Notes under the pieces: generated by a model
Told to the model about the DNA's origin: nothing
What the model saw: only the letters and a program-made list of their open reading frames with translations
The model's database searches: none
Program-made: the position numbers and the translations under genes
In this document: one piece after another, positions 1-64,000 of the stretch
How the letters are laid out: each line of letters opens with the position of its first letter
How positions within the stretch are numbered: the stretch's first letter is position 1
Assembly: GCF_019603315.1 (NCBI RefSeq)
Contig: NZ_CP080649.1
Span: 2,428,176-2,492,175, forward strand
Direction of reading: 5' to 3'
DNA: 64,000 nt
From: Ruficoccus sp. ZRK36
Lineage (GTDB): Bacteria; Verrucomicrobiota; Verrucomicrobiia; Opitutales; Cerasicoccaceae

Positions 1-2
1 AC

Positions 3-2678
3 GGTAATGGGTTCGTGGACGATGTGCATGGTTGGGATGTGTTCGACGATGACAATGACCCGAGCGATGACCATGGGCACGGGACGCATGTTTCCGGTAT
101 CGTCGGCGCCGTCGGCGGAAATGGCACTGGCGTCACCGGTGTAAATGGAACCGTGTCGCTGCTGCCGATGCGGATAGGCAGCCAGAGCTTTTTATCTTCC
201 GATGTAGTGGTGGCTCTGGATTACATCCGTGATCTTAAACTGAACCGCAACGTCAACGTCGTTGTATCCAATAACTCATACAGCGGTGAAGGCTACACGA
301 CAGCCGAGTATGACGCCATCGCCCGGCAGGGTGAGGCAGGTATCCTTTTCGTAGCGGCAGCTGGTAATGACGGGATCTACGTGGACGAGCAGCCGCGCTA
401 TCCCGGTGCGCTGGATATTGGCGCCATCATCAATGTGGCGAACTCGGACCAGGACGACAAGCTGGCCGATGACTCAAACTACGGGGCGGTCTCGGTGGAT
501 ATTTGCGCGCCCGGTACCAGCATTTACTCAACGGCGATGGGCGGCGGCTACCAGTTGTGGAGCGGGACATCCATGGCAGCTCCGCATGTGGCTGGAGCAG
601 TTGCGCTGGCATACGCGGCTGACCCGCAGGCAGAGTCTACGGCTGTGAGGACCCTGCTGCTGGAGCAGGCAGATCAAGTGGCCACGATGGATGGGAAGGT
701 CGCAACAGGCTCACGGCTCAGCGTGTCCCGACTGGTCGATGCCGTGGCGGGGGTGAACCGAGTTGAAGTCGTTTCACCCGGTAAGGCTGTGTTGCTGGAG
801 AGTCTGGAGACCACTCTTGTGCTGCGCGCTGAGGTAACGGTGGCAGGTGAAGCCGTGCAGCCTGAGTCAGCGGTTGAGTGGGTGGCTGATCCCTCCGAGG
901 GAGTCACGGTCACAGCAGAGAGCTTGACGCAGGCCAGGGCAGTTTTTTCGCAGGAGGGTATCTATACCCTGACCGCTTCTGTCGAGACAGGCGGTGTGGT
1001 GCGTACGGATACCCGTCAGGTGGTGGCTGCCGGGAGACCCGTCAGTAGTGGCTTGGCGGCGGAGTGGCTGTTTGATGGCGAGGGGGCCGCTGCCGATAGT
1101 TCCGGGAATGGGCTGGATGCTGTTTTTGAAGGAGGGACTGGACGAGGAACTGGTGTCGCCGGGGGCGCGTACGCAGGCACCGGGACAGAGGGAGAGCATG
1201 CGCGCGTGGATCATCTGCCAAGCCTGCCCGAGGTCAGCGTGAGCGCCTGGGTCAAGGCCGACTCCGAGGCCGGGCTTTTCCCGCGCATTGTGGACGGACC
1301 GGAGTGGGCGTTCTTTCTGGGGCTGACCGGTGGCACAGATATCAAGTGCCTGAAGTTTGTACGCTACTACGAGGACGATGTTTACTCCTGGTACACCCCT
1401 GAGGGGACGATTGTGGCGGGACAGTGGTACCATGTTGCCGTGACTTGGAAAGACACCGATACCGCACCCAGCCTCTATATCAATGGTGTCGCTCAAGAGG
1501 TCGGCGGCAGAGGCTTCAAAATCGGTGGACTGCGAGTGGGCGGTGGGACGGCCTACCTCGGGAATGGCCCGGATGGTGACCGCAGCCTGGACGGACAGAT
1601 CGACGAGCTCAGGATCTATAACCGCGAGCTGTCTCCCGAGGAGGTTGCTCTGCTGGCCGCTAATCACAGCCCTGTCCCTGAGGGATTATCCGCTGGGACG
1701 GTGACTGAGACGCAGGACTGGAGCCCGCATGCCAGCGTGACTGACGAGGATGGCCCGGTGGAGCCAGTTCTGTCGTGGTCAGTCGTCAGTGGACCAGGAG
1801 AGGTGAGCCTGTCCGGGGAGATGAGCGATAGCCCGACGTTCAATTTTGAAATGACCGGCGTCTACCGAATCCGCCTGGAGAGCTCGGATGGTTCCGCCGT
1901 TGTTCGCAAGGAGTGGGCCGTGGATGTCGGTGCCGTGTGTCAGGTTTCCATGACAGTCCAAGACGGCGAACTCCTTCTGATGTCCGGGCAGAGTTACCCG
2001 ATTACACTGAGCGTTGTCCCGGCTTCGGGCACTGCGTTGTCAGTCGGCTATTCGGTGAGCGGAGACGCCGTCTCTGGGGAGGATTATCAAGCGCTTTCAG
2101 GCACCCTGACTGTACCTGCTGGTGCATCCGAGGCCAGCTTTCCCGTTGAGGCGCTGACCCGCACCTCCGGCAGTACGAGAACCCTGACGCTGACCCTTGT
2201 CGATGGCGATGGCTATGCTCTGGGGTCCGATGCGAGCGCTACGCTAACCCTCTTGCCGTACACCTACAGTAACTGGTCTGCCCACTATGCTGCGCAGGTT
2301 TCCGCCCCCTCTGGCGTATGGAGCCCGGCCATGGACGCTAACCAGGATGGCATTGGAAACCTGTTGGAGTTTGCCCTCGGTGTTGATCCTCTCGCTGACG
2401 CCGAGGATGTCGTGCGCGATCGTCTGCCGCGGATTGAGCGCGGTGAGGGTGGAGCCCTGAGCCTCCGCTATGTGCGCCCTGAGAATGCGGACGCCTCGCT
2501 GTATGTGGTTGGCTCGAGTGCGTCGCCTTCGGCCAGCCCGTTTCATGTAGTGGCGAGTGGGGAAGTCGTCCAGAGCAACGGTGACGGCACTGAGACGGTG
2601 ACGGTCAGCGACCCGGATGCGCTCGCTGCCGGGGAGACGCGTTTCCTGTTTCTGCGGGTGAGTGAAGACGCGCAGTAG
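3..2678 (+). CDS. Subtilisin-like serine protease (S8), 5'-truncated by window edge
   Basis: Secreted S8 protease, cut by the window start: the frame stays open upstream of the first possible GTG (position 15) as NGF-VDD, so the signal peptide, propeptide and catalytic Asp lie outside. Visible are the catalytic His in DDHGHGTHVSG (about residue 22), the oxyanion Asn in AAAGNDG and the catalytic Ser in GTSMAAPHVAGA (about residue 185). Downstream come an Ig-like segment, a LamG/concanavalin-like domain (about 350-545, ending ELRIYNRELS), another Ig/PKD-like region, a Calx-beta-like domain (about 645-745) and a C-terminal module with DANQDGIGNLLEFALG, a style common in verrucomicrobial exoproteins. 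It probably degrades extracellular protein, with the accessory domains for adhesion or substrate binding. Family certain; substrate unknown. Confidence 0.93.
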   Translation, partial: GNGFVDDVHGWDVFDDDNDPSDDHGHGTHVSGIVGAVGGNGTGVTGVNGTVSLLPMRIGSQSFLSSDVVVALDYIRDLKLNRNVNVVVSNNSYSGEGYTTAEYDAIARQGEAGILFVAAAGNDGIYVDEQPRYPGALDIGAIINVANSDQDDKLADDSNYGAVSVDICAPGTSIYSTAMGGGYQLWSGTSMAAPHVAGAVALAYAADPQAESTAVRTLLLEQADQVATMDGKVATGSRLSVSRLVDAVAGVNRVEVVSPGKAVLLESLETTLVLRAEVTVAGEAVQPESAVEWVADPSEGVTVTAESLTQARAVFSQEGIYTLTASVETGGVVRTDTRQVVAAGRPVSSGLAAEWLFDGEGAAADSSGNGLDAVFEGGTGRGTGVAGGAYAGTGTEGEHARVDHLPSLPEVSVSAWVKADSEAGLFPRIVDGPEWAFFLGLTGGTDIKCLKFVRYYEDDVYSWYTPEGTIVAGQWYHVAVTWKDTDTAPSLYINGVAQEVGGRGFKIGGLRVGGGTAYLGNGPDGDRSLDGQIDELRIYNRELSPEEVALLAANHSPVPEGLSAGTVTETQDWSPHASVTDEDGPVEPVLSWSVVSGPGEVSLSGEMSDSPTFNFEMTGVYRIRLESSDGSAVVRKEWAVDVGAVCQVSMTVQDGELLLMSGQSYPITLSVVPASGTALSVGYSVSGDAVSGEDYQALSGTLTVPAGASEASFPVEALTRTSGSTRTLTLTLVDGDGYALGSDASATLTLLPYTYSNWSAHYAAQVSAPSGVWSPAMDANQDGIGNLLEFALGVDPLADAEDVVRDRLPRIERGEGGALSLRYVRPENADASLYVVGSSASPSASPFHVVASGEVVQSNGDGTETVTVSDPDALAAGETRFLFLRVSEDAQ

Positions 2679-2770
2679 CTGCGCGGCAGCGGTGGCATCG
2701 TGGAGTGTCACCGAAATGAAACGTTTTTTCGTTTTGAAAGATGCGTGTAAATAGCTTTGCTGGAGGGCAG

Positions 2771-3862
2771 ATGAAAGTCGTCTGGCGTAAGAAGGTTTTC
2801 GATCAGGGGCACGGATTGCCCCCCGGTCAGCTCGTGCGGGTCGCGGGTGATCTGGCGGCCACTAAGCCCAGCATTCACCTGCTCGCCTACAGCGAGGATG
2901 ACTTCATGGAGCTGGAGAACGCGACACTGGATCAGGTGCGCGAGCAGATGGGGAAGTGGAAAGTGGTCTGGATACACGTTTGCGGTGTCAGTGATGAGGC
3001 CTTGATCCGCGGCCTGGGCGAGATGCTCAGCATCCATGCCCTTGCTCAGGAAGAGATTCTCAACACGAGCATGCGCCCGAAGTTTGAGGAGTACGGACGC
3101 GATTTGTTCGTACTGACCAAGACCGCTACCGTCAACCGCCAGGCGCGGGAGATCATGATCGAGCAGATGGCTTTCTATGCCACCGAGCATGCCTTGCTCA
3201 GTGTGCAGGAGAGCGAGACCTCGTTCTTCCAGCCGGTGATGGCGCGCGTCAGGGAGCCTTCGGCCCGGCTGCGGGTGCGGGGCTCAGGGTATCTGCTCTT
3301 TGCGCTGATGGATATGAAGGCCGACAACATCCTGAGCATCCTCGACATGATCGAGACGGATATCGTCGAGGTAGAGGAGGACCTGCTCAGCGAGGACGAA
3401 GACTTTACCATCGATACGATTTACCAGCATAAGCGCACCGTACTGGCCATCATGCGGTTCGTGATGCCTATGCGTGACAATGCGCACCGGCTGGAGATTA
3501 TCGACCATCCCCTCGTCCATGATGAGGACCGCTACTTTTTCCGGGATCTGGCTGACAATGCCCGCAGGGCCGCTGACCGGCTGGAGCACGCCCGGCTCAT
3601 CCTGCAGAACATGCAGGAGTACTACCACCTGATGGAGGAGCACCGGAACAACCACGTGATGAAGGTGCTCACGATTATTGCCACGCTATTCCTGCCGCTG
3701 ACATTTATCGCCGGGGTGTACGGGATGAACTTCGACCACGAGATCAGCCCGTGGAATATGCCAGAGCTGTACTCGTACTACGGCTACCCGCTGTGCATGC
3801 TGTTTATGGCGGGGTTCTTCGTCGCCATGCTCTGGTGGTTCCGCCGGATGAAGTGGCTCTAG
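2771..3862 (+). CDS. corA: CorA-family divalent cation transporter
   Basis: Inner-membrane Mg2+ (or Co2+/Ni2+/Zn2+) channel of the CorA family. The long N-terminal cytoplasmic domain ends in a coiled stalk helix. Two C-terminal transmembrane helices follow; the first ends in the diagnostic YGMN pore signature (FIAGVYGMNF), and the protein ends with a basic tail (RRMKWL), as expected. Start chosen at ATG 2771 because GGAGG (2762-2766) lies four bases upstream; an in-frame ATG at 2741 would add ten residues but has a weaker site. The gene stands alone, convergent with the pseudokinase gene. Ion preference cannot be told from sequence. Confidence 0.93.
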   Translation: MKVVWRKKVFDQGHGLPPGQLVRVAGDLAATKPSIHLLAYSEDDFMELENATLDQVREQMGKWKVVWIHVCGVSDEALIRGLGEMLSIHALAQEEILNTSMRPKFEEYGRDLFVLTKTATVNRQAREIMIEQMAFYATEHALLSVQESETSFFQPVMARVREPSARLRVRGSGYLLFALMDMKADNILSILDMIETDIVEVEEDLLSEDEDFTIDTIYQHKRTVLAIMRFVMPMRDNAHRLEIIDHPLVHDEDRYFFRDLADNARRAADRLEHARLILQNMQEYYHLMEEHRNNHVMKVLTIIATLFLPLTFIAGVYGMNFDHEISPWNMPELYSYYGYPLCMLFMAGFFVAMLWWFRRMKWL

Positions 3863-3912
3863 ACTCGGGCTGACTTGCCGGGTATTCGCAGCACTTTTGG
3901 CCGACGGCGAAG

Positions 3913-6900
3913 CTACTCGCTCGTGAGCTCGGGGCCGAGGCAGAGCCGGAAGCCGATCGAGGACGAGCGTGTCGTATCGGCCATGCTGTCACGCGAAGCT
4001 AAACGCGCACGGATGGCGTAGGTCTCCCAGCCGCCGCCGCGAACGACGTGGCGGGTGTCTCCCTCGTTATTATACCAGTCGGTTTCTTTGCCACCGGGCA
4101 GGCGACCGTTAAACTTGTCCATGCACCATTCAGCGACGTTGCCATGGATGTCATAAAGCCCGAAAGCATTCGGGGTATACTCGCCGACGGGGCTTGTGCC
4201 GTAGAAGTCCGGGTCCTCCAGCTGCGACGAGGTAAAGTCGCGCGGATATTTGCCGCGGAAATTAGCGTGCGAGATGTCGGCAGTGTCGCCCCAGTGAAAG
4301 GGCTCCTCCGTGCCAGCGCGGGCAGCGTACTCCCACTCGGCCTCAGTCGGCAGGCGATAGGCGTAGCCCTCAGGGACACGCCCGGCAGTCTGCTCGCGGC
4401 GGTTGACCTCACGGCAGTAGGCGATGGCCTCCTGCCAGGTTACTTTCTCCACCGGATGTCGCGGGCCTTTGAACTTGGAGGGGTTCTCCTCCATGAGCTG
4501 CATGTACTCCTGCTGGGTGATTTCTTTCTCCGATAGCCAGAAGCCTTTGGAGAGGGTGACCTCTGTTTGCGGCCCTTCGACGGGCAGGCGGGCGTGCTCC
4601 TTGAGAGGGCTGCCCATGGTAAAGGTACCGGGGGGTATCCAGGCCAGCCGGATATCCAGATAGGGGATGTCGTAGGAAAGGCCGCTGGCAGGCCCTGGGA
4701 TAAGGGTCAGGGAGGTTTCCCAGGTGTAGCTTTCGTTGGGCCTGAGCTTGATGGCCAGGCGCTGGGGAATGTAGTCGGGGGCTTCCAGGCTCAGCTCAAA
4801 ATCTTTGTCGGGGGGCAGGTTAAACTGGTTGGCACCATCAAGGGGAAAGGCTTTGCCGTTGGCGGTAATGGATAGCGGGAGTCCGGCGGGGGTGACGTCG
4901 AGCTCGATGATGCCGGGCTTTGGCTTCAGGTCCAGGGGCACACGCAGCAGGGTGTTGTCCGGGAGCTGGAAGGTCTGCTCCACATCGATGTAGTCGGGGT
5001 GGCTGGCCACGAGCGTGACTTCACCTTCCGGGATGCCTGACAGGACGTTGGAGTTGCCGGGGTATGTCTTCGAGCCGATGCGGTAGCTCAGCCCTTCGAG
5101 GAGTGAAACGGAGGGTGGGGCACCGTCAAAGGTAACCTGCGGTAAAAGCTCGCCGGATCGGGGTGTGAGCTCTCCGAAGTCGAGCACCGTGCGGGTATTC
5201 GGCTCCAGTGTGACGGCGAGTTTCTCGGTCCGGTAGCCATCCATTTCCAGCGTGACGATAAACTGCTCACGCACAGGCAGGCCTTCGATCGTTGCGTTAC
5301 TGGTGCCGATTTCCTTGCCCTCGATGTAGACGGTTGCCCCTTTGGGGGTGGAGCGTACGCGCAGTGTGCCCGGCATAGGGACGAGGGGGAAATCCAAACG
5401 ACCGGCATCTTCGTCCAGCTGGAAGTCCTCTTTCTCCATCGTCATGTAGTCATCTTTTTCCAGACGAAGGGTGTAGTTACCGGCATGCAGCAGCTGTGCC
5501 ACGCGGAGCAGCCCATCCTCGTCGGCAGTCCCCAGATCGTACATGCGTCGGGAGCTGTCGATCGCCGTCGCACGTGCTCCGGGGGTCGTATGGATCTCTA
5601 CATCGGCCCAGGCAGGCTCGAGCTTGAGGTTGAGCTCCTGCTTGCCGCGCTCGATTTCGATGAGCTGGGTCAGGGGAGTGTAGTGGGGAGCGCTCAGCTT
5701 GATGTTGTAGATGCCTGAAGTGACGTTCAGGTCGAGCGTTCCATTGCGCACGATGAAGCTTATGTTCTCGCTGGGTATCTCAAAGAGCGCATCTGGAGGC
5801 TCGGTCCGTATTTTCAGGCGAGGCTCTTTACCCTCGGGTGTGCGTATGGCAACGGGCGCATCCGTAGGAGAGTCTTCGAGGAAGGCCAGCTCGTAAAAGA
5901 GTGATGTGAGGTAGACAGCGATGCAGGCGATGATACCGATGATCCCCAGACGAAAGGCCCGAGTCGTTTTTATCCCGCGACGTTTGATCTGACGTGGCAC
6001 CGGGATGAAGTCCATGTGCCGAAAGACAGACTTCGTTTGCGCCGTTCCCGGCTCCAGGGGGGATGCGCGCTCCTGGATGTTATCAAGATCGTTCAGGTCG
6101 GCCAGGACGGCGGCGGCGGAGCTATAGCGTCTGTCTGGATTGCGTTCGAGACAGTTTGCCAGGAGGGTATCCCAGCTCTTGTCGAGGTCGGGGTTGACTT
6201 CACTGGGCGGGGCGTAGTTGTAGCCGGGCTTGTGCCCGGTGAGCAGCCAGTAGGCAGTGATGCCAAATGCGTAGATGTCCGAGCGCTCATCGCCGGGCTT
6301 ACCCAGGCGTGTTTCAGGGGAGAGGATGTCAACCGTGTTGATGCGGATGCGGCGCGGCCCCAGTGAAATCGGAGGGATGCCTGCCGATACCAGTGTCTCA
6401 AAGAGCTCTTTACCCGCCATCGACATGATGCCCAGCTCGGTCAGCTTGATCCGCCCCTCGCTATCGCGCAGGATATTGGTCGGGTTAAGGTTCAGGTGCA
6501 GTACCTTATTGGCATGCGCATAGGCGAGCGCTTCGAGCACTTGCCTGAGAATCTTGCGCACCTCCTTCTCGGGGAGTCCGACCGGCATGTCTGCCAGCAG
6601 ATTATCTTCAGAGTCCGAATGTGGAGCGCGGTGTTTCTCGATGGCGTACTGTTCGAGATAGTCGGCCAGATTCTGGCCATCAAAGGCCTCATGGTAGATG
6701 GTAAAACGGCCTTTTACCAGATCCGCGTCCTCGGCCTGGAGCAGATTCGGGTGCTGGAGCTGGAAGAGTCGTGAGCTATGCTGGAAAAAGCGCTCGCGGA
6801 AATTTTTGTCGTTTTTAACCAGCGGGGGGAGGACAAACAGGCATCGGCCCTCGCGTACGCGTGTCTTACGGACACGATACAGGCTACCCATCAAATCATA

Positions 6901-7017
6901 GGAGAGACAGCGTAGTACCTGGTAGTCGCCAAACTTCTCCCCCGGAGTGAGGACTTCATAAGCCCGGCCAGGTGGCGGTCTGTCATCAGGGATTGAGTCG
7001 GCGGAAAGGTCGGCCAT
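3913..7017 (-). CDS. Pseudokinase - transmembrane - PEGA repeats - FGE-sulfatase (SUMF1) fold protein
   Basis: A 1034-residue membrane protein. Residues about 25-310 have a Ser/Thr-kinase fold (HPN before the hinge, SPE, SDIYAFG), but the catalytic positions are changed: HLNLNPTN at 174-181 has Asn for the HRD Asp, ELG (194-196) replaces DFG, the VAIK Lys is missing (LFVL near 60-63) and the alpha-C Glu aligns with His. It should not phosphorylate. A single transmembrane helix spans about 357-379. Extracytoplasmic PEGA-like beta repeats run from about 400 to 770 (for example TPKGATVYIEGKEIG). Residues about 790-1030 form an FGE-sulfatase domain (IPPGTFTMGS, YRLPTEAEWEYAAR, GLYDIHGNVAEW, RHVVRGGGW) lacking the active-site cysteines of true formylglycine-generating enzymes. 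Likely a signalling or scaffold protein joining cytoplasm and periplasm; ligand unknown. Confidence 0.85.
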   Translation of the reverse strand: MADLSADSIPDDRPPPGRAYEVLTPGEKFGDYQVLRCLSYDLMGSLYRVRKTRVREGRCLFVLPPLVKNDKNFRERFFQHSSRLFQLQHPNLLQAEDADLVKGRFTIYHEAFDGQNLADYLEQYAIEKHRAPHSDSEDNLLADMPVGLPEKEVRKILRQVLEALAYAHANKVLHLNLNPTNILRDSEGRIKLTELGIMSMAGKELFETLVSAGIPPISLGPRRIRINTVDILSPETRLGKPGDERSDIYAFGITAYWLLTGHKPGYNYAPPSEVNPDLDKSWDTLLANCLERNPDRRYSSAAAVLADLNDLDNIQERASPLEPGTAQTKSVFRHMDFIPVPRQIKRRGIKTTRAFRLGIIGIIACIAVYLTSLFYELAFLEDSPTDAPVAIRTPEGKEPRLKIRTEPPDALFEIPSENISFIVRNGTLDLNVTSGIYNIKLSAPHYTPLTQLIEIERGKQELNLKLEPAWADVEIHTTPGARATAIDSSRRMYDLGTADEDGLLRVAQLLHAGNYTLRLEKDDYMTMEKEDFQLDEDAGRLDFPLVPMPGTLRVRSTPKGATVYIEGKEIGTSNATIEGLPVREQFIVTLEMDGYRTEKLAVTLEPNTRTVLDFGELTPRSGELLPQVTFDGAPPSVSLLEGLSYRIGSKTYPGNSNVLSGIPEGEVTLVASHPDYIDVEQTFQLPDNTLLRVPLDLKPKPGIIELDVTPAGLPLSITANGKAFPLDGANQFNLPPDKDFELSLEAPDYIPQRLAIKLRPNESYTWETSLTLIPGPASGLSYDIPYLDIRLAWIPPGTFTMGSPLKEHARLPVEGPQTEVTLSKGFWLSEKEITQQEYMQLMEENPSKFKGPRHPVEKVTWQEAIAYCREVNRREQTAGRVPEGYAYRLPTEAEWEYAARAGTEEPFHWGDTADISHANFRGKYPRDFTSSQLEDPDFYGTSPVGEYTPNAFGLYDIHGNVAEWCMDKFNGRLPGGKETDWYNNEGDTRHVVRGGGWETYAIRARLASRDSMADTTRSSSIGFRLCLGPELTSE

Positions 7018-7074
7018 GGAGAAGGTGATCGGACGCTGGAGATATAAAAAAAGTGCGCCAGAGCGTAGAAAAGG

Positions 7075-7377
7075 TCAAGGCTTGAGGGTGTCTGGAGCCT
7101 GGGCATTCTTCCCTGCTACCTTATGGTAGGTGCCAGTTAGCTTATCCCGCTCGTACTTGGTGAATCCGGCCTTTTCGACATTCTCATTGGCGAGTTTGTT
7201 CTTCGTGGAGCCGGGGGTGTACTTACTGGCCAGATTGGGGGGGAGATAGACTCGGCGTACGGGCTCACCACTCTGAGGGTGGTGCGTGAGGGCCGGGTCA
7301 CTCATGGGTTGCTCAATTTCAAAGCGTTCTCCTCCCGAATTATCAGGCAGAACGATCTCATAAACATAAATAGGCAT
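7075..7377 (-). CDS. Cysteine-less FmdB-like small protein
   Basis: A 100-residue protein that begins MPIYVYE like FmdB-family putative regulatory zinc ribbons (compare MPTYDYHC in the copy at 20956-21219) and keeps a PVRRVYLPPNL segment after the ribbon position. It contains no cysteine at all, so it cannot bind zinc in the family's usual way. The C-terminal part (FTKYERDKLTGTYHK) is well conserved in style, arguing for a real gene. It lies 57 bp upstream of, and on the same strand as, the pseudokinase gene and may be cotranscribed with it. Function unknown. Confidence 0.7.
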   Translation of the reverse strand: MPIYVYEIVLPDNSGGERFEIEQPMSDPALTHHPQSGEPVRRVYLPPNLASKYTPGSTKNKLANENVEKAGFTKYERDKLTGTYHKVAGKNAQAPDTLKP

Positions 7378-7443
7378 GCCGCAAAAGATACTTATTTAGA
7401 GGCGGTTGAAAACACTGCTTTTATAGATGGGTATATTACCTTA

Positions 7444-7473
7444 TTGATATCGGTACAAGATAAGGGGTATTAA
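7444..7473 (+). promoter_or_regulatory. Candidate sigma70-type promoter for the hybrid histidine kinase
   Basis: TTGATA (7444-7449) and TATTAA (7468-7473) are separated by 18 bases in the AT-rich divergent region between the FmdB-like gene and the hybrid kinase. This fits a housekeeping promoter reading rightwards. Seen by eye only; this phylum's promoter consensus may differ. Confidence 0.4.
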
Positions 7474-7564
7474 TTCTAAAAAATAGCCCCATTTACGGCG
7501 TAGGGAGCCCTTGCTGTAAGTGTTACCTTGTCAGTTTCATTGGGTTACGCTTAATAGGCGGACA

Positions 7565-10500
7565 ATGGGTCGTACGAATTACGCCGTGGCACAGTCTTCA
7601 GCCCCTAACTCGCTGCCATGGTCGACAACAGGGGGACCAGCACTAAATATAACGGTTCTCGTCTGGAAGCTACTGGCTGTTGCTGTTTTTTATCTGGTCC
7701 TTTCCGAGATCGGTAGCCTGATGGCCCTGCGTGCGCTGGAGGGGCATGTCTATCTGCTGTGGCCAGCCTCAGGCCTGGCCATAGCGACCCTGATACGCGG
7801 TGGCTATAAGTACTGCCTGAGCATCTTTGCCGGGTATCTGCTGTGGGGGCTGTGGATAAACGGGCAAAGTGTGGGCTATACACTGATGATCGGCTCTATC
7901 TACGTCCTGAGCACTGCGCTGGGGGCCAGTGTGCTGCGCTGGATGATGCGCTCTATATACTCGCTGGAAACCATCCGCGACGTAATGGTCTTTCTGCTGG
8001 CGGGTCCATTACTGGTAGGGGTGATCAATGCCAGCCTGTGCACCTGGGTTGTCTGCGCGCAGGTAGACCTGCTGACTTGGAATGATTACAGCCGCCTCTG
8101 GAAACCGTGGTTTCTCGGAGAAAGCCTCGGGGTGCTGGTGGTTGCTCCCTTTCTTTTAGTTTGGACTTCGCAGACCAAAGTGAACTGGAGTAACCGTCAG
8201 TTTGCTGAGGTCGGTGTCTGGATTATCGCCCTGGCGTTTTTCGGGATTGTGATTTTCGGTAATTGGGCACCGACGGATACCCTGCGTTATCCGCTGGAGT
8301 TGGCGCTCTTTCCTCTGATGGCCTGGGGGGCGGTTCGCTTCGGGCAGCGAGGCGCTACGACCGGTGTCGTACTGGTCTCGATTATGGCCATGTGGGAGCT
8401 CCTGCAGGTCTTTGGCCCCGAGCAGAAGTACATCAGCCAGAGCCCTGAATTCCTATGGGTGTTCGTGGGCGTGATTAGCACGACGAGTTATTTTCTGGCC
8501 GCGATCCTGACCGAGATGCGGCGTCGTGAAGAGCTGAGCCGGCATAATGAGGTGCAACTGCGCGGCTTTGTCGATGCGTTGCCTGACATCGCCTTCGTAT
8601 TATCGGCTGAGGGGCGGTACCTGGAGGTCTTCTCCCACGAAAGCAGTCCGGTCGGCTATCTGGCCGAGGCCTTAAAGGACCGGACGCTGAAAGAGTCATG
8701 GTCGCCAGAGCAGGCTCGTAAGTTTCATCAAGCCCTGGAGAACTGCCTGGAGAGCCAGAAGCAGATTTCGCTGGAATACTCGTTTGAGCTGGACGGCAAC
8801 ACCCATTGGTTCGAGGGGCGATTGGCACCGATTTCCAGTGCGGATGATGCTGTGGATCAAGTTATCTGGGTGGCATACGACATCACCGAGCGCAAGCGCA
8901 CCGAGGCAGCTCTTGAGCAGCAGGATGTGCTCCTGCAGGGGGTGTCGCAGGCGAGTTCGCTGCTGTTGGCCGTTCGCAATATGGAGGAGGCAGTGGAGCG
9001 CGCGCTTCAGGCCATCGGCGAGCATGCGCAGGTCGACCGCGTGAGTATTTTTGAGAATTGCTACGAGCCTGGGACGAACCAGCTGAAGCCCATTGTGCGC
9101 TACGGCTGGGCACGTCCCGGCTTTGAGCTGGACCCCGAAAATATGCCCGAGAATTGCTGGAAGGGCGAGATGCGCAAGTGGTACGATCAGATGTCCGGTC
9201 GCACCGCGATGCAGGGCCGCGTCCGCGAACTCGGCCCCGAGCTCAAGCACTGCCTGGAGGCGGTTGGTGTCAAGACCGTGTTGATGGCTCCCATCCATGT
9301 GGAGAGTTACTTCTGGGGCGTGCTCGTGCTCGCAGACTGTGGGCGTGAGCGACGCTGGGAAGAGGGTGAGGTGACATCTATCCAACTCGCCGCGAGCAGC
9401 ATCGGCTCCTTCTTTATCAACCGTCAGGTCGAGGCCCAACTACGTCATGCCAAGGAGAATGCCGACCGGGCCAACATGGCCAAGGGCGAGTTTCTGGCCA
9501 TGATGAGCCACGAAATCCGTACTCCGATGAACGCCATCCTGGGCTTCGCGGACCTGCTGGCGCAGACTTCGCTCGATCAGGCACAGCGTGACTCGCTGTC
9601 GGTCATCGACCGTAGCGGTAAGGCCCTGCTGGAGCTCATTAACAACATCCTCGATTACTCCAAGATCGAGTCCCGGGGCATCGAGCTGGAGTATGTACCT
9701 TTTAATCTGGAGACAACGATCGTCGAGTCGCTGGAGCTGGTCCTGATCAAAGCCCGCGAGAAGGGGATTGAACTGACCTACAACATCGAGGGCGCTGACT
9801 CCTACGACTATCTGGGCGACCCGCATCGACTGAAGCAAATCCTGCTCAACCTCGTCAACAATGCCGTCAAGTTTACCCACGACGGAAAAGTGGAGGTACG
9901 GGTGCGCGTGGAGTCGACGAAGGCCAGTGATCGCGAGCATGTTTTCTTTGAGGTTGTCGATACGGGGATCGGTATTGATCCGGCCAAGCTTGACCGCCTG
10001 TTTCAGCCGTTCTCTCAGGTGGATTCCTCCACGACTCGCAAGTACGGGGGCACCGGGCTGGGTCTCGTTATCTGCAAGCGCCTGATTGAAAAAATGGGTG
10101 GCGACATCCGTGTCACCAGTACAGAAGGCGAGGGCTCAGTTTTCTCTTTTGACTTTCCGCTCTCCAAGTCCGGAGACCCCGCACCTATCACTGCGCGCAT
10201 GGGCTCCACGGTCCTGACTGAGCAGTTCGCTCTCCAGCATCCGCTCTCTATCCTCGTGGTCGAGGATGACGCGGTGAACAGGCAGCTCATTCAGGAGATT
10301 ATGGGCAAGCTCGGCTATACCATAGAGATGGCCGAAGATGAACCGCAGGCCTCCAAGCTCCTGCGGAAAAAGGATTACGAGATTGTGCTCATGGATGTAC
10401 AGCTCCCCGGTCGCAGCGGGCTGGAGATCACCCGACGTCTACGGGCGGGTGAGTATGGCGAGCACCATCGCGATACCTTTGTGGTCGCGGTTACGGCTTT

Positions 10501-10648
10501 CGCGCTGGCAGAGGATCGGCGCAAGTGTCTCGATGCTGGCTGTAACGACTATATGTCAAAGCCAATCTCGACCATGCAGCTCAAGGACATCCTGCGCCAC
10601 GTCTATCAGCTCATCCACGGGACGCCGATTGATCCGAGCCTGTCATAA
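7565..10648 (+). CDS. MASE1-domain hybrid sensor histidine kinase/response regulator
   Basis: Membrane sensor kinase. An N-terminal MASE1-type region with about eight hydrophobic helices (residues about 15-320) is followed by a PAS domain, a GAF domain, a HisKA domain with phospho-accepting His649 in [11 protein letters not shown], a HATPase domain (N box [22 protein letters not shown]) and a C-terminal receiver domain with phosphate acceptor Asp944 in LMDVQLPG and Lys in MSKPIS. It should autophosphorylate and pass phosphate to its own receiver. No HPt or output regulator gene is adjacent, so the partner is elsewhere. Start: ATG 7565 gives a plausible N-terminus; an in-frame GTG at 7520 would add 15 residues. 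Signal unknown. Confidence 0.92.
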
Positions 10649-10736
10649 AAAACGGATACGCGTGTCTGCTGTGCACGCATCAATATATGACTGGCTTGGC
10701 GGATGAGCCAAATTCGACTCTGAGACGTTGCTCCGA

Positions 10737-11312
10737 CTAGGCCTGGTCTTTGAGGAAATCGCGGGTGGAGCGGCGCAGGCGGCGGACCTTTGACTCGATT
10801 GTGCGCAGGACGCGGGGGTTCATGCGGTCGATAAAGAGCACGCCCTGCAAGTGGTCGTACTCATGCTGGATGACGCGCGCGAAGAGTCCGTCGCAGGAGA
10901 TCTCGTGCGGCGCTCCCTCGATGTCCTGAAAACGCAGGCGTACGCGGGTAGGGCGGTCGACACGGCCCCGGATGCCGGGAAAGGACAGGCAGCCCTCTTC
11001 GTAGCCTGCCTCATCACCGAGCAGCTCCAGCTCCGGGTTGACGACGACCAGCGGCATGATCAGCTCCAGCGGGGGCTGCTTGCCGTCATAGAGATAGGTC
11101 GGTGACGGCTCATCCTCGTAGACAGGTAGCTCCATCACAAACATCTGGATCGCCTTACCGACCTGCTGGGCAGCCAGGCCAATGCCCTCGGCAGCGTGCA
11201 TGGTCTCCACCATGTCATCGGCGAGCTGACGAAGCTCGGCATTGAATTCCGTGACCGGGGCCCCTTCTTCCTTCAGGACCGGTTCGCCGTACTGGGTGAC
11301 GCGTAATACCAT
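10737..11312 (-). CDS. def: Peptide deformylase
   Basis: Removes the N-formyl group from nascent polypeptides in the cytoplasm. The three family motifs are present in order: GIGLAAQQVG, EGCLSFPG (metal-binding Cys) and HEYDHLQG (HEXXH with two metal-binding His and catalytic Glu). The ATG at 11312 starts MVLRVTQYGEPVL, the usual deformylase N-terminus, and gives 191 residues; the longer frame to 11381 adds an atypical leader. It lies about 160 bp downstream of the chemoreceptor gene on the same strand and converges with the hybrid kinase gene. No methionyl-tRNA formyltransferase gene is next to it. Confidence 0.95.
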   Translation of the reverse strand: MVLRVTQYGEPVLKEEGAPVTEFNAELRQLADDMVETMHAAEGIGLAAQQVGKAIQMFVMELPVYEDEPSPTYLYDGKQPPLELIMPLVVVNPELELLGDEAGYEEGCLSFPGIRGRVDRPTRVRLRFQDIEGAPHEISCDGLFARVIQHEYDHLQGVLFIDRMNPRVLRTIESKVRRLRRSTRDFLKDQA

Positions 11313-11473
11313 TGAAGCTTTAGTTAAACGCTCCTTTTCCCCAAAGGAAACCAGAAAATGTGCGGCGCTGCGTGACCGCACGGGACGCCACCTTTACACG
11401 ACGGCCTGTTGCCGGGGTAGCGACTGAAAGGAGCGCTAGGGGTGCAGCCCCTCATTGTCCAGTGCGGTCCTGC

Positions 11474-13609
11474 CTAGGTTTTGAAGCGGGAGATTTCGCT
11501 CTGGAGGATGTCCGCGCTGCGGCGCAGGTTATCGAGCATACGGTGGCTCTCGCGCACGGAGGCGGCCGTCTGCTGGGCAGACTCGCTGAGGGCGGCCATG
11601 GCCTCGTTGATCTGGCTGGCTCCGGAAGACTGCGACTGCATGCCCTCCAGGATCTGGTCAAAGCGCGGGGGAAGCCCCTGGACTTTCTGGATCACCTCGG
11701 TCAGGCGCTGGCCGATGCCGGTGATTTCCTGCACGCTGGTTTCCACTTTACCGGAGAAGCTGTTCATGCTCTTCACCCCGGCACCGACGGCCTGGAGCAT
11801 GTCCTTGACGCTGGATTCGATTTCCAGCGTGGAGACAGCAGCCTGGTCGGCGAGACGCCGGATCTCGGACGCCACCACGGAGAAGCCGCGCCCGGCCTCG
11901 CCCGCCTTGCGGGCCTCGATGGAGGCGTTGAGCGAGAGGAGGTTCGTCTGGTCGGCCACTTTCGTCATGGTCAGGATAATGCTGCTGATCGCGGTAGCCT
12001 TGGCCTGAATGAGGTTGAGCTGCGAGGAGACCTCGGAGTTGGAGCTGGCCAGCTCGTCCATGGAGTCATGCAGTTGCTGGAGCAGGTCCAGATCGGCCTC
12101 TGCATCCACGGCCACCTGCTGGGTGATCTGGTTGACCTTGCGCATGGTGTTGGTCAGCTCGTGCGCAGTAGTGGAAATCTGCTTGGCGGTGGCGTTGGTC
12201 TCGACAGAGGAGGCGCCGGTCTGCTCAGCAGTGGTGACCTGCTGGCGGGTGGTGCTGGAGATATGCTGGGCGGTCTTGGAGATTTCGCCGCCGGCGATTT
12301 TGACTTTCCCGATGAGGGACTTGAGGTTGGCGGCCATGTGCCGGGCCGAGCGGGCGAGCTGCCCGATCTCGTTGCGGGTGCGGCAGGAAATGTCTCCGGT
12401 TAAATCGCCCTCGGCCATGCGGGTGGCTGCCTGCGTGAGGTTAAGAATCGGCAGGGTGATGCTGCGAGAGAGGAGGATGGCCGCGGCCAGCACAATGATG
12501 GCGGTAGCCCCGGCGACCCAGAGCGAGACGCGGGCCAGTCGCATGACGGGGGCGAAGACCTCGTCCTTGTCGATCTTGATGACGAGGCCCATGCGCAGGT
12601 TGGGCAGGTACTTCCAGCCCGCGAGCACTTCCTTACCCCGGTAGTCCGTGGTGAGGGCGCCGCCGCTTTCTCCGCGCACGGCGCGCTGGACGGGCATGAG
12701 GTCGCGGCCCGGTTCGGGCGCGTAGGGGACGGTGAAGTTGAACGCAGCGTTACTGCTGTAGCGCGGATCGTTGAGGAAGAGAATCTTGTCGCCCTCACGC
12801 GAAGCCAGGATGATGTCGCCGCTTTTGCTGATGCCGCCGTAGTTGTTAACCGCGGTGTAGATGTCCGAGTTATTGGGGGCGAGGATGACGACGCCGAGGA
12901 ATTCCCCTTCGTGCAGGACGGGGGCGCTCAGGTACAGGGCGGGCTCACCCGTCGTCGGATCGAGCCGGAAGTCCCCCGCCTGTGTGCTCATGAGCCGCTC
13001 GGTACGCAGGAACAGCTTGGTCAGGCTGCTGTTGATATTCTCCTCGCTGAGCAGGTCGCGGTTTTCTTCGCGTATATCGGCCAGCGAAAAGACGATCTTG
13101 CCCTCCGGGTTGACGAGATAGAGGCGGTTAAAGCCGAGCTGGCTGGCCAACCGTTTGAGTCCCGGTCCGTGTTCCTTGCGCAGCTCGTCCAGACTGGGGT
13201 ACTCGCTGGGAGCACCGGGCGGTGGGGGAGGGCCGCTCCCGTCGGGCGGGTGCCGTAGCGTCATCCATACGCCTGGGCTCTGCGAGACCAGGGAGGTGAT
13301 GTTCTGCATCTCGTAGAGATAGGTGCGGACCCGGTCGATCTGGCGGGCGGCAATCGCCTCCAGGTACTGGGTTTCCGTCTGGAGGAGCGACTTTTTGGCG
13401 AGGAGGAAATTAACCGTGGCGACGATGCCCAGCGGGAGCAGGGAAATGAGCAGGAAGTACGCGATCATCTGCCTGCCCAGTCGGCTGCGCTCGGGGCGGT
13501 CCGGGCCGGGGGAGGACGCGCCCGTGCTTCCCGTGCCGCGCTTCGGGATCGCTTGCGACGAACGGGAGCCGGAGGTGCCGAGGGGGAAGGGATTATCCGC
13601 TTGGGCCAT
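11474..13609 (-). CDS. Methyl-accepting chemotaxis protein with large periplasmic sensor
   Basis: A 711-residue chemoreceptor. A Pro/Ser/Gly-rich cytoplasmic lead (1-45) precedes TM1 (about 46-70), a roughly 290-residue periplasmic region of double-Cache style, TM2 (about 363-385), a HAMP domain and a long coiled signalling domain whose hairpin tip reads [27 protein letters not shown]-like (the CheA/CheW contact). The C-terminus (ISRFKT) has no NWETF-type CheR docking pentapeptide. It is the last gene of a tight minus-strand unit (gap 35 bp) with a duplicated secreted protein and a urea/amide-type binding lipoprotein, which suggests it may sense the ligand-loaded binding protein. No other chemotaxis genes are in the window. 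Confidence 0.9.
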
Positions 13610-13644
13610 GTGGTGGTCAGTCGTTGGTGAGAGTCGTTAAAAAA

Positions 13645-14472
13645 TCAGGGAGCCGGGTAGAGCGCTTCTTTATCGCCTGAGCTAGTCGGTGCTGCCTCCG
13701 GAGAGTTCAGGAGGGGGCGCATGGTGGCGTCGAAATGACCGGCCTCGATCAGCTCGATGAGCTCGGGATAGCCCACGAAGCCCTGGAGGCCGTCGGCTTG
13801 GGCGAAAAACTTAATATCGGTGGCAAGCAGCGCCTCGCGGTAGGCCTGGTAGCGCTCCTGATCCAGATAATAGAGTCCGAGCTGGGCGTAGGCACGCTGG
13901 GCATAGGTGCCGTAGTTCGCCCACTCTTCGAGGCCCGCCACCGGATCAGGGGTGGTCAGTATCTGCCGGAAGGCGATCTCACCGGCCAAGGGGGCGCCAC
14001 GCTCGTTGCTTCCCAGGGCGAATGTCGCCTCCGTCGAGGGAGTGGGGGCGTCCTTGGTCTGTTTGAGCAGCGGCTTGACCACTTCGTCGTAGCGGCCGTC
14101 CTCGATGCTTTCGGTCAATTGCTCGTAATTGATAGAACCTACGATACAGCCCGTCATGGTGGGCACCTGCAGGTGCAGCTCGCGAAAGCGTTCCTTCATC
14201 CCATCGTAGCGATCGTGGTCGAGATAGTAGCAGGCGACCATGGCGTAGGCCTTACCGACGCCTCCACCCTTGTCGAACCACTGCCGGAACCCCGCCTCGG
14301 GGTCATCGGAGAGGAATATCTGCCGGAACTTGATTTCACCCGGCGAGGTCGAGCCCGCAAAGCCGATCCCGCCAAAGGCGAAAAAGCCCGGCTGATCCGT
14401 GCCGGCGGCATGGACGAGAGCCGTGCCCGCAAGCAGCGCGGTGAGCAGGAGACGATGGATCAGGTGGCGCAT
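13645..14472 (-). CDS. Secreted protein built of two homologous halves, unknown function
   Basis: Signal peptide (residues 1-22, ending LVHA) followed by two about 105-residue repeats. Shared landmarks are GEIKFRQIF versus GEIAFRQIL, DDPEAGFRQW versus PDPVAGLEEW, KAYAMVACYYLDHDRYDGM versus RAYAQLGLYYLDQERYQAY, and VVKPLL versus TMRPLL. The pattern of small helices and Ala/Tyr spacing is TPR-like. It sits between the binding lipoprotein gene (36 bp upstream) and the chemoreceptor gene (35 bp downstream), so it likely acts in the periplasm in the same pathway. I do not recognise a named family. Confidence 0.75.
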   Translation of the reverse strand: MRHLIHRLLLTALLAGTALVHAAGTDQPGFFAFGGIGFAGSTSPGEIKFRQIFLSDDPEAGFRQWFDKGGGVGKAYAMVACYYLDHDRYDGMKERFRELHLQVPTMTGCIVGSINYEQLTESIEDGRYDEVVKPLLKQTKDAPTPSTEATFALGSNERGAPLAGEIAFRQILTTPDPVAGLEEWANYGTYAQRAYAQLGLYYLDQERYQAYREALLATDIKFFAQADGLQGFVGYPELIELIEAGHFDATMRPLLNSPEAAPTSSGDKEALYPAP

Positions 14473-14508
14473 GGTGAAAAGAGAGTGGCGTCGTTCGAGA
14501 AAGCGGAC

Positions 14509-15819
14509 TTAGCGCGGGGCGGTCCAGGAGCCTCCCCACTGGCGGTTCAGGTTGTTGATGTAGGCCTCCCACTCCTCCTTACCGCGAAAGACCGGGTAGG
14601 GCTCGGGGCGCACGGGGACGTCGCTTTGCCAGACGATGCTGAAGTTACCGTCCGGCTCGACCTGGCCGATGCGCACGGTCTTGAAAAGGTGCTGATTCTG
14701 CGGGTGGACGAAGACCATCCCCTCCGGGCCCTGCAGGCTCTGTGCGCCCAGAAACTGGCGCACGGCGTCGGCATCGTAAAAGTGGTCGTAGTTCTGGATC
14801 TCGGCTTCACGGGCCTCGGCCAATGCCTTGGCCCACAGCATGACGCCGTCGTAGGCGGCCTCCATCGGGTCGGAGGCGATGGCGTCCTCACCGTAGTAGC
14901 GGCGGAGGTTTTCCAGAAAGGCGCGGTTCGCAGGGCTGTCGATGCTCTGGAAGTAGTTCCAGGCTGCGTAATCGCCGACCATGTCGCGCACACCGGCCTC
15001 GCGCAGCTCGTTCTCACCGATGCTAAAGGACAGGGTGGGGATGTCCTCGGCGGTGATGCCAGCCTCGCGCAGCTTTCGGAAAAACAGGGTGTTCAGGCTG
15101 CCGTTCAAGGTGTTGATAATCGCGTCGGGCTTGGTTTCCTTGATCTGCTCGATGACGGCGTCCAGCTCGCCCTCCTTCAGCTGCTGGCCGGAGAGGGGGA
15201 GGTAGGCCTCACCCGCGACCTCGGCGTCGAAGGCCTTGAGCTGGTCCTTGATGATGGCGTTGGCGGTGTGGGGGAAGATGTAGTCCGAGCCCACGAGGAA
15301 AAAGCGGTGCCCGAGGTTTTCCATCGCCCAGTGGACCGCGGGGATGATCTGCTGGTTGGGGGCGGCGCCGAGGTAAATGATATTGGGGGAGCTCTCGATA
15401 CCCTCGTACTGCACCGGGTAGAAGAGCAGGCTGTCGTACTGCTCGACCACGGATTTAACGGCCTTGCGGCTGGCAGAGGTCCAGCAGCCGAAGACCGCCA
15501 CCACGTCGTCCTCGGTGATGAGGCGCGCGGCCTCGCGGGCAAAGGTAGCCGGGTCGGAGCGCCCGTCGGCCACCACGTACTCGACCTTTACGCCGGGGAT
15601 GAGGTGGCGCTGGTTGACCTCGTCGATGGCCATGATGGTGGCATTGATCACCGGGGTCTCGGAGGCAGCCAGCGGGCCGCTCTGCGAGTGGAGGATGCCC
15701 ACCTTGATCACCTCGCGGTTACGCTCGGCCTGATCGCAGCCGCTCGCCAACACGATGAGCGTTACCGCCATGAATGCCGTCAGGACTTGTCGCCAGCCAA
15801 TCATCTGGCCCCCGATCAT
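14509..15819 (-). CDS. Urea/short-chain-amide binding lipoprotein (UrtA/FmdD-like), without transporter genes
   Basis: Periplasmic type-I binding protein of the urea/amide ABC family. Evidence: lipoprotein signal with lipobox LASGC, then VKVGILHSQSGPLA, INATIMAIDEVN, FGCWTSASRKAV, LLFYPVQYEG and NIIYLGAAPNQQ, all typical of UrtA/FmdD/AmiC relatives. No permease or ATPase genes (urtB-E) and no urease genes follow; instead the downstream genes are a duplicated secreted protein and a chemoreceptor. The likely role is sensing rather than uptake. Start: ATG 15819 chosen; ATG 15804 (MIGWRQVL) is equally good for a signal peptide, and a TTG lies at 15825. The divergent region to 16000 (about 180 bp) holds the promoters for both sides. 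Confidence 0.88.
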   Translation of the reverse strand: MIGGQMIGWRQVLTAFMAVTLIVLASGCDQAERNREVIKVGILHSQSGPLAASETPVINATIMAIDEVNQRHLIPGVKVEYVVADGRSDPATFAREAARLITEDDVVAVFGCWTSASRKAVKSVVEQYDSLLFYPVQYEGIESSPNIIYLGAAPNQQIIPAVHWAMENLGHRFFLVGSDYIFPHTANAIIKDQLKAFDAEVAGEAYLPLSGQQLKEGELDAVIEQIKETKPDAIINTLNGSLNTLFFRKLREAGITAEDIPTLSFSIGENELREAGVRDMVGDYAAWNYFQSIDSPANRAFLENLRRYYGEDAIASDPMEAAYDGVMLWAKALAEAREAEIQNYDHFYDADAVRQFLGAQSLQGPEGMVFVHPQNQHLFKTVRIGQVEPDGNFSIVWQSDVPVRPEPYPVFRGKEEWEAYINNLNRQWGGSWTAPR

Positions 15820-15999
15820 TGGCAAAACCCGCTCTGTATCAACCTTTTTCGCGGGAGATGAGCGGGCTATACAGGAACTTCGTGTGCTTTTCTCTTTCTA
15901 CAGAAACGGTCTTTGCTAATGTTACGGGCGTGTGCTAGACGGATGTCTTTACCGCAAGCCACGTACGTGTCCGCACGTTGACTGCATCTCACCGCCTCG

Positions 16000-17673
16000 A
16001 TGAAAATCCTCGCCTTCGTCTCGCTCCTGCTCGCGCTGCTGTTTTCGCTGGCCGGGCTGGCCGTGCCGGCGCAGTTCGGGTCGGTCTCGGCGACGTGGCT
16101 GGAGGCGGCCGGGCGAGCACCGGATGCGGAGACGCTGGAGGGCGAAGCGCAGGCGTTGCTCGATCTGGGTAAGACCGGGCCTGCCGCCGTTCTGGTCGAG
16201 GCTGAGCGCATGGGGCGCTCTTTAAATGATCTGCCGGAGACGGAATCACCGCTGGCCGCAGAAATCTCCGCCTACCGCACCGAGCACCCGCAACTGGCCT
16301 ACATCGGCGGGCCGGACCCGTTTTTCGAGCAGTTCCTCAAGCTGATCAAGGTGCCCGAGGACCAGACGGGCCCCGTCACGGTCAACGCCCTGCTCATCCC
16401 CGCCCGCAACCGGGCCGAGCTGCTGGCCTTTCTGCAAAACTCCAGTAACGCCACCGTCCTGAAGCTGCTCGAAACCCGTGAGCTGACCACGGTGACGCGA
16501 TTCATGCCCGTCTCCGCCCCGGCCGGAGCCCCGCTGGAGAGCGCGATTTTAACCAGTGCGCTGCTCGTGCAGGGGGAGGACTTTTCCCCGCAGACCGTGC
16601 GGGCCATCCGCGCCCTCGCCACCGCCGCGCTGGAGGGTGACAACACCGCGGTGGACAAGCTGGAGGCCTTTTACCTCTCCGTCCTCGGCTCGGCCGGGCG
16701 CATGGACTGGGTGACGCTGGCCGAGTGGACCAGCCATGCCGAGAGTTGGACCGATTTGACTGCCTTGACCACGCTTTTACGGCAAAACAGCGACTACCAG
16801 CCGCTGCTGTACGGGGCCGTCCTGCTCTCGGACAACCCCCGCGCCGTGATCGACTATCTGGGCCGTGCGCCGGACGAAACCGTCTGGCGGGATCTCAGCC
16901 TGGCGCTCGTTAACGGCCAGGCTGCGCTCGGGGCCGTGTTGGAGTCCGGTCGCCCCGTGTACCACCCGCCCGTCTGGCTCGCGCCGCTGGTGGGCAGTGT
17001 GCCTGCGGGCTGGATCGATCTGGCCGTCGGCCATCCCGTCGCCGCCCTCGCGCTGAAGCTGGTGCTGTTTTTCCTCGCCGGGTTCTTCCTGGCCATGTGC
17101 CTGAAGCGGATTTTCGCCGGACAGGCCATGCGCGAGGCTCGCCGACGCGGCCTGCTCGCCGTGGTGGTGGATGCCGGGCTGGGGGGGGCACTGGTGCTCA
17201 TCCTCGTGCTCGCCTCCGAGCCGAACCTGCTCGCCCAGCCCGTGTCCGAACCGGGCAAGAGCTTTTTGGAGTTTGAAATCGTCAACCCCGCTGACATCAT
17301 AAAGGAACAAGGTATGGATATTCCTCAACTCGACCAGGTCACATTGGTGGTGCTGCTTATCTTCTTCGTCTTGCAGCTGCTCATCTACTCGATCTGCCTG
17401 ATCAAGCTCGCTCAGGTGCGTAATGCACCGGTGCCCTCCGCCATGAAGATCAAACTGCTCGAAAACGAGGAGAACCTCTTCGACGCCGGGCTCTATGTGG
17501 GCCTGACCGGGACGATCATCTCCCTGCTCATGCTGGCCATGGGTATCGTACAGGCCAGCCTCGTGGCCGCCTACGCCTCCACGCTGTTCGGGATCATCTT
17601 CGTCGCCCTGCTAAAGATCCTCAACGTCCGCCCCCTGCGCCGCAAACTCATCCTCGAAGCCGGGGTACGGTAG
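16000..17673 (+). CDS. Membrane protein with MotA/TolQ/ExbB-like C-terminal pore region
   Basis: A 557-residue protein with an N-terminal signal anchor, a long helical extracytoplasmic region (about 25-345), then four or five hydrophobic helices. The last two (LYVGLTGTIISLLMLAMG and LVAAYASTLFGIIFVALL) resemble the GLLGTVxGM and ALxTTxxGLxxAIP helices of MotA/TolQ/ExbB stators. The next gene begins 15 bp downstream and encodes a single-span membrane protein with an Asp in the helix, as MotB/TolR/ExbD partners have. The pair may form an ion-driven device. The homology is by pattern only; I did not recognise a named family for the large periplasmic part. Confidence 0.5.
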   Translation: MKILAFVSLLLALLFSLAGLAVPAQFGSVSATWLEAAGRAPDAETLEGEAQALLDLGKTGPAAVLVEAERMGRSLNDLPETESPLAAEISAYRTEHPQLAYIGGPDPFFEQFLKLIKVPEDQTGPVTVNALLIPARNRAELLAFLQNSSNATVLKLLETRELTTVTRFMPVSAPAGAPLESAILTSALLVQGEDFSPQTVRAIRALATAALEGDNTAVDKLEAFYLSVLGSAGRMDWVTLAEWTSHAESWTDLTALTTLLRQNSDYQPLLYGAVLLSDNPRAVIDYLGRAPDETVWRDLSLALVNGQAALGAVLESGRPVYHPPVWLAPLVGSVPAGWIDLAVGHPVAALALKLVLFFLAGFFLAMCLKRIFAGQAMREARRRGLLAVVVDAGLGGALVLILVLASEPNLLAQPVSEPGKSFLEFEIVNPADIIKEQGMDIPQLDQVTLVVLLIFFVLQLLIYSICLIKLAQVRNAPVPSAMKIKLLENEENLFDAGLYVGLTGTIISLLMLAMGIVQASLVAAYASTLFGIIFVALLKILNVRPLRRKLILEAGVR

Positions 17674-17688
17674 CTTTTTTGTCCGATT

Positions 17689-19197
17689 ATGAATCGTTCC
17701 CTTCTGCTGGTGATCTGTGACTTCCTGCTGCTGAGCATGCTCGCGCTGGCGAAGTTTGACGAGCCCGAGGAGGCGCAGCAGGAGGAGGTGACGCAGGCCG
17801 TTCAGCACGACACGCTGGCTGATCAGGACTTGATAGAGGTGCTGCGCATGTCGCTGGAGAGCGAGCGCGACGACCGGGTCGAGCTGGCCACGGACCTTGA
17901 GCAGACGAAAAAGGAACTCGATGAGCGTGAGCAGGCGCTGGCCCAGAAGGAAGCCAGCCTGAACAAGACGCAGGAGAGCCTGAGCGAGACTCAGAAGCGC
18001 GCCAAGGAGCTGGAGGCCCAGCGCAAGAAGCTCACCGATGATACCAAGCGGCTGGAGGAGGAGCGCAAGCTGTTCGCCCAGCAGTTTGACGAGGCGCAGG
18101 ACCGGCTCAAGCAGGCCGAGGCCGACCGGGTCGAGCTGGCCAAGAATTTAGGCGCTCTCAAGGAGGACTCCGCCTCCTCGAAGGAAAAACTTCGCCACCT
18201 GCAGCAGCAGGTCAAGGAGCGGGAGGAGGCACTCGCCGCCGCGCAGGCTGAGAAGGACCGGCTCGCCGCGCAGGCCGCACAGGCCGAGGCCGCCAAGCAG
18301 CAGCTATCCACCCGGCTGGAGGTCGCCGAGGCTCAGACGCAGGTCCTGCAGGAGTCGCTGAATACCGCGCGCGCCGATGTGGCGGTGACCCGGCAGGAGA
18401 AAGAGGTTGTCATGCAGCATGCAGACAAGCTGGCCGAAGGGGTGGGCGTGCTCGCGCAGTCCACCGACCGCATCGCCGACGAGGTCAAGAAGAGCAACCC
18501 GCTCTCGCTCAACACGATTTACCAGAACTTCCTCAAGAACCGCGTACGCGTGCGCTTCGACACCGAGGAAAACGCCCTGATCGGAACGACCAAGGGCAAC
18601 TACGAGGTCGAGACCAGCCTCATCGCCGAGGGGGACAAGGCCTACGCCGTCCTGCATCTGGCCGACACACCGTTTAACCTCAGCTCGGCGGGCCGGGGCC
18701 TGCTCAGTGCCGAGGGGCGGATCATGATCGGCGGAAAGGCTTTCCGCTTCAAGCGCCTGTACTTCCTCGCCGCAGACCCGCGTCTGGCCGCCGTGCCTCT
18801 GCCGCTCACCGTGGCACAGGACAACAGCGTGGAGACTTTCGCCCTGGCGGGTGAGCCCCTGCGCTTCCCCGAGGCTGTGCTGGTGGACAGCGGTAACGGC
18901 GGCTACGGTGAAGTGCCCTTCAAACTCGACCCGCGCGACACCCGCTACCTGGCCATGCAGACCGACCTCTTTAACCGAATCTTCGGAGACTTCTCGCCCG
19001 GCACCGGGGACGCGGTTTTTTCCAAGACCGGGGACTGGATCGGGCTGATGATCAACTCCGATGCCGCACCGGTGATCGAGAGCCTGGCGGTGAACGGCAG
19101 TGTCGGCCTGGGCGACCAGTTTAATGCCGATGATACCCGGCGCGCGCTCAGTGGTCGCGCCACGGTGCTGAAGAATCTCCCCTCAGGCCTGCGCTAG
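17689..19197 (+). CDS. Single-span coiled-coil protein with degenerate trypsin-like C-terminal domain
   Basis: Residues 3-20 form one membrane helix carrying a buried Asp (LLLVICDFLLLSML, Asp11), reminiscent of MotB/ExbD. Residues about 50-265 are a continuous Glu/Lys/Gln-rich coiled coil. Residues about 285-502 form a beta-rich domain; SPGTGDAVFSKTGDWIGLM near the end resembles the PGDSGGPVF...G.WIGI strand pair of trypsin-like proteases but lacks the GDSGG nucleophile, so it is probably inactive. Translationally close to the MotA/TolQ-like gene (15 bp), forming a two-gene operon. Function unknown; a proton-driven or mechanical linkage role is inference. Confidence 0.6.
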   Translation: MNRSLLLVICDFLLLSMLALAKFDEPEEAQQEEVTQAVQHDTLADQDLIEVLRMSLESERDDRVELATDLEQTKKELDEREQALAQKEASLNKTQESLSETQKRAKELEAQRKKLTDDTKRLEEERKLFAQQFDEAQDRLKQAEADRVELAKNLGALKEDSASSKEKLRHLQQQVKEREEALAAAQAEKDRLAAQAAQAEAAKQQLSTRLEVAEAQTQVLQESLNTARADVAVTRQEKEVVMQHADKLAEGVGVLAQSTDRIADEVKKSNPLSLNTIYQNFLKNRVRVRFDTEENALIGTTKGNYEVETSLIAEGDKAYAVLHLADTPFNLSSAGRGLLSAEGRIMIGGKAFRFKRLYFLAADPRLAAVPLPLTVAQDNSVETFALAGEPLRFPEAVLVDSGNGGYGEVPFKLDPRDTRYLAMQTDLFNRIFGDFSPGTGDAVFSKTGDWIGLMINSDAAPVIESLAVNGSVGLGDQFNADDTRRALSGRATVLKNLPSGLR

Positions 19198-19289
19198 AGG
19201 CAGTGTACGTAGACCTCTCCACGAGGAAGCGCTGACACGAGGGCAACGCATCACACCGACTGGCCAATCCGCACCTGCGCTGGCTTCGT

Positions 19290-19333
19290 TTTTTTTAAAG
19301 CAAAGGGCTCCGCCCCTGTGTGGAGCGAAGCCC
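19290..19333 (-). terminator. Intrinsic terminator after ispA
   Basis: On the minus strand GGGCTTCGCTCC pairs with GGGGCGGAGCCC (19305-19333; 12-bp stem with two G-T pairs, ACACA loop) and is followed by TTTGCTTT. It starts 12 bp after the ispA stop. Confidence 0.7.
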
Positions 19334-19345
19334 TGAAAGGGGCGT

Positions 19346-20242
19346 TTAGTTGACGCGCTTTTCCATCTCCCGGATGAGGGCGATGAGGAAGGCGTTGTTG
19401 CCACCGAGCTTTTCGCAGGCGCTGACAGCAGCCTCGGAGTGCTCGTGGGCCTTGGCGCGGGAGGCCTCCAGCCCGTAGAGGGCAGGGTAGGTGGACTTGT
19501 TGTTCTCGGCGTCGGCACCGACGGGCTTGCCGAGGGTCTCGGCGTCGGCGGTGGCGTCGAGGATGTCGTCGATGATCTGGAAGGCCAGGCCGACGTGATG
19601 ACCGATCGTGCGCATGACCTCGACGGTCTCGGCGGGGGCATCCGTGAGGCGAATCCCCATGGTGAGGCTGGCCGTGATGAGGGCACCGGTCTTGTTGCGG
19701 TGGATGAAGTCGAGGCGCTCAGGGGTGGGCTCGTCGCGCTCACCGAGCAGGTCTTCCATCTGGCCACCGATGAGCTTTTCCGAGCCGGCGGCGTCACCGA
19801 GGTCACGGACGAGGCCGACGGCGGTGGCGGGGGCCTGCTGGTACTTTTCGGCCAGCAGCCAGAGGGACCAGGTCAGGAGGGCGTCCCCGGCGAGCAGCGC
19901 GGTTTCCTCGTCAAACTGCTTGTGACAGGTGGGGCGACCGCGGCGCAGGTCCGAGTCGTCCATGCAGGGCAAATCGTCGTGAATCAGGCTGTAGGTGTGC
20001 AGGCACTCAAGGGCCACGCAGGCGGGCATCGGGTCCAGCTGCGAGGGGAACATGGCGTGGGCAGCCTGGAGGAGGACGGGGCGGATGCGCTTGCCACCGG
20101 CCTGGAGGCTGTAGCGCATAGCCTCATGCAGCACGGCCGGGCGGGTGTCGGCGGCGGGCATGATCGCGTCGATGGCGTTTTCGACCTTCTGCTGGTATTG
20201 CTGATAGGTCGCCTTGAAATCCGTAATTTCGGTCGTGGACAT
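19346..20242 (-). CDS. ispA: Farnesyl diphosphate synthase (class 1 polyprenyl synthetase)
   Basis: Condenses isopentenyl diphosphate with dimethylallyl/geranyl diphosphate to farnesyl diphosphate in the cytoplasm. The first Asp-rich motif reads DDLPCMDDSDLRRGRPTCH with the bacterial two-residue insertion, a Tyr lies five residues before it (YSLIHDD) as in short-chain enzymes, and the second motif is QIIDDILD. GKRIRPVLL and KTGALI are also conserved. ATG 20242 gives 298 residues, the usual IspA size; the frame is open to 20308 but that extension overlaps the divergent promoter region. No dxs or xseB gene lies beside it. Confidence 0.92.
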   Translation of the reverse strand: MSTTEITDFKATYQQYQQKVENAIDAIMPAADTRPAVLHEAMRYSLQAGGKRIRPVLLQAAHAMFPSQLDPMPACVALECLHTYSLIHDDLPCMDDSDLRRGRPTCHKQFDEETALLAGDALLTWSLWLLAEKYQQAPATAVGLVRDLGDAAGSEKLIGGQMEDLLGERDEPTPERLDFIHRNKTGALITASLTMGIRLTDAPAETVEVMRTIGHHVGLAFQIIDDILDATADAETLGKPVGADAENNKSTYPALYGLEASRAKAHEHSEAAVSACEKLGGNNAFLIALIREMEKRVN

Positions 20243-20320
20243 AGATTCTGATCTTTCGCTTGCGCTGTCCGGGCTGTCGCCTAGGATGGGCGCTGAGATT
20301 ATAACCATCTATTTTGGCCA

Positions 20321-20944
20321 ATGGCAGAAACTCAACTACATCCGGAACTGGCAAGCGTGGAAACGATTTGCGGGAGGATTTTTGCGGATCAGAGTGCATG
20401 GCGTAAAGTCTTAATTGGCGGCTTGTTGTGCCTAAGTATTATCGGGCTGCCCTTTGCCTTTGGCTATTGCTGGCGCTATCTGGAGCAAATCCGTGCGCGG
20501 GGCGACTTTTCGCTGCCCTCCTGGAGCGAACCGGCGGAGCTGCTGCTGCCCGGCCTGAAGGCCCTGGCGGTCTTTATCGTCTGGTTCTGTCTGCCCTGGG
20601 GGATCGCCCTGGCGGTGCAGGCGTTTCTCGCATTTATTTTCGGCCCCCTGGGCTTTCTGGCCATGATCGCCTGCGCGGTGGTGCTGTGGGGCGTGTGCGG
20701 GCTGTTCGTATCGGCCTTGTGGGCCTTTCAGCGTAACGACAGCGACTGGCGCATCCTGATAGACCTTCCTCTGATCTGGAAGCCCTTCGCCCGCAACTGG
20801 CGGCGTCTGGTGGTCTCGGGGCTGGCCTTTCTCGGGCTGGTCGGGCTGTTTTTTCCGCTTCTACCCTTCGCGTTTTTTGGTGGATTTCTCCCGTTGCTTG
20901 GGTATACTTCACAGGTTTTTATCCTTACACAGGAAGCCAGTTAA
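20321..20944 (+). CDS. DUF4013-like multi-span membrane protein
   Basis: A 207-residue inner-membrane protein with four or five hydrophobic segments (about 32-52, 75-105, 108-128, 160-195). The segment GYCWRYLEQIRARGDFSLPSW matches the charged loop typical of DUF4013 proteins (basic stretch, then LP.W before a helix). First gene of a rightward unit: the next starts follow at 11, 11 and 22 bp. Molecular role unknown. Confidence 0.7.
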   Translation: MAETQLHPELASVETICGRIFADQSAWRKVLIGGLLCLSIIGLPFAFGYCWRYLEQIRARGDFSLPSWSEPAELLLPGLKALAVFIVWFCLPWGIALAVQAFLAFIFGPLGFLAMIACAVVLWGVCGLFVSALWAFQRNDSDWRILIDLPLIWKPFARNWRRLVVSGLAFLGLVGLFFPLLPFAFFGGFLPLLGYTSQVFILTQEAS

Positions 20945-20955
20945 CCAAGCGAAAC

Positions 20956-21219
20956 ATGCCGACTTACGATTACCATTGCAGCGCCTGCAACAAGGACTTT
21001 GAGCACTTTCAGTCGATCACGGCCGAGCCGTTGACGGAGTGCCCGCTTTGCCAGAAAAAGGGCAAGGTTCAGCGCCTGATCAGCGGTGGCGCAGGCATCA
21101 TCTTTAAAGGCAGCGGGTTTTACGAAACCGACTACAAAACCAAGAAGGGTGCCAAGCCCGCCGAAAGCAAGAGCGAGGGCGGCCACTGCTGTGGCTCCGG
21201 TTGCGGCTGCAAAAACTGA
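20956..21219 (+). CDS. FmdB-family zinc-ribbon protein
   Basis: An 87-residue cytoplasmic zinc ribbon. MPTYDYHCSACNKDFEHFQ and ECPLCQKKGKVQRLIS provide two CxxC knuckles, the classic FmdB/FmdC signature, followed by GSGFYETDY. It ends in a Cys/Gly-rich tail (HCCGSGCGCKN) that could be a second metal site and is common in this family. Genes flank it at 11-bp distances on both sides. The family was named as a regulator of formamidase/amidase genes, but the biochemical role is not established. Confidence 0.88.
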   Translation: MPTYDYHCSACNKDFEHFQSITAEPLTECPLCQKKGKVQRLISGGAGIIFKGSGFYETDYKTKKGAKPAESKSEGGHCCGSGCGCKN

Positions 21220-21230
21220 TCCCCCTCCCT

Positions 21231-21917
21231 ATGTCCAGAAAGAGCCAGCGCCAAAAAGACGTCGAAAACCGTTCAACCGGCGGCTTGCTCTTTTCGCTTT
21301 TTCTGGCGGCATGCTGCGCAGTGCTGGGCTTTATGCTGGGGGTGGCGCATCTGGCGCTGATACCGACACAGACGGTGCGTCGGCTTCCTGCGGCAGACGA
21401 GAGAAACCCGCGCATGGTCTACTATGTGCAGCCTCCCGGCGGCACCTCGGCGACCTACGGCGTCCGGGTAAACGAGTTGAGTTCCGGGCCTGCGGGTACG
21501 ATCCGCGTGTCGCTCGCCGATATGAATTCCTGGTCGGCGGCGACCTTTAGCTTCGTCCCTCCCAAGGAAGACGAGAGCAACATCGCCATTATCCCGTCCG
21601 CTCCGCGCTTCAACATCGTAGACGGCATGCTAAACGTGTCGACACTGCTGGAGGTCAAGGCATACGGCAAAAGCTACAAGCTCCTGCTTCAGACTCAGGG
21701 GACATTTATCCAGACCGGCACGGGCGTAGAGTTTGTCCCCACCGAGACCTGTCTGGGCTCAGCGCGTCTGCCCAGTCATGTCGTCGCGCCGATGGTAAAC
21801 GATTTTATCTTCCAGGTCTTCACTTCCTCGGAAGTCATGACCCCGCTGGTGCAAGGTTGGGAGCAACTCTCGGATGTGAGTATCGAGGGTGATACGCTTA
21901 AACTCGTTAAAAGCTGA
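21231..21917 (+). CDS. Single-span membrane-anchored protein, unknown function
   Basis: Basic N-terminus (MSRKSQRQKDVENR), one membrane helix (about residues 17-40), and an extracytoplasmic beta-rich region of about 185 residues with no Cys pairs or catalytic motif that I recognise. The C-terminal half alternates short hydrophobic strands (VSTLLEVKAYGKSYKLLL, FIQTGTGVEFVPTE). Start ATG 21231 is 11 bp after the FmdB gene stop; an in-frame TTG at 21201 would overlap it. Likely a lineage-specific envelope protein cotranscribed with its neighbours. Confidence 0.65.
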   Translation: MSRKSQRQKDVENRSTGGLLFSLFLAACCAVLGFMLGVAHLALIPTQTVRRLPAADERNPRMVYYVQPPGGTSATYGVRVNELSSGPAGTIRVSLADMNSWSAATFSFVPPKEDESNIAIIPSAPRFNIVDGMLNVSTLLEVKAYGKSYKLLLQTQGTFIQTGTGVEFVPTETCLGSARLPSHVVAPMVNDFIFQVFTSSEVMTPLVQGWEQLSDVSIEGDTLKLVKS

Positions 21918-21939
21918 GCCTCGGCGCTCGTGAGTTGCC

Positions 21940-23274
21940 GTGTCAGCGTTGAAAACAGTCGTTCGGGTCGGGCTTTTGCTGGCGTTCATGCCAGGGGCTG
22001 CACTTTGGGGTGCAGATGATGCCGGCGTTGAAGCGGCCCAAACACCCGCCGCTGCCCGTCCTGTGCGCAGTACACCGATGCAGGTGGGACCGGTGCTCGA
22101 TGTTAGCAAGGCCCGGGAAAAGGCTTCGCCTGAGGGCGACTCCGCCGATGGGATGGTGATGCCGCAGGTGCAGGTGCGCTTGACGCAGAACAACTATTTC
22201 CAGGTCGCTGGAGAGGACTATGTCTCCGTGCAGTTTGTGACCCATATGGCCGAGCAGGCTGGAGAGCTGGGCTACTCGCTGGTGCCTTTATCTAATGCCT
22301 TGCCGCTTCCGATTCTGGTCGAGCTTGTTCCGCCGGACAAAGCTGGATTCGAGGCCGACTTTATGATTCGCCCGCAGCCCAACGGCGATGTGCATGTAAG
22401 CATCCGGTGGGACGAGGACACGCGTTTCTCGCAGGTTTGCCAGGCGCTGATGAGCGCTTATCTCGTGCGCTGCGCAGTCTGGCGCTTTGGTCTGGATGCT
22501 GCCGCTGAGGTGCCCGACTGGCTGGAGCTGGGAGCGGGCCTCTCGCTTGAGGTTCAACTGCGGCCGGCTCTGATCGACGACATTGTCCTGCTTTCACGCG
22601 AAGATGAGCCCTGGCCACTGGAGCAGATATTTGCTCTGCAAGGGATTGAGGCGATGAACTCTCCTGAGGCCCAGCGGCAGTGCCTGTGGCTGATTCGTTT
22701 CCTGCAAAATCAGTCGCCCGACAGTGAACACTTTAACCGCTTGATGGCGGGGTTCCTGAAAAACCTGCCTCCGTTCCATCTGCTCGTCTCGGCTTTTCCG
22801 GAGCAGTTAACGGATGAACAAAAGACGGCACTATGGTGGGCAGTCGGCTACGAGATGGCCGTACGCGCCCGGCAGACACCCTTTTATTCGCTGAACGATT
22901 CGCTGCGGCTCCTGCGTGAAAGCGCCTCGATCACCGCGGAAATCGACGGTGGTGATGTGCGTGTGCGGGCCGATAATCTCTACCCGTATCGCGGTAATAC
23001 TCTGATGGCCAAAGCCGCTCTCCAGCGGGTGCGCGAGATCAAGCTCCAGCTCCAGAAGGTCAACCCCGTTTACTATAACTCGCTGCTGACGCTCGGGATG
23101 GTCTACAGCTCCTGGATTGAGCTACCCGCACCGGGTGACGGCGATCCGATCGGGATGCCTGAGGACCCGACGGAGAAAGAGCAGGCATTTTTCGATGCCC
23201 TCGATGCCTTCGTGGGCGATGTGCAGGCGGCTCAGGTTCTTGACGCGGACATCCAGCAACTGCTCAACTGGTAA
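21940..23274 (+). CDS. Secreted protein of unknown function, possible degenerate peptidase-MA-like fold
   Basis: A 444-residue protein with a signal peptide (about 1-25, cleavage near LWGADD), starting at GTG 21940. A central segment (VSIRWDEDTRFSQVCQALMSAYLVRCAVWRFG ... VPDWLELGAGLSLE) resembles the order of gluzincin 'MA' peptidases, where a helix with HExxH is followed by a P.WL.EG helix, but no HExxH is present, so catalysis is unlikely. Last gene of the unit beginning at 20321 (22 bp gap). The family resemblance is weak inference. Confidence 0.6.
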   Translation: MSALKTVVRVGLLLAFMPGAALWGADDAGVEAAQTPAAARPVRSTPMQVGPVLDVSKAREKASPEGDSADGMVMPQVQVRLTQNNYFQVAGEDYVSVQFVTHMAEQAGELGYSLVPLSNALPLPILVELVPPDKAGFEADFMIRPQPNGDVHVSIRWDEDTRFSQVCQALMSAYLVRCAVWRFGLDAAAEVPDWLELGAGLSLEVQLRPALIDDIVLLSREDEPWPLEQIFALQGIEAMNSPEAQRQCLWLIRFLQNQSPDSEHFNRLMAGFLKNLPPFHLLVSAFPEQLTDEQKTALWWAVGYEMAVRARQTPFYSLNDSLRLLRESASITAEIDGGDVRVRADNLYPYRGNTLMAKAALQRVREIKLQLQKVNPVYYNSLLTLGMVYSSWIELPAPGDGDPIGMPEDPTEKEQAFFDALDAFVGDVQAAQVLDADIQQLLNW

Positions 23275-23315
23275 TCCCGTTAATTGAAACCGTCGCGAGC
23301 GGTCAGTTTTATCTT

Positions 23316-23816
23316 TTAGCCCAGTACGTCCCAGGGGCTCGGGTCGGGGGAGTTCGCCCGGTCTTTACGGCGCTGCTTGCGCAGGGTGTCCGCCTGCTGG
23401 CGTGCACAGCGGTCGACCCAGTCCATCAAATCCTGAGGAGTCAGCACGACCGCGCCAGAGGCCCGGATGGACTCAGCCACGAGGTTGTCCCGTGTAGCCA
23501 CCGAGCAGCGGGTCGAGTCCTTGGCGTGGGCGACGAGCTGCTCGATCACGCCATCGGCGGAGAGGCCGGTGGGGGAGAAAACAACCGCGAAGGTCTTTTC
23601 CTCTGTGGGGTACTCGACCTGTGGCTTGGCCCCGCGCCCGTCAAAAACAACCGTGGTGCGCACGCCGCCCATGTCGTGGATGATGCGCACCATATTGAGA
23701 AAAATCTCCCGCGTGCCGTCGATGTCACTCTTGAGCAGGCGGCGCGTCTCCGGCCAGGCATGCATCAGATTATAACCGTCGATGAGCAGATGCTCCTGGC
23801 TGAATGGCTCGGGCAT
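23316..23816 (-). CDS. YacP/Rae1-like NYN-domain ribonuclease
   Basis: A 166-residue cytoplasmic NYN (PIN-like) nuclease. LLIDGYNLMHAWP near the N-terminus, VVFDGRGAKP in the middle and VATRDNLVAESIRASGAVVLTPQDLMDWV near the end give the acidic metal-binding set typical of YacP/Rae1. Family members cleave RNA, in Bacillus on ribosome-bound mRNA. A basic C-terminal tail (RKQRRKDR) may bind RNA. It is 12 bp downstream of the copper ATPase gene and probably cotranscribed, although no functional link is obvious. Confidence 0.8.
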   Translation of the reverse strand: MPEPFSQEHLLIDGYNLMHAWPETRRLLKSDIDGTREIFLNMVRIIHDMGGVRTTVVFDGRGAKPQVEYPTEEKTFAVVFSPTGLSADGVIEQLVAHAKDSTRCSVATRDNLVAESIRASGAVVLTPQDLMDWVDRCARQQADTLRKQRRKDRANSPDPSPWDVLG

Positions 23817-23828
23817 GGCGCAGGGGTC

Positions 23829-26111
<2,283 letters not shown>

Positions 26112-26180
26112 GACGAATAAATCACTATAACCACAAGCCCACGGCGTGCAAATCCGAACTGACGGCGGACACCATGCTCA

Positions 26181-26210
26181 TTTTCAGGATGTATCTGCTG
26201 CCGGTAAGAT
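26181..26210 (+). promoter_or_regulatory. Possible promoter of tRNA-Ser
   Basis: TTTTCA (26181-26186), an 18-base spacer and TAAGAT (26205-26210) lie 66 bp before the mature tRNA. Weak match, judged by eye. Confidence 0.25.
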
Positions 26211-26275
26211 AAAAAGGGGTGAAAAAAGCCCTTTCCCTCTCCGGAAAAATCCGCTAACTTGCGCGCCTTTAACCG

Positions 26276-26363
26276 GGAGAGGTGGCAGAGTGGCCGATTG
26301 CGGCGGTCTTGAAAACCGCTGTCCCGCAAGGGACCGGGGGTTCGAATCCCTCCCTCTCCGCCA
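26276..26363 (+). tRNA. tRNA-Ser (anticodon TGA)
   Basis: Acceptor stem GGAGAGG (26276-26282) pairs with CCTCTCC (26353-26359); discriminator G26360; CCA encoded (26361-26363). Anticodon stem GCGGT/ACCGC encloses the loop CTTGAAA with anticodon TGA at 26310-26312; a long variable arm and GGTTCGAATCC T-loop follow. It reads UCA and, by wobble, other UCN serine codons. Its 3' end is the attachment site of the mobile element, and the gene stays intact because the 11-bp shared core restores the acceptor end. Confidence 0.97.
26353..26363 (+). repeat. Left attachment core (tRNA side)
   Basis: CCTCTCCGCCA, the 3' acceptor strand, discriminator and CCA of tRNA-Ser, is repeated exactly in direct orientation at 63955-63965. 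Flanks differ on both sides. In both places the recombinase reading frame crosses it as GGC-GGA-GAG on the minus strand. Confidence 0.8.
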
Positions 26364-28114
26364 CTTGTGTTCAAATACGAACTATTACCGGGTTTTTTGT
26401 AAACATCTCGGAACAAGGACTTTATGAAAAAGTCGATTTTGATTTGGTACCGGAAAGTTCGTAATTGCACGTCCAGGACGGCAGGATCTTTCGAAATTTC
26501 GTCATTTTCGGGGTCCACAGGTGTTACACAAATACGCTCGATGAGGAGGTCCAGAAGGCGTTTTTGGTCCTCGAAACAGAGGTGGTCAAAGAGCGCCCGA
26601 AAGTTCGATAAGGCCTCGGCCACCATGATTTCGTTCATGAGGTGCCCTTCACGGCTTTTTATCTGAACCTCGATCTGCGACTGCTCCTTTTTGAGTGCCT
26701 CCTGCTGCTCGGCCAGTATCTCGGCCTCGGCCAGCAGGACCTTGCTGATGGCGCTTCCACTTTTATGGATCAAGTCGGTGAAGGACTTTAGTTTGCCTGC
26801 GATTTCCTTTTGCTGCTTCCGAAGCTCTTTCAGGCGGATTTTTAGTGGTCGGACCGAACGTCTGGTTTCTTTTTCGCTTTTGGTCAGCGTTGCCTTGATG
26901 ACCTTGGGGTGCTTGCTGAACTCCCCGATAATCTCGATTATGAACGCATCAATGTCTTTTCCGGGAAGGTTTCTGAGCTTACAATCAGAGTCCTTGCCGT
27001 AGTTGATCACGTTCTGGCAGGTATAATAATTGCGGGGATTGCCGTCTTTGTCGGGCTTTCCCCCGGCTTTGGGCGACATGGCCTGCCCACAGCACCCGCA
27101 GAAGAGTTTGCCCTTCAGGAGCATCTCATGCTTGTTGGAACGCGGGGCGTGCTGCACGGGCTGGCGCTTGTTTAAAACATCGTTCGCTTTTTTCCATAGC
27201 TGCTCGGTGACGATGGGCTCCCACAATGCCGGATATTCATGGTTGTCGGGTCCCAGGCGCACGGCTTTGTAAACCGGGTGCGTGACCATGCGCTTGATTT
27301 TGTCGGCGCTCCACTTGATTCCACCAACTTGGGAGCCATCCTTGCGTTGGCGTACTCGCGTCCGGTACCCCTTGGCATTCACCGCTTTAGCGACAGCTGC
27401 GGGGCTTTTCAGATCAACCATTGAGTTGAAAATTTCCCTGACTATAGCTGCCTCTTGTTTGTTGATGCTCAGTGAACGTTGGGGCGTGCTGTCGTAGCCA
27501 TAGGAGGTCAAGCCCGGGTGCTTCATCCCCTGTCTGGCCTCACCGGCGAATTTTTCCCGCAGCCGCTCCGAGGTCATTTCGCGTTCGAACTGAGCGAAGG
27601 TCAGGATGATATTCAGGACCGCCTTGCCCAGTGGGTTGCTCGTGTCGATGCTCTCGGTGCATGAGCATAATTGGACCCGATGACGCTCCATGATGGCCCA
27701 CAACTCGTAAAAATCCCGGATCGAGCGGGTCAGCCGGTCAATACGCAGAATCACCAGCACATCCACCTCTCCGGATTCGATCAGGCTGATCAGCCGTGAA
27801 ATCCCCGGACGTTTCAGATTTGAGCCGCTGCGCCCGGGATCTGTAATTTCCTCCACCAGTTGCCAGTTCTCGTGGGCCTTGACCTGAATCTGGGAACGGT
27901 TGGTTTGCTGCTGGTTATCGATGCTGGTAAATTCACCACGGGTTTGCTCGTCCGTACTGACCCGGGAATAGGAAACGCAGCGGACGATGGCGGGGGGCTG
28001 AGTGGCGGACTTGGGTTGCTTGGGCATGGTTCGAGATTATTAAAGTGAAAAGGTGTTACAACTGCGAACTTTATGAAGGCCGGTGCGGCTGAGCTGCCCC
28101 CCATCCGCTTTCGC

Positions 28115-28128
28115 GGGGGGGGGGGGGG
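28115..28128. repeat. G14 homopolymer
   Basis: Fourteen consecutive G on the plus strand (C14 in the transcript sense), 88 bp upstream of the recombinase start and 16 bp after the radical SAM stop. Tracts of this length slip readily in replication and sequencing; it may tune recombinase expression. Confidence 0.85.
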
Positions 28129-28144
28129 CAACGTCGCTTGGGGC

Positions 28145-29119
28145 TTATTCTAAAATGACCCCTTTGTTTTCATAGGGCCTCCACCACTGGTAGCTATTGC
28201 CCTGGCAGTGGTGAAGGAAGCGCAGCTTGTGGGGTGCGATCTTTTTTGCGAATGCCAGATAGGCTTGCCGGGCATGGCCTTCGCGGCGGTAGCCATCCAT
28301 CGCGTCCGGGAGTTGATAGGCCAAGGTGGTGTAGCCTGCTTGCAGCAAGGCCTTGGCGGTCGTGCGGACGGAACTTTGGTGCCGGCTGATGAATTCGGTC
28401 CAGACGTGCTCACAACGCATGGGGCGGATGGCCTGGAAGATGTCGCGGGCAAATTTCCGATACTCCTTCTGTGGCAAGATCGGCCCGACCACGACGCAGG
28501 TGCGGTAGCCCTCGTTTTGGAGTTGATGAAGCGAGGCAATGCGTTGGGCGGGAGTCGGTGTGCCCGCTTCGAGCGCGGCAGCGAGCGACTCATCGAGCGT
28601 GCTCAGTGAGACGCCGTAGATCATCCGCTCTTTATGCTCTTTTAATGCCTCGGCGATCATGGGAAGCAGATTTCCCCGGCTGAGCAAACGGATCTGCCAG
28701 TGAGTGGCTTTTAGAATACTGCGGCAGATTTCAATGGTCTCATGGGAGAGTTCTTCGTTGGCGCCGACATCGACTTGGGGCGAGCCCAGCACGACCCGCC
28801 GATCGTTCGGGTCGCTGTACTTGGCGGCATAGGTGCGCCCGTCGTAAAGCTGTCGATGCAGGATGTCGGCCGCGTGTCTGCGGCGGATAACGGAACCGCC
28901 CAGTGTAAACGGGCTGAGAGGAGAAAGCGGCGAGCACTTTTTTAACAGTTCGGGCGTGAGGCAGTATGCGCAGGAAAAGGCGCAGGTGCTGCCCGCACTG
29001 AAGGAAAAACCGTCGCACAATTGCTTCGCCTGGTAGTGCGGGTTTTTGCGCAGTATCTTGGGGGAGGATGTGTAGAGAACTGGCTTTCCGTTCATGGTTT
29101 TGGGTGTGATTGACATCAT
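28145..29119 (-). CDS. Radical SAM protein (SplB-like style)
   Basis: A 324-residue protein with the radical SAM cluster CxxxCxxC at Cys46, Cys50, Cys53 (TCAFSCAYC) and an extra Cys35. Strand-helix order and phrases such as LGSPQVDVG, IRLLSRGNLLPMI, YGVSLSTLDESLAAALEAGTPTPAQRI and VVVGPILPQ match the spore-photoproduct-lyase/Rv2578c-like subgroup, whose members are mostly uncharacterised. It should bind a 4Fe-4S cluster and S-adenosylmethionine. It ends the minus-strand array; a terminator hairpin and a 36-nt leader with CCTCAACC precede it. Two consecutive ATG codons open the gene. Substrate unknown. Confidence 0.85.
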   Translation of the reverse strand: MMSITPKTMNGKPVLYTSSPKILRKNPHYQAKQLCDGFSFSAGSTCAFSCAYCLTPELLKKCSPLSPLSPFTLGGSVIRRRHAADILHRQLYDGRTYAAKYSDPNDRRVVLGSPQVDVGANEELSHETIEICRSILKATHWQIRLLSRGNLLPMIAEALKEHKERMIYGVSLSTLDESLAAALEAGTPTPAQRIASLHQLQNEGYRTCVVVGPILPQKEYRKFARDIFQAIRPMRCEHVWTEFISRHQSSVRTTAKALLQAGYTTLAYQLPDAMDGYRREGHARQAYLAFAKKIAPHKLRFLHHCQGNSYQWWRPYENKGVILE

Positions 29120-29155
29120 TGAAGTGTGGGTTGGTGATTGATGGGTTGAGGTGAA

Positions 29156-29183
29156 TAAAAAAGGCCGACCTGGCGGGTCGGCC
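29156..29183 (-). terminator. Intrinsic terminator between array gene A1 and radical SAM gene
   Basis: On the minus strand GGCCGACC (arm 29176-29183) and GGTCGGCC (29163-29170) form an 8-bp stem with a 5-nt loop, followed by a run of seven T. It lies 10 bp after the A1 stop and 36 bp before the radical SAM start. Confidence 0.85.
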
Positions 29184-29193
29184 CTTGCGGAGT

Positions 29194-29691
29194 TCAGTCA
29201 TCGGAATCGGTCCGGCTGTTGAAGTAATGCATGGCTCGGTCTCGCCTGGCATGCATCCATGTATTGATCTCGTGGATACACATGTCGTTTGCCTCGAGGA
29301 GGACGCGCTCCATCTCGTAGAGTTGAAGCAGGCTAAGCATGTGCTGGGCTGGCAGGATGAACATAGGTTCGCAGCTCGGATGAATGCTGTGCTCAATCAG
29401 GATGGAAGTGGCCTCAATGGCCGAGACCGTGCCTTGGCGGTAGCAGTCCCGCAGGCAGTCCATTTCTGGCCGCTGGGATCCGGTAAACGGAGACGCCGAT
29501 GGCAGCAGCCCGCCGGGGATGTCTCCAAGTCGGTAGTGCTGATCCGGGCTGGATGTGTAGAGCTGGATCGCTTCCAGAAGCGTGAATTCGGCGCCGATAA
29601 GGTTGTTTTCGGCGATCAGTTTAAAGGCGTCCCAGAAGGCTTTTTCGGCCTTGGGCGATACGTAGTTAGGTTTTGGGGATGATGGTGTCAT
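29194..29691 (-). CDS. Array paralog A1, uncharacterised family
   Basis: A 165-residue soluble, mostly helical protein starting at ATG 29691 (MTPSSPKP); the frame is open 30 bp further. Shares with A2 and A3 the landmarks FWDAF near the start, L.D....G....I.A...IE.S in the middle, and LLQLYEMERVLLEA ... W...RRDRAMHYF at the end. No catalytic motif seen. Separated from A2 by a terminator hairpin and a 30-nt leader carrying CCTCAACC. I do not recognise the family. Confidence 0.7.
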   Translation of the reverse strand: MTPSSPKPNYVSPKAEKAFWDAFKLIAENNLIGAEFTLLEAIQLYTSSPDQHYRLGDIPGGLLPSASPFTGSQRPEMDCLRDCYRQGTVSAIEATSILIEHSIHPSCEPMFILPAQHMLSLLQLYEMERVLLEANDMCIHEINTWMHARRDRAMHYFNSRTDSDD

Positions 29692-29721
29692 GATGGTGCT
29701 TGAGTTGTGGGTTGAGGGCAT

Positions 29722-29753
29722 AAAAAAGCGCAGGCAGCCGGAGCCACCTGCGC
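29722..29753 (-). terminator. Intrinsic terminator between A2 and A1
   Basis: Arms GCGCAGG (29747-29753, minus sense) and CCTGCGC (29728-29734), 12-nt loop, then six T. It starts 16 bp after the A2 stop. Confidence 0.85.
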
Positions 29754-29769
29754 TGGTTTCGTTATAGGT

Positions 29770-30405
29770 TTAGTCTGTCGTCTGGTCGGTTTCTTCGGCT
29801 TCTTCGGCCTGATCTGTGGGCGTTGATTCTGATTCCAGCCCATCTGCATAGCTGTGACAGAAATCCAATACCTCATCATAGTACCGGGCGCGGGCGTTGC
29901 GGCGTGTGAGCCAGCGCATCAGGTTTTCGGTGTTGTGTATGGAGTATTCCAATACACCGGCTTCGATCTCGTATAACTCGATCAGGGCCTGCATGTCCTC
30001 TCGGCTTGCTTTTAGCAGCGGGTTGGGGACCAGCGGTGGTGACATTTCGATCTCAGCGTGGATTGCGTGAATCGCTGCGATGCGGCCCGCGTGAAAGAGG
30101 TCCTTCAAGGCGTCGGTCAGGCGTGCGGATGCCAGCATGTCAGCGAGGTCGAGTTCGTCAGCTCCGCAGTGGCGACCTTCGCTGTGAGCGCTGATGCGGC
30201 GGATGCGCGACGAGTCAATCGGGTAGCCCTCTTCGGTGATGTATAAGCCCGATAAAATGTCCTGGGCTTGGCGTACCTTGCCTTGCTGCACGCAGGCGTA
30301 CGCGGCCCAGAACTCCTGGCTTACCGGCGTGAGGGCCGGACCTTTTTCCATGTGCGAAATCAGGTGGTAGGGTGTGGTTATGAGGTTGGTTTTTATCTTA
30401 GTCAT
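29770..30405 (-). CDS. Array paralog A2, uncharacterised family
   Basis: A 211-residue protein. Start ATG 30405 (MTKIKTNL) is chosen because the frame upstream (to 30858) runs antiparallel-looking Ser/Pro/Arg-rich sequence inside the neighbouring B1 gene. Shared A-family features: EFWAAY, LKDLFHAGRIAAIHAIHAEIEMSP, ALIELYEIEAGVLEYS and W...RNARARYY. The C-terminus is acidic (EEAEETDQTTD). It begins 10 bp after B1, without a hairpin between, so B1-A2 are one transcription unit. Function unknown. Confidence 0.7.
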   Translation of the reverse strand: MTKIKTNLITTPYHLISHMEKGPALTPVSQEFWAAYACVQQGKVRQAQDILSGLYITEEGYPIDSSRIRRISAHSEGRHCGADELDLADMLASARLTDALKDLFHAGRIAAIHAIHAEIEMSPPLVPNPLLKASREDMQALIELYEIEAGVLEYSIHNTENLMRWLTRRNARARYYDEVLDFCHSYADGLESESTPTDQAEEAEETDQTTD

Positions 30406-30415
30406 TTGTTTGGGA

Positions 30416-31099
30416 TTAGTTGTTGGGTTTGAGGTTGATGGCCTGGCCGTGGACAAGTCCTCGGCAAGCCTCGGCGGAGGCGTGGATGTCACCTTCTCTC
30501 GGTGTGCGCGGTGCGAAGGCGTACCCGTGTGAAGTGACGTAAAAGACGAGGCGGATGTCCGCTCGCTGGATGACGATGCAGGCCTCTCCCATCGTCGTGG
30601 TGTCGGCCTTGACTCGCGTGATCCCTTTTTCTGGGAGATGCTGGAAGGCCAATCGGAAAGGCACGGCGTCGAAGACCAGGATGTACCCTTCGTGCTGCAC
30701 GTAAGGAATACCCTGATCGTTGAGGTGGAGCGTGGTCTTGGCGCTGGATGCCAGCTTGCGGTCCTGACCCGGGCACAGAATAAGAATGCCCGCGTCGATG
30801 TCGGGCGCGTCAGTGTCTGCGGTCTCCTCGGTGTTGCCTGTCTCGCCGAAAATTTCATCGAATGTATCGACGATGTTGGTGGTGTCGTTGGCCGACTGGG
30901 AGAGCGTCAGCAGTTGGCTCACGCGGTCGTCGTCGAGCGGAAGGATGTACTGCTCTTCGCCGGGGGTCGCGCAGCCGAAGTAATACCAGTCGCCGGGGCA
31001 ACGGTAGAGGGCCCAGGCGCTTTCGGGGCTGCCGAAGCGCTTGTCTTTGCCGATGTTCAGAATCGGAATGGTGGTTGTATTGGGAGGTGATTGTTTCAT
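30416..31099 (-). CDS. Array paralog B1, uncharacterised family
   Basis: A 227-residue soluble protein starting at ATG 31099 (MKQSPPNTT). Shares with B2: DKRFGSPESAWALY (B2 DTRVGRPEGGWGLY), YILP, AN.T..I, an acidic linker (ETADTDAPDID), ILILCPGQDR, GIPYV and ILVFDA. The GxPExxWxLY opening and beta-rich layout suggest a small two-domain binding protein, but no named family is evident. Its leader (31100-31135) has CCTCAACC and no Shine-Dalgarno sequence; a terminator precedes the leader. Confidence 0.7.
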   Translation of the reverse strand: MKQSPPNTTTIPILNIGKDKRFGSPESAWALYRCPGDWYYFGCATPGEEQYILPLDDDRVSQLLTLSQSANDTTNIVDTFDEIFGETGNTEETADTDAPDIDAGILILCPGQDRKLASSAKTTLHLNDQGIPYVQHEGYILVFDAVPFRLAFQHLPEKGITRVKADTTTMGEACIVIQRADIRLVFYVTSHGYAFAPRTPREGDIHASAEACRGLVHGQAINLKPNN

Positions 31100-31135
31100 G
31101 GTTTTATGGATGGTTGAGGGTTGGCTCTTGGGTGC

Positions 31136-31167
31136 AAAAAAGGAGCAACCGGTTGGGGTTGCTCCTT
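31136..31167 (-). terminator. Intrinsic terminator between B2 and B1
   Basis: Arms GGAGCAACC (31157-31165, minus sense) and GGTTGCTCC (31142-31150) form a 9-bp stem followed by six T. Confidence 0.85.
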
Positions 31168-31196
31168 GCGAAAAGAATGGTTTCTTTCGTGATGGA

Positions 31197-31841
31197 TCAG
31201 GCATTCGGGTCGCTCTCGATGATTCGCGATGGCGTGACATGAATCGCCTTGTCATGGGTTTTAACTACGGTCTCGTCGCAGTAATGAAAGACGATGGTCG
31301 TCTCTGCTTGCCGCAGGTTGAACGTGGGGTTGTTGTCAGTGTCAGCTAGGCTGCCTTCAATGCTTGTGCAGCTGTGTGGGCTGAGTTTTTTGATGGCCGA
31401 GCGGTAGCTCGGGGTGTCAAAGACCAGGCAAATATCGCCGAAGACGAGGTACGGGATTCCGGCATGGTTGCAGAGCCCGACGGCCTCCGGCCCGACTCCC
31501 CAGATGCGGTCACGGCTGGGAACCAGAGAGAGGATATCCTCTTCGAGTGGGGCGTCCTGCTCCGCGTTGGCGGATTCATCGGCGGACTCGCCAATGATGG
31601 CATTTTCGAGTTGGCGAAGGATGGACGTTGTCGCATTCGCCGTGTCAGCGACGGCTAAAAATGCCTCCTGCATGGACGTGCGGACCGGGATCAGGTAGCG
31701 CGGTCCTGTGGGCAGATCGCTGGCCATGTAGGGCAAACGATCCGGCGTAAGATACAGTCCCCATCCGCCTTCGGGGCGACCCACACGGGTGTCATGAGTC
31801 ATGGATACGATGAGGGGTGAGTGGTTGTTGGCTGGTGTCAT
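31197..31841 (-). CDS. Array paralog B2, uncharacterised family
   Basis: A 214-residue protein, start ATG 31841 (MTPANNHS). Paralogue of B1 by DTRVGRPEGGWGLY, RYLIPV, ANATTSI, IIGES, ILSLVPSRDR, GIPYLVF and LVFDTPSYRSA. It carries the same central acidic linker (ESANAEQDAP). It lies 38 bp after gene C with no hairpin between, so A3-C-B2 form a unit. Function unknown. Confidence 0.7.
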   Translation of the reverse strand: MTPANNHSPLIVSMTHDTRVGRPEGGWGLYLTPDRLPYMASDLPTGPRYLIPVRTSMQEAFLAVADTANATTSILRQLENAIIGESADESANAEQDAPLEEDILSLVPSRDRIWGVGPEAVGLCNHAGIPYLVFGDICLVFDTPSYRSAIKKLSPHSCTSIEGSLADTDNNPTFNLRQAETTIVFHYCDETVVKTHDKAIHVTPSRIIESDPNA

Positions 31842-31879
31842 AATAGGTAATGAATGGGTTTGTGGTGAGTGCGTGTGAA

Positions 31880-32338
31880 CTAGATGTACCAAATGATTCT
31901 TTTCCAGGGCGCGTGCTTGTGCTCGCGGGCATTGAGTGTCGAGGGGCGAGCCAGAATTACGGCCTTGTCCAGCCGTTGCGGATCGACGTCCGTCTCGTCG
32001 TCGAACATCGCGATCAGCATGAGGTCCTGGCCGAGCCAGAAGCCAAGCGACACCCCGTTCTCGCCTCGGATGATGCCGATGGGGGTGGCGGAAAGTTCGA
32101 TCAGTTGCAGAGCGGTGATGAAGGTGGGCGGTGTCAGCTCGACGGTCTGTGAGTTGACCAGGTCAAGCAGGCGGTATTGGCCGAGCGCTTCCCGGATGAG
32201 CATGGCCTCTTCCGAGAGAGTGAGCATGGCGCAATCGGGAGGAAGCAGCACTGGAGCGTTCTTATCCGCGTTGCTGGATGCATTTGTATTGGCGTTTGGA
32301 TACGTGTGTTTACGTTTCTTTGAGAATGGATTTTTCAT
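31880..32338 (-). CDS. Array gene C, uncharacterised
   Basis: A 152-residue protein: basic and Asn-rich N-terminus (MKNPFSKKRKHTYPNANTNASSN), then a compact domain with TPPTFITALQLIELSATPIGII and SLGFWLGQDLMLIAMFDDETD, and a basic end (HKHAPWKRIIWYI). The basic start could contact nucleic acid, but this is only composition. It begins 16 bp after A3; CCTCAACC lies directly upstream (32346-32354 on the opposite strand). No paralogue recognised in the window. Confidence 0.65.
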   Translation of the reverse strand: MKNPFSKKRKHTYPNANTNASSNADKNAPVLLPPDCAMLTLSEEAMLIREALGQYRLLDLVNSQTVELTPPTFITALQLIELSATPIGIIRGENGVSLGFWLGQDLMLIAMFDDETDVDPQRLDKAVILARPSTLNAREHKHAPWKRIIWYI

Positions 32339-32354
32339 AGTAATGGGGTTGAGG

Positions 32355-32912
32355 TTAGCATGTGAGGGTGGCGATTCGGCGTGCGGTTTGAATGGTCGAG
32401 AAGTAGTACTGGGCGCGGTCCTGTCGCTCGCTTAGCCAGGTGCCCAAATGGCAGCCGCCGATGTTGGCCGAGTTGAGGGTTTCGGCTTCCATTTCATAGA
32501 GGGCGGTCAGCGCTTGGGCCTGAATAATGCGCAGGTCCGTGTCGATCATGGGGAATATGCGTGGACTCAGCTCGATCTCCAGGTGTGCGGCGTGGATCGG
32601 GCGCAGGCGTCCCTGCATGACCAGGTCGTGGAGGACATCGCTGGTGCCGGATGCGGCCAGTAGTTCCTCCCACGTTAGCTCGGTCGCGTAAAGCGGCAGG
32701 CCGTGTGCGAGGGCATCCAGCATGGCGACTCGCCGGGGGCTTTCGTCCTGGTTTTTATCGGAGGTGTATGCGGCGTTGAGGGCTTGTTGGGCCGCTTCGT
32801 CATCGCCGTTCACGATCGCTTGGTACGCGTCCCAGAATGGGCCGCTGGCCTCGATTTGAGGCCCACGTGCCATGCGTCGAAACAGGGTTTTGGGTGTGAT
32901 AATGTTTTTCAT
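32355..32912 (-). CDS. Array paralog A3, uncharacterised family
   Basis: A 185-residue helical protein sharing FWDAYQAI, VLHDLVMQGRLRPIHAAHLEIELSP, ALTALYEMEAETLNS and W...RQDRAQYYF with A1 and A2; the N-terminus (MKNIITPKTLFRRMARG) is basic. A3 and A2 are closer to one another than to A1. First gene of the A3-C-B2 unit, preceded by a hairpin. Function unknown. Confidence 0.7.
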   Translation of the reverse strand: MKNIITPKTLFRRMARGPQIEASGPFWDAYQAIVNGDDEAAQQALNAAYTSDKNQDESPRRVAMLDALAHGLPLYATELTWEELLAASGTSDVLHDLVMQGRLRPIHAAHLEIELSPRIFPMIDTDLRIIQAQALTALYEMEAETLNSANIGGCHLGTWLSERQDRAQYYFSTIQTARRIATLTC

Positions 32913-32943
32913 AGTTGGTTAATGTAGTTATGGGTGAATACGG

Positions 32944-32970
32944 AAAAGGCGGGGCCGTTCAGACCCCGCC
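32944..32970 (-). terminator. Intrinsic terminator between array genes D and A3
   Basis: Arms GGCGGGG (32964-32970, minus sense) and CCCCGCC (32948-32954), 9-nt loop, followed by TTTTCC. Confidence 0.8.
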
Positions 32971-32990
32971 TCGCTATGCGTGCTTGCCGC

Positions 32991-33494
32991 TTAGGCGACA
33001 AAGGCTGGTTGTAGTTGGGCTTGGGGAGTGACAGGTTTGTCCACCCAGGGCGTGTCCAGCGCAGAGAGCCGGGTAAGGAGCGCGTCGGCTCCGTCGATAG
33101 AAGACAACTGTCGTTGTAGGGTTAGTGCGGCGGACTTTGCGCCTTTGATCCGTGCGCCTTCGAGTACTCCGCCTAGCAGCGAATCGAGGGTGTCGAGCGC
33201 CGCTTCCAGTGCGCTGATTGCCTGCTCTGGTGAGGCTTCGGGCGGTACGACGATCAGAAATCGTCGCCAGGCTGCCGTGTGTTTGCGGCTGCCGGATTTG
33301 TCCAGCGGAGCGGCTGCTCCGAGGGCTTCAGAGCGGTCTTTGACGAACTGGAACTGCTCTGCTTTGAGCCTATCGCGGAAGGGGTAACCTCCGGTCACGT
33401 CGATGATAAGTTCGACTTTTTGGTCGGACTCTCGACGTGCGATCAGGTGCGCTGTGGCGGATGTTTTTGTGTTAGTGTTGGCTTGGTCTTGCAT
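32991..33494 (-). CDS. Array gene D, uncharacterised
   Basis: A 167-residue soluble protein. The N-terminal half is beta-like (KVELIIDVTGGYPFRDRLKAEQF), the middle has AAWRRFLIVVPPEASPEQAISALEAAL, and the C-terminal half is Ala/Leu-rich helical. It is the first gene of the minus-strand array; a terminator hairpin (33525-33555) and a 30-nt leader with two GGTTGA-type boxes on the opposite strand lie just upstream. Family not recognised. Confidence 0.65.
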   Translation of the reverse strand: MQDQANTNTKTSATAHLIARRESDQKVELIIDVTGGYPFRDRLKAEQFQFVKDRSEALGAAAPLDKSGSRKHTAAWRRFLIVVPPEASPEQAISALEAALDTLDSLLGGVLEGARIKGAKSAALTLQRQLSSIDGADALLTRLSALDTPWVDKPVTPQAQLQPAFVA

Positions 33495-33524
33495 ATGTTT
33501 TTACGTGTTGGTTGATGGTTGTAT

Positions 33525-33555
33525 GAAAAGAGCGCGGCTTGTTTGACCGCGCTCT
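33525..33555 (-). terminator. Hairpin with T-run upstream of array gene D
   Basis: Arms AGAGCGCGG (33547-33555, minus sense) and CCGCGCTCT (33529-33537), 9-nt loop, then TTTTC. No clear gene lies immediately upstream of it, so it may act as a leader attenuator. Confidence 0.75.
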
Positions 33556-33853
33556 GAAAGGTTTTATGGATTTTATATCTGAGGTGGCTTATTGACTTTT
33601 AGTTTCTTCGATCGTAGCTCCACGGGTTGTGGTGCCGGTTTTTGCTTTCCCTAAAAATAGCTACTACAAGAAAAGAATTACTTCGGGCAGCAGTGCTCCC
33701 CGAAGGGGGGCGGGGATGCCCAGTGACATGAATACCTCCCTGAAGAAATAGCGAAGCGGTCTGCTTTTGTGGCCAATGAAACACGTGTTGTGTGAGGTGG
33801 ATCGGTTTGGTTTTTGCCTATGAGCTTTTTGCCATGTCATGGGTTTATAAATA

Positions 33854-33882
33854 CAAAAAAAGCGCACTGTGTTGGTGCGCTT
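33854..33882 (-). terminator. Hairpin with T7 run, leftward
   Basis: Arms AAGCGCAC (33875-33882, minus sense) and GTGCGCTT (33860-33867), 7-nt loop, then a T run. It looks like the array terminators but follows no recognisable gene. Confidence 0.7.
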
Positions 33883-33893
33883 GATTGGTGGGT

Positions 33894-33942
33894 TTGCCAC
33901 TTTTGTCCTTGGTTGTTGCCACTCTTGAGTTTTTCCTTGGTT
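33894..33942. repeat. Tandem imperfect direct repeat
   Basis: TTGCCACTTTTGTCCTTGGTT (33894-33914; split here as TTGCCAC...TCCTTGGTT) recurs as TTGCCACTC...TCCTTGGTT (33916-33942). Possibly paired protein-binding sites. Confidence 0.45.
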
Positions 33943-34120
33943 AGCATTTAAAAGAAGTACATTTTTTCAGTGACTCGGCCTGGGGCGACGCCCGTCAGGT
34001 TGACTCGCTATTGGTGTTACACCAGGGCCAAAGGCCCGTCCTACCATACGCTGCAACGCAGCATGCTCCCCTCCGAAGTTCCCTTTTATGCATTCGTGTC
34101 GGTTGGGAAGTTTTTAGTCA

Positions 34121-34170
34121 ATACCGACAAAGAGCGGTTTTTGTTGACGCACCGACAATCGTCGGTATTT
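34121..34170 (+). promoter_or_regulatory. Operator/promoter module 1 (CCGACA boxes) before lipoprotein gene
   Basis: Contains ACCGACA (34123), GAGCGGTTT, TTGACG (34144-34149) and the inverted repeat ACCGAC-AATC-GTCGGT (34151-34166), ending 16 bp before ATG 34183. The same ordered module recurs at 35702-35748. The palindrome sits between a -35-like TTGACG and the start, where a repressor would block transcription. Confidence 0.65.
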
Positions 34171-34182
34171 CTGGGTTGTATC

Positions 34183-35184
34183 ATGAAAAGGTTGTTTCAG
34201 ATTTTTGGGTGTTTGGTTGCAAGCCATGCCCTGCTTTTGCTCACTGGCTGTGGCCAAAGTGATAACGAACCCCCGTCGGAAGAAGTCCGTGCGGCTGTTG
34301 CCAAGGCGATTCCCGCCTCGCTCTCGGTTGTGTCCGTTGAGTACGAGGCGATTCATGTGTCCGAGGGTGCCAGTCTGCTGAAGTTGAAGGCGACGCTGAA
34401 GCCTCGGGAAGATTTATGCCGGTCGATCGGGAAAGTGCTGCGAGGGGCTTCGCTGTTGGAGGTTGTTTACCGCAAAGGAGAAAAGATCGTTGTTTACGGT
34501 GAGGTCGGGGCTCGTCGTCAGGTTGACCGTTGGACGTTGGGACGTGTTTCGATGGAGAAGGACTGGAGGAATTTTCCCCGACCTGTGTCCGGTTTTCCGG
34601 CCGGCAGTGTTATTGCCGGTACGGCCGAGGGTGATGAGGCCGTGAAAGCCTATGAGGCCTGGAAAGCAGAGCAGGAGCAGGCGCGAATCGAGGCTAAGCG
34701 TCAGCAGCAACTGCGTTTGCAGGAAGAGGCTGCGCGTCAGAAAGCTGCGCAGGAAGCCGAGTTGGCGCGTGCGGCTCAGGAAAGGCAAGCGCGGTTGGCA
34801 CGCTTGCAGACAGCGTTGACGCCGGGCAGGCAATACCTCGGGGAGCTGCACTATCGTAAGGATATCCAGCCGGTTCGGTTAAAGATTATTTCGCGGGAAG
34901 GGATTGCCGTTGTGGCCGAGTTGAGTAACCCGGTCATGCCCAGTGCTCGCGGAAAGTTGACCGGGACGATAAATCCCGATGCACAGTCAGAGGAGTACGC
35001 CGTCGTGTTAGCGATGGTGCCTGATGACAGTGAAAACCCGCTTGGTTGGCACCTGTATGGTGATCACAAGGGGATCCTTTCTTTGAACCTGACCGATGCC
35101 GGTGGGTTTGAGGGCGAAGCGGTTTGTGAGTCAGCCGGGCGTGAGTACAGATACAAAATTCGTCTGCAAGCGCTTGGTAATTGA
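34183..35184 (+). CDS. Lipoprotein with coiled-coil middle, unknown function
   Basis: A 333-residue protein. ATG 34183 gives a perfect lipoprotein signal (MKRLFQIFGCL...LLLTGC, Cys22); the open frame back to 33970 crosses the operator and is rejected. Residues about 25-150 form a mixed domain, about 155-215 a Lys/Gln/Glu/Ala-rich coiled coil, and about 220-333 a beta-rich domain (LGELHYRKDIQPVRLKI, GYEYRYKI-like end). Probably anchored in the outer or inner membrane. Shares its operator module with the PEP-CTERM gene at 35764, suggesting joint control by the XRE protein between them. Confidence 0.75.
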   Translation: MKRLFQIFGCLVASHALLLLTGCGQSDNEPPSEEVRAAVAKAIPASLSVVSVEYEAIHVSEGASLLKLKATLKPREDLCRSIGKVLRGASLLEVVYRKGEKIVVYGEVGARRQVDRWTLGRVSMEKDWRNFPRPVSGFPAGSVIAGTAEGDEAVKAYEAWKAEQEQARIEAKRQQQLRLQEEAARQKAAQEAELARAAQERQARLARLQTALTPGRQYLGELHYRKDIQPVRLKIISREGIAVVAELSNPVMPSARGKLTGTINPDAQSEEYAVVLAMVPDDSENPLGWHLYGDHKGILSLNLTDAGGFEGEAVCESAGREYRYKIRLQALGN

Positions 35185-35381
35185 GGCCGTTGTCAGGTCG
35201 GTTTCGCTGGGGGATGAGTCGGCTACGCGGTTTAGCCTGCGGCCGACCACCCCGATCTTGTTATATGAAAAATCTCGATGTGAAGTTGCCCTGTCTCATT
35301 TTTTTAAAGCGCAAGCAGGCTTTTTACTACCCCTTGCCAGCCACCGCAGGTGGGTGGATTTTTTGACTGCGCTGGGCTTGT

Positions 35382-35669
35382 TCAGCGCCGGGGAATACCA
35401 CGGTGCTTCATGAGCTTTATCACGCGTTTTTCGCAGGAGTTATTGAGCTTGGGTAGGTTGGGATGGAACAGCTGCCAGAGATCGATTTCGTACCCTTCGG
35501 CAATCTTTTCCAAGGTGTCCAGCCGGATGGCGGTTCGCCGTCCGCCCTCGATGGCCTGGTAGGTTTTGTATGGCAGGTCGAGTAACTCGGCGGTTTCTTC
35601 CTGATAGAGAGCGGTGGTTTGCCTCAGCTCTAAAAGGCGCTCGCGAATGGAAAATGGCTGCTTTTTCAC
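35382..35669 (-). CDS. XRE-family transcriptional regulator
   Basis: A 95-residue Cro/CI-type helix-turn-helix protein starting at GTG 35669. Helix order: IRERLLELRQTTALYQEETAELLDLPYKTYQAIEGGRR, with recognition helix around PYKTYQAIE (residues 33-41), then RLDTLEKIAEGYEI. It is divergent from the PEP-CTERM gene; the 94-bp shared region has at least four CCGAC boxes. Likely binds these boxes and the matching module before the lipoprotein gene, and regulates itself. The assignment of operator to this protein is inference from position. Confidence 0.88.
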   Translation of the reverse strand: MKKQPFSIRERLLELRQTTALYQEETAELLDLPYKTYQAIEGGRRTAIRLDTLEKIAEGYEIDLWQLFHPNLPKLNNSCEKRVIKLMKHRGIPRR

Positions 35670-35670
35670 G

Positions 35671-35748
35671 CCGACTATTTTGCCGACTTTTAGCGTTTTT
35701 ATACACCGACATAGAGCGGTTTATGGTTGACCCCGACAACTGTCGGTA
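35671..35748. promoter_or_regulatory. Operator module 2 (CCGACA boxes), divergent promoter region
   Basis: CCGACT at 35671 and 35683, ACCGACA at 35704, GAGCGGTTT, TTGACC and the inverted repeat CCGACA-AC-TGTCGG (near 35732-35745). Order and spacing copy module 1 except for two bases fewer before the palindrome. Confidence 0.65.
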
Positions 35749-35763
35749 CAGAGTTGCCCTGTC

Positions 35764-36453
35764 ATGTCCTACGTATCATTTACTATTGCCCGTAAACTTG
35801 GAAATCTAGCTGCTGTGCTCGTCCTGCTGCTTTGTCTGCTGTCGACGAAAGCATCAGCGGAGATATCGCTTGTAGTAACAGGTCCCGACAGCATCGAAGC
35901 GGGCGACGATTTCACGATCTACTACACCATAACCTGGGACGAAGGAGATATTCTGCCCGAAAACCCGGCTATCGGTTTTTCCTCCAACCTGATGGCGTTT
36001 CCCGCGTACTTCGGGAGCAAAATGGAAATTGAGAGCAGCAACACGCTTCCCAACGATCTCGATCTGACAGTTGAATGGGATGAAACCGGATATCTCAGCA
36101 GCGGTGATCACCAATGGCAGGTCGTGAATTATGAAATCATCCAAATGGAGGACCATCGAGAATACATATACACCGAAATCGTAGACCCGATTACCCTGAT
36201 CGTGGCCCAACACATCAGTACTGATGAAGACCTACCCGATGGGACCTACCGCTTCACCATCGATACGGATCCCAATGACACCTTCGTCTATCTTCTGGAT
36301 GATACCAATATCTCCTACGACCATATTCAGGAATTTTACCTGAATGTCGGGCCTCAGGTGCCCGAACCCTCGACCTACGCGGCTGCGGTTGGACTGCTCA
36401 CGCTTCTGGCCACTGTCCTCATCCGGCGTCGGTGCGTTACCCGGAAATTCTAA
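35764..36453 (+). CDS. PEP-CTERM-sorted secreted protein
   Basis: A 229-residue exported protein: signal peptide (about 1-31, ending TKASA), a beta-rich body with GPDSIEAGDDFTIYYTITW, and a C-terminal sorting signal VPEPSTYAAA + hydrophobic helix + RRR. Exosortase/PEP-CTERM systems cut at the PEP motif and attach such proteins to the cell surface; the exosortase must be encoded by the host. Located just right of the XRE regulator and operator module 2. Ligand or role unknown. Confidence 0.85.
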   Translation: MSYVSFTIARKLGNLAAVLVLLLCLLSTKASAEISLVVTGPDSIEAGDDFTIYYTITWDEGDILPENPAIGFSSNLMAFPAYFGSKMEIESSNTLPNDLDLTVEWDETGYLSSGDHQWQVVNYEIIQMEDHREYIYTEIVDPITLIVAQHISTDEDLPDGTYRFTIDTDPNDTFVYLLDDTNISYDHIQEFYLNVGPQVPEPSTYAAAVGLLTLLATVLIRRRCVTRKF

Positions 36454-36504
36454 GCTCACGCTTTTCCCCAAATCCAAGAATTCTGAAACTCCCCTTTTAT
36501 TGTT

Positions 36505-37800
36505 ATGAATAGATTCGCTGCGCGGGTATGGATATTAATCGTGTGTGCCAGAGCAATGGCCTCTGCTGCCACTACGGACGGAGACATCACCAATGTAATG
36601 GATGCGGGTGGAACTGAAGCTTCCCCGGCCCAGTACATACTGGGCGCGTCAGGCCCCTACGATTTGAGTTTAGATGGGACGAGGGTTGGGGACTCCACAA
36701 GCTGGAACCAATTGACCATACAGCACGAATCGACTCTCACCATTAGTTCTGGGCGTGGATTGACTGTGGGTAGTCTGGAAGGAAGCCATAACAATCGTGT
36801 CGATCTCAACGCCTCCAGTTTGCGTGCAGACTGGGTTGATTTGGGATTTTCGGGGCATGAGAACCAAATGAACATCTACAACGGCAGCACGGTCAGTACG
36901 ACTGAGGATTTTCGTATTGGCTACAACGCCTCTGCAACTGGTAATAGTGCCACTGTCAGCGGGACAGGATCAAGCCTGACGACAGGCACCTATCTGACGG
37001 TGGGTTTCTACTCGAGCGAGAATAAGCTGAGCATCACAAATGGAGGTCAGGTTACGACAGGAGGAGGTGTGACGATTGGCAATGGTGATTCTTGGTCCGG
37101 TTCTGGAAACAAAAATCAGGTGGTGGTTGCTGGCTCTCAATCCCGCTTGAGCGTAACCTCCGGGACGCTATGGGTGGGCCGTCTGGGAGATGAAAACACC
37201 GTCCTGGTCGAGGGTGGTGCATTTGTAAATGCGGCCGATGATGTGATTATTGGGGCTCAGGGTGGCAACAACAATGACATTACGCTCAGCGGATTTAACT
37301 CCATCTTATACGTTGAGAATTCGCTATCATTAGGAGGTGTTAATCCCATAACGAGTTCCTACTCTGGCGGAAATACTCTAACGGTCGAAGATGGCTCCCT
37401 GGTTAATGTCGGCTCTATCGTGATCAAAGAGGGAAATGAGGCTGCCGGGGATAATGTCATCCGCCTGAACGGAGGTTACATTGCCTTGTGGGGTGACGTG
37501 AGCCCAGAAGTCGATGGATGGCTGAACGATGGACTCATCCTGGTGTGGAACCCTGAAACCTTGTCCTGGGAAGATGCGCTCGGCAGCGAATACTTTGATG
37601 TGAGGTACCTTGAATCACCGGAGGATGCTCTCGCTTTTACCGGCTATGACGACCTTGGTGGATACACCATTTTGACATCCATGGTGCCCGAGCCCTCGAC
37701 CTATGCGGCAGCTTTCGCGGTCCTGGCCCTTCTTGCTGTATGCATGATTCGGCGTCGTCGCCCCCGCATGGAATCGTTTGCGTGCGATAGCGTCAGGTGA
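36505..37800 (+). CDS. PEP-CTERM protein with beta-solenoid-like repeats
   Basis: A 431-residue exported protein with a signal peptide (about 1-22) and six or more about 40-residue repeats built on N.(V/L).V.(N/S)G(G/S).(V/L).....(L/V).(V/I)G, for example NKLSITNGGQVTTGGGVTIG and NTVLVEGGAFVNAADDVIIG. Such passenger-like repeats usually fold as a right-handed beta-helix. It ends with MVPEPSTYAAAFAVLALLAV and RRRRPR, the PEP-CTERM signal. It starts 51 bp after the first PEP-CTERM gene and may share its transcript. A surface adhesin or structural protein is likely. Confidence 0.85.
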   Translation: MNRFAARVWILIVCARAMASAATTDGDITNVMDAGGTEASPAQYILGASGPYDLSLDGTRVGDSTSWNQLTIQHESTLTISSGRGLTVGSLEGSHNNRVDLNASSLRADWVDLGFSGHENQMNIYNGSTVSTTEDFRIGYNASATGNSATVSGTGSSLTTGTYLTVGFYSSENKLSITNGGQVTTGGGVTIGNGDSWSGSGNKNQVVVAGSQSRLSVTSGTLWVGRLGDENTVLVEGGAFVNAADDVIIGAQGGNNNDITLSGFNSILYVENSLSLGGVNPITSSYSGGNTLTVEDGSLVNVGSIVIKEGNEAAGDNVIRLNGGYIALWGDVSPEVDGWLNDGLILVWNPETLSWEDALGSEYFDVRYLESPEDALAFTGYDDLGGYTILTSMVPEPSTYAAAFAVLALLAVCMIRRRRPRMESFACDSVR

Positions 37801-38049
37801 ATAGCCGCCTGTCGCCCGGCTCTCACGTCTTTCCCGCATGAGCGGCTGAAGTAGGCATTTCAATCAGGAAGCGGTGTCTTCCTAAAGCCCGCAGGTGGTG
37901 TCTGCGAGGTAGCTAAGTAAGGCCCGCATTGCCCGTCTCCCTGGGAGTGCGGGCCTGCGGCGTGGGTGGTGGATGGGGTGCGAGGATGGCCCCGAAAAAA
38001 GTCGTATCAAGGATGCGAGGATACTCTCAACGACGAGAGGCCTGCGGCG
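37801..38049. other. Intergenic region with a hairpin
   Basis: No convincing gene. GGCCCGCA (37921-37928) and TGCGGGCC (37948-37955) form an 8-bp stem between the PEP-CTERM gene and the convergent XRE gene; there is no T run on either side, so its role as terminator is uncertain. Confidence 0.4.
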
Positions 38050-38319
38050 TTACAGCAGGTGAACCGAAAGCTCGGACTCGGGGGCGACCTCTTCCAAGTG
38101 CATTTGCAAGTAGCTGCATAAGATATCGCGGCGGTTTTGTTCCGATAGTCCCGGCAGCGAAAGCACGCGCCGGATAAAAAGGTGGCCAGGGAGTCGCCCT
38201 TTTAGAACGTCGTACATTCGGGCTCGGTCTGAGTCGAGTGCCCGGGCAAACTCGACACGATTAAGTCCTTTTTCTTCGCGGATGCTTTCCAGTACGTCAG
38301 AGAATTTTTTCGTTTTCAT
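38050..38319 (-). CDS. Small XRE-like helix-turn-helix protein
   Basis: An 89-residue protein, start ATG 38319 (MKTKKFSDVL), although ATGs at 38352 and 38367 are also possible. SIREEKGLNRVEFARALDSDRARMYDVLKG gives a helix-turn-helix with the second helix at RVEFARAL; the rest is helical (RRDILCSYLQMHLEE). It is divergent from the RecB-like nuclease gene, with 82 bp between, and may regulate it. Sequence differs clearly from the XRE protein at 35382. Confidence 0.7.
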   Translation of the reverse strand: MKTKKFSDVLESIREEKGLNRVEFARALDSDRARMYDVLKGRLPGHLFIRRVLSLPGLSEQNRRDILCSYLQMHLEEVAPESELSVHLL

Positions 38320-38401
38320 GGAGGATTCTTGTTGTCTTTTTTGTGTAGCCATATAAGCTACAGACACAAGCGTTGTTCGTTAATTAATCAACAGAAAAAC
38401 C

Positions 38402-38950
38402 ATGAGAGCAGCAAAGAAAATCGCTCAAAACTCAAATCTAACTATCAGCTACGTCGATTGGATTCGTCGGGATATTCACGTCCCTCGGGTCAAGATGGTC
38501 CGCCCTAGCCGTGGAAACTGGGCTGGGAATGCCCTCCATGAGGCGCTGCAATTTGACCGTGATGATCGAGGGTTATCACCGATGGTTAAGGCCTTTAAGA
38601 GCCACGTTGGTCGTATTGCGCATGAGCACCGATCTAACTGGGAAGTCTATGTGCCGGGAGTCTTCACCGGGCGCATGGACTGGGACCTTTTCACGCCTAA
38701 GGCAATACAGGTGATGGAATTTAAATGGATGACGGATTCCCTTCCGTCAAAGCCTCGAGATGTGGATGTTAGACAAGTCGCTATGTACGGGTATGCGCTT
38801 AGTCAGGCATTTCCCGAGCATAGTCTTTGGCTAAAAATCGTTTATTTTTTTGGTGGCAATAGAAGCTCACGCCCACGCATACGCATCTTCAATTTCAAGT
38901 ATCAAAACCAACTCACTGGCATCGCTCGTCGCCTGCTGGAAAGAAACTAA
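38402..38950 (+). CDS. Stand-alone RecB/Cas4-like PD-(D/E)XK nuclease
   Basis: A 182-residue protein with the RecB-type nuclease motifs in order: GNALHEAL (His46), GRMDWD (Asp93), VMEFKW (Glu107, Lys109) and QVAMYGYAL (Gln125, Tyr129). The Fe-S cysteines of Cas4/AddB are absent. The expected activity is metal-dependent DNA cleavage. The next gene starts one base after its stop, so the two are translationally coupled. With a divergent XRE regulator this forms a small cassette inside a defence-like region. The fold assignment is by motif reading; biological target unknown. Confidence 0.7.
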   Translation: MRAAKKIAQNSNLTISYVDWIRRDIHVPRVKMVRPSRGNWAGNALHEALQFDRDDRGLSPMVKAFKSHVGRIAHEHRSNWEVYVPGVFTGRMDWDLFTPKAIQVMEFKWMTDSLPSKPRDVDVRQVAMYGYALSQAFPEHSLWLKIVYFFGGNRSSRPRIRIFNFKYQNQLTGIARRLLERN

Positions 38951-38951
38951 C

Positions 38952-39797
38952 ATGGACGTGGGAAAAGTAGAAAACTGGAAGTTCGTTCGTGGTTTCGAAG
39001 CAGCTCGACAGGAGGGTTTCAATGATCATGAACTCCTGTTACTTAGGTTGCGCCTGGGACGAGAATGCGACAACGAGATTCGCCGTCGGGTTAGTTACGT
39101 CGAGCACGACATCCGCCAATACATACACTGGGAGGGATCGATCGAGTGTATGATCTGCCCCAAGCGCCCCGACATCCGGCCCTCGGAAGCCTATTTTGTT
39201 CTTCCGGTAAGAGATGGTGAAGGTGAAGCATATTCAGCCCTCATCCTTCCTCCTGCCCCTAAGCGCTGGGCACTGACCATGTGGTCATACGACAGTGAAT
39301 TTGTCAGTAATCTTACACATCAGGACCACAGAATAAGCGCGGATTGGCTCGACATGATGGTTGAAGAGTTTGGCGTGCGCGATGAGCAAATTCCAGCTTG
39401 GGCAAGCCCTCATATTGGCGCGAGCGTGCTCGATATAAGGGCGCATGCGCGATTCCGCAGAGAGCTAGCGGTTGCTCGTGAACAAGAAGCACGTTTCCGT
39501 CTTCATAAGCATTTACCGTGGCTCCGGTCTCGTGGACTGGATGGAAACGTCTCAGCCCAGAGGCGTATTGTGATCCCAGCTTCTCAATTGGATTACGATC
39601 CCGACGAGTCTATCTACATTTTCGAGATTCGACTCCAGAGCATCAATACGAGCTATTGTCTGATTTCGTTTCCGAATAAAGATAAGCCAGTTTTCGTGAT
39701 GGAACCCTATGCGGGTGCGAAGGAATGGCACCTCTCCGAACCACTCGAGAACCAGTTTTACGAGTTGGTCTCAATGATTCTGCTTCAGGTCGATTGA
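38952..39797 (+). CDS. Partner of RecB-like nuclease, unknown function
   Basis: A 281-residue soluble protein starting at ATG 38952, one base after the nuclease stop. It is rich in charged and aromatic residues, with a helical N-terminal part (WKFVRGFEAARQEGFNDHELLLLRLRLG), a Cys-containing middle (IECMICPKRP) and alternating strands and helices afterwards. No family recognised. Its strict coupling suggests it is the specificity or control subunit of the nuclease. Confidence 0.65.
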   Translation: MDVGKVENWKFVRGFEAARQEGFNDHELLLLRLRLGRECDNEIRRRVSYVEHDIRQYIHWEGSIECMICPKRPDIRPSEAYFVLPVRDGEGEAYSALILPPAPKRWALTMWSYDSEFVSNLTHQDHRISADWLDMMVEEFGVRDEQIPAWASPHIGASVLDIRAHARFRRELAVAREQEARFRLHKHLPWLRSRGLDGNVSAQRRIVIPASQLDYDPDESIYIFEIRLQSINTSYCLISFPNKDKPVFVMEPYAGAKEWHLSEPLENQFYELVSMILLQVD

Positions 39798-39979
39798 GCG
39801 CAGAGCATGAACCTAGAGCTGTTGCCTATGCCCGTTTGACTTAGCGAATGGTCGGGCAATATGAGCGTGGCGAAAATATATATTCTTCACGGTTTGTCTT
39901 GTTTCCACCCGTAGACTCTACATCAAACATGTCACGCTAGAGGCGTGGCAATTGGTCGATTCATGATGTTAACGAACTG
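39798..39979. other. Convergent intergenic region
   Basis: Gap between the nuclease partner and the RloC-like gene; no gene or clear hairpin seen. Confidence 0.4.
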
Positions 39980-42193
39980 TTAGTTGCGGTTCAAATTTTT
40001 ATAGTGTGTAGGCGCAACCGTTTGGATCATCTCGATCAAATGTTGTGCATTATTTCTGGTTTCGTCCACCAGTGACGGGTCGAGGCCCTTTCCCGTGGGA
40101 TGCGAGAAGTCGTTCGCATACTTGTTTAATGCAGTCTTTTTGATTGGGTCGAATTGTATACTCTGAAGTTTTTGATGATTTTTTTCTGCCGTTGGGCACA
40201 TAAACTCAAGAAATTGCTCAAGCAGCTTTCGGATGATGTTTGGCATTGGGTAAGCATTTTCAATTGTTCCATCGCATGTATAGTCTCTAACCTGCTTAAA
40301 GAGAAATACATACTCACTGCCGTTCTCGGTTAGGGCTTTATCCATGGACTCTATCCAAGACTTCCTAGCATCTCCCGTCGTGGCTTTTGCTTTGAGCATG
40401 AAATATTCACGATTTTTCTTCGCGTACGGGTGATGTTTTATCCAGTTGAGCAATAGCTTCAAAAAATCAAAATTGTGGGTAAGCAAAAAAACCTGTTTTG
40501 AGTCTTTGACAGCTTCCTTCAGGAAGGCAAAAGCCTGATACGTCGAACTGGCATCCAGGCTTGAAATTGGATCATCGACAACAACGATGCCCGTAGTTTT
40601 ATCGAAATCTTGGTCTTCGAGCTGGACGGAGAAATAGACAAATGCGATTGCAGTCTTTTCGCCTTCGCTCAATCCCTGTGCAGGGACAGACTTGCGATAA
40701 ATCCGGTATCCATCTCCCTCGGGATCAAATCTCAATTCTTTACGCCCTAGGAAAATTTCCAGTTTCTTTGTCAAATCTTCCGCTGCTTGCTGAGTATTTG
40801 CGATTAGTCCACGTTTCCGTTTAATCTCGGCATCAAGCTCATCGAGAGAAAGTTGCTTAGTTTCTTCATTACCGTCTTGAATAGCCTTCACATCGGCCTT
40901 GAGCTGGTCTAGCTCATTATCGTACGCCTCCACATCGGACTGAATCGTGCTCAAATAGTGCTGTTCTATTTGGGAAGAAGCCAATGTCCTAGCCTCTTCA
41001 AAACTCTTTGATTTCGTATTATGCGCTCCGATCACTTCGTTTGTTTGGCGTAATGCCTCGGCAACCGGATATGAATCCAATATGATGTTAAATTCTATCA
41101 CTTCTGTTCGGCTTACCAGCTTTCTCTCAACCAACTTCTTTGCTTTTACTACATATGTTCTTAACTTGGAGAGCTTCTCTTTCACCGCCGCGTAGTAAGT
41201 TGCATATTCAAGCTGAAATTCATCAAAAAATTCCAATTTCGATGGCATTGCGAAGCTTTGAAGCGATTGTAGAATTGCATCGTAATTTTCGATTAGTTTC
41301 TGAAGATCTTCTTTTAATGACTTGTCTGCATCATTGAAGTGAGCGGCTAGAGCTTTCAGGCGATCTTCTGTCACTACACTGCCGCAAAATTCGCATTGGC
41401 TGCCGGATTCATGTAGCTCGATACCGCTTTCAACCCATAGCGAAATTCTAGGGTTTTCTCTCAGCCTTGGGATGACAATGGCTTCCACTGTTTCAATTAA
41501 TAGCTTGTTGGATGTCTCGGCTAGAGAACTTAAGTCGATCTCAAACGTTCCTAAGTCGAGCTTTGAAATACTATCAAGTTTTTTTTGCTCAGCAATAAGC
41601 TTCAAGGTTTCAAGCTCATCGTTGCTGAGCACCTTAAATTCTGTGAGGCTTTTATAAGCCAATTCCGCTTGCGGTTTTCTATATGTTCTTGATGTCAACC
41701 CTTGGGTTGCCACACCAATGACCTTGGCAATATCGGTAAACTCTTTGCCTCTAGCTTTTTCCTTAGAATCAATTTGTCCTGTAAGGTCGTTAAGCTTACT
41801 TTGGCGCTCCACGTACTCTTTTTCATTTTCTGCAAGTTCGGCCTGTAGGTCTTTTTGATCCTTTCCAATAATGAATATGGGATTTAGCTCACCTTCAATT
41901 TCACCAATGTTTGATCGCACATAATCGGCATTAAAAACTCTGATTGGAACTGTCTTAGCATCTGTTTCCTTAAGCGTGCCAGACTCAGCCTCCAGTGAGT
42001 ATTTTAGGTCTGGAAATGGCTCACAATCTCCAGTCGCAAGATGTCGAAAAAGCCTCGATAGTGTGGTTTTTCCAGAGCCATTTGCGCCATAAAGGATGTT
42101 GAATCGCTTAAACTCATTAAGGCTGCTTCCAGACGGCCAACGGTAGCCGTCGAACACACCCATATTACTGACACTTTTAATTTTCTTAATCAT
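39980..42193 (-). CDS. RloC/PrrC-like AAA_13 ATPase with zinc hook
   Basis: A 737-residue SMC/Rad50-type ATPase: P-loop GANGSGKTT (36-44), long coiled coils (about 105-240 and 290-480) joined at a zinc hook CEFCG (Cys267, Cys270), ABC signature QGLSEGEKTAIAF (about 505) and Walker B GIVVVDDPISSLD. The CXXCG hook and the C-terminal layout (EYFMLK ... SEYVFLFKQVRDY ... IIRKLLEQFLEF) fit the AAA_13 family, which includes the tRNA anticodon nucleases RloC and PrrC. I could not identify the nuclease's Arg-Glu-His set with certainty. It follows the DUF2130 gene by 27 bp. Probable DNA-damage- or phage-triggered defence ATPase. Confidence 0.8.
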   Translation of the reverse strand: MIKKIKSVSNMGVFDGYRWPSGSSLNEFKRFNILYGANGSGKTTLSRLFRHLATGDCEPFPDLKYSLEAESGTLKETDAKTVPIRVFNADYVRSNIGEIEGELNPIFIIGKDQKDLQAELAENEKEYVERQSKLNDLTGQIDSKEKARGKEFTDIAKVIGVATQGLTSRTYRKPQAELAYKSLTEFKVLSNDELETLKLIAEQKKLDSISKLDLGTFEIDLSSLAETSNKLLIETVEAIVIPRLRENPRISLWVESGIELHESGSQCEFCGSVVTEDRLKALAAHFNDADKSLKEDLQKLIENYDAILQSLQSFAMPSKLEFFDEFQLEYATYYAAVKEKLSKLRTYVVKAKKLVERKLVSRTEVIEFNIILDSYPVAEALRQTNEVIGAHNTKSKSFEEARTLASSQIEQHYLSTIQSDVEAYDNELDQLKADVKAIQDGNEETKQLSLDELDAEIKRKRGLIANTQQAAEDLTKKLEIFLGRKELRFDPEGDGYRIYRKSVPAQGLSEGEKTAIAFVYFSVQLEDQDFDKTTGIVVVDDPISSLDASSTYQAFAFLKEAVKDSKQVFLLTHNFDFLKLLLNWIKHHPYAKKNREYFMLKAKATTGDARKSWIESMDKALTENGSEYVFLFKQVRDYTCDGTIENAYPMPNIIRKLLEQFLEFMCPTAEKNHQKLQSIQFDPIKKTALNKYANDFSHPTGKGLDPSLVDETRNNAQHLIEMIQTVAPTHYKNLNRN

Positions 42194-42220
42194 TATTGGG
42201 GCAGTTAATTTTTAGGAATT

Positions 42221-43840
42221 CTACTCAGATTCACCAGATTGGCTCTGAGATCTAGCCTCCTCAAATTTATCTTTCATTGTCGGGTTATTCCGGGTCAGCT
42301 TTTTTACCGTTACATCTTGTGCTTTGTCGTTTGCAAGGCGTAGCTGGTTTTCTGACTTAACTAGGCTTTCTCGGGTCTTTTGCAGGTGTGAGATAGACTT
42401 GTCGATCTCCTCTACTGCCTTTTGGAAGTGAGAGGATGCAAGTTCAAAGTTTCTGCCGAATCTTGACTTAAAGTCTTCCAGGTCAGCCTCGAAGTTCGTT
42501 ACGTCGATGTTCTGAGCCTTCACCAGCGCTAGTTCATTCTTGTAGCTCAGTGAATTTGTCGCTGCATTCCTAAGAAGTGTAATCATCGGGATGAAGAATT
42601 GCGGTCGAATGACATACATTTTTCCATAACGATGAGACACATCGACAATGCCTGTATTGTAGAGTTCACTTTCAGGCTCGAGGAGGGAGACCAGTATGGC
42701 GTATTCACAACCTTTTTCGCTCCGGTCTTTGTCCAGTTCCTTAAAAAAATCCTCATTCTTCTTCTTACTCGCCGTAGTGTCATTCTCGTTTTTCATCTCG
42801 AACATGATGGAAACGATTTCCGTTTCATTTTCATCCATGTCTTTGAAAACGAAGTCTCCCTTGCTACCGGAGCTGGCATCGTTGTCTTTCTCGAAATACG
42901 CCCGTGGAAAGGCTGTTGCACGTATGCGGTTAAACTCGGTCTCGCAATGCTGTTCAAGTGTCTCTCCCAGCATCTTGGTCGAAAGTTTTGCCTTCAAATC
43001 TTTGAGACGATCAATGGCTTCATCCCGATCTTTGAGCTGTGTTTCATACTTATCTCTCAGTGCCTTTTCTGCGACCTGTTTTTCGAGGGCTGCCTGATCT
43101 AGACTGTGCCTAAGAGTATCGCGTTCTTTTTCTACAACACTCACAGCTTCGGTTATGGCCAGTTTCTGGCTAAGCTCCTTGGCCTGTAACTGAGCCTTTA
43201 GCTCTTCGATGTCCTTTTGCTTCTCAATTTCCGCTAATTTCGTTGCGCTTTCTCCATCGATCTTCACTTGCTTAAGTTGATTCTCCAGATCGATTTTCTC
43301 TTTTTCTAAACGAGTGACAGCATCTTTTACGGCCAGCTCTTGTGCTGCCTTACCTGCCTCCAATTGTGATGTAAGACCTTGAATAATAGACATTTGCTCT
43401 TGTATCTCAGCACGCAGAGCGCTACTTACTTTTTGCTCGGTCAGCTCGACTGCACTAGCTTTGTCTTTCTCGGCTTGCTCCGTAGCCTTTTGAGTATCGA
43501 ACTTGGCTTGTTTGAGTTGGCTTAGAAGGTCATCTCTCTCTTTTTCAACAGCAGAAACAGCACTACTGATCGCCAACTCTTTCTCCGTCTTTCCTGCATT
43601 CAACTGAGCCTTCAAATCGCTAATAGTCGCGTCTTTTTGTTGAGCTTCTGTTTGCAGTTCACGAGCGAGCTTCTCCTTGGCAAGCTCTACTGCACTGTGT
43701 TTATCCTTCTCGGCTAGTGCCAGCCTATCGTGTAGCTGTGCGTCGAACTCCTTATTTCTGACTTGTTTGAGAATATCGGCATAGCCAGCCTCGTCGACTT
43801 TAAATGCTTTACCGCAATGTGGGCATTTTATCTCGTTCAT
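42221..43840 (-). CDS. DUF2130 coiled-coil protein with PD-(D/E)XK-like core
   Basis: A 539-residue protein: N-terminal zinc knuckle (CPHCGKAF, Cys6 and Cys9; only one pair seen), coiled coil about 25-285 with roughly 80-residue internal repeats (ELAISSAVSAVEKERDDL, ELAVKDAVTRLEKEKIDL, KLAITEAVSVVEKERDTL), then the DUF2130 domain. Its core GETLEQHCETEFNRIR ... SGSKGDFVF ... SIMFEMKNEN has the Glu/Asp/ExK order of PD-(D/E)XK nucleases. A second helical region closes the protein. First gene of a two-gene unit with the RloC-like ATPase; together they look like a nuclease-plus-sensor module. Confidence 0.82.
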   Translation of the reverse strand: MNEIKCPHCGKAFKVDEAGYADILKQVRNKEFDAQLHDRLALAEKDKHSAVELAKEKLARELQTEAQQKDATISDLKAQLNAGKTEKELAISSAVSAVEKERDDLLSQLKQAKFDTQKATEQAEKDKASAVELTEQKVSSALRAEIQEQMSIIQGLTSQLEAGKAAQELAVKDAVTRLEKEKIDLENQLKQVKIDGESATKLAEIEKQKDIEELKAQLQAKELSQKLAITEAVSVVEKERDTLRHSLDQAALEKQVAEKALRDKYETQLKDRDEAIDRLKDLKAKLSTKMLGETLEQHCETEFNRIRATAFPRAYFEKDNDASSGSKGDFVFKDMDENETEIVSIMFEMKNENDTTASKKKNEDFFKELDKDRSEKGCEYAILVSLLEPESELYNTGIVDVSHRYGKMYVIRPQFFIPMITLLRNAATNSLSYKNELALVKAQNIDVTNFEADLEDFKSRFGRNFELASSHFQKAVEEIDKSISHLQKTRESLVKSENQLRLANDKAQDVTVKKLTRNNPTMKDKFEEARSQSQSGESE

Positions 43841-43975
43841 AAGCTATACATGATTGTATTTTAAGCTTACGATATGAGTCCACTCATTTGTGTCATATAT
43901 TCATTATTTATATACATATCCTCCAGCTTGTTTATCGGGAGAAGATTGAGCCTAGTCAACATCGCCAGGCATACA
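43841..43975. other. AT-rich intergenic region upstream of the DUF2130 gene
   Basis: About 135 bp, AT-rich, between the overprinted mob ORF and the DUF2130 gene; likely carries the promoter of the DUF2130-RloC-like unit. No specific element identified. Confidence 0.35.
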
Positions 43976-44443
43976 TCAATCATCGGGATATGTTATCGTG
44001 GGAAAAATATGCACCTCAGGCCCAAACTTACAGGGGAATTCCTGGAGTTTTCGGGTGCGAATCAGTTTTTGTATGTGCATCCAATTTTGTCGCTCGAGTT
44101 CCCGATACTTGATCCCATGTTTGCTTATTGAGTATGCCTTTAGCTTTACCACGATTTCTCCTCTTGTTGTGCCGAAGTAAATAACCAAACCATCTTCGCC
44201 AAGAGAGAAATGGCTGATGCTGTGGTACGGGAGTGTGACAGTTTTTAGTGATTTGTGGTCCTCGAATGCGATCCAACTGTCGTCGGATTCTTTTGAGGAT
44301 AGATCGCATACCATCGAGGATATCTGCGATACTTGGCTGGTGAGGCTCTCGAGTTGGCTGCGGGTTTGCGCGTTCACAGTGGAGATTGCAGTCTGAATTA
44401 AGGTCACGATCTCTGGGTTCATTGATGATTGTTTGTCTTTCAT
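43976..44443 (-). CDS. Overprinted mobilization ORF inside the relaxase gene (MbeB/MbeD-like position)
   Basis: A 155-residue frame that overlaps the relaxase 3' end by 416 bp in another frame and extends 52 bp past it. It has well-balanced composition: a helical, coiled-coil start (IVTLIQTAISTVNAQTRSQLESLTSQVSQISSMV) and a beta-like second half (SLKTVTLPYHSISHFSLGEDGLVIYFG, GEIVVKLKAYSI). The relaxase frame across the same DNA is Arg/Gln/Pro-rich and low-complexity, suggesting that this smaller ORF is the constrained one. ColE1-type plasmids likewise nest mbeB and mbeD within mbeA. No sequence match to those proteins is claimed. Confidence 0.6.
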   Translation of the reverse strand: MKDKQSSMNPEIVTLIQTAISTVNAQTRSQLESLTSQVSQISSMVCDLSSKESDDSWIAFEDHKSLKTVTLPYHSISHFSLGEDGLVIYFGTTRGEIVVKLKAYSISKHGIKYRELERQNWMHIQKLIRTRKLQEFPCKFGPEVHIFPTITYPDD

Positions 44444-45314
44444 GATCTATATTGTTTGATAGTAGAATTCCAGGAACTGGGGTGGAAATAGTCTCCCCGG
44501 CAAAGCGTGATTGTGCTCGTCTGATACGCTTTTGCAGCTGCTGCAAAAAAATAGTCTGATACTGCTCATAACTCTTACGTCGACCAGTATTGGGTGTTAC
44601 CTGATTTTTCAGGTAGTACAAATCAGCTCCTTCACGATATTTTTCTCCCTTGAGGCGAAGGCGCTTTTCACCCGAGCCAGGCTCCCGTACACCGATGAAA
44701 TTCCGGCTTGGGGAAACTTCATACCCCTGTTCCTTGAGATAAGAGATTATATCTTCGCGATGCCTTAGTTTCCCCAAATGAATCTGCTCAACGATTAAAC
44801 GATCCAGCTTTGTGAACAGTTTTTTCTTTTCAGGTGGTAATTTACTAGATGGTACGCTTTCGAGTCGGGTTCGCTGTGGAGCGTGTGGTGAGCTGAATCC
44901 GAACTGATAATTGATTACTTCCTGCCAACTATCGAAAAGAATGCCGTCTGCGTAATGGTAATAATGTTGCCAACGTTTGCCACTTGAAAGGTGCGTATGG
45001 GCTATGATGCAGTGAAGTTCGGTGCGATCGTGCTCGGAATGTCTCACCCACAGGCGTTCGATGTCGGCAGGATCAGCACCTGCGTAAGCCACTGCTTCGT
45101 AGGAGTCGATGATGGCGATCTCCTGTTCCGACGTGATCTTTTCAGAAAACGATAATACAATAGAGGTGTATTTGTTTTTGAACGGACAAGTATGGTAGAC
45201 TCGGTCCCATATTACCGGACTGCCCCGAAGAACCTTCGCCGCTATTTGTCGAGGCTTCAGTAGATAACCAACAGGATCTCCTGTTGCACCACGTGCAAAC
45301 ACCCGATGGATCAT
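44028..45314 (-). CDS. ColE1/MbeA-type relaxase (MOB-HEN class)
   Basis: Nicks oriT and pilots the strand during mobilization. The N-terminal 210 residues follow the MbeA pattern: GDPVGYLL, VLRGSP, KYTSIVLSFSE, then LWVRH (His92), ELH (Glu99, His101) with spacings 7 and 2 as in the HEN motif (His-Glu-Asn), but with His in place of Asn. HYYHYAD and WQEVINYQFG also match. The C-terminal part is Arg-rich and overprinted by another ORF. Start overlaps the mobC stop (ATGA, 4 bp). With no transfer-channel genes present, it would depend on a helper conjugative system. Confidence 0.85.
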   Translation of the reverse strand: MIHRVFARGATGDPVGYLLKPRQIAAKVLRGSPVIWDRVYHTCPFKNKYTSIVLSFSEKITSEQEIAIIDSYEAVAYAGADPADIERLWVRHSEHDRTELHCIIAHTHLSSGKRWQHYYHYADGILFDSWQEVINYQFGFSSPHAPQRTRLESVPSSKLPPEKKKLFTKLDRLIVEQIHLGKLRHREDIISYLKEQGYEVSPSRNFIGVREPGSGEKRLRLKGEKYREGADLYYLKNQVTPNTGRRKSYEQYQTIFLQQLQKRIRRAQSRFAGETISTPVPGILLSNNIDHERQTIINEPRDRDLNSDCNLHCERANPQPTREPHQPSIADILDGMRSILKRIRRQLDRIRGPQITKNCHTPVPQHQPFLSWRRWFGYLLRHNKRRNRGKAKGILNKQTWDQVSGTRATKLDAHTKTDSHPKTPGIPL

Positions 45315-45868
45315 TTTTGCCCCCTATTTATCAAGGCATTTAGTTGTTGGCGAATTGCGTGTAAGTGATCTGCGACAACAATGATTTCAAACGGAGTTCC
45401 CACCGCATTGTGCGTATTTATCGCCTTGGCAATTTGGTTTAGATTATTGCCCGACCAGGCGATCTGCCTGATCAGTTCGGGGTCAGATTTTATCGTACCC
45501 TGACCTGAGGGGCAAAGAAGGGTTTCTCTGGCCCAGTTCGCCAACGACTGCCCATTGGGTTTGTTTTGGCGAATATGATAATCCTCGTCCTTTGTAACGC
45601 GGATTTTTAGCGTCTTCTCTCGCTTTGAGAGAGCTGTTTTTGCTTTCCTCTGGCTACTTGTTTTATTAGCAGCCTCAACAGGGGGAGGTGTCGGAGGAGG
45701 GGGCTGGCCCCCGGCCTCAGCCAGTTCGCGAGAGGGTCCGTGTGGCCCTCTCGCGTGTACTGGCTTATTAATTTTTTCGGACCCTAATTTTCCCTGGGGC
45801 CGGTTGCTATCTTCGTGGTTTCCTAAGCTGTTAGCAGCGGTGTTTTTTCCATATTCAGAGTTGCCCAT
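45311..45868 (-). CDS. mobC: MobC-family mobilization accessory protein
   Basis: A 185-residue protein from ATG 45868. A Pro-rich, low-complexity N-terminal half (QPPPPTPPPVE) is followed by a basic ribbon-helix-helix-like segment (KTLKIRVTKDEDYHIRQNKPNGQSLANWARE) and the MobC signature LIRQIAWSGNNLNQIAKAIN. MobC proteins open the DNA at oriT and help the relaxase. The gene is directly beside the candidate oriT and overlaps the relaxase by 4 bp. Confidence 0.85.
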   Translation of the reverse strand: MGNSEYGKNTAANSLGNHEDSNRPQGKLGSEKINKPVHARGPHGPSRELAEAGGQPPPPTPPPVEAANKTSSQRKAKTALSKREKTLKIRVTKDEDYHIRQNKPNGQSLANWARETLLCPSGQGTIKSDPELIRQIAWSGNNLNQIAKAINTHNAVGTPFEIIVVADHLHAIRQQLNALINRGQK

Positions 45869-45873
45869 AATAA

Positions 45874-45924
45874 TCCTTATGGGGCGTACTTGCGAAATCA
45901 CCAAAGTTTTTTTCAAAAAACTTT
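45874..45924 (-). other. Candidate origin of transfer (oriT)
   Basis: In the minus-strand sense a 10-bp-arm inverted repeat (AAAGTTTTTT / AAAAAACTTT, 45903-45924) is followed 11 bases later by AAGTACGCCCC (45881-45891), close to the AAGTGCGCCCT nick region of RSF1010/pSC101-type oriTs, where an inverted repeat also sits just upstream. It lies immediately upstream of mobC. The relaxase is of ColE1 type, so the match to another family's nick site needs caution. Confidence 0.45.
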
Positions 45925-45964
45925 TCATTGTTTTCTCTTACGTTCGGCACATAGGGGGTATATC

Positions 45965-46891
45965 ATGGACGTATATATAAACAAAACTACCAGTGAGTTT
46001 CAAAAGCATCCCGAACCCCAACAAAAGTGGACTCCCCCATCCGTAAGCAGTGCTTTTGATGATCTACTCAACGAGGCGAGTCAGATCCATAAATCGCTTC
46101 GAATGCTTGACGGGGAACAAGCTACGGAAGATTTGATTCGAGAATGTTCAAAAATTGGTGAACTGCTGGTGCGTTTCATAAATTATTTGGGCGCTCAGGC
46201 GTTTATCAGGCACCAGAAACGTTTCGGTTTTGGACTCTCCACTGCCTACAAATATATCCGAATCTACCTGAACCAGGATATCATTCGGCTAAGCGTTGGC
46301 TCGGGTACGATTAGCAGAAACCAGCTATATGCCCTCGCGAGTAAACTTTCTAAGGACACGAAAACGGGCGGTAAAACCCGCCTGAATAAAGCAATGTCAC
46401 CCGAGTCAGTTGTACCTAGTGCAAAACGTGACCTTAATGGGCACAGCCCAGAAAAGGTAGGTGCTGATCGTTCTCAGGGACCCTTGCACCAGTTGCAAAC
46501 GGAACTGGTGTCTCCAACGGAGGGAATTGTGCCTAGTGCAAAAGGAAAATCGTCTTCGGTGGGGGATGTGAATTCGTCGGCCCTAGTCCCAAATCAGGGC
46601 AACATGAGCGAAAAGGGTTCGTTGCAACCGACACAAACTCCACTTCCACCGCCCGCTGATACCGTTGCAACCCCTGCAAAACCAAACTCTACTTATACTA
46701 GGCATTATCATAATGGAAATTTTGGTGGGCATAATCTCGCTGACCGACTTCGCAACTTTGAGGTGTGGCTCGAACGGGGGGGAGAATTGCCCAACGGTGT
46801 AAAATCGATGCTCAAAAGGATGGAGGTATTAATGGGGCCAGATTTTTATAAATCGAGTCAGAAGCGAATGGCCAAGATCCGACGTCGGTAA
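45965..46891 (+). CDS. Putative DNA-binding plasmid-type protein (DUF3102-like style)
   Basis: A 308-residue protein from ATG 45965, divergent from mobC. Residues about 35-135 are helical with IGELLVRFINYLGAQAFIRHQKRFGFGLSTAYKYIRIYLNQDIIRL and SRNQLYAL, which looks like a helix-turn-helix of the kind seen in plasmid replication or KilA/DUF3102-like proteins. A long polar linker contains two near-copies of VVPSAK/IVPSAKG, and the C-terminus is basic and helical (LKRMEVLMGPDFYKSSQKRMAKIRRR). It may act in maintenance or mobilization control. Named function not recognised. Confidence 0.6.
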   Translation: MDVYINKTTSEFQKHPEPQQKWTPPSVSSAFDDLLNEASQIHKSLRMLDGEQATEDLIRECSKIGELLVRFINYLGAQAFIRHQKRFGFGLSTAYKYIRIYLNQDIIRLSVGSGTISRNQLYALASKLSKDTKTGGKTRLNKAMSPESVVPSAKRDLNGHSPEKVGADRSQGPLHQLQTELVSPTEGIVPSAKGKSSSVGDVNSSALVPNQGNMSEKGSLQPTQTPLPPPADTVATPAKPNSTYTRHYHNGNFGGHNLADRLRNFEVWLERGGELPNGVKSMLKRMEVLMGPDFYKSSQKRMAKIRRR

Positions 46892-46978
46892 TCATTTGCC
46901 AATTTGCCTGCTCTGAGACCACTTTTTGGTGTTGAGTTTCAGCGTGAAACTCGTTTCCAAAAACGAACAACTCATATC

Positions 46979-48067
46979 ATGACAAAATATAAAGAGTGCC
47001 TGAATCAAATCAAAGCATGGGTTAGCAGTGATAACCCATCAAATACTTCACAGTTTTCGAAGCAGATCGGCTACGTGGAGCTAAACAAATATGGCAGCCT
47101 GCTGCATGAACTGAAAGCTTTCGCTCCGGCTGACCGCCCTAAAGAAGTTATTCGCTTGTGCGAGAAAGCGGTGAAAAGAGGGGTATCTCGTAAATGCTTT
47201 TTAGCGGTGGCAGCACATGTTTTTGAACTCGATCCCCATATATGCCAGTCAATTGATGTTCAAATGCCTCAAGCCGTTTTTACAGAAGACAACATCTGGA
47301 GCGAACTTGGAACTTTGGCAAAGCTTGTTAAGGGCGAGGATATTCGTATTTCAGGCTTTGGGAACCTAAGTCAACGGATCGTAAACCTAGCTCGTGAGAT
47401 TGACCGACGGCGTATGTCGAATGTATTCATGGCGGCGGCGTTAATCTACTACTGCCATCAATTCGATATCGAAAATGGGAATCCCGCCGAAGACCGTTCA
47501 GCTAAATTTAATATAGGTAAGCCTGTCTTGGAGGCGTTGCATCTCCCGACATCCAAATCTTCAATTTCAAGATTCTCTGATCGCTTTGAGACCATTGCAC
47601 GCGCCTTGGTTGTTGAAGAGCCTGTCGGTATATATTCCTCTAATTTTTCTTTATGGTGGAGAAAATTACTTGGGGATATCCAGAGACGTTGCGCACATGG
47701 GGCAGATGGCTTCAGTGATGTTGCCGATAAGGTTCGTGGTTTGCCTGGGGGACAAGGACTGATTGAAGCCTCAAAACAAGAGGAGTTCTCGCCTTCAAAT
47801 AATGACTCTGATTCAGTATTATCTCCAATAGAAGCGAAAGTAGACCAGGAACTTCAATTATATAGCCAGAAGGAAATACCGCAGCAAAAGCGAATGGTTC
47901 ATCTAAGAATAAAGAAGGCTTATGAGAGCACGCTTTTCCTCAGCAAGATTGCCTCGAATAAAATGGTCAAAGGTATTTCATCCAAAGATGCCAGACAGAT
48001 GAGCGCCTTGGCTGAAACGCTTAAACTATATATGGAGTCAGAGAACAAAACGCCGCCAAAGCAATAA
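46979..48067 (+). CDS. Uncharacterised helical protein of the mobilization region
   Basis: A 362-residue soluble, mostly helical protein from ATG 46979 (MTKYKECL); the frame is open back to 46904. Charged and hydrophobic residues alternate regularly (LHELKAFAPADRPKEVIRLCEKAVKRG), with a segment SRKCFLAVAAHVFELDP, a central NLSQRIVNLAREIDRRRMSNVF, and a polar linker before a C-terminal coiled region. It follows the DUF3102-like gene by 87 bp on the same strand. No family recognised; a plasmid-maintenance role is a guess from position. Confidence 0.6.
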   Translation: MTKYKECLNQIKAWVSSDNPSNTSQFSKQIGYVELNKYGSLLHELKAFAPADRPKEVIRLCEKAVKRGVSRKCFLAVAAHVFELDPHICQSIDVQMPQAVFTEDNIWSELGTLAKLVKGEDIRISGFGNLSQRIVNLAREIDRRRMSNVFMAAALIYYCHQFDIENGNPAEDRSAKFNIGKPVLEALHLPTSKSSISRFSDRFETIARALVVEEPVGIYSSNFSLWWRKLLGDIQRRCAHGADGFSDVADKVRGLPGGQGLIEASKQEEFSPSNNDSDSVLSPIEAKVDQELQLYSQKEIPQQKRMVHLRIKKAYESTLFLSKIASNKMVKGISSKDARQMSALAETLKLYMESENKTPPKQ

Positions 48068-48191
48068 ATACAAGGAGTCAAACAACTCTCCTTCTCGTTG
48101 CTGTTTTCTCCGTCTCTATCTGAACAGAATATGACTTTTTTTGATTTTTTACCTTGTGTTCGACTTGGTTCGGCCCAGAAGCCCCTATATA

Positions 48192-48506
48192 ATGGGAGCC
48201 CCCGACCAAGAACGAATAGATGAGATAGGCCAAATATTGGCCCGGGGCATCATGGCTATGCATCTGTACAAGAGGGGGGAGGATTCGAAAAGGATTGAAA
48301 TTGCTAAATCTCACAGGAAAGGGGGAAGCTCTATTGAGCAATTTCTGGCCTCTCACGCTGGTCCGGTGACTTGCTCTGCTGTGGCCGACTATCTTGGTGT
48401 TTGTGTTTCGAGCACTCGAAATTTGCTAAATGTGCTGGTTCAGCAAGGGAAGGTTCGGCGGTTGGGTAAGGGGCCAGCGACAAGATATCAGTCCGTGAGG
48501 GATTGA
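48192..48506 (+). CDS. Winged-helix regulator
   Basis: A 104-residue protein from ATG 48192 (MGAPDQERIDEI). The C-terminal 60 residues form a winged helix: SIEQFLASHAGPVTCSAVADYLGVCVSSTRNLLNVLVQQGKVRRLGKGPATRY, with recognition helix SSTRNLLNVL and a wing KVRRLGKG. No ligand-binding domain. It stands alone, transcribed towards the convergent Mrr-like gene. Target unknown. Confidence 0.7.
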   Translation: MGAPDQERIDEIGQILARGIMAMHLYKRGEDSKRIEIAKSHRKGGSSIEQFLASHAGPVTCSAVADYLGVCVSSTRNLLNVLVQQGKVRRLGKGPATRYQSVRD

Positions 48507-48646
48507 TGAGTTTGCTTAGGATTGATGCCCATCGACTTTTTCGATAATAGTTGAAATTGTGATGCGGTGCCTGATTCCAACCATTATGAATGGTGCTACG
48601 TAGCCATAAAGGCCTCGACCAGCTCAACTGGGCCCTCTACTCTATG

Positions 48647-49627
48647 TCAAAACGGAACATCATCATCATATTCAGGTCTAGCCGCAGGAAGGGACTTGTC
48701 TGGTAGCGGCAAACTATTTGCAATGTAGAGATTCAATATATCTTCACGATCCATAAAAAGTATTTGGCTGCGCTTAGAAGCATCTAATTTTCCTCCGAGC
48801 CAGTTTCGGGCCTGTTTGGTAATGTCCCCGCCAGCAACGATGAATGCATGATCAACGAGGACACGCCTACTAGTTTCTGGGTCGAATATCTCATGGCCAA
48901 GCATCATTAGCACCTGATTGTAGATCTCTGACACATTTGCATTGCCTGCTTTGCTTACCCCAGATGTATCCAATTTACCCTTTTTGACCTGTATTCCAAA
49001 ATAAAGAATATGTTGTGTTGGAAGCACATATCGCATCCAGATATCTTTACCATATTCCAGGGCCTTATCCTTGTGCCCAGCTGCCGTTATCCGGTGGTAA
49101 CCCAATTGCCGTAATAGCGGAAGTAGGACATCTTCAATCAGTTCGTCTTCAGAGCATTGGCTCAAGTAGGCAACTAGCTGATTGCGTTTTTCTATTTCTT
49201 TTGGGGTGAATGGACGATGGGGATTTGCTGCCAAGGAAATTGTCTTTGTCCCGATATGGCGGACATAAAGAAGCTCATCATCGCCATAGAATGCCTCATA
49301 ACCCTCTCGTGAGAGAGGCTTGTTTAACTCCTCTAGCGCCTTCAAGCGATCAGGATCTTCTGGCACGGCATCAGGCTTGAGCATCAACACCCGAAGCACA
49401 TGAACAAAACGTTCAGGAAGAGAATGAGCGACAGGTTGTGGTTCTTGCAGTAATTCCTCCAAACGCTCAGCTGTCCAATGCCAGCGTGTTGTGCCATCGT
49501 GGACAAAGTCCAAGTCACATTCCTCAAAAAACTGAGTGATGTAGCTGCTCGATCGATATGGGAAAAACTCTTGGTCCCCAATAATCAGTTCAGCAATTGC
49601 CCGCAGATTCCTACTTTTGAACTTCAT
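48647..49627 (-). CDS. Mrr-like PD-(D/E)XK restriction endonuclease with AbiJ-like N-terminus
   Basis: A 326-residue protein. The N-terminal 60 residues (FFEECDLDFVHDGTTRWHWTAERLEELL) resemble AbiJ N-terminal domains, which keep an HDG.TR.W signature. Residues about 160-300 are a restriction-like fold: DELIEDVLLPLLRQLGY (Glu164), GKDIW (Asp196) and QVKKGKLD (Gln213, Lys215), the D...QxK form of the Mrr superfamily. It probably cuts DNA, perhaps modified DNA, in response to invasion. It stands alone, with 220 bp of empty DNA before the TcmP gene. Assignment is by motif reading. Confidence 0.72.
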   Translation of the reverse strand: MKFKSRNLRAIAELIIGDQEFFPYRSSSYITQFFEECDLDFVHDGTTRWHWTAERLEELLQEPQPVAHSLPERFVHVLRVLMLKPDAVPEDPDRLKALEELNKPLSREGYEAFYGDDELLYVRHIGTKTISLAANPHRPFTPKEIEKRNQLVAYLSQCSEDELIEDVLLPLLRQLGYHRITAAGHKDKALEYGKDIWMRYVLPTQHILYFGIQVKKGKLDTSGVSKAGNANVSEIYNQVLMMLGHEIFDPETSRRVLVDHAFIVAGGDITKQARNWLGGKLDASKRSQILFMDREDILNLYIANSLPLPDKSLPAARPEYDDDVPF

Positions 49628-49847
49628 TCTGTTCCTGCATGCTTAGCGACCTCATATCTTGCACTACAATAAATATCCGGCTATGGACATGACGTCAAGG
49701 TTAGGCAGTCTTGAACCGACTGGCTTAAATCAATCGTTTCATATCGATTCTCTATCTTGTGTCTGATAATCCTCTAGCTCGCAATAGACCAATTACGAAA
49801 GGCTCAGACAATGAGGTCCCTGAAATATGCGTAGGACTTTAATTCTG
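49628..49847. other. Intergenic region
   Basis: About 220 bp between two minus-strand genes. I see no gene, hairpin or repeat worth naming; it probably carries the promoter of the Mrr-like gene. Confidence 0.35.
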
Positions 49848-51140
49848 TCAGTCGGATAAACCATTTCGTATAATACCCATTCCCGTTAAGTAAGGACGTC
49901 TATTAAGCTTGATAATGTCACCAGGTTCGACGCGTTCACAGCGTTTAATTCCACCATTTGGGCCATTGATATTAATTTCTCCAGCTTTAGCCAAATCAAC
50001 TAACGCATCCGAAAGAAGACTGGTGTTTGCAATTGTATCGCTAATCCGATCTAAGCAAAGCGTAGAGAATGTCGTCCCTTCTGAGTAGTTTGATACAAAC
50101 TCCTGTATTAAATCTTTCCCAAGATGTAATCTTGCCTTCGTAATCGTATCGTCAGAAAAATCAAATCCATCAAGATAGCCAGACGGATCGCTATCAGGAT
50201 TATAAGCAAGCATCCTCAACCCTGTATTACCAAATGCCCTTATATGCGTTTGTTTTCGATGGTACACATCGATCATAGCATTCCTTGCCCGAATATGGGG
50301 AGCCAAGTGAACTAACCAATATCCATGGTTACTACCTGTTGTCGGCTCGACATAGAAAGGGCTAAAAAAAGGAGATTTGGATGCTCTTTGGAGGGCAGGC
50401 CCAAGCTTTGCTGCAATTACGTAACGATAATCACTTTGGGTCTTTTCTTTCAATTCCAAGAGTTCGTCAATCGGTATTAAGTCACTTAACCCAAGACCAT
50501 CATAACCTTTACGAAAGTCATCGCCACCATTAATATAGTGGGCTAACCAATCACATGCAAAGTTAAGTATAAACTCACATTTATAATTCAATGATTGAGA
50601 TATTTGAGCAATCTGAGTGGCATTGACTTGGGCCCATCCACACTGATCTAAAAAGAAAATAACCCGAGAGCCTCCATTCGGATGGCGTGCTTTAGTTTTT
50701 TCAACAATATACGTCGATACATTCTCGAACGAATCATGGATCAGATATATCTTTTTTGATAATTCATCGCTCCACTCGGAAGCCTTGATTGTTTGCTTCA
50801 AACTATCAAACGCGTATTTGTTCTTTTCTACGAAATAATAATGCGCTTCAATTTTTAATGGCTTAGTTCTTTTTTGCTCTAAGTTAATGAGCGCTTCTGC
50901 TTCTTTTACCGCTTTTAATAGCGTAAGAGGAGAGCCATCCTCTCCCTTGCTGTAGCGTCCGCCTCCAGCAAACGCATCAACCAGCGTGATCTTAAAAATT
51001 TCTTGTCCCATTGAGCCACGAACAAGAATTTTGAGGTAATCCACTACATAGTCCCGGAGAACCTCTAGCTTCGTTTGACTATGTGGCTCTAAATCAGGGC
51101 AACTTCCATCTTTTTTCCATATAAATGCCTTTGTTGCCAT
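49848..51140 (-). CDS. tcmP: Three-Cys-motif partner protein TcmP
   Basis: A 430-residue protein of the TcmP family, named for its steady pairing with the three-Cys-motif (Gp37/Gp68, DUF5131) protein encoded just upstream. Features: TKLEVLRDYVVDYLKIL, ITLVDAFAGGGRY (a Rossmann-like, methyltransferase-like nucleotide loop), HYYFVEKN, FFLDQCGWAQV and CEFILNFACDW, then a C-terminal region with a winged-helix-like end. The loop suggests S-adenosylmethionine or nucleotide binding; activity is not established. It starts 25 bp after the DUF5131 gene: one operon. Confidence 0.85.
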   Translation of the reverse strand: MATKAFIWKKDGSCPDLEPHSQTKLEVLRDYVVDYLKILVRGSMGQEIFKITLVDAFAGGGRYSKGEDGSPLTLLKAVKEAEALINLEQKRTKPLKIEAHYYFVEKNKYAFDSLKQTIKASEWSDELSKKIYLIHDSFENVSTYIVEKTKARHPNGGSRVIFFLDQCGWAQVNATQIAQISQSLNYKCEFILNFACDWLAHYINGGDDFRKGYDGLGLSDLIPIDELLELKEKTQSDYRYVIAAKLGPALQRASKSPFFSPFYVEPTTGSNHGYWLVHLAPHIRARNAMIDVYHRKQTHIRAFGNTGLRMLAYNPDSDPSGYLDGFDFSDDTITKARLHLGKDLIQEFVSNYSEGTTFSTLCLDRISDTIANTSLLSDALVDLAKAGEININGPNGGIKRCERVEPGDIIKLNRRPYLTGMGIIRNGLSD

Positions 51141-51165
51141 GTATGTCTATTCGAGTGAATATCGT

Positions 51166-51987
51166 TTAAGCGATTTTGGGAAACTCATCCCACGTTCGCT
51201 CGTCTAGGTCTCTACCTGCAATTTTTTTGCCTGCGGCAGCCATTCTAAATCCATCGAACATAAGCGTTTCTTTCTGCTCAGATGTTAGCAGTTCAACTGG
51301 AGCCCAATGCCCCCACTGCTTAAAATGAAAGGCAACTTTGTATTCTTGGCATTGATCCCTGAGTGACCGGACCCACTGCGGACTCATTGGTCTAGACTTA
51401 GCGCCACTTTCACCGCCTGCAATGACCCAGTCTATCTGATTGTGTTTCATCCAATCACTTAAATCAATGTGACCAAGTAAGGGTTCGCAACTTAGAAATT
51501 TAATCCTTGCCCCCGATTGAGCGAGAAAAGGTACTCGCTTATCTACCCAATGCTGATTTTCTACAGTTGTTCCCATCCACACGTTGAGAGGCCATGAATT
51601 GTCATCCCAAGGGGCCATTGACTTTATATTCTGAGGGCGTTTCGTTAGCATCAGCCAATCTAATTGAGGCGTTTGGGCAATTATATCCCAGAGCCTCTCA
51701 CGATCTGCTCTCAACTCCGCTTTTCGCTCAAAAACGTCAGCCATGGATGCACAAAAGACACGGTATCGCTTACCTGTTATTTCAGCCTCACGATTCCATT
51801 TTAAAGGCTCTTTCCAGTGAGCATCGCTAAAAAAACGTCGAGGAGCTTTAGGACCCCATACCTTACTTCCGACGCGTTTGGCCCAAGCCTCGGCGTAACA
51901 ATTGTTGCATGCTGGAGACACTTTTATGCAACCCCACCAGGGATTGAAGGTGTGGTGTGTCCATTCGATTTTTGAATCTTTAGCCAT
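51166..51987 (-). CDS. DUF5131 (phage Gp37/Gp68-type) three-Cys-motif protein
   Basis: A 273-residue protein from ATG 51987 (MAKDSKIEWTHHTFNPWWGC); the frame is open 99 bp further. The family motif is Cys20-x6-Cys27-x2-Cys30 (WWGCIKVSPACNNCYAE), followed by VFCASMADVF, WLMLTKRP, VWMGTTVENQ, LSCEPLLG and WVIAGGESG, a radical-SAM-like barrel. The cysteines probably bind an iron-sulfur cluster. Found both in phages and in chromosomal islands; its partner is the TcmP gene downstream. Substrate unknown. Confidence 0.87.
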   Translation of the reverse strand: MAKDSKIEWTHHTFNPWWGCIKVSPACNNCYAEAWAKRVGSKVWGPKAPRRFFSDAHWKEPLKWNREAEITGKRYRVFCASMADVFERKAELRADRERLWDIIAQTPQLDWLMLTKRPQNIKSMAPWDDNSWPLNVWMGTTVENQHWVDKRVPFLAQSGARIKFLSCEPLLGHIDLSDWMKHNQIDWVIAGGESGAKSRPMSPQWVRSLRDQCQEYKVAFHFKQWGHWAPVELLTSEQKETLMFDGFRMAAAGKKIAGRDLDERTWDEFPKIA

Positions 51988-52086
51988 GCCTACGCTAAGT
52001 GAACATAAGAGCACTCCATTTGCAAGCATACTTTCTATAAATCCACTACCGTGCTTTTTCTTGGTTAAAATGGGGCTCGAAAGCAA

Positions 52087-52203
52087 TCTGGCGCACTAAG
52101 AAATACATGCATGAGAACCGAATTTATCCTTTTGGCTTATTGGTGCAGTCGAAAAGAAAACTAGACTCGGAATAGTGTGCGCTTATCTACCATGGCTAAC
52201 ACA
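52087..52203. other. Intergenic region
   Basis: About 120 bp between the RHS operon's last gene and the DUF5131 gene; nothing specific seen. Confidence 0.3.
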
Positions 52204-52659
52204 TCATTCTTGCTCTTGCGGACGGACAGCCTTCTTGGGATTCACCGTGCTACCATCAGCCAATATCAGGCGTATGAAAACAATTTTGGGAGTAAGGGTA
52301 TCGCTGGCAGGGCTGGTTGCTGATCCTTGCCTTGAGGGGGTATGGTCAATCATGACTGTGAATTCCCGTTCTTCATCGGGTTGCAGAGGAGCGCGAGACT
52401 TTGGCAAATTCTCGTTGTCAGCAGTATGGTCATTGCCGCCGATGACCCAGGCCGCTTTATTTCCCACGACTTTGCCGTTGCCATCGACAAGAAATACCCA
52501 GACTCGTGCATCTCGTATCCCTTGATCGAAGGTATTCTTGGCCGTCAACTGCACTTGGGATTTATCGAATGTGGATTCGACAGTTCCCAGAGAGACCTCA
52601 ACATCCGCATGGGCGAGAAAAGGCAGTAAGAGTAAAAAGATAATGAGAATAAATTTCAT
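52204..52659 (-). CDS. Small secreted protein at the end of the RHS operon
   Basis: A 151-residue protein with a signal peptide (1-18, ending LAHA) and one Ig-like beta domain (VEVSLGTVESTFDKSQVQLTAKNTFDQGIRDARVWVFLVDG). Lies 45 bp after the candidate immunity gene on the same strand. A periplasmic accessory or second immunity factor is possible from position alone. Family not recognised. Confidence 0.65.
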   Translation of the reverse strand: MKFILIIFLLLLPFLAHADVEVSLGTVESTFDKSQVQLTAKNTFDQGIRDARVWVFLVDGNGKVVGNKAAWVIGGNDHTADNENLPKSRAPLQPDEEREFTVMIDHTPSRQGSATSPASDTLTPKIVFIRLILADGSTVNPKKAVRPQEQE

Positions 52660-52704
52660 TTTTGAAACAGCATATGGGACCAGTATTACGTAAAGTCTTT
52701 AGGA

Positions 52705-53151
52705 TTAATAAAGCCGATAATTGGTGTCGTCGTTAGCGTCCTCTTCTTCCTGACGTTTTCTCTCCTCCGACTGTGCCCTTTCAATGTCCTCCTTTCGCTT
52801 TTTGTCAGCAGCCATCTCGGATTTACTTTTTCCCGAGTAAGGATCAATGTCTGGATGTTTTTTATAGTACCACCATTCAAAAATGTATGCTAGTGGGAAG
52901 AAGGCTAGCCCAGTTTTAAACATTAGAGCTGTTACTTTCATGGCGTTGGCTGGGTCTTTCAACGCAGGTTGGGTTGGAAGTAAAACAAATCCTACATTCA
53001 AATATCTAGCACAAATATAGCATAAGCCGCTTAGCAATGCCATGCCTATGCATATAACGCCAAGCTGTTTAATACCCCATCTGTCCTTGAACAGTTTGAT
53101 TGCAATAAAAATCCCACCAGCAAAGCATAATATATTTATTATAAGGTCCAT
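52705..53151 (-). CDS. Small membrane protein, candidate immunity protein for the RHS tip
   Basis: A 148-residue protein with three membrane helices (about 4-22, 30-52, 72-94) and a strongly charged cytoplasmic tail (KSEMAADKKRKEDIERAQSEERKRQ). Its ATG (53151) shares the A of the RHS stop codon TGA (TGATG), so translation is coupled. Genes placed right after an RHS toxin tip often encode the matching immunity protein; a membrane protein would suit a membrane-acting toxin. A GTG at 53154 is an alternative start. No sequence match to a known immunity family is claimed. Confidence 0.6.
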   Translation of the reverse strand: MDLIINILCFAGGIFIAIKLFKDRWGIKQLGVICIGMALLSGLCYICARYLNVGFVLLPTQPALKDPANAMKVTALMFKTGLAFFPLAYIFEWWYYKKHPDIDPYSGKSKSEMAADKKRKEDIERAQSEERKRQEEEDANDDTNYRLY

Positions 53152-56100
53152 CACTTATTGTATTTTCCGGTCGGATCACTAACAATACTTCCAGTTGACG
53201 TGGCATAGTTCCATGCCGAATTAATGCCAGACCCTAACTCTTCTCCCAGCATTGTGCCTACACTAGATGTTGCGCTCCCGAAATCTATCAGTCCTGTTGC
53301 GGTAGAAAACAATGGACCTCCATCTAGTCCAGTCAACGCATCGGTCCCCGTATCCATACCCGTTTGATCTGCATAGTATCCAGCACCGAAAAGGCCTGCT
53401 GCACTGATTGCAGTTGTCATCTTACCACTATTTGAGCCTGCAAACGTAAGCAATTGTGCGCTGAGATTAGTTGACTGTGAATTCAGGACGGCACCTGCCA
53501 ATCCAGTGGTGTACTGAGCATCCAGAAGCGTTTGGGAACTGAGAATTGTCGAGCCCAACCGGGCTGGTGTTTTGACAGCAGGTGCGAAAGGCAAAAGATC
53601 TCCGGCCAATGCCAATCCCGATTCAACCCGCGATGCCTGTAATGAAAAACCACTGCTATCCGTAAGCACAGCTTGATTTCCACTGACAAATTCATAGCTA
53701 TTCTTCAATGCAGATACAACGGGTATGGCCTCACCAAAGCCCTCTCCATACCCTTCGACGATAGCCCTAGTCACCCATGCATTCTGATTCTCCATGGACT
53801 TTGAGGCAAGATCGTTTGCATCTTGTATAGATTGTCCAGCCTGCACATACCCTTCAACGCGCTTGGCATAGGCTATAGCGTCAGGCGGAACCATTGAAGC
53901 CATATTCCTCCCCGTCGGGTCCATGAAGTTGATCGGATCGCCTCCGGCGTAGGAGTAGAGGTCGAGGGACGCTGAGTGGCCCAGCGGGTCGGCGGAGAGG
54001 AAGGAACCGGAGACGGGATCGTAGTAGCGTGCGCCCATCCAGAAATACCCTGTGGGGTCGAGGCGGCGGGAGTGCCAGGCGAGGCTGGCTAAGAGATCGC
54101 CGGACTGCTCAAGGGGCTGCATCTGGTAGTCAGGCAGCGGGCCGTAGCCGGAGGTCTGGACTTCGGTCCAAACGAGCTGGTCGTCGGAGGAGGTCTCCAT
54201 ATCCCCGAGGTCCACGGTGGCGACGGCGTTGCCGAACACATCGTCGATGACCGGGTAAAGCTGGCCGCTGGCCTCGTTCACGATGGCTTCGAGCCCGCCG
54301 ATGCCTTGGAAGCTGCCGTAAGCGGCATCCCGGTCAGGCCCGTAGAACTTCCACCAGCGCTGTCCCTGGGTTTCGACGGCAATTTCGAGGAACTCGACCT
54401 GCGGGTCGAACCACGAGTAAATGCTGCGGGAGACTTCCGCGCCCGCCTGGGGGGAGTTATCCGGGACGTAAGCGGTCACGATCCGGCGTCCGAGCGGATC
54501 GTAGGCGGCGCTCCAGGTGAAGGCAGGCAAGAACGGCGTGGTCCGATTGTCAGCCTGCACGACCTTGACCAGCCGTCCGTTGGCATCCCAAGTAAAAGTC
54601 TGAGTCACGTCCCCGCTTGCCCATGAGCGGGAGAGGAGCCGCCCGGAGTGGTCGTATGTGTTGGTGACGGTGCGCTGTTCGCCGCCGAGGGCGACGGTGA
54701 AGGTGCTGGTGCTTTCCGGGGCAAAGGTGCTGCCGGGGTTCAGGTGCACGGCCTTGGCCTTGAGGGTGTACTGGCCGTCAGCCAGGGCGAGCGGCACCTG
54801 CCAATCCCCACTGCCGTAGTCGGGGTCCGGGTAAATGGTGTCGATGTACTGCCAGCTCGTGGGGCTGGCCCCTTCGCCCAGCCAGAGGCTGAACTTGCCC
54901 GGCCCGACCGCCGTCCCCTCTGCGAGGAAGGGAGCCAACTGCGAGGTGCGTTTCTCGGTTTCCAGACGCTTGAAGGCGTCCAGCCCGTAACTGGACGGAT
55001 CGACCTCCCAGAGAGTCGCGGTGTCCGTCACGTTCTCGGCCTTGATGCGGACCCCAAGGTCATCGGCGTCAAAGGTGTACTGCAAGGTTTTCGTGGCCAC
55101 GGGGCTGGCCGGATCGGGCTGGTAGGTTTCGGTGGCCAGACGGCGGTTCTCGGCATCGTAGGTGTAGTTGCGGGTCTCGGTGTATGCCGCCCATGATCCA
55201 CCCGAGCCATCCGTGTGCTGAACGGCATAGGTGTCGATTCTGCCGTCATCGAAGCGCTCCATCGACTCATCGAGGGCGGTAGCGGTGGAAGCCCCCTGAC
55301 GGCTTTGGACAAGCCGGTCCGTCAGCCGCCCACGGGCGTCCCGCATGGTGTTGGCGCTGCCGGTGGCCGTGGTGGTCTCCTGCTTGGCGTTGTAGGAGGA
55401 GGAACCGCCGTTAGTCCAAACTTTCAGGCTGCTTTGATTCAACTGCCCGTTGGTAGCGTAATCGTAGTCCAGCGTCCAGCTATCGGAGGCAGTCAGGGGG
55501 GAGAGGTGGCTCAACTGTCCGTTTGCCCGGTACTCGAAGTCCATGGCGGGCGTCCAGGTGCCCTTGGTCTCCACGTCGTCGCCTGCTTTCAAGAGGGTGC
55601 GACGGCCCGCGCCGTCCCAGCTTTGAATCAGGTGGCTGTGCGTGCGCAGGGCGGCAAAGCCCGTCCCGGTGCCGGAGCCAACCTCCAGCGTCTCATCGTA
55701 CATCTGCCGGTAGCCGTCGTAGCGGCGGCTGAGGCGGACAGAGGGAAGCAGGTCCGGGTCCGAAGTCGAAGCCCGTGTGACCGCCGTAACCAACCCCCGC
55801 CAGTCATATTGGCGGTAAAGGCTGACGGAAGGATAATTGAAGCCCGCAGAAGTGGTCTCCTGAAGGCGCATGCCCTCGTCGTAAACAAAGAGGTGGGTAA
55901 TCTCATCGGTCTGGCCGTTGTTTTCGGTCCGGCTCTGCAAGAGGCCGAGATTGGGGCCGCTCGTGTTGTAGGCGTAGTCCACGCGGCGGGACACGCTGGC
56001 CCCGGTGCCGGTCAGTTGTTCCCACTCAATGCGCGAGGCACCGTCATAGTGCGCCTGCCAGATGAGGTCGCCGGGCATTTCCCGGCTGATGATATTTCCG

Positions 56101-59100
56101 GCATCGTCATAGCCCAGAGTGACGGTGGAATCGTCGGGCCGGGTGGTCGTTCCAAGCCGGTTGCGGGCATCGTAGGCAAACTGTGTTTCGAGCCCCAATT
56201 CATCGTAGCTGGCAGTCAGGTTGCCCGCCTTGTCGTAAACCTGCCGGGTGTAAGTGTCGTCGGCAAAGCCGGTCAGGACGGTATGCCCGGCGATGTCGGT
56301 ATAGGTGTCCACCTGAAGCGTGTTGGTCCCCTGCGAATCCGCATCGAGCACGCGGGTACGGGTGACGAGGTGGTGGGAAGCTCCGTAAGTATAGGCGGTT
56401 TGGTCTTCGACCGTGCCGGTTGCGGCATCGAGCAGGGAGACTTTGAGCGGACGGTTCAGGGCGTCGAACACTTCCACCTTCTTCACCGGCCCGGTCACGG
56501 TTTCCACCTGGTAGGGATAGCTCCCGCCGTAGATGTAGGAGATAGCCGTTTCCTGACGGACGGACACCGTTTCGGAGGTGTCGGGGTGGCTCATGTCGGC
56601 AGGCCCCTGGCGGTGAACCACGCGGTTGAGTCCGTCGTATTCAGTTTCAAATACATACACGTCCGAAGCCGAGGCGTACTCTTCGCGCCTGACAACATTG
56701 CCGCGTGTGTCGGTGTAGAGTTTCAGCTTTTGCAGCAGTGTCGCCCCGTTGGTGAGTTCGCGGGTCTCGGTCAGGGCGGTGTCGTCGTAAGTGTAGGTCC
56801 AGACCGCGCCGTTGGAGAGCGTCTGGGTCTTAACGCGGCCATCAAGGGTGTAGGTCCAGCTGGTTTCCCGGTCGTCGGGAGAGGTGCTGGTTTTGGGCTT
56901 GCCCGTATTCGTGTAGAGCGTCGTGGTCACACCTTCCAGCGCGTTGGTCTGGGTGGCCACCTGACCACCCGGCTCGTAGGTGAAGGCAACTTCGGCCTCG
57001 TCGTCGGTACCGACCGCGTAGGTGATGGTTTCTAGTTGCCCGAGCGAATCGTAGTCGCGGGTGGTCTCGTTGCCAAGGGGGTCGATGGTGGAGACAAGGT
57101 TGCCAAAGCCGTCATACTCGAAGTAGGTGATGCTCTGGCCGGAGAAAATATCCTGATCGGCCACTTCTTCCACCCCGCTGCCATCGGCCTTGGCCTGAGA
57201 GCGCCAGCGGACCTCTGCGATGACCCGACCGGCCCCGTCGTAGTCACGGAACACGTAGTCCTCGGGATTGTAGCGGGGGCCGTCCTCCCAATTCACTTCC
57301 CCGTTCTGGTTGTAGTAGCGGGCGTTCCATGAGAGCGCCTGATCCGAGGACGTGCTGGCGTAGCGGGTCGTCGTTTCGAGTCGGCCCATCATGTCGTAAT
57401 CGTAGCGCACCGTCCGGCCTGCCGGATCGCTTTGGCGGATGAGTTCACCCTTGGGGCTGTAGTCGTAGGTGGTGACGACAGCCGGGGCGGTGGTAAAGGT
57501 TTTCTGGGTCCGGGTCGCAGGGAACCCTTTGGCGGTATAGGTCCAGGTGGTTTCGGATTTGTCGTCGGTATCGAGACTCGACTGCGACGCCTGTTTCAGG
57601 AGCAGGCCGTGGGCCTCGGCATCCGCTTCGACAACCTGTCCGTACTGGAAGCTCGTCTCGACAATCTTATTGGACAGCGAGGGCTCGCTGTCGTCCAGTG
57701 TCGGGCTGACAACCGCGTACTCGGCGGTTTTCTGGGGCAGATAGGCATAGAGGTAGGTGCCGGGATTTGAGGCGTCCTCCTCGTAGTCGGCCCCGCCGGT
57801 GATCGTCGGGTAGGTGCTATAGACAACCCGCTGGGCAAAGCCGGAAGCCTGGGCCGGATAGATAACCTTGCGCAGGGTGTGCTGCGCGGGGTCGAAGAAA
57901 TAATACGTCGGGACGGACTCGGCCACCCCGTCCCCGGTCACGTCGCCTTCGACCGTGACCTTGCGGATCGAACCGCTCGTGTCGTACTCGTAATGGGTCT
58001 GTAAGCCCCGCTTGTCCGTCATGGTCTTGAGGCTGCGGGTAAAGCTGTTGGGTTCGCTTCCCTCGAACCACTCGTAGGCGACCACGTGGTCGATAGCCGT
58101 GTTGGTGGGGGAAAACCCGGAGGCCTGGCCATCGGCAATGAAGCAGTATAGGCCGTCCTTGTGCACGTAGGTCGTGGTGACACGCCCGAGCGAGGCGCGG
58201 ACATCGCTGTGAACATAGGTCACATCGTAGCCCGCCGTTACCCACGGGTCGCCAGCGGGGTTGTACTCCATCTCGGCAATTTCCACCGGGGTCAGGTCAA
58301 GTCCCACGGTCGAGAATTGCTGAACCACACGGCGGTATTTCGAGGCCGAATAGGTTTCATCGTCGGGATCGTAAAGCGGGTCGTACACGTTCTTGAGCAC
58401 ACGCCCGTCCGGTTTTCTTACCACCGTGATCAGGTGCGTGGAGTACGGCTCGTTGTCGTTGTCCGCATCGAGGAGCGTCTGGTACTCGTATTCAATGGAC
58501 GAGTTGTCCGGCAGGGTGACTTTCACCAAATCCCCGAAGCCGTCGTAAGCGTACTTTACCCGGCGTCCGTCATTGGTGTAGATTTCGGTCGCCTGTGCCC
58601 GGACATTGTAAGAAAAACCCAGAAAGTTTCCGTTGGTGCTCTCGATGCGTCGCAACTGGCCGTACTCCGGCTGGGTGGAGTCTTCATAGTAGCTGAAATT
58701 CAGGGCATTGCCGAAGCTGTCTTTCCATTGCTCCAGATAAGGACGCTCCCGGCTGATCGTATCGGCCCCGTCTGTGATCGGGAACGAACGCACCCGGTAA
58801 ACGGCGACTTGGCCGTTGGGCCGGTGCAGCTGATAGAGCACATCGCTGCCTTCGGTTGTTTTCTCCAGATAGGCACTGAAGGGGTTGGTCTGCCCACCGA
58901 TGTTGCCGCCGTTGAAGTTGTTAAGCTGCGGGTTGTCGGCTGCGTCGGGCTCCCAGCGTTCGGGCGAGGATGAGGGCACTTTGCGGTAGGCCACAACCGA
59001 ACCGTCCGGCTCGGCAGCATAGATCAAATCTCCGCTCTGCGTGATGTTGATGTAGGGCATGAGGGCGAACTTCCAGCCGTAACCCAAGAGATTGTTCGCC

Positions 59101-61784
59101 TGATTTTGAGAGTTGTAATTGCGGCGGATTTGCAGCGAGAGCGGGCCGGGCAAGGTCAGGTCGGTCGTGTCCACATAAAACTCGCCACTGATGACGTTGA
59201 CAGGGTCGGAAATAAAACTGCTACCCGTGCCGCCAAGGCTGTTCCAAGAGGGCTCTCCCAGCCAACCGGTCGAGTACATGTATTCACCAATCGTACCGAC
59301 ATTACTACTTGAGCTTCCCGAGGTTAGTTGCTCGTAGCCGGTGCTCCAAGAGCTTTCGGAGAACGAATCAACAGCAAACGACCCGGTATCAATCCCATCG
59401 AAGAAAGAAATCGCGTCGTTGCTGGTGGTCAGTCCCGAGGAGGAGAAATTCGTACTCGATGAGCCGTAATCGCTCAGGTAGTAGGAGCCCTCTGTATTCT
59501 GGCTCAGGGAGATGTTATTGAAATTCGTCGTTTGAAGTGTAGTCGATGGCAAGGATGCCCCCGCACCGCCGTTGATCTGTCCATCGATCAACGCACCAAC
59601 ATCTCCGACCGTAACCAACAGCAAGCCCATTCCATTATAGGCAGGGGTCTCTCCCGCCTCCGTGTCCATCACAATATCAAAGGGAGTCACATAGGCGCTC
59701 TCCCAATCCGAGGGTACGTAGCTCGGATTGTCGAGTTGGAAGGACTGGTAAGCCTGCGTCCACATGCTGCCCGCCTCGGCCCGCAAGGTGGCGTAGGCCG
59801 GGTCCGTATTCGCGCTGGCAAATTCAGCGCGGGTGAACGAAAAGAATCCTTGGCCGTTGTTGCCCTCAGTGGGAGCATACCTTTCATTGGCCAGGCGCAG
59901 AAGTTTGACGGTGGAAATAGCGTTGCTTTGACCAAAGAACGTGTTGAGCGCCTGGTGCTCGTGCGCCGACAACCCAAGGGCATCGAAGAACTGAATATTT
60001 TGCTCATATTCGGCCAGCCCAACAGAGGTGTCAGCGGGATGGTGGGAACGGTTCCTGTAAAAACTAACCTGAAAGGGAATGTCCACCCCTGGCGTCGTCC
60101 AGTCAGTTGTGCTACTGCCTTCAGCCGGAGCAATCTTGGCGATACAGACACCGTAGCGTTGATCGGTAAATGCCTTATGCAAACGAAGTAATTGTTCTTC
60201 TTCGGCTATCTCCTTATTCCAATAGGTCAGGCCCGTCATGTACATCATAACGCTGACATAATCCTGAATGGCCGGGGTTGTGCCAGAGGCTTCCATTTCC
60301 CAGAATTTACGGGCGTGAACATCCAGCATTTCCTGTGTGACATGCCCGGCGTTAAAGCAAATGGCCGACAGGGAGTTGGGCTCATAAGGGCGGGTAAATT
60401 CCACGTCGGAATAATCGTCGTAACGAGGATTGAGACCCTGCACATCCAAAACAATTTCCAGAGCCCCGCCGGGATTCGTCACCTCCTTATATTGGCGGGC
60501 GGCAACATCGGTACTGGAAAAAGTACCATCGCTGAGTCCTGCGTCTTCATTGAACGCGCTCATGTCTAGGGCGATCTTGTTTTCGCCCGGCTTGTAGTAG
60601 GTATAAAAAAGGCGATTATGCAGGTCGCATATTCTCATCCGTTGTGTCGCCATTAACGTGCTTCCACCGCCTTCGGTCTGAATCTTGACCTGAAGAGTGG
60701 CGAACTTGGATGCGTCCGAGGAGTTCTTGAGGTCGTTCGTCTTGACGGCAAGTGGCTCCGTCCATGTGCGTGAATTAAGCTGGCCAACAATGAACGGCTT
60801 GGGGAAATCGTCCCAAGTCCAATAGTGATTCCTGCGATTGTAAATTTTCAGGCCGAAGTCATCCACCGACAATCCGTCATCAGCCGCTTGCTCGCGCAGG
60901 TAGCGCTCGAACAGGAGTCCGGGCGTATCCCTGCCGTCATTGCCGATCAGGTCGTTGATCGCCGGATCGTTGGTCAGGTACTTTTCCGTCCACTTTTTCC
61001 CGCTATTGAAGCCCTCCGGGAAGTAGTCATAGGGATCAAGTCCTTCCTCAACGACCGTGTCTTTGATCCAGGGAAACAGTTGCTTCCATTCGCCCCCGGT
61101 GCCGGATTTGTTCGTGTAAACAATAACCCAGGGCATGTCAAAGCGCAGAATACTGCTTTCAGTGACTCCCTCTGCCAGAAAGAGGTTAAACATGTTATTG
61201 ACCCGGCGCATCAGCATCCAGATTCCACGCCGGTTTCCATCCGAAGTGGTCTCCACATAGGCAGCCGGATACCCCGCCCGGCGAAGCAGGTAAACCAAAA
61301 GCGAGCACTGCTCCCACGGAGAGCCCTGCTTTTCCATATACGTTCCCATCGCCCCACGAATGATCTGGTTGGCCGTGAGCGCGATTGAGCCATCCGAGCG
61401 CGATTCAATTCCCTGAAAGACGTTGGTTAGTCCGATTTCATTCTGAACATAGGCGGCGAGCGCAAGCGGATCGCCTCCAAGATCCGTCACCAACTGGTCC
61501 AGCAAGGGATGGCCCCTTAACTCCGGACTGACATTGGCAGGGACATCGCCCAACCCATCCGAGTCCCCATCCGTCCACTGGTAGTTTGTCGGGTCAATGG
61601 AGGGAATGGACACATTCTGGAAGCCATTGCCGAGGATCTCGTTGTAGCTCAGGCCAAGATACTCGGGCGGTAACGGTTCCCCCTGAAAAGAGGGCTTGTC
61701 CATGAATTTCGTCTGCCAGTTGGCTTGAGAAAATGCGGTCAGCGCGGTGAATCCGAACAGGAGGGCGTACAGGTGCTTTTGCAT
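53151..61784 (-). CDS. Giant secreted RHS/YD-repeat protein with transglutaminase-like N-terminus
   Basis: A 2877-residue protein. Signal peptide (1-21, ending FSQA); transglutaminase-like domain about 95-260 with Cys in SPWEQCSLLVYLLRRAGYPAAYVE; Ser/Thr-rich stretch; DUF6531-like entry DPVNVISGEFYVDTTDLTLPGPL (about 855); many YD repeats (about 900-2550) that build the RHS shell; then the conserved core GARYYDPVSGSFLSADPLG (about 2585) and INFMDPTGR (about 2625). The last 250 residues are a variable tip, Ala/Gly/Ser-rich with hydrophobic stretches and encoded by less GC-rich DNA. It likely delivers or exposes a toxin tip, or acts as a surface adhesin. Third gene of a five-gene operon. Confidence 0.92.
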   Translation of the reverse strand: MQKHLYALLFGFTALTAFSQANWQTKFMDKPSFQGEPLPPEYLGLSYNEILGNGFQNVSIPSIDPTNYQWTDGDSDGLGDVPANVSPELRGHPLLDQLVTDLGGDPLALAAYVQNEIGLTNVFQGIESRSDGSIALTANQIIRGAMGTYMEKQGSPWEQCSLLVYLLRRAGYPAAYVETTSDGNRRGIWMLMRRVNNMFNLFLAEGVTESSILRFDMPWVIVYTNKSGTGGEWKQLFPWIKDTVVEEGLDPYDYFPEGFNSGKKWTEKYLTNDPAINDLIGNDGRDTPGLLFERYLREQAADDGLSVDDFGLKIYNRRNHYWTWDDFPKPFIVGQLNSRTWTEPLAVKTNDLKNSSDASKFATLQVKIQTEGGGSTLMATQRMRICDLHNRLFYTYYKPGENKIALDMSAFNEDAGLSDGTFSSTDVAARQYKEVTNPGGALEIVLDVQGLNPRYDDYSDVEFTRPYEPNSLSAICFNAGHVTQEMLDVHARKFWEMEASGTTPAIQDYVSVMMYMTGLTYWNKEIAEEEQLLRLHKAFTDQRYGVCIAKIAPAEGSSTTDWTTPGVDIPFQVSFYRNRSHHPADTSVGLAEYEQNIQFFDALGLSAHEHQALNTFFGQSNAISTVKLLRLANERYAPTEGNNGQGFFSFTRAEFASANTDPAYATLRAEAGSMWTQAYQSFQLDNPSYVPSDWESAYVTPFDIVMDTEAGETPAYNGMGLLLVTVGDVGALIDGQINGGAGASLPSTTLQTTNFNNISLSQNTEGSYYLSDYGSSSTNFSSSGLTTSNDAISFFDGIDTGSFAVDSFSESSWSTGYEQLTSGSSSSNVGTIGEYMYSTGWLGEPSWNSLGGTGSSFISDPVNVISGEFYVDTTDLTLPGPLSLQIRRNYNSQNQANNLLGYGWKFALMPYINITQSGDLIYAAEPDGSVVAYRKVPSSSPERWEPDAADNPQLNNFNGGNIGGQTNPFSAYLEKTTEGSDVLYQLHRPNGQVAVYRVRSFPITDGADTISRERPYLEQWKDSFGNALNFSYYEDSTQPEYGQLRRIESTNGNFLGFSYNVRAQATEIYTNDGRRVKYAYDGFGDLVKVTLPDNSSIEYEYQTLLDADNDNEPYSTHLITVVRKPDGRVLKNVYDPLYDPDDETYSASKYRRVVQQFSTVGLDLTPVEIAEMEYNPAGDPWVTAGYDVTYVHSDVRASLGRVTTTYVHKDGLYCFIADGQASGFSPTNTAIDHVVAYEWFEGSEPNSFTRSLKTMTDKRGLQTHYEYDTSGSIRKVTVEGDVTGDGVAESVPTYYFFDPAQHTLRKVIYPAQASGFAQRVVYSTYPTITGGADYEEDASNPGTYLYAYLPQKTAEYAVVSPTLDDSEPSLSNKIVETSFQYGQVVEADAEAHGLLLKQASQSSLDTDDKSETTWTYTAKGFPATRTQKTFTTAPAVVTTYDYSPKGELIRQSDPAGRTVRYDYDMMGRLETTTRYASTSSDQALSWNARYYNQNGEVNWEDGPRYNPEDYVFRDYDGAGRVIAEVRWRSQAKADGSGVEEVADQDIFSGQSITYFEYDGFGNLVSTIDPLGNETTRDYDSLGQLETITYAVGTDDEAEVAFTYEPGGQVATQTNALEGVTTTLYTNTGKPKTSTSPDDRETSWTYTLDGRVKTQTLSNGAVWTYTYDDTALTETRELTNGATLLQKLKLYTDTRGNVVRREEYASASDVYVFETEYDGLNRVVHRQGPADMSHPDTSETVSVRQETAISYIYGGSYPYQVETVTGPVKKVEVFDALNRPLKVSLLDAATGTVEDQTAYTYGASHHLVTRTRVLDADSQGTNTLQVDTYTDIAGHTVLTGFADDTYTRQVYDKAGNLTASYDELGLETQFAYDARNRLGTTTRPDDSTVTLGYDDAGNIISREMPGDLIWQAHYDGASRIEWEQLTGTGASVSRRVDYAYNTSGPNLGLLQSRTENNGQTDEITHLFVYDEGMRLQETTSAGFNYPSVSLYRQYDWRGLVTAVTRASTSDPDLLPSVRLSRRYDGYRQMYDETLEVGSGTGTGFAALRTHSHLIQSWDGAGRRTLLKAGDDVETKGTWTPAMDFEYRANGQLSHLSPLTASDSWTLDYDYATNGQLNQSSLKVWTNGGSSSYNAKQETTTATGSANTMRDARGRLTDRLVQSRQGASTATALDESMERFDDGRIDTYAVQHTDGSGGSWAAYTETRNYTYDAENRRLATETYQPDPASPVATKTLQYTFDADDLGVRIKAENVTDTATLWEVDPSSYGLDAFKRLETEKRTSQLAPFLAEGTAVGPGKFSLWLGEGASPTSWQYIDTIYPDPDYGSGDWQVPLALADGQYTLKAKAVHLNPGSTFAPESTSTFTVALGGEQRTVTNTYDHSGRLLSRSWASGDVTQTFTWDANGRLVKVVQADNRTTPFLPAFTWSAAYDPLGRRIVTAYVPDNSPQAGAEVSRSIYSWFDPQVEFLEIAVETQGQRWWKFYGPDRDAAYGSFQGIGGLEAIVNEASGQLYPVIDDVFGNAVATVDLGDMETSSDDQLVWTEVQTSGYGPLPDYQMQPLEQSGDLLASLAWHSRRLDPTGYFWMGARYYDPVSGSFLSADPLGHSASLDLYSYAGGDPINFMDPTGRNMASMVPPDAIAYAKRVEGYVQAGQSIQDANDLASKSMENQNAWVTRAIVEGYGEGFGEAIPVVSALKNSYEFVSGNQAVLTDSSGFSLQASRVESGLALAGDLLPFAPAVKTPARLGSTILSSQTLLDAQYTTGLAGAVLNSQSTNLSAQLLTFAGSNSGKMTTAISAAGLFGAGYYADQTGMDTGTDALTGLDGGPLFSTATGLIDFGSATSSVGTMLGEELGSGINSAWNYATSTGSIVSDPTGKYNK

Positions 61785-61790
61785 TCGTCT

Positions 61791-62315
61791 TTAGTCTAAA
61801 GTAGCGTTGTTGGCCGGAGAGGTAATCGTGACGGAGAGTTGTCCGACGGCAGGGTCTCCGGGGGCGGCGTCTTCGCCGTTGATCACCCCGTCGCTGTCAT
61901 CGTCCGCGTTGGGGTCGAAGCCTGTCTCGGCCACGAACGGATCGGTCCCCAAGAGCAGTTCCGCATAGTTGCTCACGCCGTCTAAGTCAAAATCGTCGGC
62001 CCACGCGTTGAGCGTAAAAATGTCCGAAACAACTAACCGTGCGAAAACCTGGTTCGCGTTCGAAGAGAAGCCCCATTCGGCGACCGTGTTCTGCCCTGGC
62101 TCAATGACCGGGATGTACTCCCATGAGCCCATGAGGTCATTTGTCATCTGGACAAAATACGTCTTTGCCGGATGCGAAAACCAGGCGAACGAGAATGTAT
62201 CCGTCGAAGAGTCGTAGATAATTCTGGACCCTTCGTTGGGCTCGGTGGCGGTTTGGGCAAAGGCCGCACTGGATGCGGCCAGCGCAGCGAATGAAAAAGC
62301 AAGCGCTCGTAGCAT
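61791..62315 (-). CDS. Secreted protein with thrombospondin-type-3 calcium repeats
   Basis: A 174-residue protein with a signal peptide (1-20, ending AFAQ), a beta domain (SFAWFSHPAKTYFVQMTNDLMGSWEYI, a pattern frequent in verrucomicrobial exoproteins) and Ca-binding Asp repeats: DDFDLDGVSNYAELLLGTDPF and DDDSDGVINGEDAAPGDP. Ends six bases before the RHS start, so it is cotranscribed with it and may assist its folding or anchoring. Confidence 0.78.
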   Translation of the reverse strand: MLRALAFSFAALAASSAAFAQTATEPNEGSRIIYDSSTDTFSFAWFSHPAKTYFVQMTNDLMGSWEYIPVIEPGQNTVAEWGFSSNANQVFARLVVSDIFTLNAWADDFDLDGVSNYAELLLGTDPFVAETGFDPNADDDSDGVINGEDAAPGDPAVGQLSVTITSPANNATLD

Positions 62316-62334
62316 TGGGCAAACAGGTAGAGGG

Positions 62335-63234
62335 TTACTGGCCGGAGTTTTTCAGGTAAACGCTTCCGCGTACGGGCCAGAAATTGATGACGGTATCCTT
62401 GGGCGTTTCCGGGTTGGCCGCTTCGTACCGCTCGCGGGCGGCGGTCAATGCCTCCCGGCGCTGGTATTCAACCTTCAAACGAGCCTCGTTTTGCTCGTAG
62501 TAGGCATGAAGGGCGTCGATAGGGCCAAAGATGTCGTCACGTTCGATGATCGCGGGGTCGTCGGTGAGGACGAAGTATTCGGCCCTATTGGGAGTGAAGG
62601 CCGGAAGCTGGGGAATGCTCTTATCCGTGTAATTTTTCAGACCTTTCTCGCGGGCCAGCTCATTGCGGGCTCGCACCGCTTCGGCGGTATCGTTGCCCAC
62701 CCCGATAAAAAAGAGGTAATAGGCGGTGTCGGTCTCAACGTCGGTCAGGCATTGCAGGTAATTGAAATCCACATTGCTGTAGGCCACGAACTCCTGTCCC
62801 TGATCGCTCCAGCGCAGTTCGGTCAGGTTCCGGTCAAATACCGTGGCGTTGACCATGACCGTCCGGTGTTCCTTGGGCGCTTCCACTTCCGCGTTCAGCG
62901 CCTGAGTCTCGGCTTCGGAGTATTGCCGTTGCAGGCTTGCCGTTACCGGTTGTTTCGCCTGAACAGGCAGCACGGGGGGAGCGACCCGGTTCAATATAAG
63001 CGTCCGGTTTCCCATGCTCACCTCCTTACGCTCCTGCACGCTATAGGTGACGTGGTCGCTTAACCGCTCCAATGCCTCGTTTTCACGGGCCTTTTTCGCC
63101 TCTGCCTGCTCACGAACAATGGCATCTGCCTCGGCGGGACTCAGAGGATCGTGCTCCGCTTGAATTTGTCCGGAAGCGGAAAACGCGGCCAGCGAGAATA
63201 GTATCGTGAGTAGCAGTGGATGGCTGGGGAACAT
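62335..63234 (-). CDS. Secreted helical protein, first gene of the RHS operon
   Basis: A 299-residue protein: signal peptide (about 1-22, ending SASG), Glu/Ala-rich helices (AEADAIVREQAEAKKARENEALERL), a central beta-like domain (HRTVMVNATVFDRNLTELRW, FVAYSNVDFNYLQCLTDVETDTAYYLFFIGVGN) and a helical end. 19 bp before the thrombospondin-type gene. Probably a periplasmic or surface partner of the RHS protein; family not recognised. Confidence 0.7.
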   Translation of the reverse strand: MFPSHPLLLTILFSLAAFSASGQIQAEHDPLSPAEADAIVREQAEAKKARENEALERLSDHVTYSVQERKEVSMGNRTLILNRVAPPVLPVQAKQPVTASLQRQYSEAETQALNAEVEAPKEHRTVMVNATVFDRNLTELRWSDQGQEFVAYSNVDFNYLQCLTDVETDTAYYLFFIGVGNDTAEAVRARNELAREKGLKNYTDKSIPQLPAFTPNRAEYFVLTDDPAIIERDDIFGPIDALHAYYEQNEARLKVEYQRREALTAARERYEAANPETPKDTVINFWPVRGSVYLKNSGQ

Positions 63235-63459
63235 ACGGAAAATGGTTAGCCCTTGATACGCACAGTTGATTGATTAGTCTAGAGAATTATTGGTAGATGG
63301 TTTGTCACGCCCGGCCTGTCCTGAAAGGCCTGCGTAATCTACACAGCTCAATAGGCTCTCAATGGCTTTATGAAATAGACATCTATTGCCATAGGCCGCT
63401 CTTTGTCGGTGTCAAGCGAAAGCTTTATGCTAAGGTATCGGCAGCGATTAAGTGATAAA

Positions 63460-63546
63460 TTACGCGATTTACGCGATTTTTGCAGGGTTGAGACTACCAA
63501 ATCTGCGGTGGTGCGGATCAATTGGTGCCCAATAATCGCGTAAATT
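63460..63546. repeat. TTTACGCGATT repeats around the 3' end of the recombinase segment
   Basis: TTACGCGATT (63460-63469) and TTTACGCGATTTT (63468-63480) are tandem; the inverted form AATCGCGTAAATT lies at 63534-63546, inside the last codons of the recombinase segment. The rest of the 63235-63517 gap shows nothing else. Possible binding sites for the segment's helix-turn-helix or for the recombinase. Confidence 0.55.
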
Positions 63547-63988
63547 CGTAGAATTGCGTAGCTAGCGGTAGCCTTTGGACATGGCGCAGTAGGCGTTCTG
63601 GAACGACTGATTTTCCGTGTTGAGCGATCAGATCCAAGGTTTGCGCTTGGACAGCTGGGTGGAGATTGGAAAGGCGTAGTATTTGTCGGACACGCCCTGG
63701 GCTGAGCCCCACTTGCTTTGCGATGTCAGAGCTACTAATTGTTTGATATTCAGCCTCTTGTTGCTTCCATTCCATGGAAATCTGGAGTATGTGTTTAGAC
63801 GAATCAAAGCGAAATTTCGGCAGCCTCGAGGTCCGCTTTAATAGTGCCCGTCGGATGCTACCCGGAGAGAGCAGGACTGAGCCTTCTCCCCAGTCATCCA
63901 TGATGACGGCAACATTGAAGAATTGCGTAAAATGAGTTCGTAATTGGCCATCATCCTCTCCGCCATTCGACGCGCTGCGCTTGCTCAT
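63518..63988 (-). CDS. C-terminal segment of the serine recombinase, separated by integration
   Basis: A 156-codon frame. Codons 1-8 (MSKRSASN) lie outside the element; codons 9-11 (GGE) are the 11-bp repeat; codons 12-156 are element DNA, beginning DDGQLRTHFTQFF. It includes LLSPGSIRRALLKRTSRLPKFRFDSSKHILQ and a helix-turn-helix SSSDIAKQVGLSPGRVRQILRLSNLHP (about 85-111) of KorB/ParB-like look. Across the repeat it is in frame with residue 555 of the recombinase at 28027, so the excised circle would encode one 703-residue protein. Whether the host-provided ATG at 63988 is used to make a separate DNA-binding fragment is open; no ribosome-binding site is visible in the 12 bases left. Confidence 0.8.
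   Translation of the reverse strand: MSKRSASNGGEDDGQLRTHFTQFFNVAVIMDDWGEGSVLLSPGSIRRALLKRTSRLPKFRFDSSKHILQISMEWKQQEAEYQTISSSDIAKQVGLSPGRVRQILRLSNLHPAVQAQTLDLIAQHGKSVVPERLLRHVQRLPLATQFYEFTRLLGTN
63955..63965 (+). repeat. Right attachment core
   Basis: Exact direct copy of CCTCTCCGCCA from the tRNA-Ser end. To its left is recombinase C-terminal coding DNA; to its right, host sequence that would originally have followed the tRNA. Confidence 0.75.
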
Positions 63989-64000
63989 GGCAGGCCCACA

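Follow-up and report, generated by a model that had tools for sequence, protein, structure and literature searches.

Do a DUF2130 protein and the zinc-hooked ATPase encoded beside it act together against phages, or do they simply share a genomic island? The question is raised by a locus of Ruficoccus sp. ZRK36 at positions 39980-43840 of the window (the whole 64,000-nucleotide stretch of DNA that we analysed), where an earlier note had reported the two genes 27 bp apart and proposed a two-gene anti-phage system. Both are indeed complete, unbroken ORFs, with the DUF2130 gene first on the minus strand, followed by the gap and the ATPase gene (Table 1). Mobilisation genes adjoin the pair, and the island that carries it is probably mobile DNA; no convincing direct repeats that would mark island ends were found around the pair, and a promoter and terminator scan of the locus gave scores no better than those of shuffles.

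Table 1 Features of the DUF2130-ATPase locus (positions in the window; residues in the respective protein).
Feature	Position	Strand	Basis
DUF2130 (PF09903) gene	42221..43840	minus	ORF, 539 aa; Pfam 6.3e-89
CPHC, DUF2130 residues 6-9	43814..43825	minus	C6, C9 in 21/22 aligned
PD-(D/E)XK-like core, DUF2130 residues 287-430	42551..42982	minus	AF2 model, mean pLDDT 72.4
Predicted catalytic D329 ... E348-x-K350, DUF2130	42791..42856	minus	invariant 22/22 and 8/8, window included
Intergenic gap, 27 bp	42194..42220	minus	no obvious ribosome site on visual inspection
RloC-type ABC ATPase / predicted anticodon nuclease	39980..42193	minus	ORF, 737 aa; AAA_13 1.9e-133
Walker A GANGSGKT, ATPase residues 36-43	42065..42088	minus	alignment columns
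Zinc hook CEFCG, ATPase residues 267-271	41381..41395	minus	C267, C270 in 48/48
ABC signature LSEGE + Walker B / D-loop VVVDDPISSLD, ATPase	40553..40672	minus	alignment columns
C-terminal helical domain with anticodon-nuclease triad R655, E659, S697-H698, ATPase	39986..40339	minus	AF2 helices; alignment

The AAA_13 family covers residues 17-718 of the ATPase (Pfam, 1.9e-133). When this protein was aligned with 47 relatives, the Walker A residues G36, G41 and K42 were present in 48/48 sequences and N38 in 47/48, while S509, G511, E512, D540, D541, S545 and D547 were each found in all 48. The hook cysteines C267 and C270 were likewise invariant, both in these 48 sequences and in a set of 14 (the window protein and 13 relatives at 21-42% identity), so that the CxxC of the ATPase is not a chance occurrence. 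The CXXCG hook announced in the earlier note thus stands for its cysteines but not for its glycine, G271, which occurs in only 17/48 aligned ATPases. In the AF2 model the hook is flanked by a helix on either side, but its own region is predicted with low confidence. Towards the C-terminus, the protein carries R655-X3-E659-X38-S697-H698; R655, S697 and H698 occur in 48/48 aligned ATPases, and position 659 is occupied by E in 38 sequences and by D in the other 10. A triad regex restricted to E matched 92/110 ATPases, and ten of the non-matching ones have D. Since it bears these anticodon-nuclease residues, the C-terminal part is no unrelated domain; the likeness to RloC proposed from the sequence is confirmed by alignment. 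According to the excerpted text of the original description (Davidov & Kaufmann 2008, PMC2610378), RloC combines R-X3-E-X36-52-(S)H, a zinc hook and an ABC ATPase in 658-897 aa. The window ATPase shares the triad, the hook, the ABC motifs and the size and is, at the sequence level, an RloC; it is predicted to be a DNA-sensing anticodon (tRNA) nuclease, with a nuclease domain of the type assigned to HEPN in RloC (PMC3710099). Among structures, Foldseek with the ATPase model retrieved a Mre11-Rad50-Nbs1 chain at E 1e-6 with low TM-scores, comparison with Rad50 heads gave Z about 16 (16.6; rmsd 6.3; 285 aligned), and a sequence search of solved structures yielded a weak Rad50-head match. Lamassu and Septu ATPases were also present among the Foldseek matches. 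The rows listed from the comparison that gave the Z scores included no anticodon-nuclease structure for the C-terminus and barely covered the residues past 629.

The DUF2130 protein (298.1 bits vs a Pfam gathering cut-off of 26.7) consists of an N-terminal CPxC, a long helical (coiled-coil) stretch and a PD-(D/E)XK-like domain. CPHC, located where the helical stretch ends, is a possible half zinc site. G292, E296, G328, D329, E348 and K350 are invariant in 22/22 aligned DUF2130 proteins, including that of the window, and the AF2 model places strands at 330-335 and 341-350, with D329, E348 and K350 in or next to them. The PD-(D/E)XK-like label given earlier is therefore upheld by the motif residues, but the fold evidence is weaker: with VIA-align several PD-(D/E)XK nucleases reached Z 6.0-7.8 over residues ~287-430, where the unrelated Rep15 also reached 6.3-6.5, and the top rows of that comparison matched the helices instead; the best Foldseek match (E 0.11) was a non-nuclease, with none at E<=0.001; and a sequence search of solved structures gave no match. 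Pfam found only DUF2130 in this protein and no calcineurin-like phosphoesterase. We consider it a probable DNA-cutting enzyme with a PD-(D/E)XK-type site.

To what extent do the two families travel together? Relatives of the ATPase were gathered with profiles (phmmer with the window proteins missed distant ones), and we inspected the best 80 of 343 genome loci. DUF2130 was present in 4/80 and not found in 76/80 of them. In all four cases it was the immediately adjacent gene, in the same orientation, with gaps of -4 to 87 bp, and the random expectation in the flanks was ~0.014 (for an assumed genome size, with a rate from one genome sample and island clustering ignored). The ATPase gene is broken in L072 and L123, which served for description only. 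The strict adjacency in these four loci argues against the possible, if on balance doubtful, reading that a stand-alone RloC and an unrelated solitary DUF2130 nuclease were collected as cargo behind mobilisation genes, as does the recurrence of the pairing across distant groups and in both DUF2130 subfamilies. Several observations nevertheless favour such stacking or speak against a joint unit. Both families occur in defence islands, where unrelated systems pile up. The ATPase matches the PADLOC PDC-S06 model PDLC04894 over its full length (residues 1-735, 9.3e-238), the 'S' presumably designating a single-gene candidate, whereas no model of the library matches DUF2130. The nearest ATPases among the best 80 of 343, L078 (73%) and L079 (70%), lack DUF2130, contrary to an initial expectation, which was dropped. 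DUF2130 was also absent from 6-8 kb on each side of RloC relatives in seven plasmid records, 0/57 plasmid records had both proteins in one place at 80% coverage, and none of 37 viral loci from the ATPase scan contained DUF2130. A search of 61 genomes for further members of the L126 clade retrieved one, L126 itself.

Starting from DUF2130, 134 processed regions yielded 124 usable genes (18, 10, 31 and 65 in four groups), the remainder being fragments and genes lost by the ORF caller. Contexts end at contig ends, and the sample leaves aside sub-cut-off matches, G752 (barely over the cut-off), G387 (= L080), L225 and the window. An AAA_13 ATPase adjoined DUF2130 or shared its operon in 6/124 contexts, with the triad in three and a doubtful one in a fourth. 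In L290, a triad-bearing RloC lies 256 bp from DUF2130 with a called 71-aa ORF between them; in L292 and L300, which are alike and may represent a single event, both genes belong to one type I R-M operon with HsdR in between. The doubtful case, L295, has its AAA_13 ATPase directly beside DUF2130, with a triad recognised by eye whose X53 spacing is just outside the published range. Other AAA_13 ATPases directly adjoin DUF2130 in L053 and L056; the DUF2130 of L053 is the closest to that of the window (79% identical), but the hooked AAA_13 ATPase next to it is of another kind and lacks the triad. Weak AAA_13-like matches were seen in L365 and L378. A triad-bearing RloC was not found in 121/124 contexts (120 counting L295), and most sampled DUF2130 genes had no ATPase neighbour at all, which again fits stacking. 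ABC-type Walker A motifs occurred in 8/42 direct DUF2130 neighbours of at least 400 aa vs 12/367 other same-locus ORFs (p=3e-4), a pattern picked after some neighbours had been seen. A Pfam control used 111 of 114 proteins drawn, three being dropped for length. Pairing thus recurs across genomes when counted from either side, but a fixed two-gene system is not supported, given the many unpaired genes on both sides and the three pairs (L080, L292 and L300) that lie inside type I restriction operons.

The presence of DUF2130 in 66/395 genomes of one phylum, and its ordinary-gene surroundings in Bacteroidota and many other genomes, might indicate a host DNA-repair or housekeeping factor whose link with SMC-type ATPases concerns chromosome maintenance instead of defence. 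However, it is rarer in the other sampled groups (21/387, 13/385 and 35/369 genomes), several paired copies sit in R-M operons and the window copy lies beside mobilisation genes, making this role highly improbable. A DUF2130 scan of viral contigs gave four loci, none with an RloC-type ATPase, and no DUF2130 match was found in phage records.

The paired loci, among which either DUF2130 subfamily and either gene order can be found, are scattered over the ATPase tree, where six paired rows require six changes. The paired label was no more clustered than after shuffling (500/500 shuffles as low), so the pairs are not kept as lineages, a point in favour of stacking, and pairing along one lineage was dropped. 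In one tight clade of RloC genes, either DUF2130 or an Mre11-like phosphoesterase plus an SMC-type (AAA_27) ATPase fills the slot on the 3' side of RloC; a calcineurin-like (Mre11-type) phosphoesterase with an AAA_27-type ATPase adjoins RloC in L081, L085, L089 and L095. The pairing of DUF2130 and RloC is facultative yet recurrent in distant bacteria, and this repeated adjacency suggests that the two families may cooperate against phages, a cooperation that we infer.

Our preferred explanation, although we see it as evenly balanced, is that the locus is a modular two-arm defence unit in which a DNase is coupled to the tRNase of RloC. In such a unit, the coiled-coil PD-(D/E)XK DNase would attack incoming DNA or process DNA ends, and the Rad50-like, zinc-hooked ABC ATPase would sense either DNA ends or the condition of its DNase counterpart. 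If the attack on DNA failed or damage persisted, the C-terminal RNase of RloC would cut tRNA anticodons and translation would stop, on the model of PrrC, which acts once the type I restriction system it is paired with has been inactivated. The window DUF2130 would then stand in the place held by type I R-M beside PrrC and, beside the four RloC genes just mentioned, by the Mre11-like phosphoesterase and SMC-type ATPase. Intact catalytic motifs in both proteins, their adjacency, the scattered repeat pairing and the one-slot exchange of neighbours are directly seen; from these we infer that the unit would have DNase and tRNase activity, physical contact between its arms, sensing and phage resistance.

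The likeness to PrrC-EcoprrI lies in the logic, in which one arm attacks DNA and a second, which cuts tRNA, serves as back-up. PrrC, however, is linked to a type Ic R-M system, whereas no HsdM, HsdS or HsdR was found in the ten window ORFs scanned with Pfam between 38.4 and 51.1 kb. A hooked ABC ATPase next to a nuclease gene also recalls Rad50-Mre11 and SbcCD, an analogy already drawn in the earlier note. It gains from the slot swap with the phosphoesterase pair but does not extend to the fold, as DUF2130 lies outside the Mre11 family according to Pfam and the window ATPase bears its own predicted RNase domain. Septu PtuAB, Lamassu and OLD/Gabija-type pairs combine an SMC/ABC-type ATPase with a nuclease as well, but their ATPase families differ from that of the window. 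Alternatively, DUF2130 might be a portable DNase module, a functional stand-in for Mre11 that moves between R-M operons and ATPases of the RloC, OLD-like and TrlF-like kinds, and whose CPxC end would meet the CxxC hook of RloC via a shared zinc to form a DNase-tRNase machine; we regard this as unlikely.

A regulatory role would be suggested by the conserved CPxC that ends the long helical stretch of DUF2130 and by precedent, since the excerpted text of PMC2610378 describes PrrC as kept silent by its linked R-M enzyme and RloC activity as regulated through the hook. DUF2130 would then be a guard silencing RloC, by hook-to-hook contact or DNA-end removal, and its loss or inhibition would trigger the tRNase. 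However, because DUF2130 was not found near most RloC genes, such a guard is not generally needed, and aligned DUF2130 proteins show no variation at their nuclease residues; this role is, in our opinion, distinctly unlikely.

With respect to the two-arm unit, the same excerpt states that RloC is seldom linked to R-M, leaves its restraint and the sensed signal open and, drawing a parallel with Mre11 and SbcD, discusses a DNase associated with RloC. It reports no DUF2130 partner, whereas in the window a DUF2130 gene directly precedes an RloC-type gene. As a neighbour that recurs, and that trades places with an Mre11-like pair in one clade, DUF2130 is a concrete candidate for an RloC partner, and the pairing provides a functional lead for an unstudied family: our literature search for DUF2130, PF09903 or COG4487 found no title on function, and in the excerpted text of PMC3597751 DUF2130 is merely a row in a metagenome-correlation table, under carbohydrate metabolism. 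As a minor observation, an Enterobacter segment with an OLD-like ATPase and DUF2130 was fully covered in 2/5,426 E. coli genomes, which has no bearing on RloC.

The DUF2130 (PF09903) gene comes first on the minus strand and is followed, after 27 bp, by the gene of the zinc-hooked ATPase. The pair lies behind two mobilization-type genes, of which the NikA-like one scored above its Pfam cut-off and the relaxase matched MbeA at 1.5e-38, yet below the curated cut-off. Across 40-54 kb of the window, pair included, G+C is 0.42-0.48 (2-kb windows); outside this low stretch it is about 0.54-0.65 at 1-34 kb and 0.53-0.64 from 54 kb onward. Our phylum sample contained two more genomes of this genus, and in both neither DUF2130 nor AAA_13 (E<=1e-20) was detected (0/2), which fits an acquired island. 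Elsewhere in the window, a serine-recombinase ORF overlies a tRNA-Ser gene, a possible integration site.

Features of the window and of the loci compared with it
Feature	Sequence	Position	Strand	Remarks
DUF2130 gene	window	42221-43840	minus	539 aa, complete ORF
ATPase gene	window	39980-42193	minus	737 aa, complete ORF
Relaxase and MobC/NikA-like genes	window	44028-45928		pair directly behind them
TcmP (three-Cys-motif partner) gene with adjoining gene	window	49848-52086		further on from the pair; NCBIfam TIGR04474; PADLOC PDC-M30A match; adjoins a probable three-Cys/phage Gp37-68-like gene (by eye)
Serine-recombinase ORF	window	25952-28027	minus	by eye
tRNA-Ser gene	window	26276-26363	plus
ORF with PD-(D/E)XK-like looks	window	38402-38950		same island; PDDEXK_9 below cut-off
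Second further ORF with PD-(D/E)XK-like looks	window	48647-49627		same island; by eye
Second RloC-type AAA_13 gene	same genome (L002)	G000:C1:769324-771411		23% identity to window ATPase; hook CPFC
RloC overlapping a Cap15 gene	L078	8449-12208		73% to window RloC
Phosphoesterase (Mre11/YhaO-type) and SMC/AAA_27 (YhaN-type) ATPase beside RloC	L081	12297-16882
nSTAND3 NTPase gene, next gene downstream of DUF2130	L300	4991-7258		in RloC-holding type I R-M operon
DUF2130 beside RloC	L090 (Afipia)
DUF2130 beside RloC	L126 (Rhodobacteraceae)
DUF2130 beside RloC	L144 (Alphaproteobacteria)			RloC cut by contig end, triad intact

Judged by its sequence, the ATPase is an RloC. Pfam AAA_13 covers it (1.9e-133), as does, over residues 1-735, the PADLOC PDC-S06 model PDLC04894; PDC-S06 is named in a table of PMC11514479. 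The published definition of the RloC group combines an ABC ATPase interrupted by a coiled-coil/CXXC hook with an Arg-X3-Glu-X36-52-(Ser)His motif at the C-terminus, which mutation of one member confirmed (PMC2610378), and a HEPN survey assigns the RNase domain to the HEPN superfamily (PMC3710099); PMC12322248 lists RloC, untested, among the defence systems of S. thermophilus. The window protein carries R655-X3-E659-X38-H698, plus S697, and a hook at C267/C270. The RloC likeness proposed in the earlier note was borne out by alignment of these anticodon-nuclease residues: R655, S697, H698 and both hook cysteines are kept in 48/48 proteins (the window and 47 relatives), and position 659 holds E in 38 of them and D in the other 10. 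The heads of Rad50 and SMC proteins were matched by the ATPase's AF2 model, whose mean pLDDT is 83.5 and pTM 0.54 (lowest Foldseek E 1e-6, TM-scores about 0.2; structural alignment Z 16.6, rmsd 6.3, 285 aligned); its C-terminus is helical and was barely reached by the fold comparisons.

At the motif level, the DUF2130 protein looks like an active PD-(D/E)XK nuclease. D329 and E348-x-K350 are invariant in 22/22 aligned DUF2130 proteins and in 8/8 of a set holding the window's and four other RloC-paired members. Its AF2 model was modest (mean pLDDT 72.4, pTM 0.40), and Foldseek returned no match at E<=0.001, with a top row that was not a nuclease and lower rows including MspJI, PaqCI, MUS81 and other nucleases. 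VIA-align ranked helical proteins first and many PD-(D/E)XK enzymes next, with Z of 6.0-7.8 across roughly residues 287-430, a range in which the unrelated Rep15 also scores (6.3-6.5). These rows include Cdn1, BstEII, McrC, Bax1, BsaWI, Can2 and Holliday resolvases, all of which we take to be superfamily members. An N-terminal CPxC, placed where long helices end, occurs in 21/22 proteins and might, speculatively, bind zinc or meet the RloC hook. Two subfamilies can be separated by their N-termini, A ('CPHCGKAFKIDEAGYADILKQVR') and B ('CPKCKTEIKLTESLAAPL').

The earlier note had proposed that the two genes could form an anti-phage pair, and we counted their association from both sides. Scanning 84,980 species genomes brought up 343 ATPase relatives; among the best 80 of these, the DUF2130 profile matched in four loci (L080, L090, L126 and L144), always as the same-strand next gene, with gaps of -4, 17, 87 and 77 bp, and found nothing in the other 76 or in 37 viral loci (0/37). 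The Rhodobacteraceae locus L080 reads HsdM-HsdS-HsdR-DUF2130-RloC, one short ORF separating HsdS and HsdR. From the other side, PF09903 exceeded its cut-off in 21/387 genomes of the window's phylum, 13/385 of the class of L080, 35/369 of the class of L110 and 66/395 of the phylum of L118. Three of the 124 usable contexts contained a same-strand, triad-bearing RloC, and none was found in the remaining 121. In L290 it lies 256 bp from DUF2130, the sole intervening ORF being a called 71-aa one; in L292 and L300, both genes belong to one type I R-M operon in which HsdR separates them (HsdS and HsdR by Pfam in L292, by eye in L300), with a RhuM-like gene also present in L292 (by eye). In L295, the ATPase 49 bp from DUF2130 is a divergent member of AAA_13 (142.8 bits, triad doubtful). 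Counting L295, these RloC-type cases all fall in the class of L110 (4/31 contexts).

The pairing thus recurs, but it is facultative. In most loci on both sides no partner was found; seven plasmid records with RloC relatives had no DUF2130 within the 6-8 kb fetched on each side, and none of 57 plasmid records covered 80% of the pair. The closest relatives of the two window proteins also come from settings without this pair: the DUF2130 of L053 (79%) adjoins a different hooked AAA_13 ATPase without the triad, and the ATPases of L078 and L079, both in Verrucomicrobiota, lack DUF2130 (best 80 of 343). With its nearest ATPases in that phylum, the window probably comes from a host of Verrucomicrobiota. 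For these reasons the stacking of unrelated neighbours in a defence island is a serious rival explanation. About 0.014 DUF2130 genes would be expected by chance in the 1.19 Mb flanking the 80 ATPase loci (PF09903 rate from the class of L080, 2.8 Mb genomes assumed), a baseline that is too low because defence islands cluster; clustering alone, however, does not explain direct same-strand adjacency in four of four loci. On a tree of 79 ATPases, built by a quick method, the six rows labelled as paired (window, L080, L090, L126, L144 and L295, with L295 on a very long branch and L144 a fragment) require six changes, all forced by strongly supported branches, and the paired label clusters no more than shuffled labels (500/500), so that pairing is gained and lost rather than inherited. 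The pairs draw on both DUF2130 subfamilies and both gene orders.

Other neighbours occupy the same place. In a clade of six RloC (SH-aLRT 100), the slot 3' of RloC is filled by DUF2130 in L126 and L144. The other four, L081, L085, L089 and L095, have a calcineurin-like phosphoesterase there and an AAA_27-type ATPase after it. Pfam identified the phosphoesterase of L081 and L095 and the AAA_27 protein of L081, and sequence clusters the others; a short overlapping ORF is called ahead of the phosphoesterase in L085 and L089. This is an alternative neighbour set of RloC; the same neighbours also occur in L111, L112, L123 and plasmid L071. In L078, near the window's branch, the RloC gene shares 4 bp with a Cap15 gene, which comes after a nucleotidyltransferase (SMODS match just below cut-off), so a coupling of RloC to a CBASS-like operon is possible. 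Within four ORFs of the 80 ATPases, sequence clusters read as HsdS, HsdM and HsdR occurred in 14, 12 and 10 loci, and a second HsdR cluster in 4 further ones; Pfam covered the L080 proteins of the HsdS cluster and of the second HsdR cluster, and the other readings are by eye. RloC itself is already known; no paper in the literature searched ties DUF2130 to RloC or to defence, and within that reach both the pairing and the swapping of neighbours represent a new variant.

DUF2130 likewise adjoins other ATPases. Among its 84 direct same-strand neighbours of at least 250 aa, AAA_21 was the commonest Pfam family (7), with AAA_15 (5), AAA_13 (3) and OLD-like TOPRIM (3), in overlapping counts; each reached at most 2/111 control proteins from the same loci (25 families shown, down to two members, none of the four present), while the restriction helicase family ResIII was equally common (5/84 vs 4/111). 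An ABC-type Walker A, a pattern picked after some neighbours were seen, occurred in 8/42 neighbours of at least 400 aa vs 12/367 other ORFs (p=3e-4), three of the 12 being the RloC of L290, L292 and L300. In L053 and L056, AAA_13-family ATPases with CxxC and no triad directly adjoin DUF2130. Plasmid-borne DUF2130 genes vary in this respect: the one in Enterobacter comes after an OLD-like ATPase, the one in Lactococcus before an ATPase of the TrlF family, and those of Paraburkholderia, Bradyrhizobium and Arthrobacter have no such ATPase directly beside them (0/3). By eye and annotation, L055-L057, L059, L060 and plasmid L066 place DUF2130 within helicase/Mod/Res-type R-M clusters, and the ATPase directly beside it in L056, L057, L059 and L066 varies by locus (AAA_13-like, TrlF-like, AAA_15/OLD-like).
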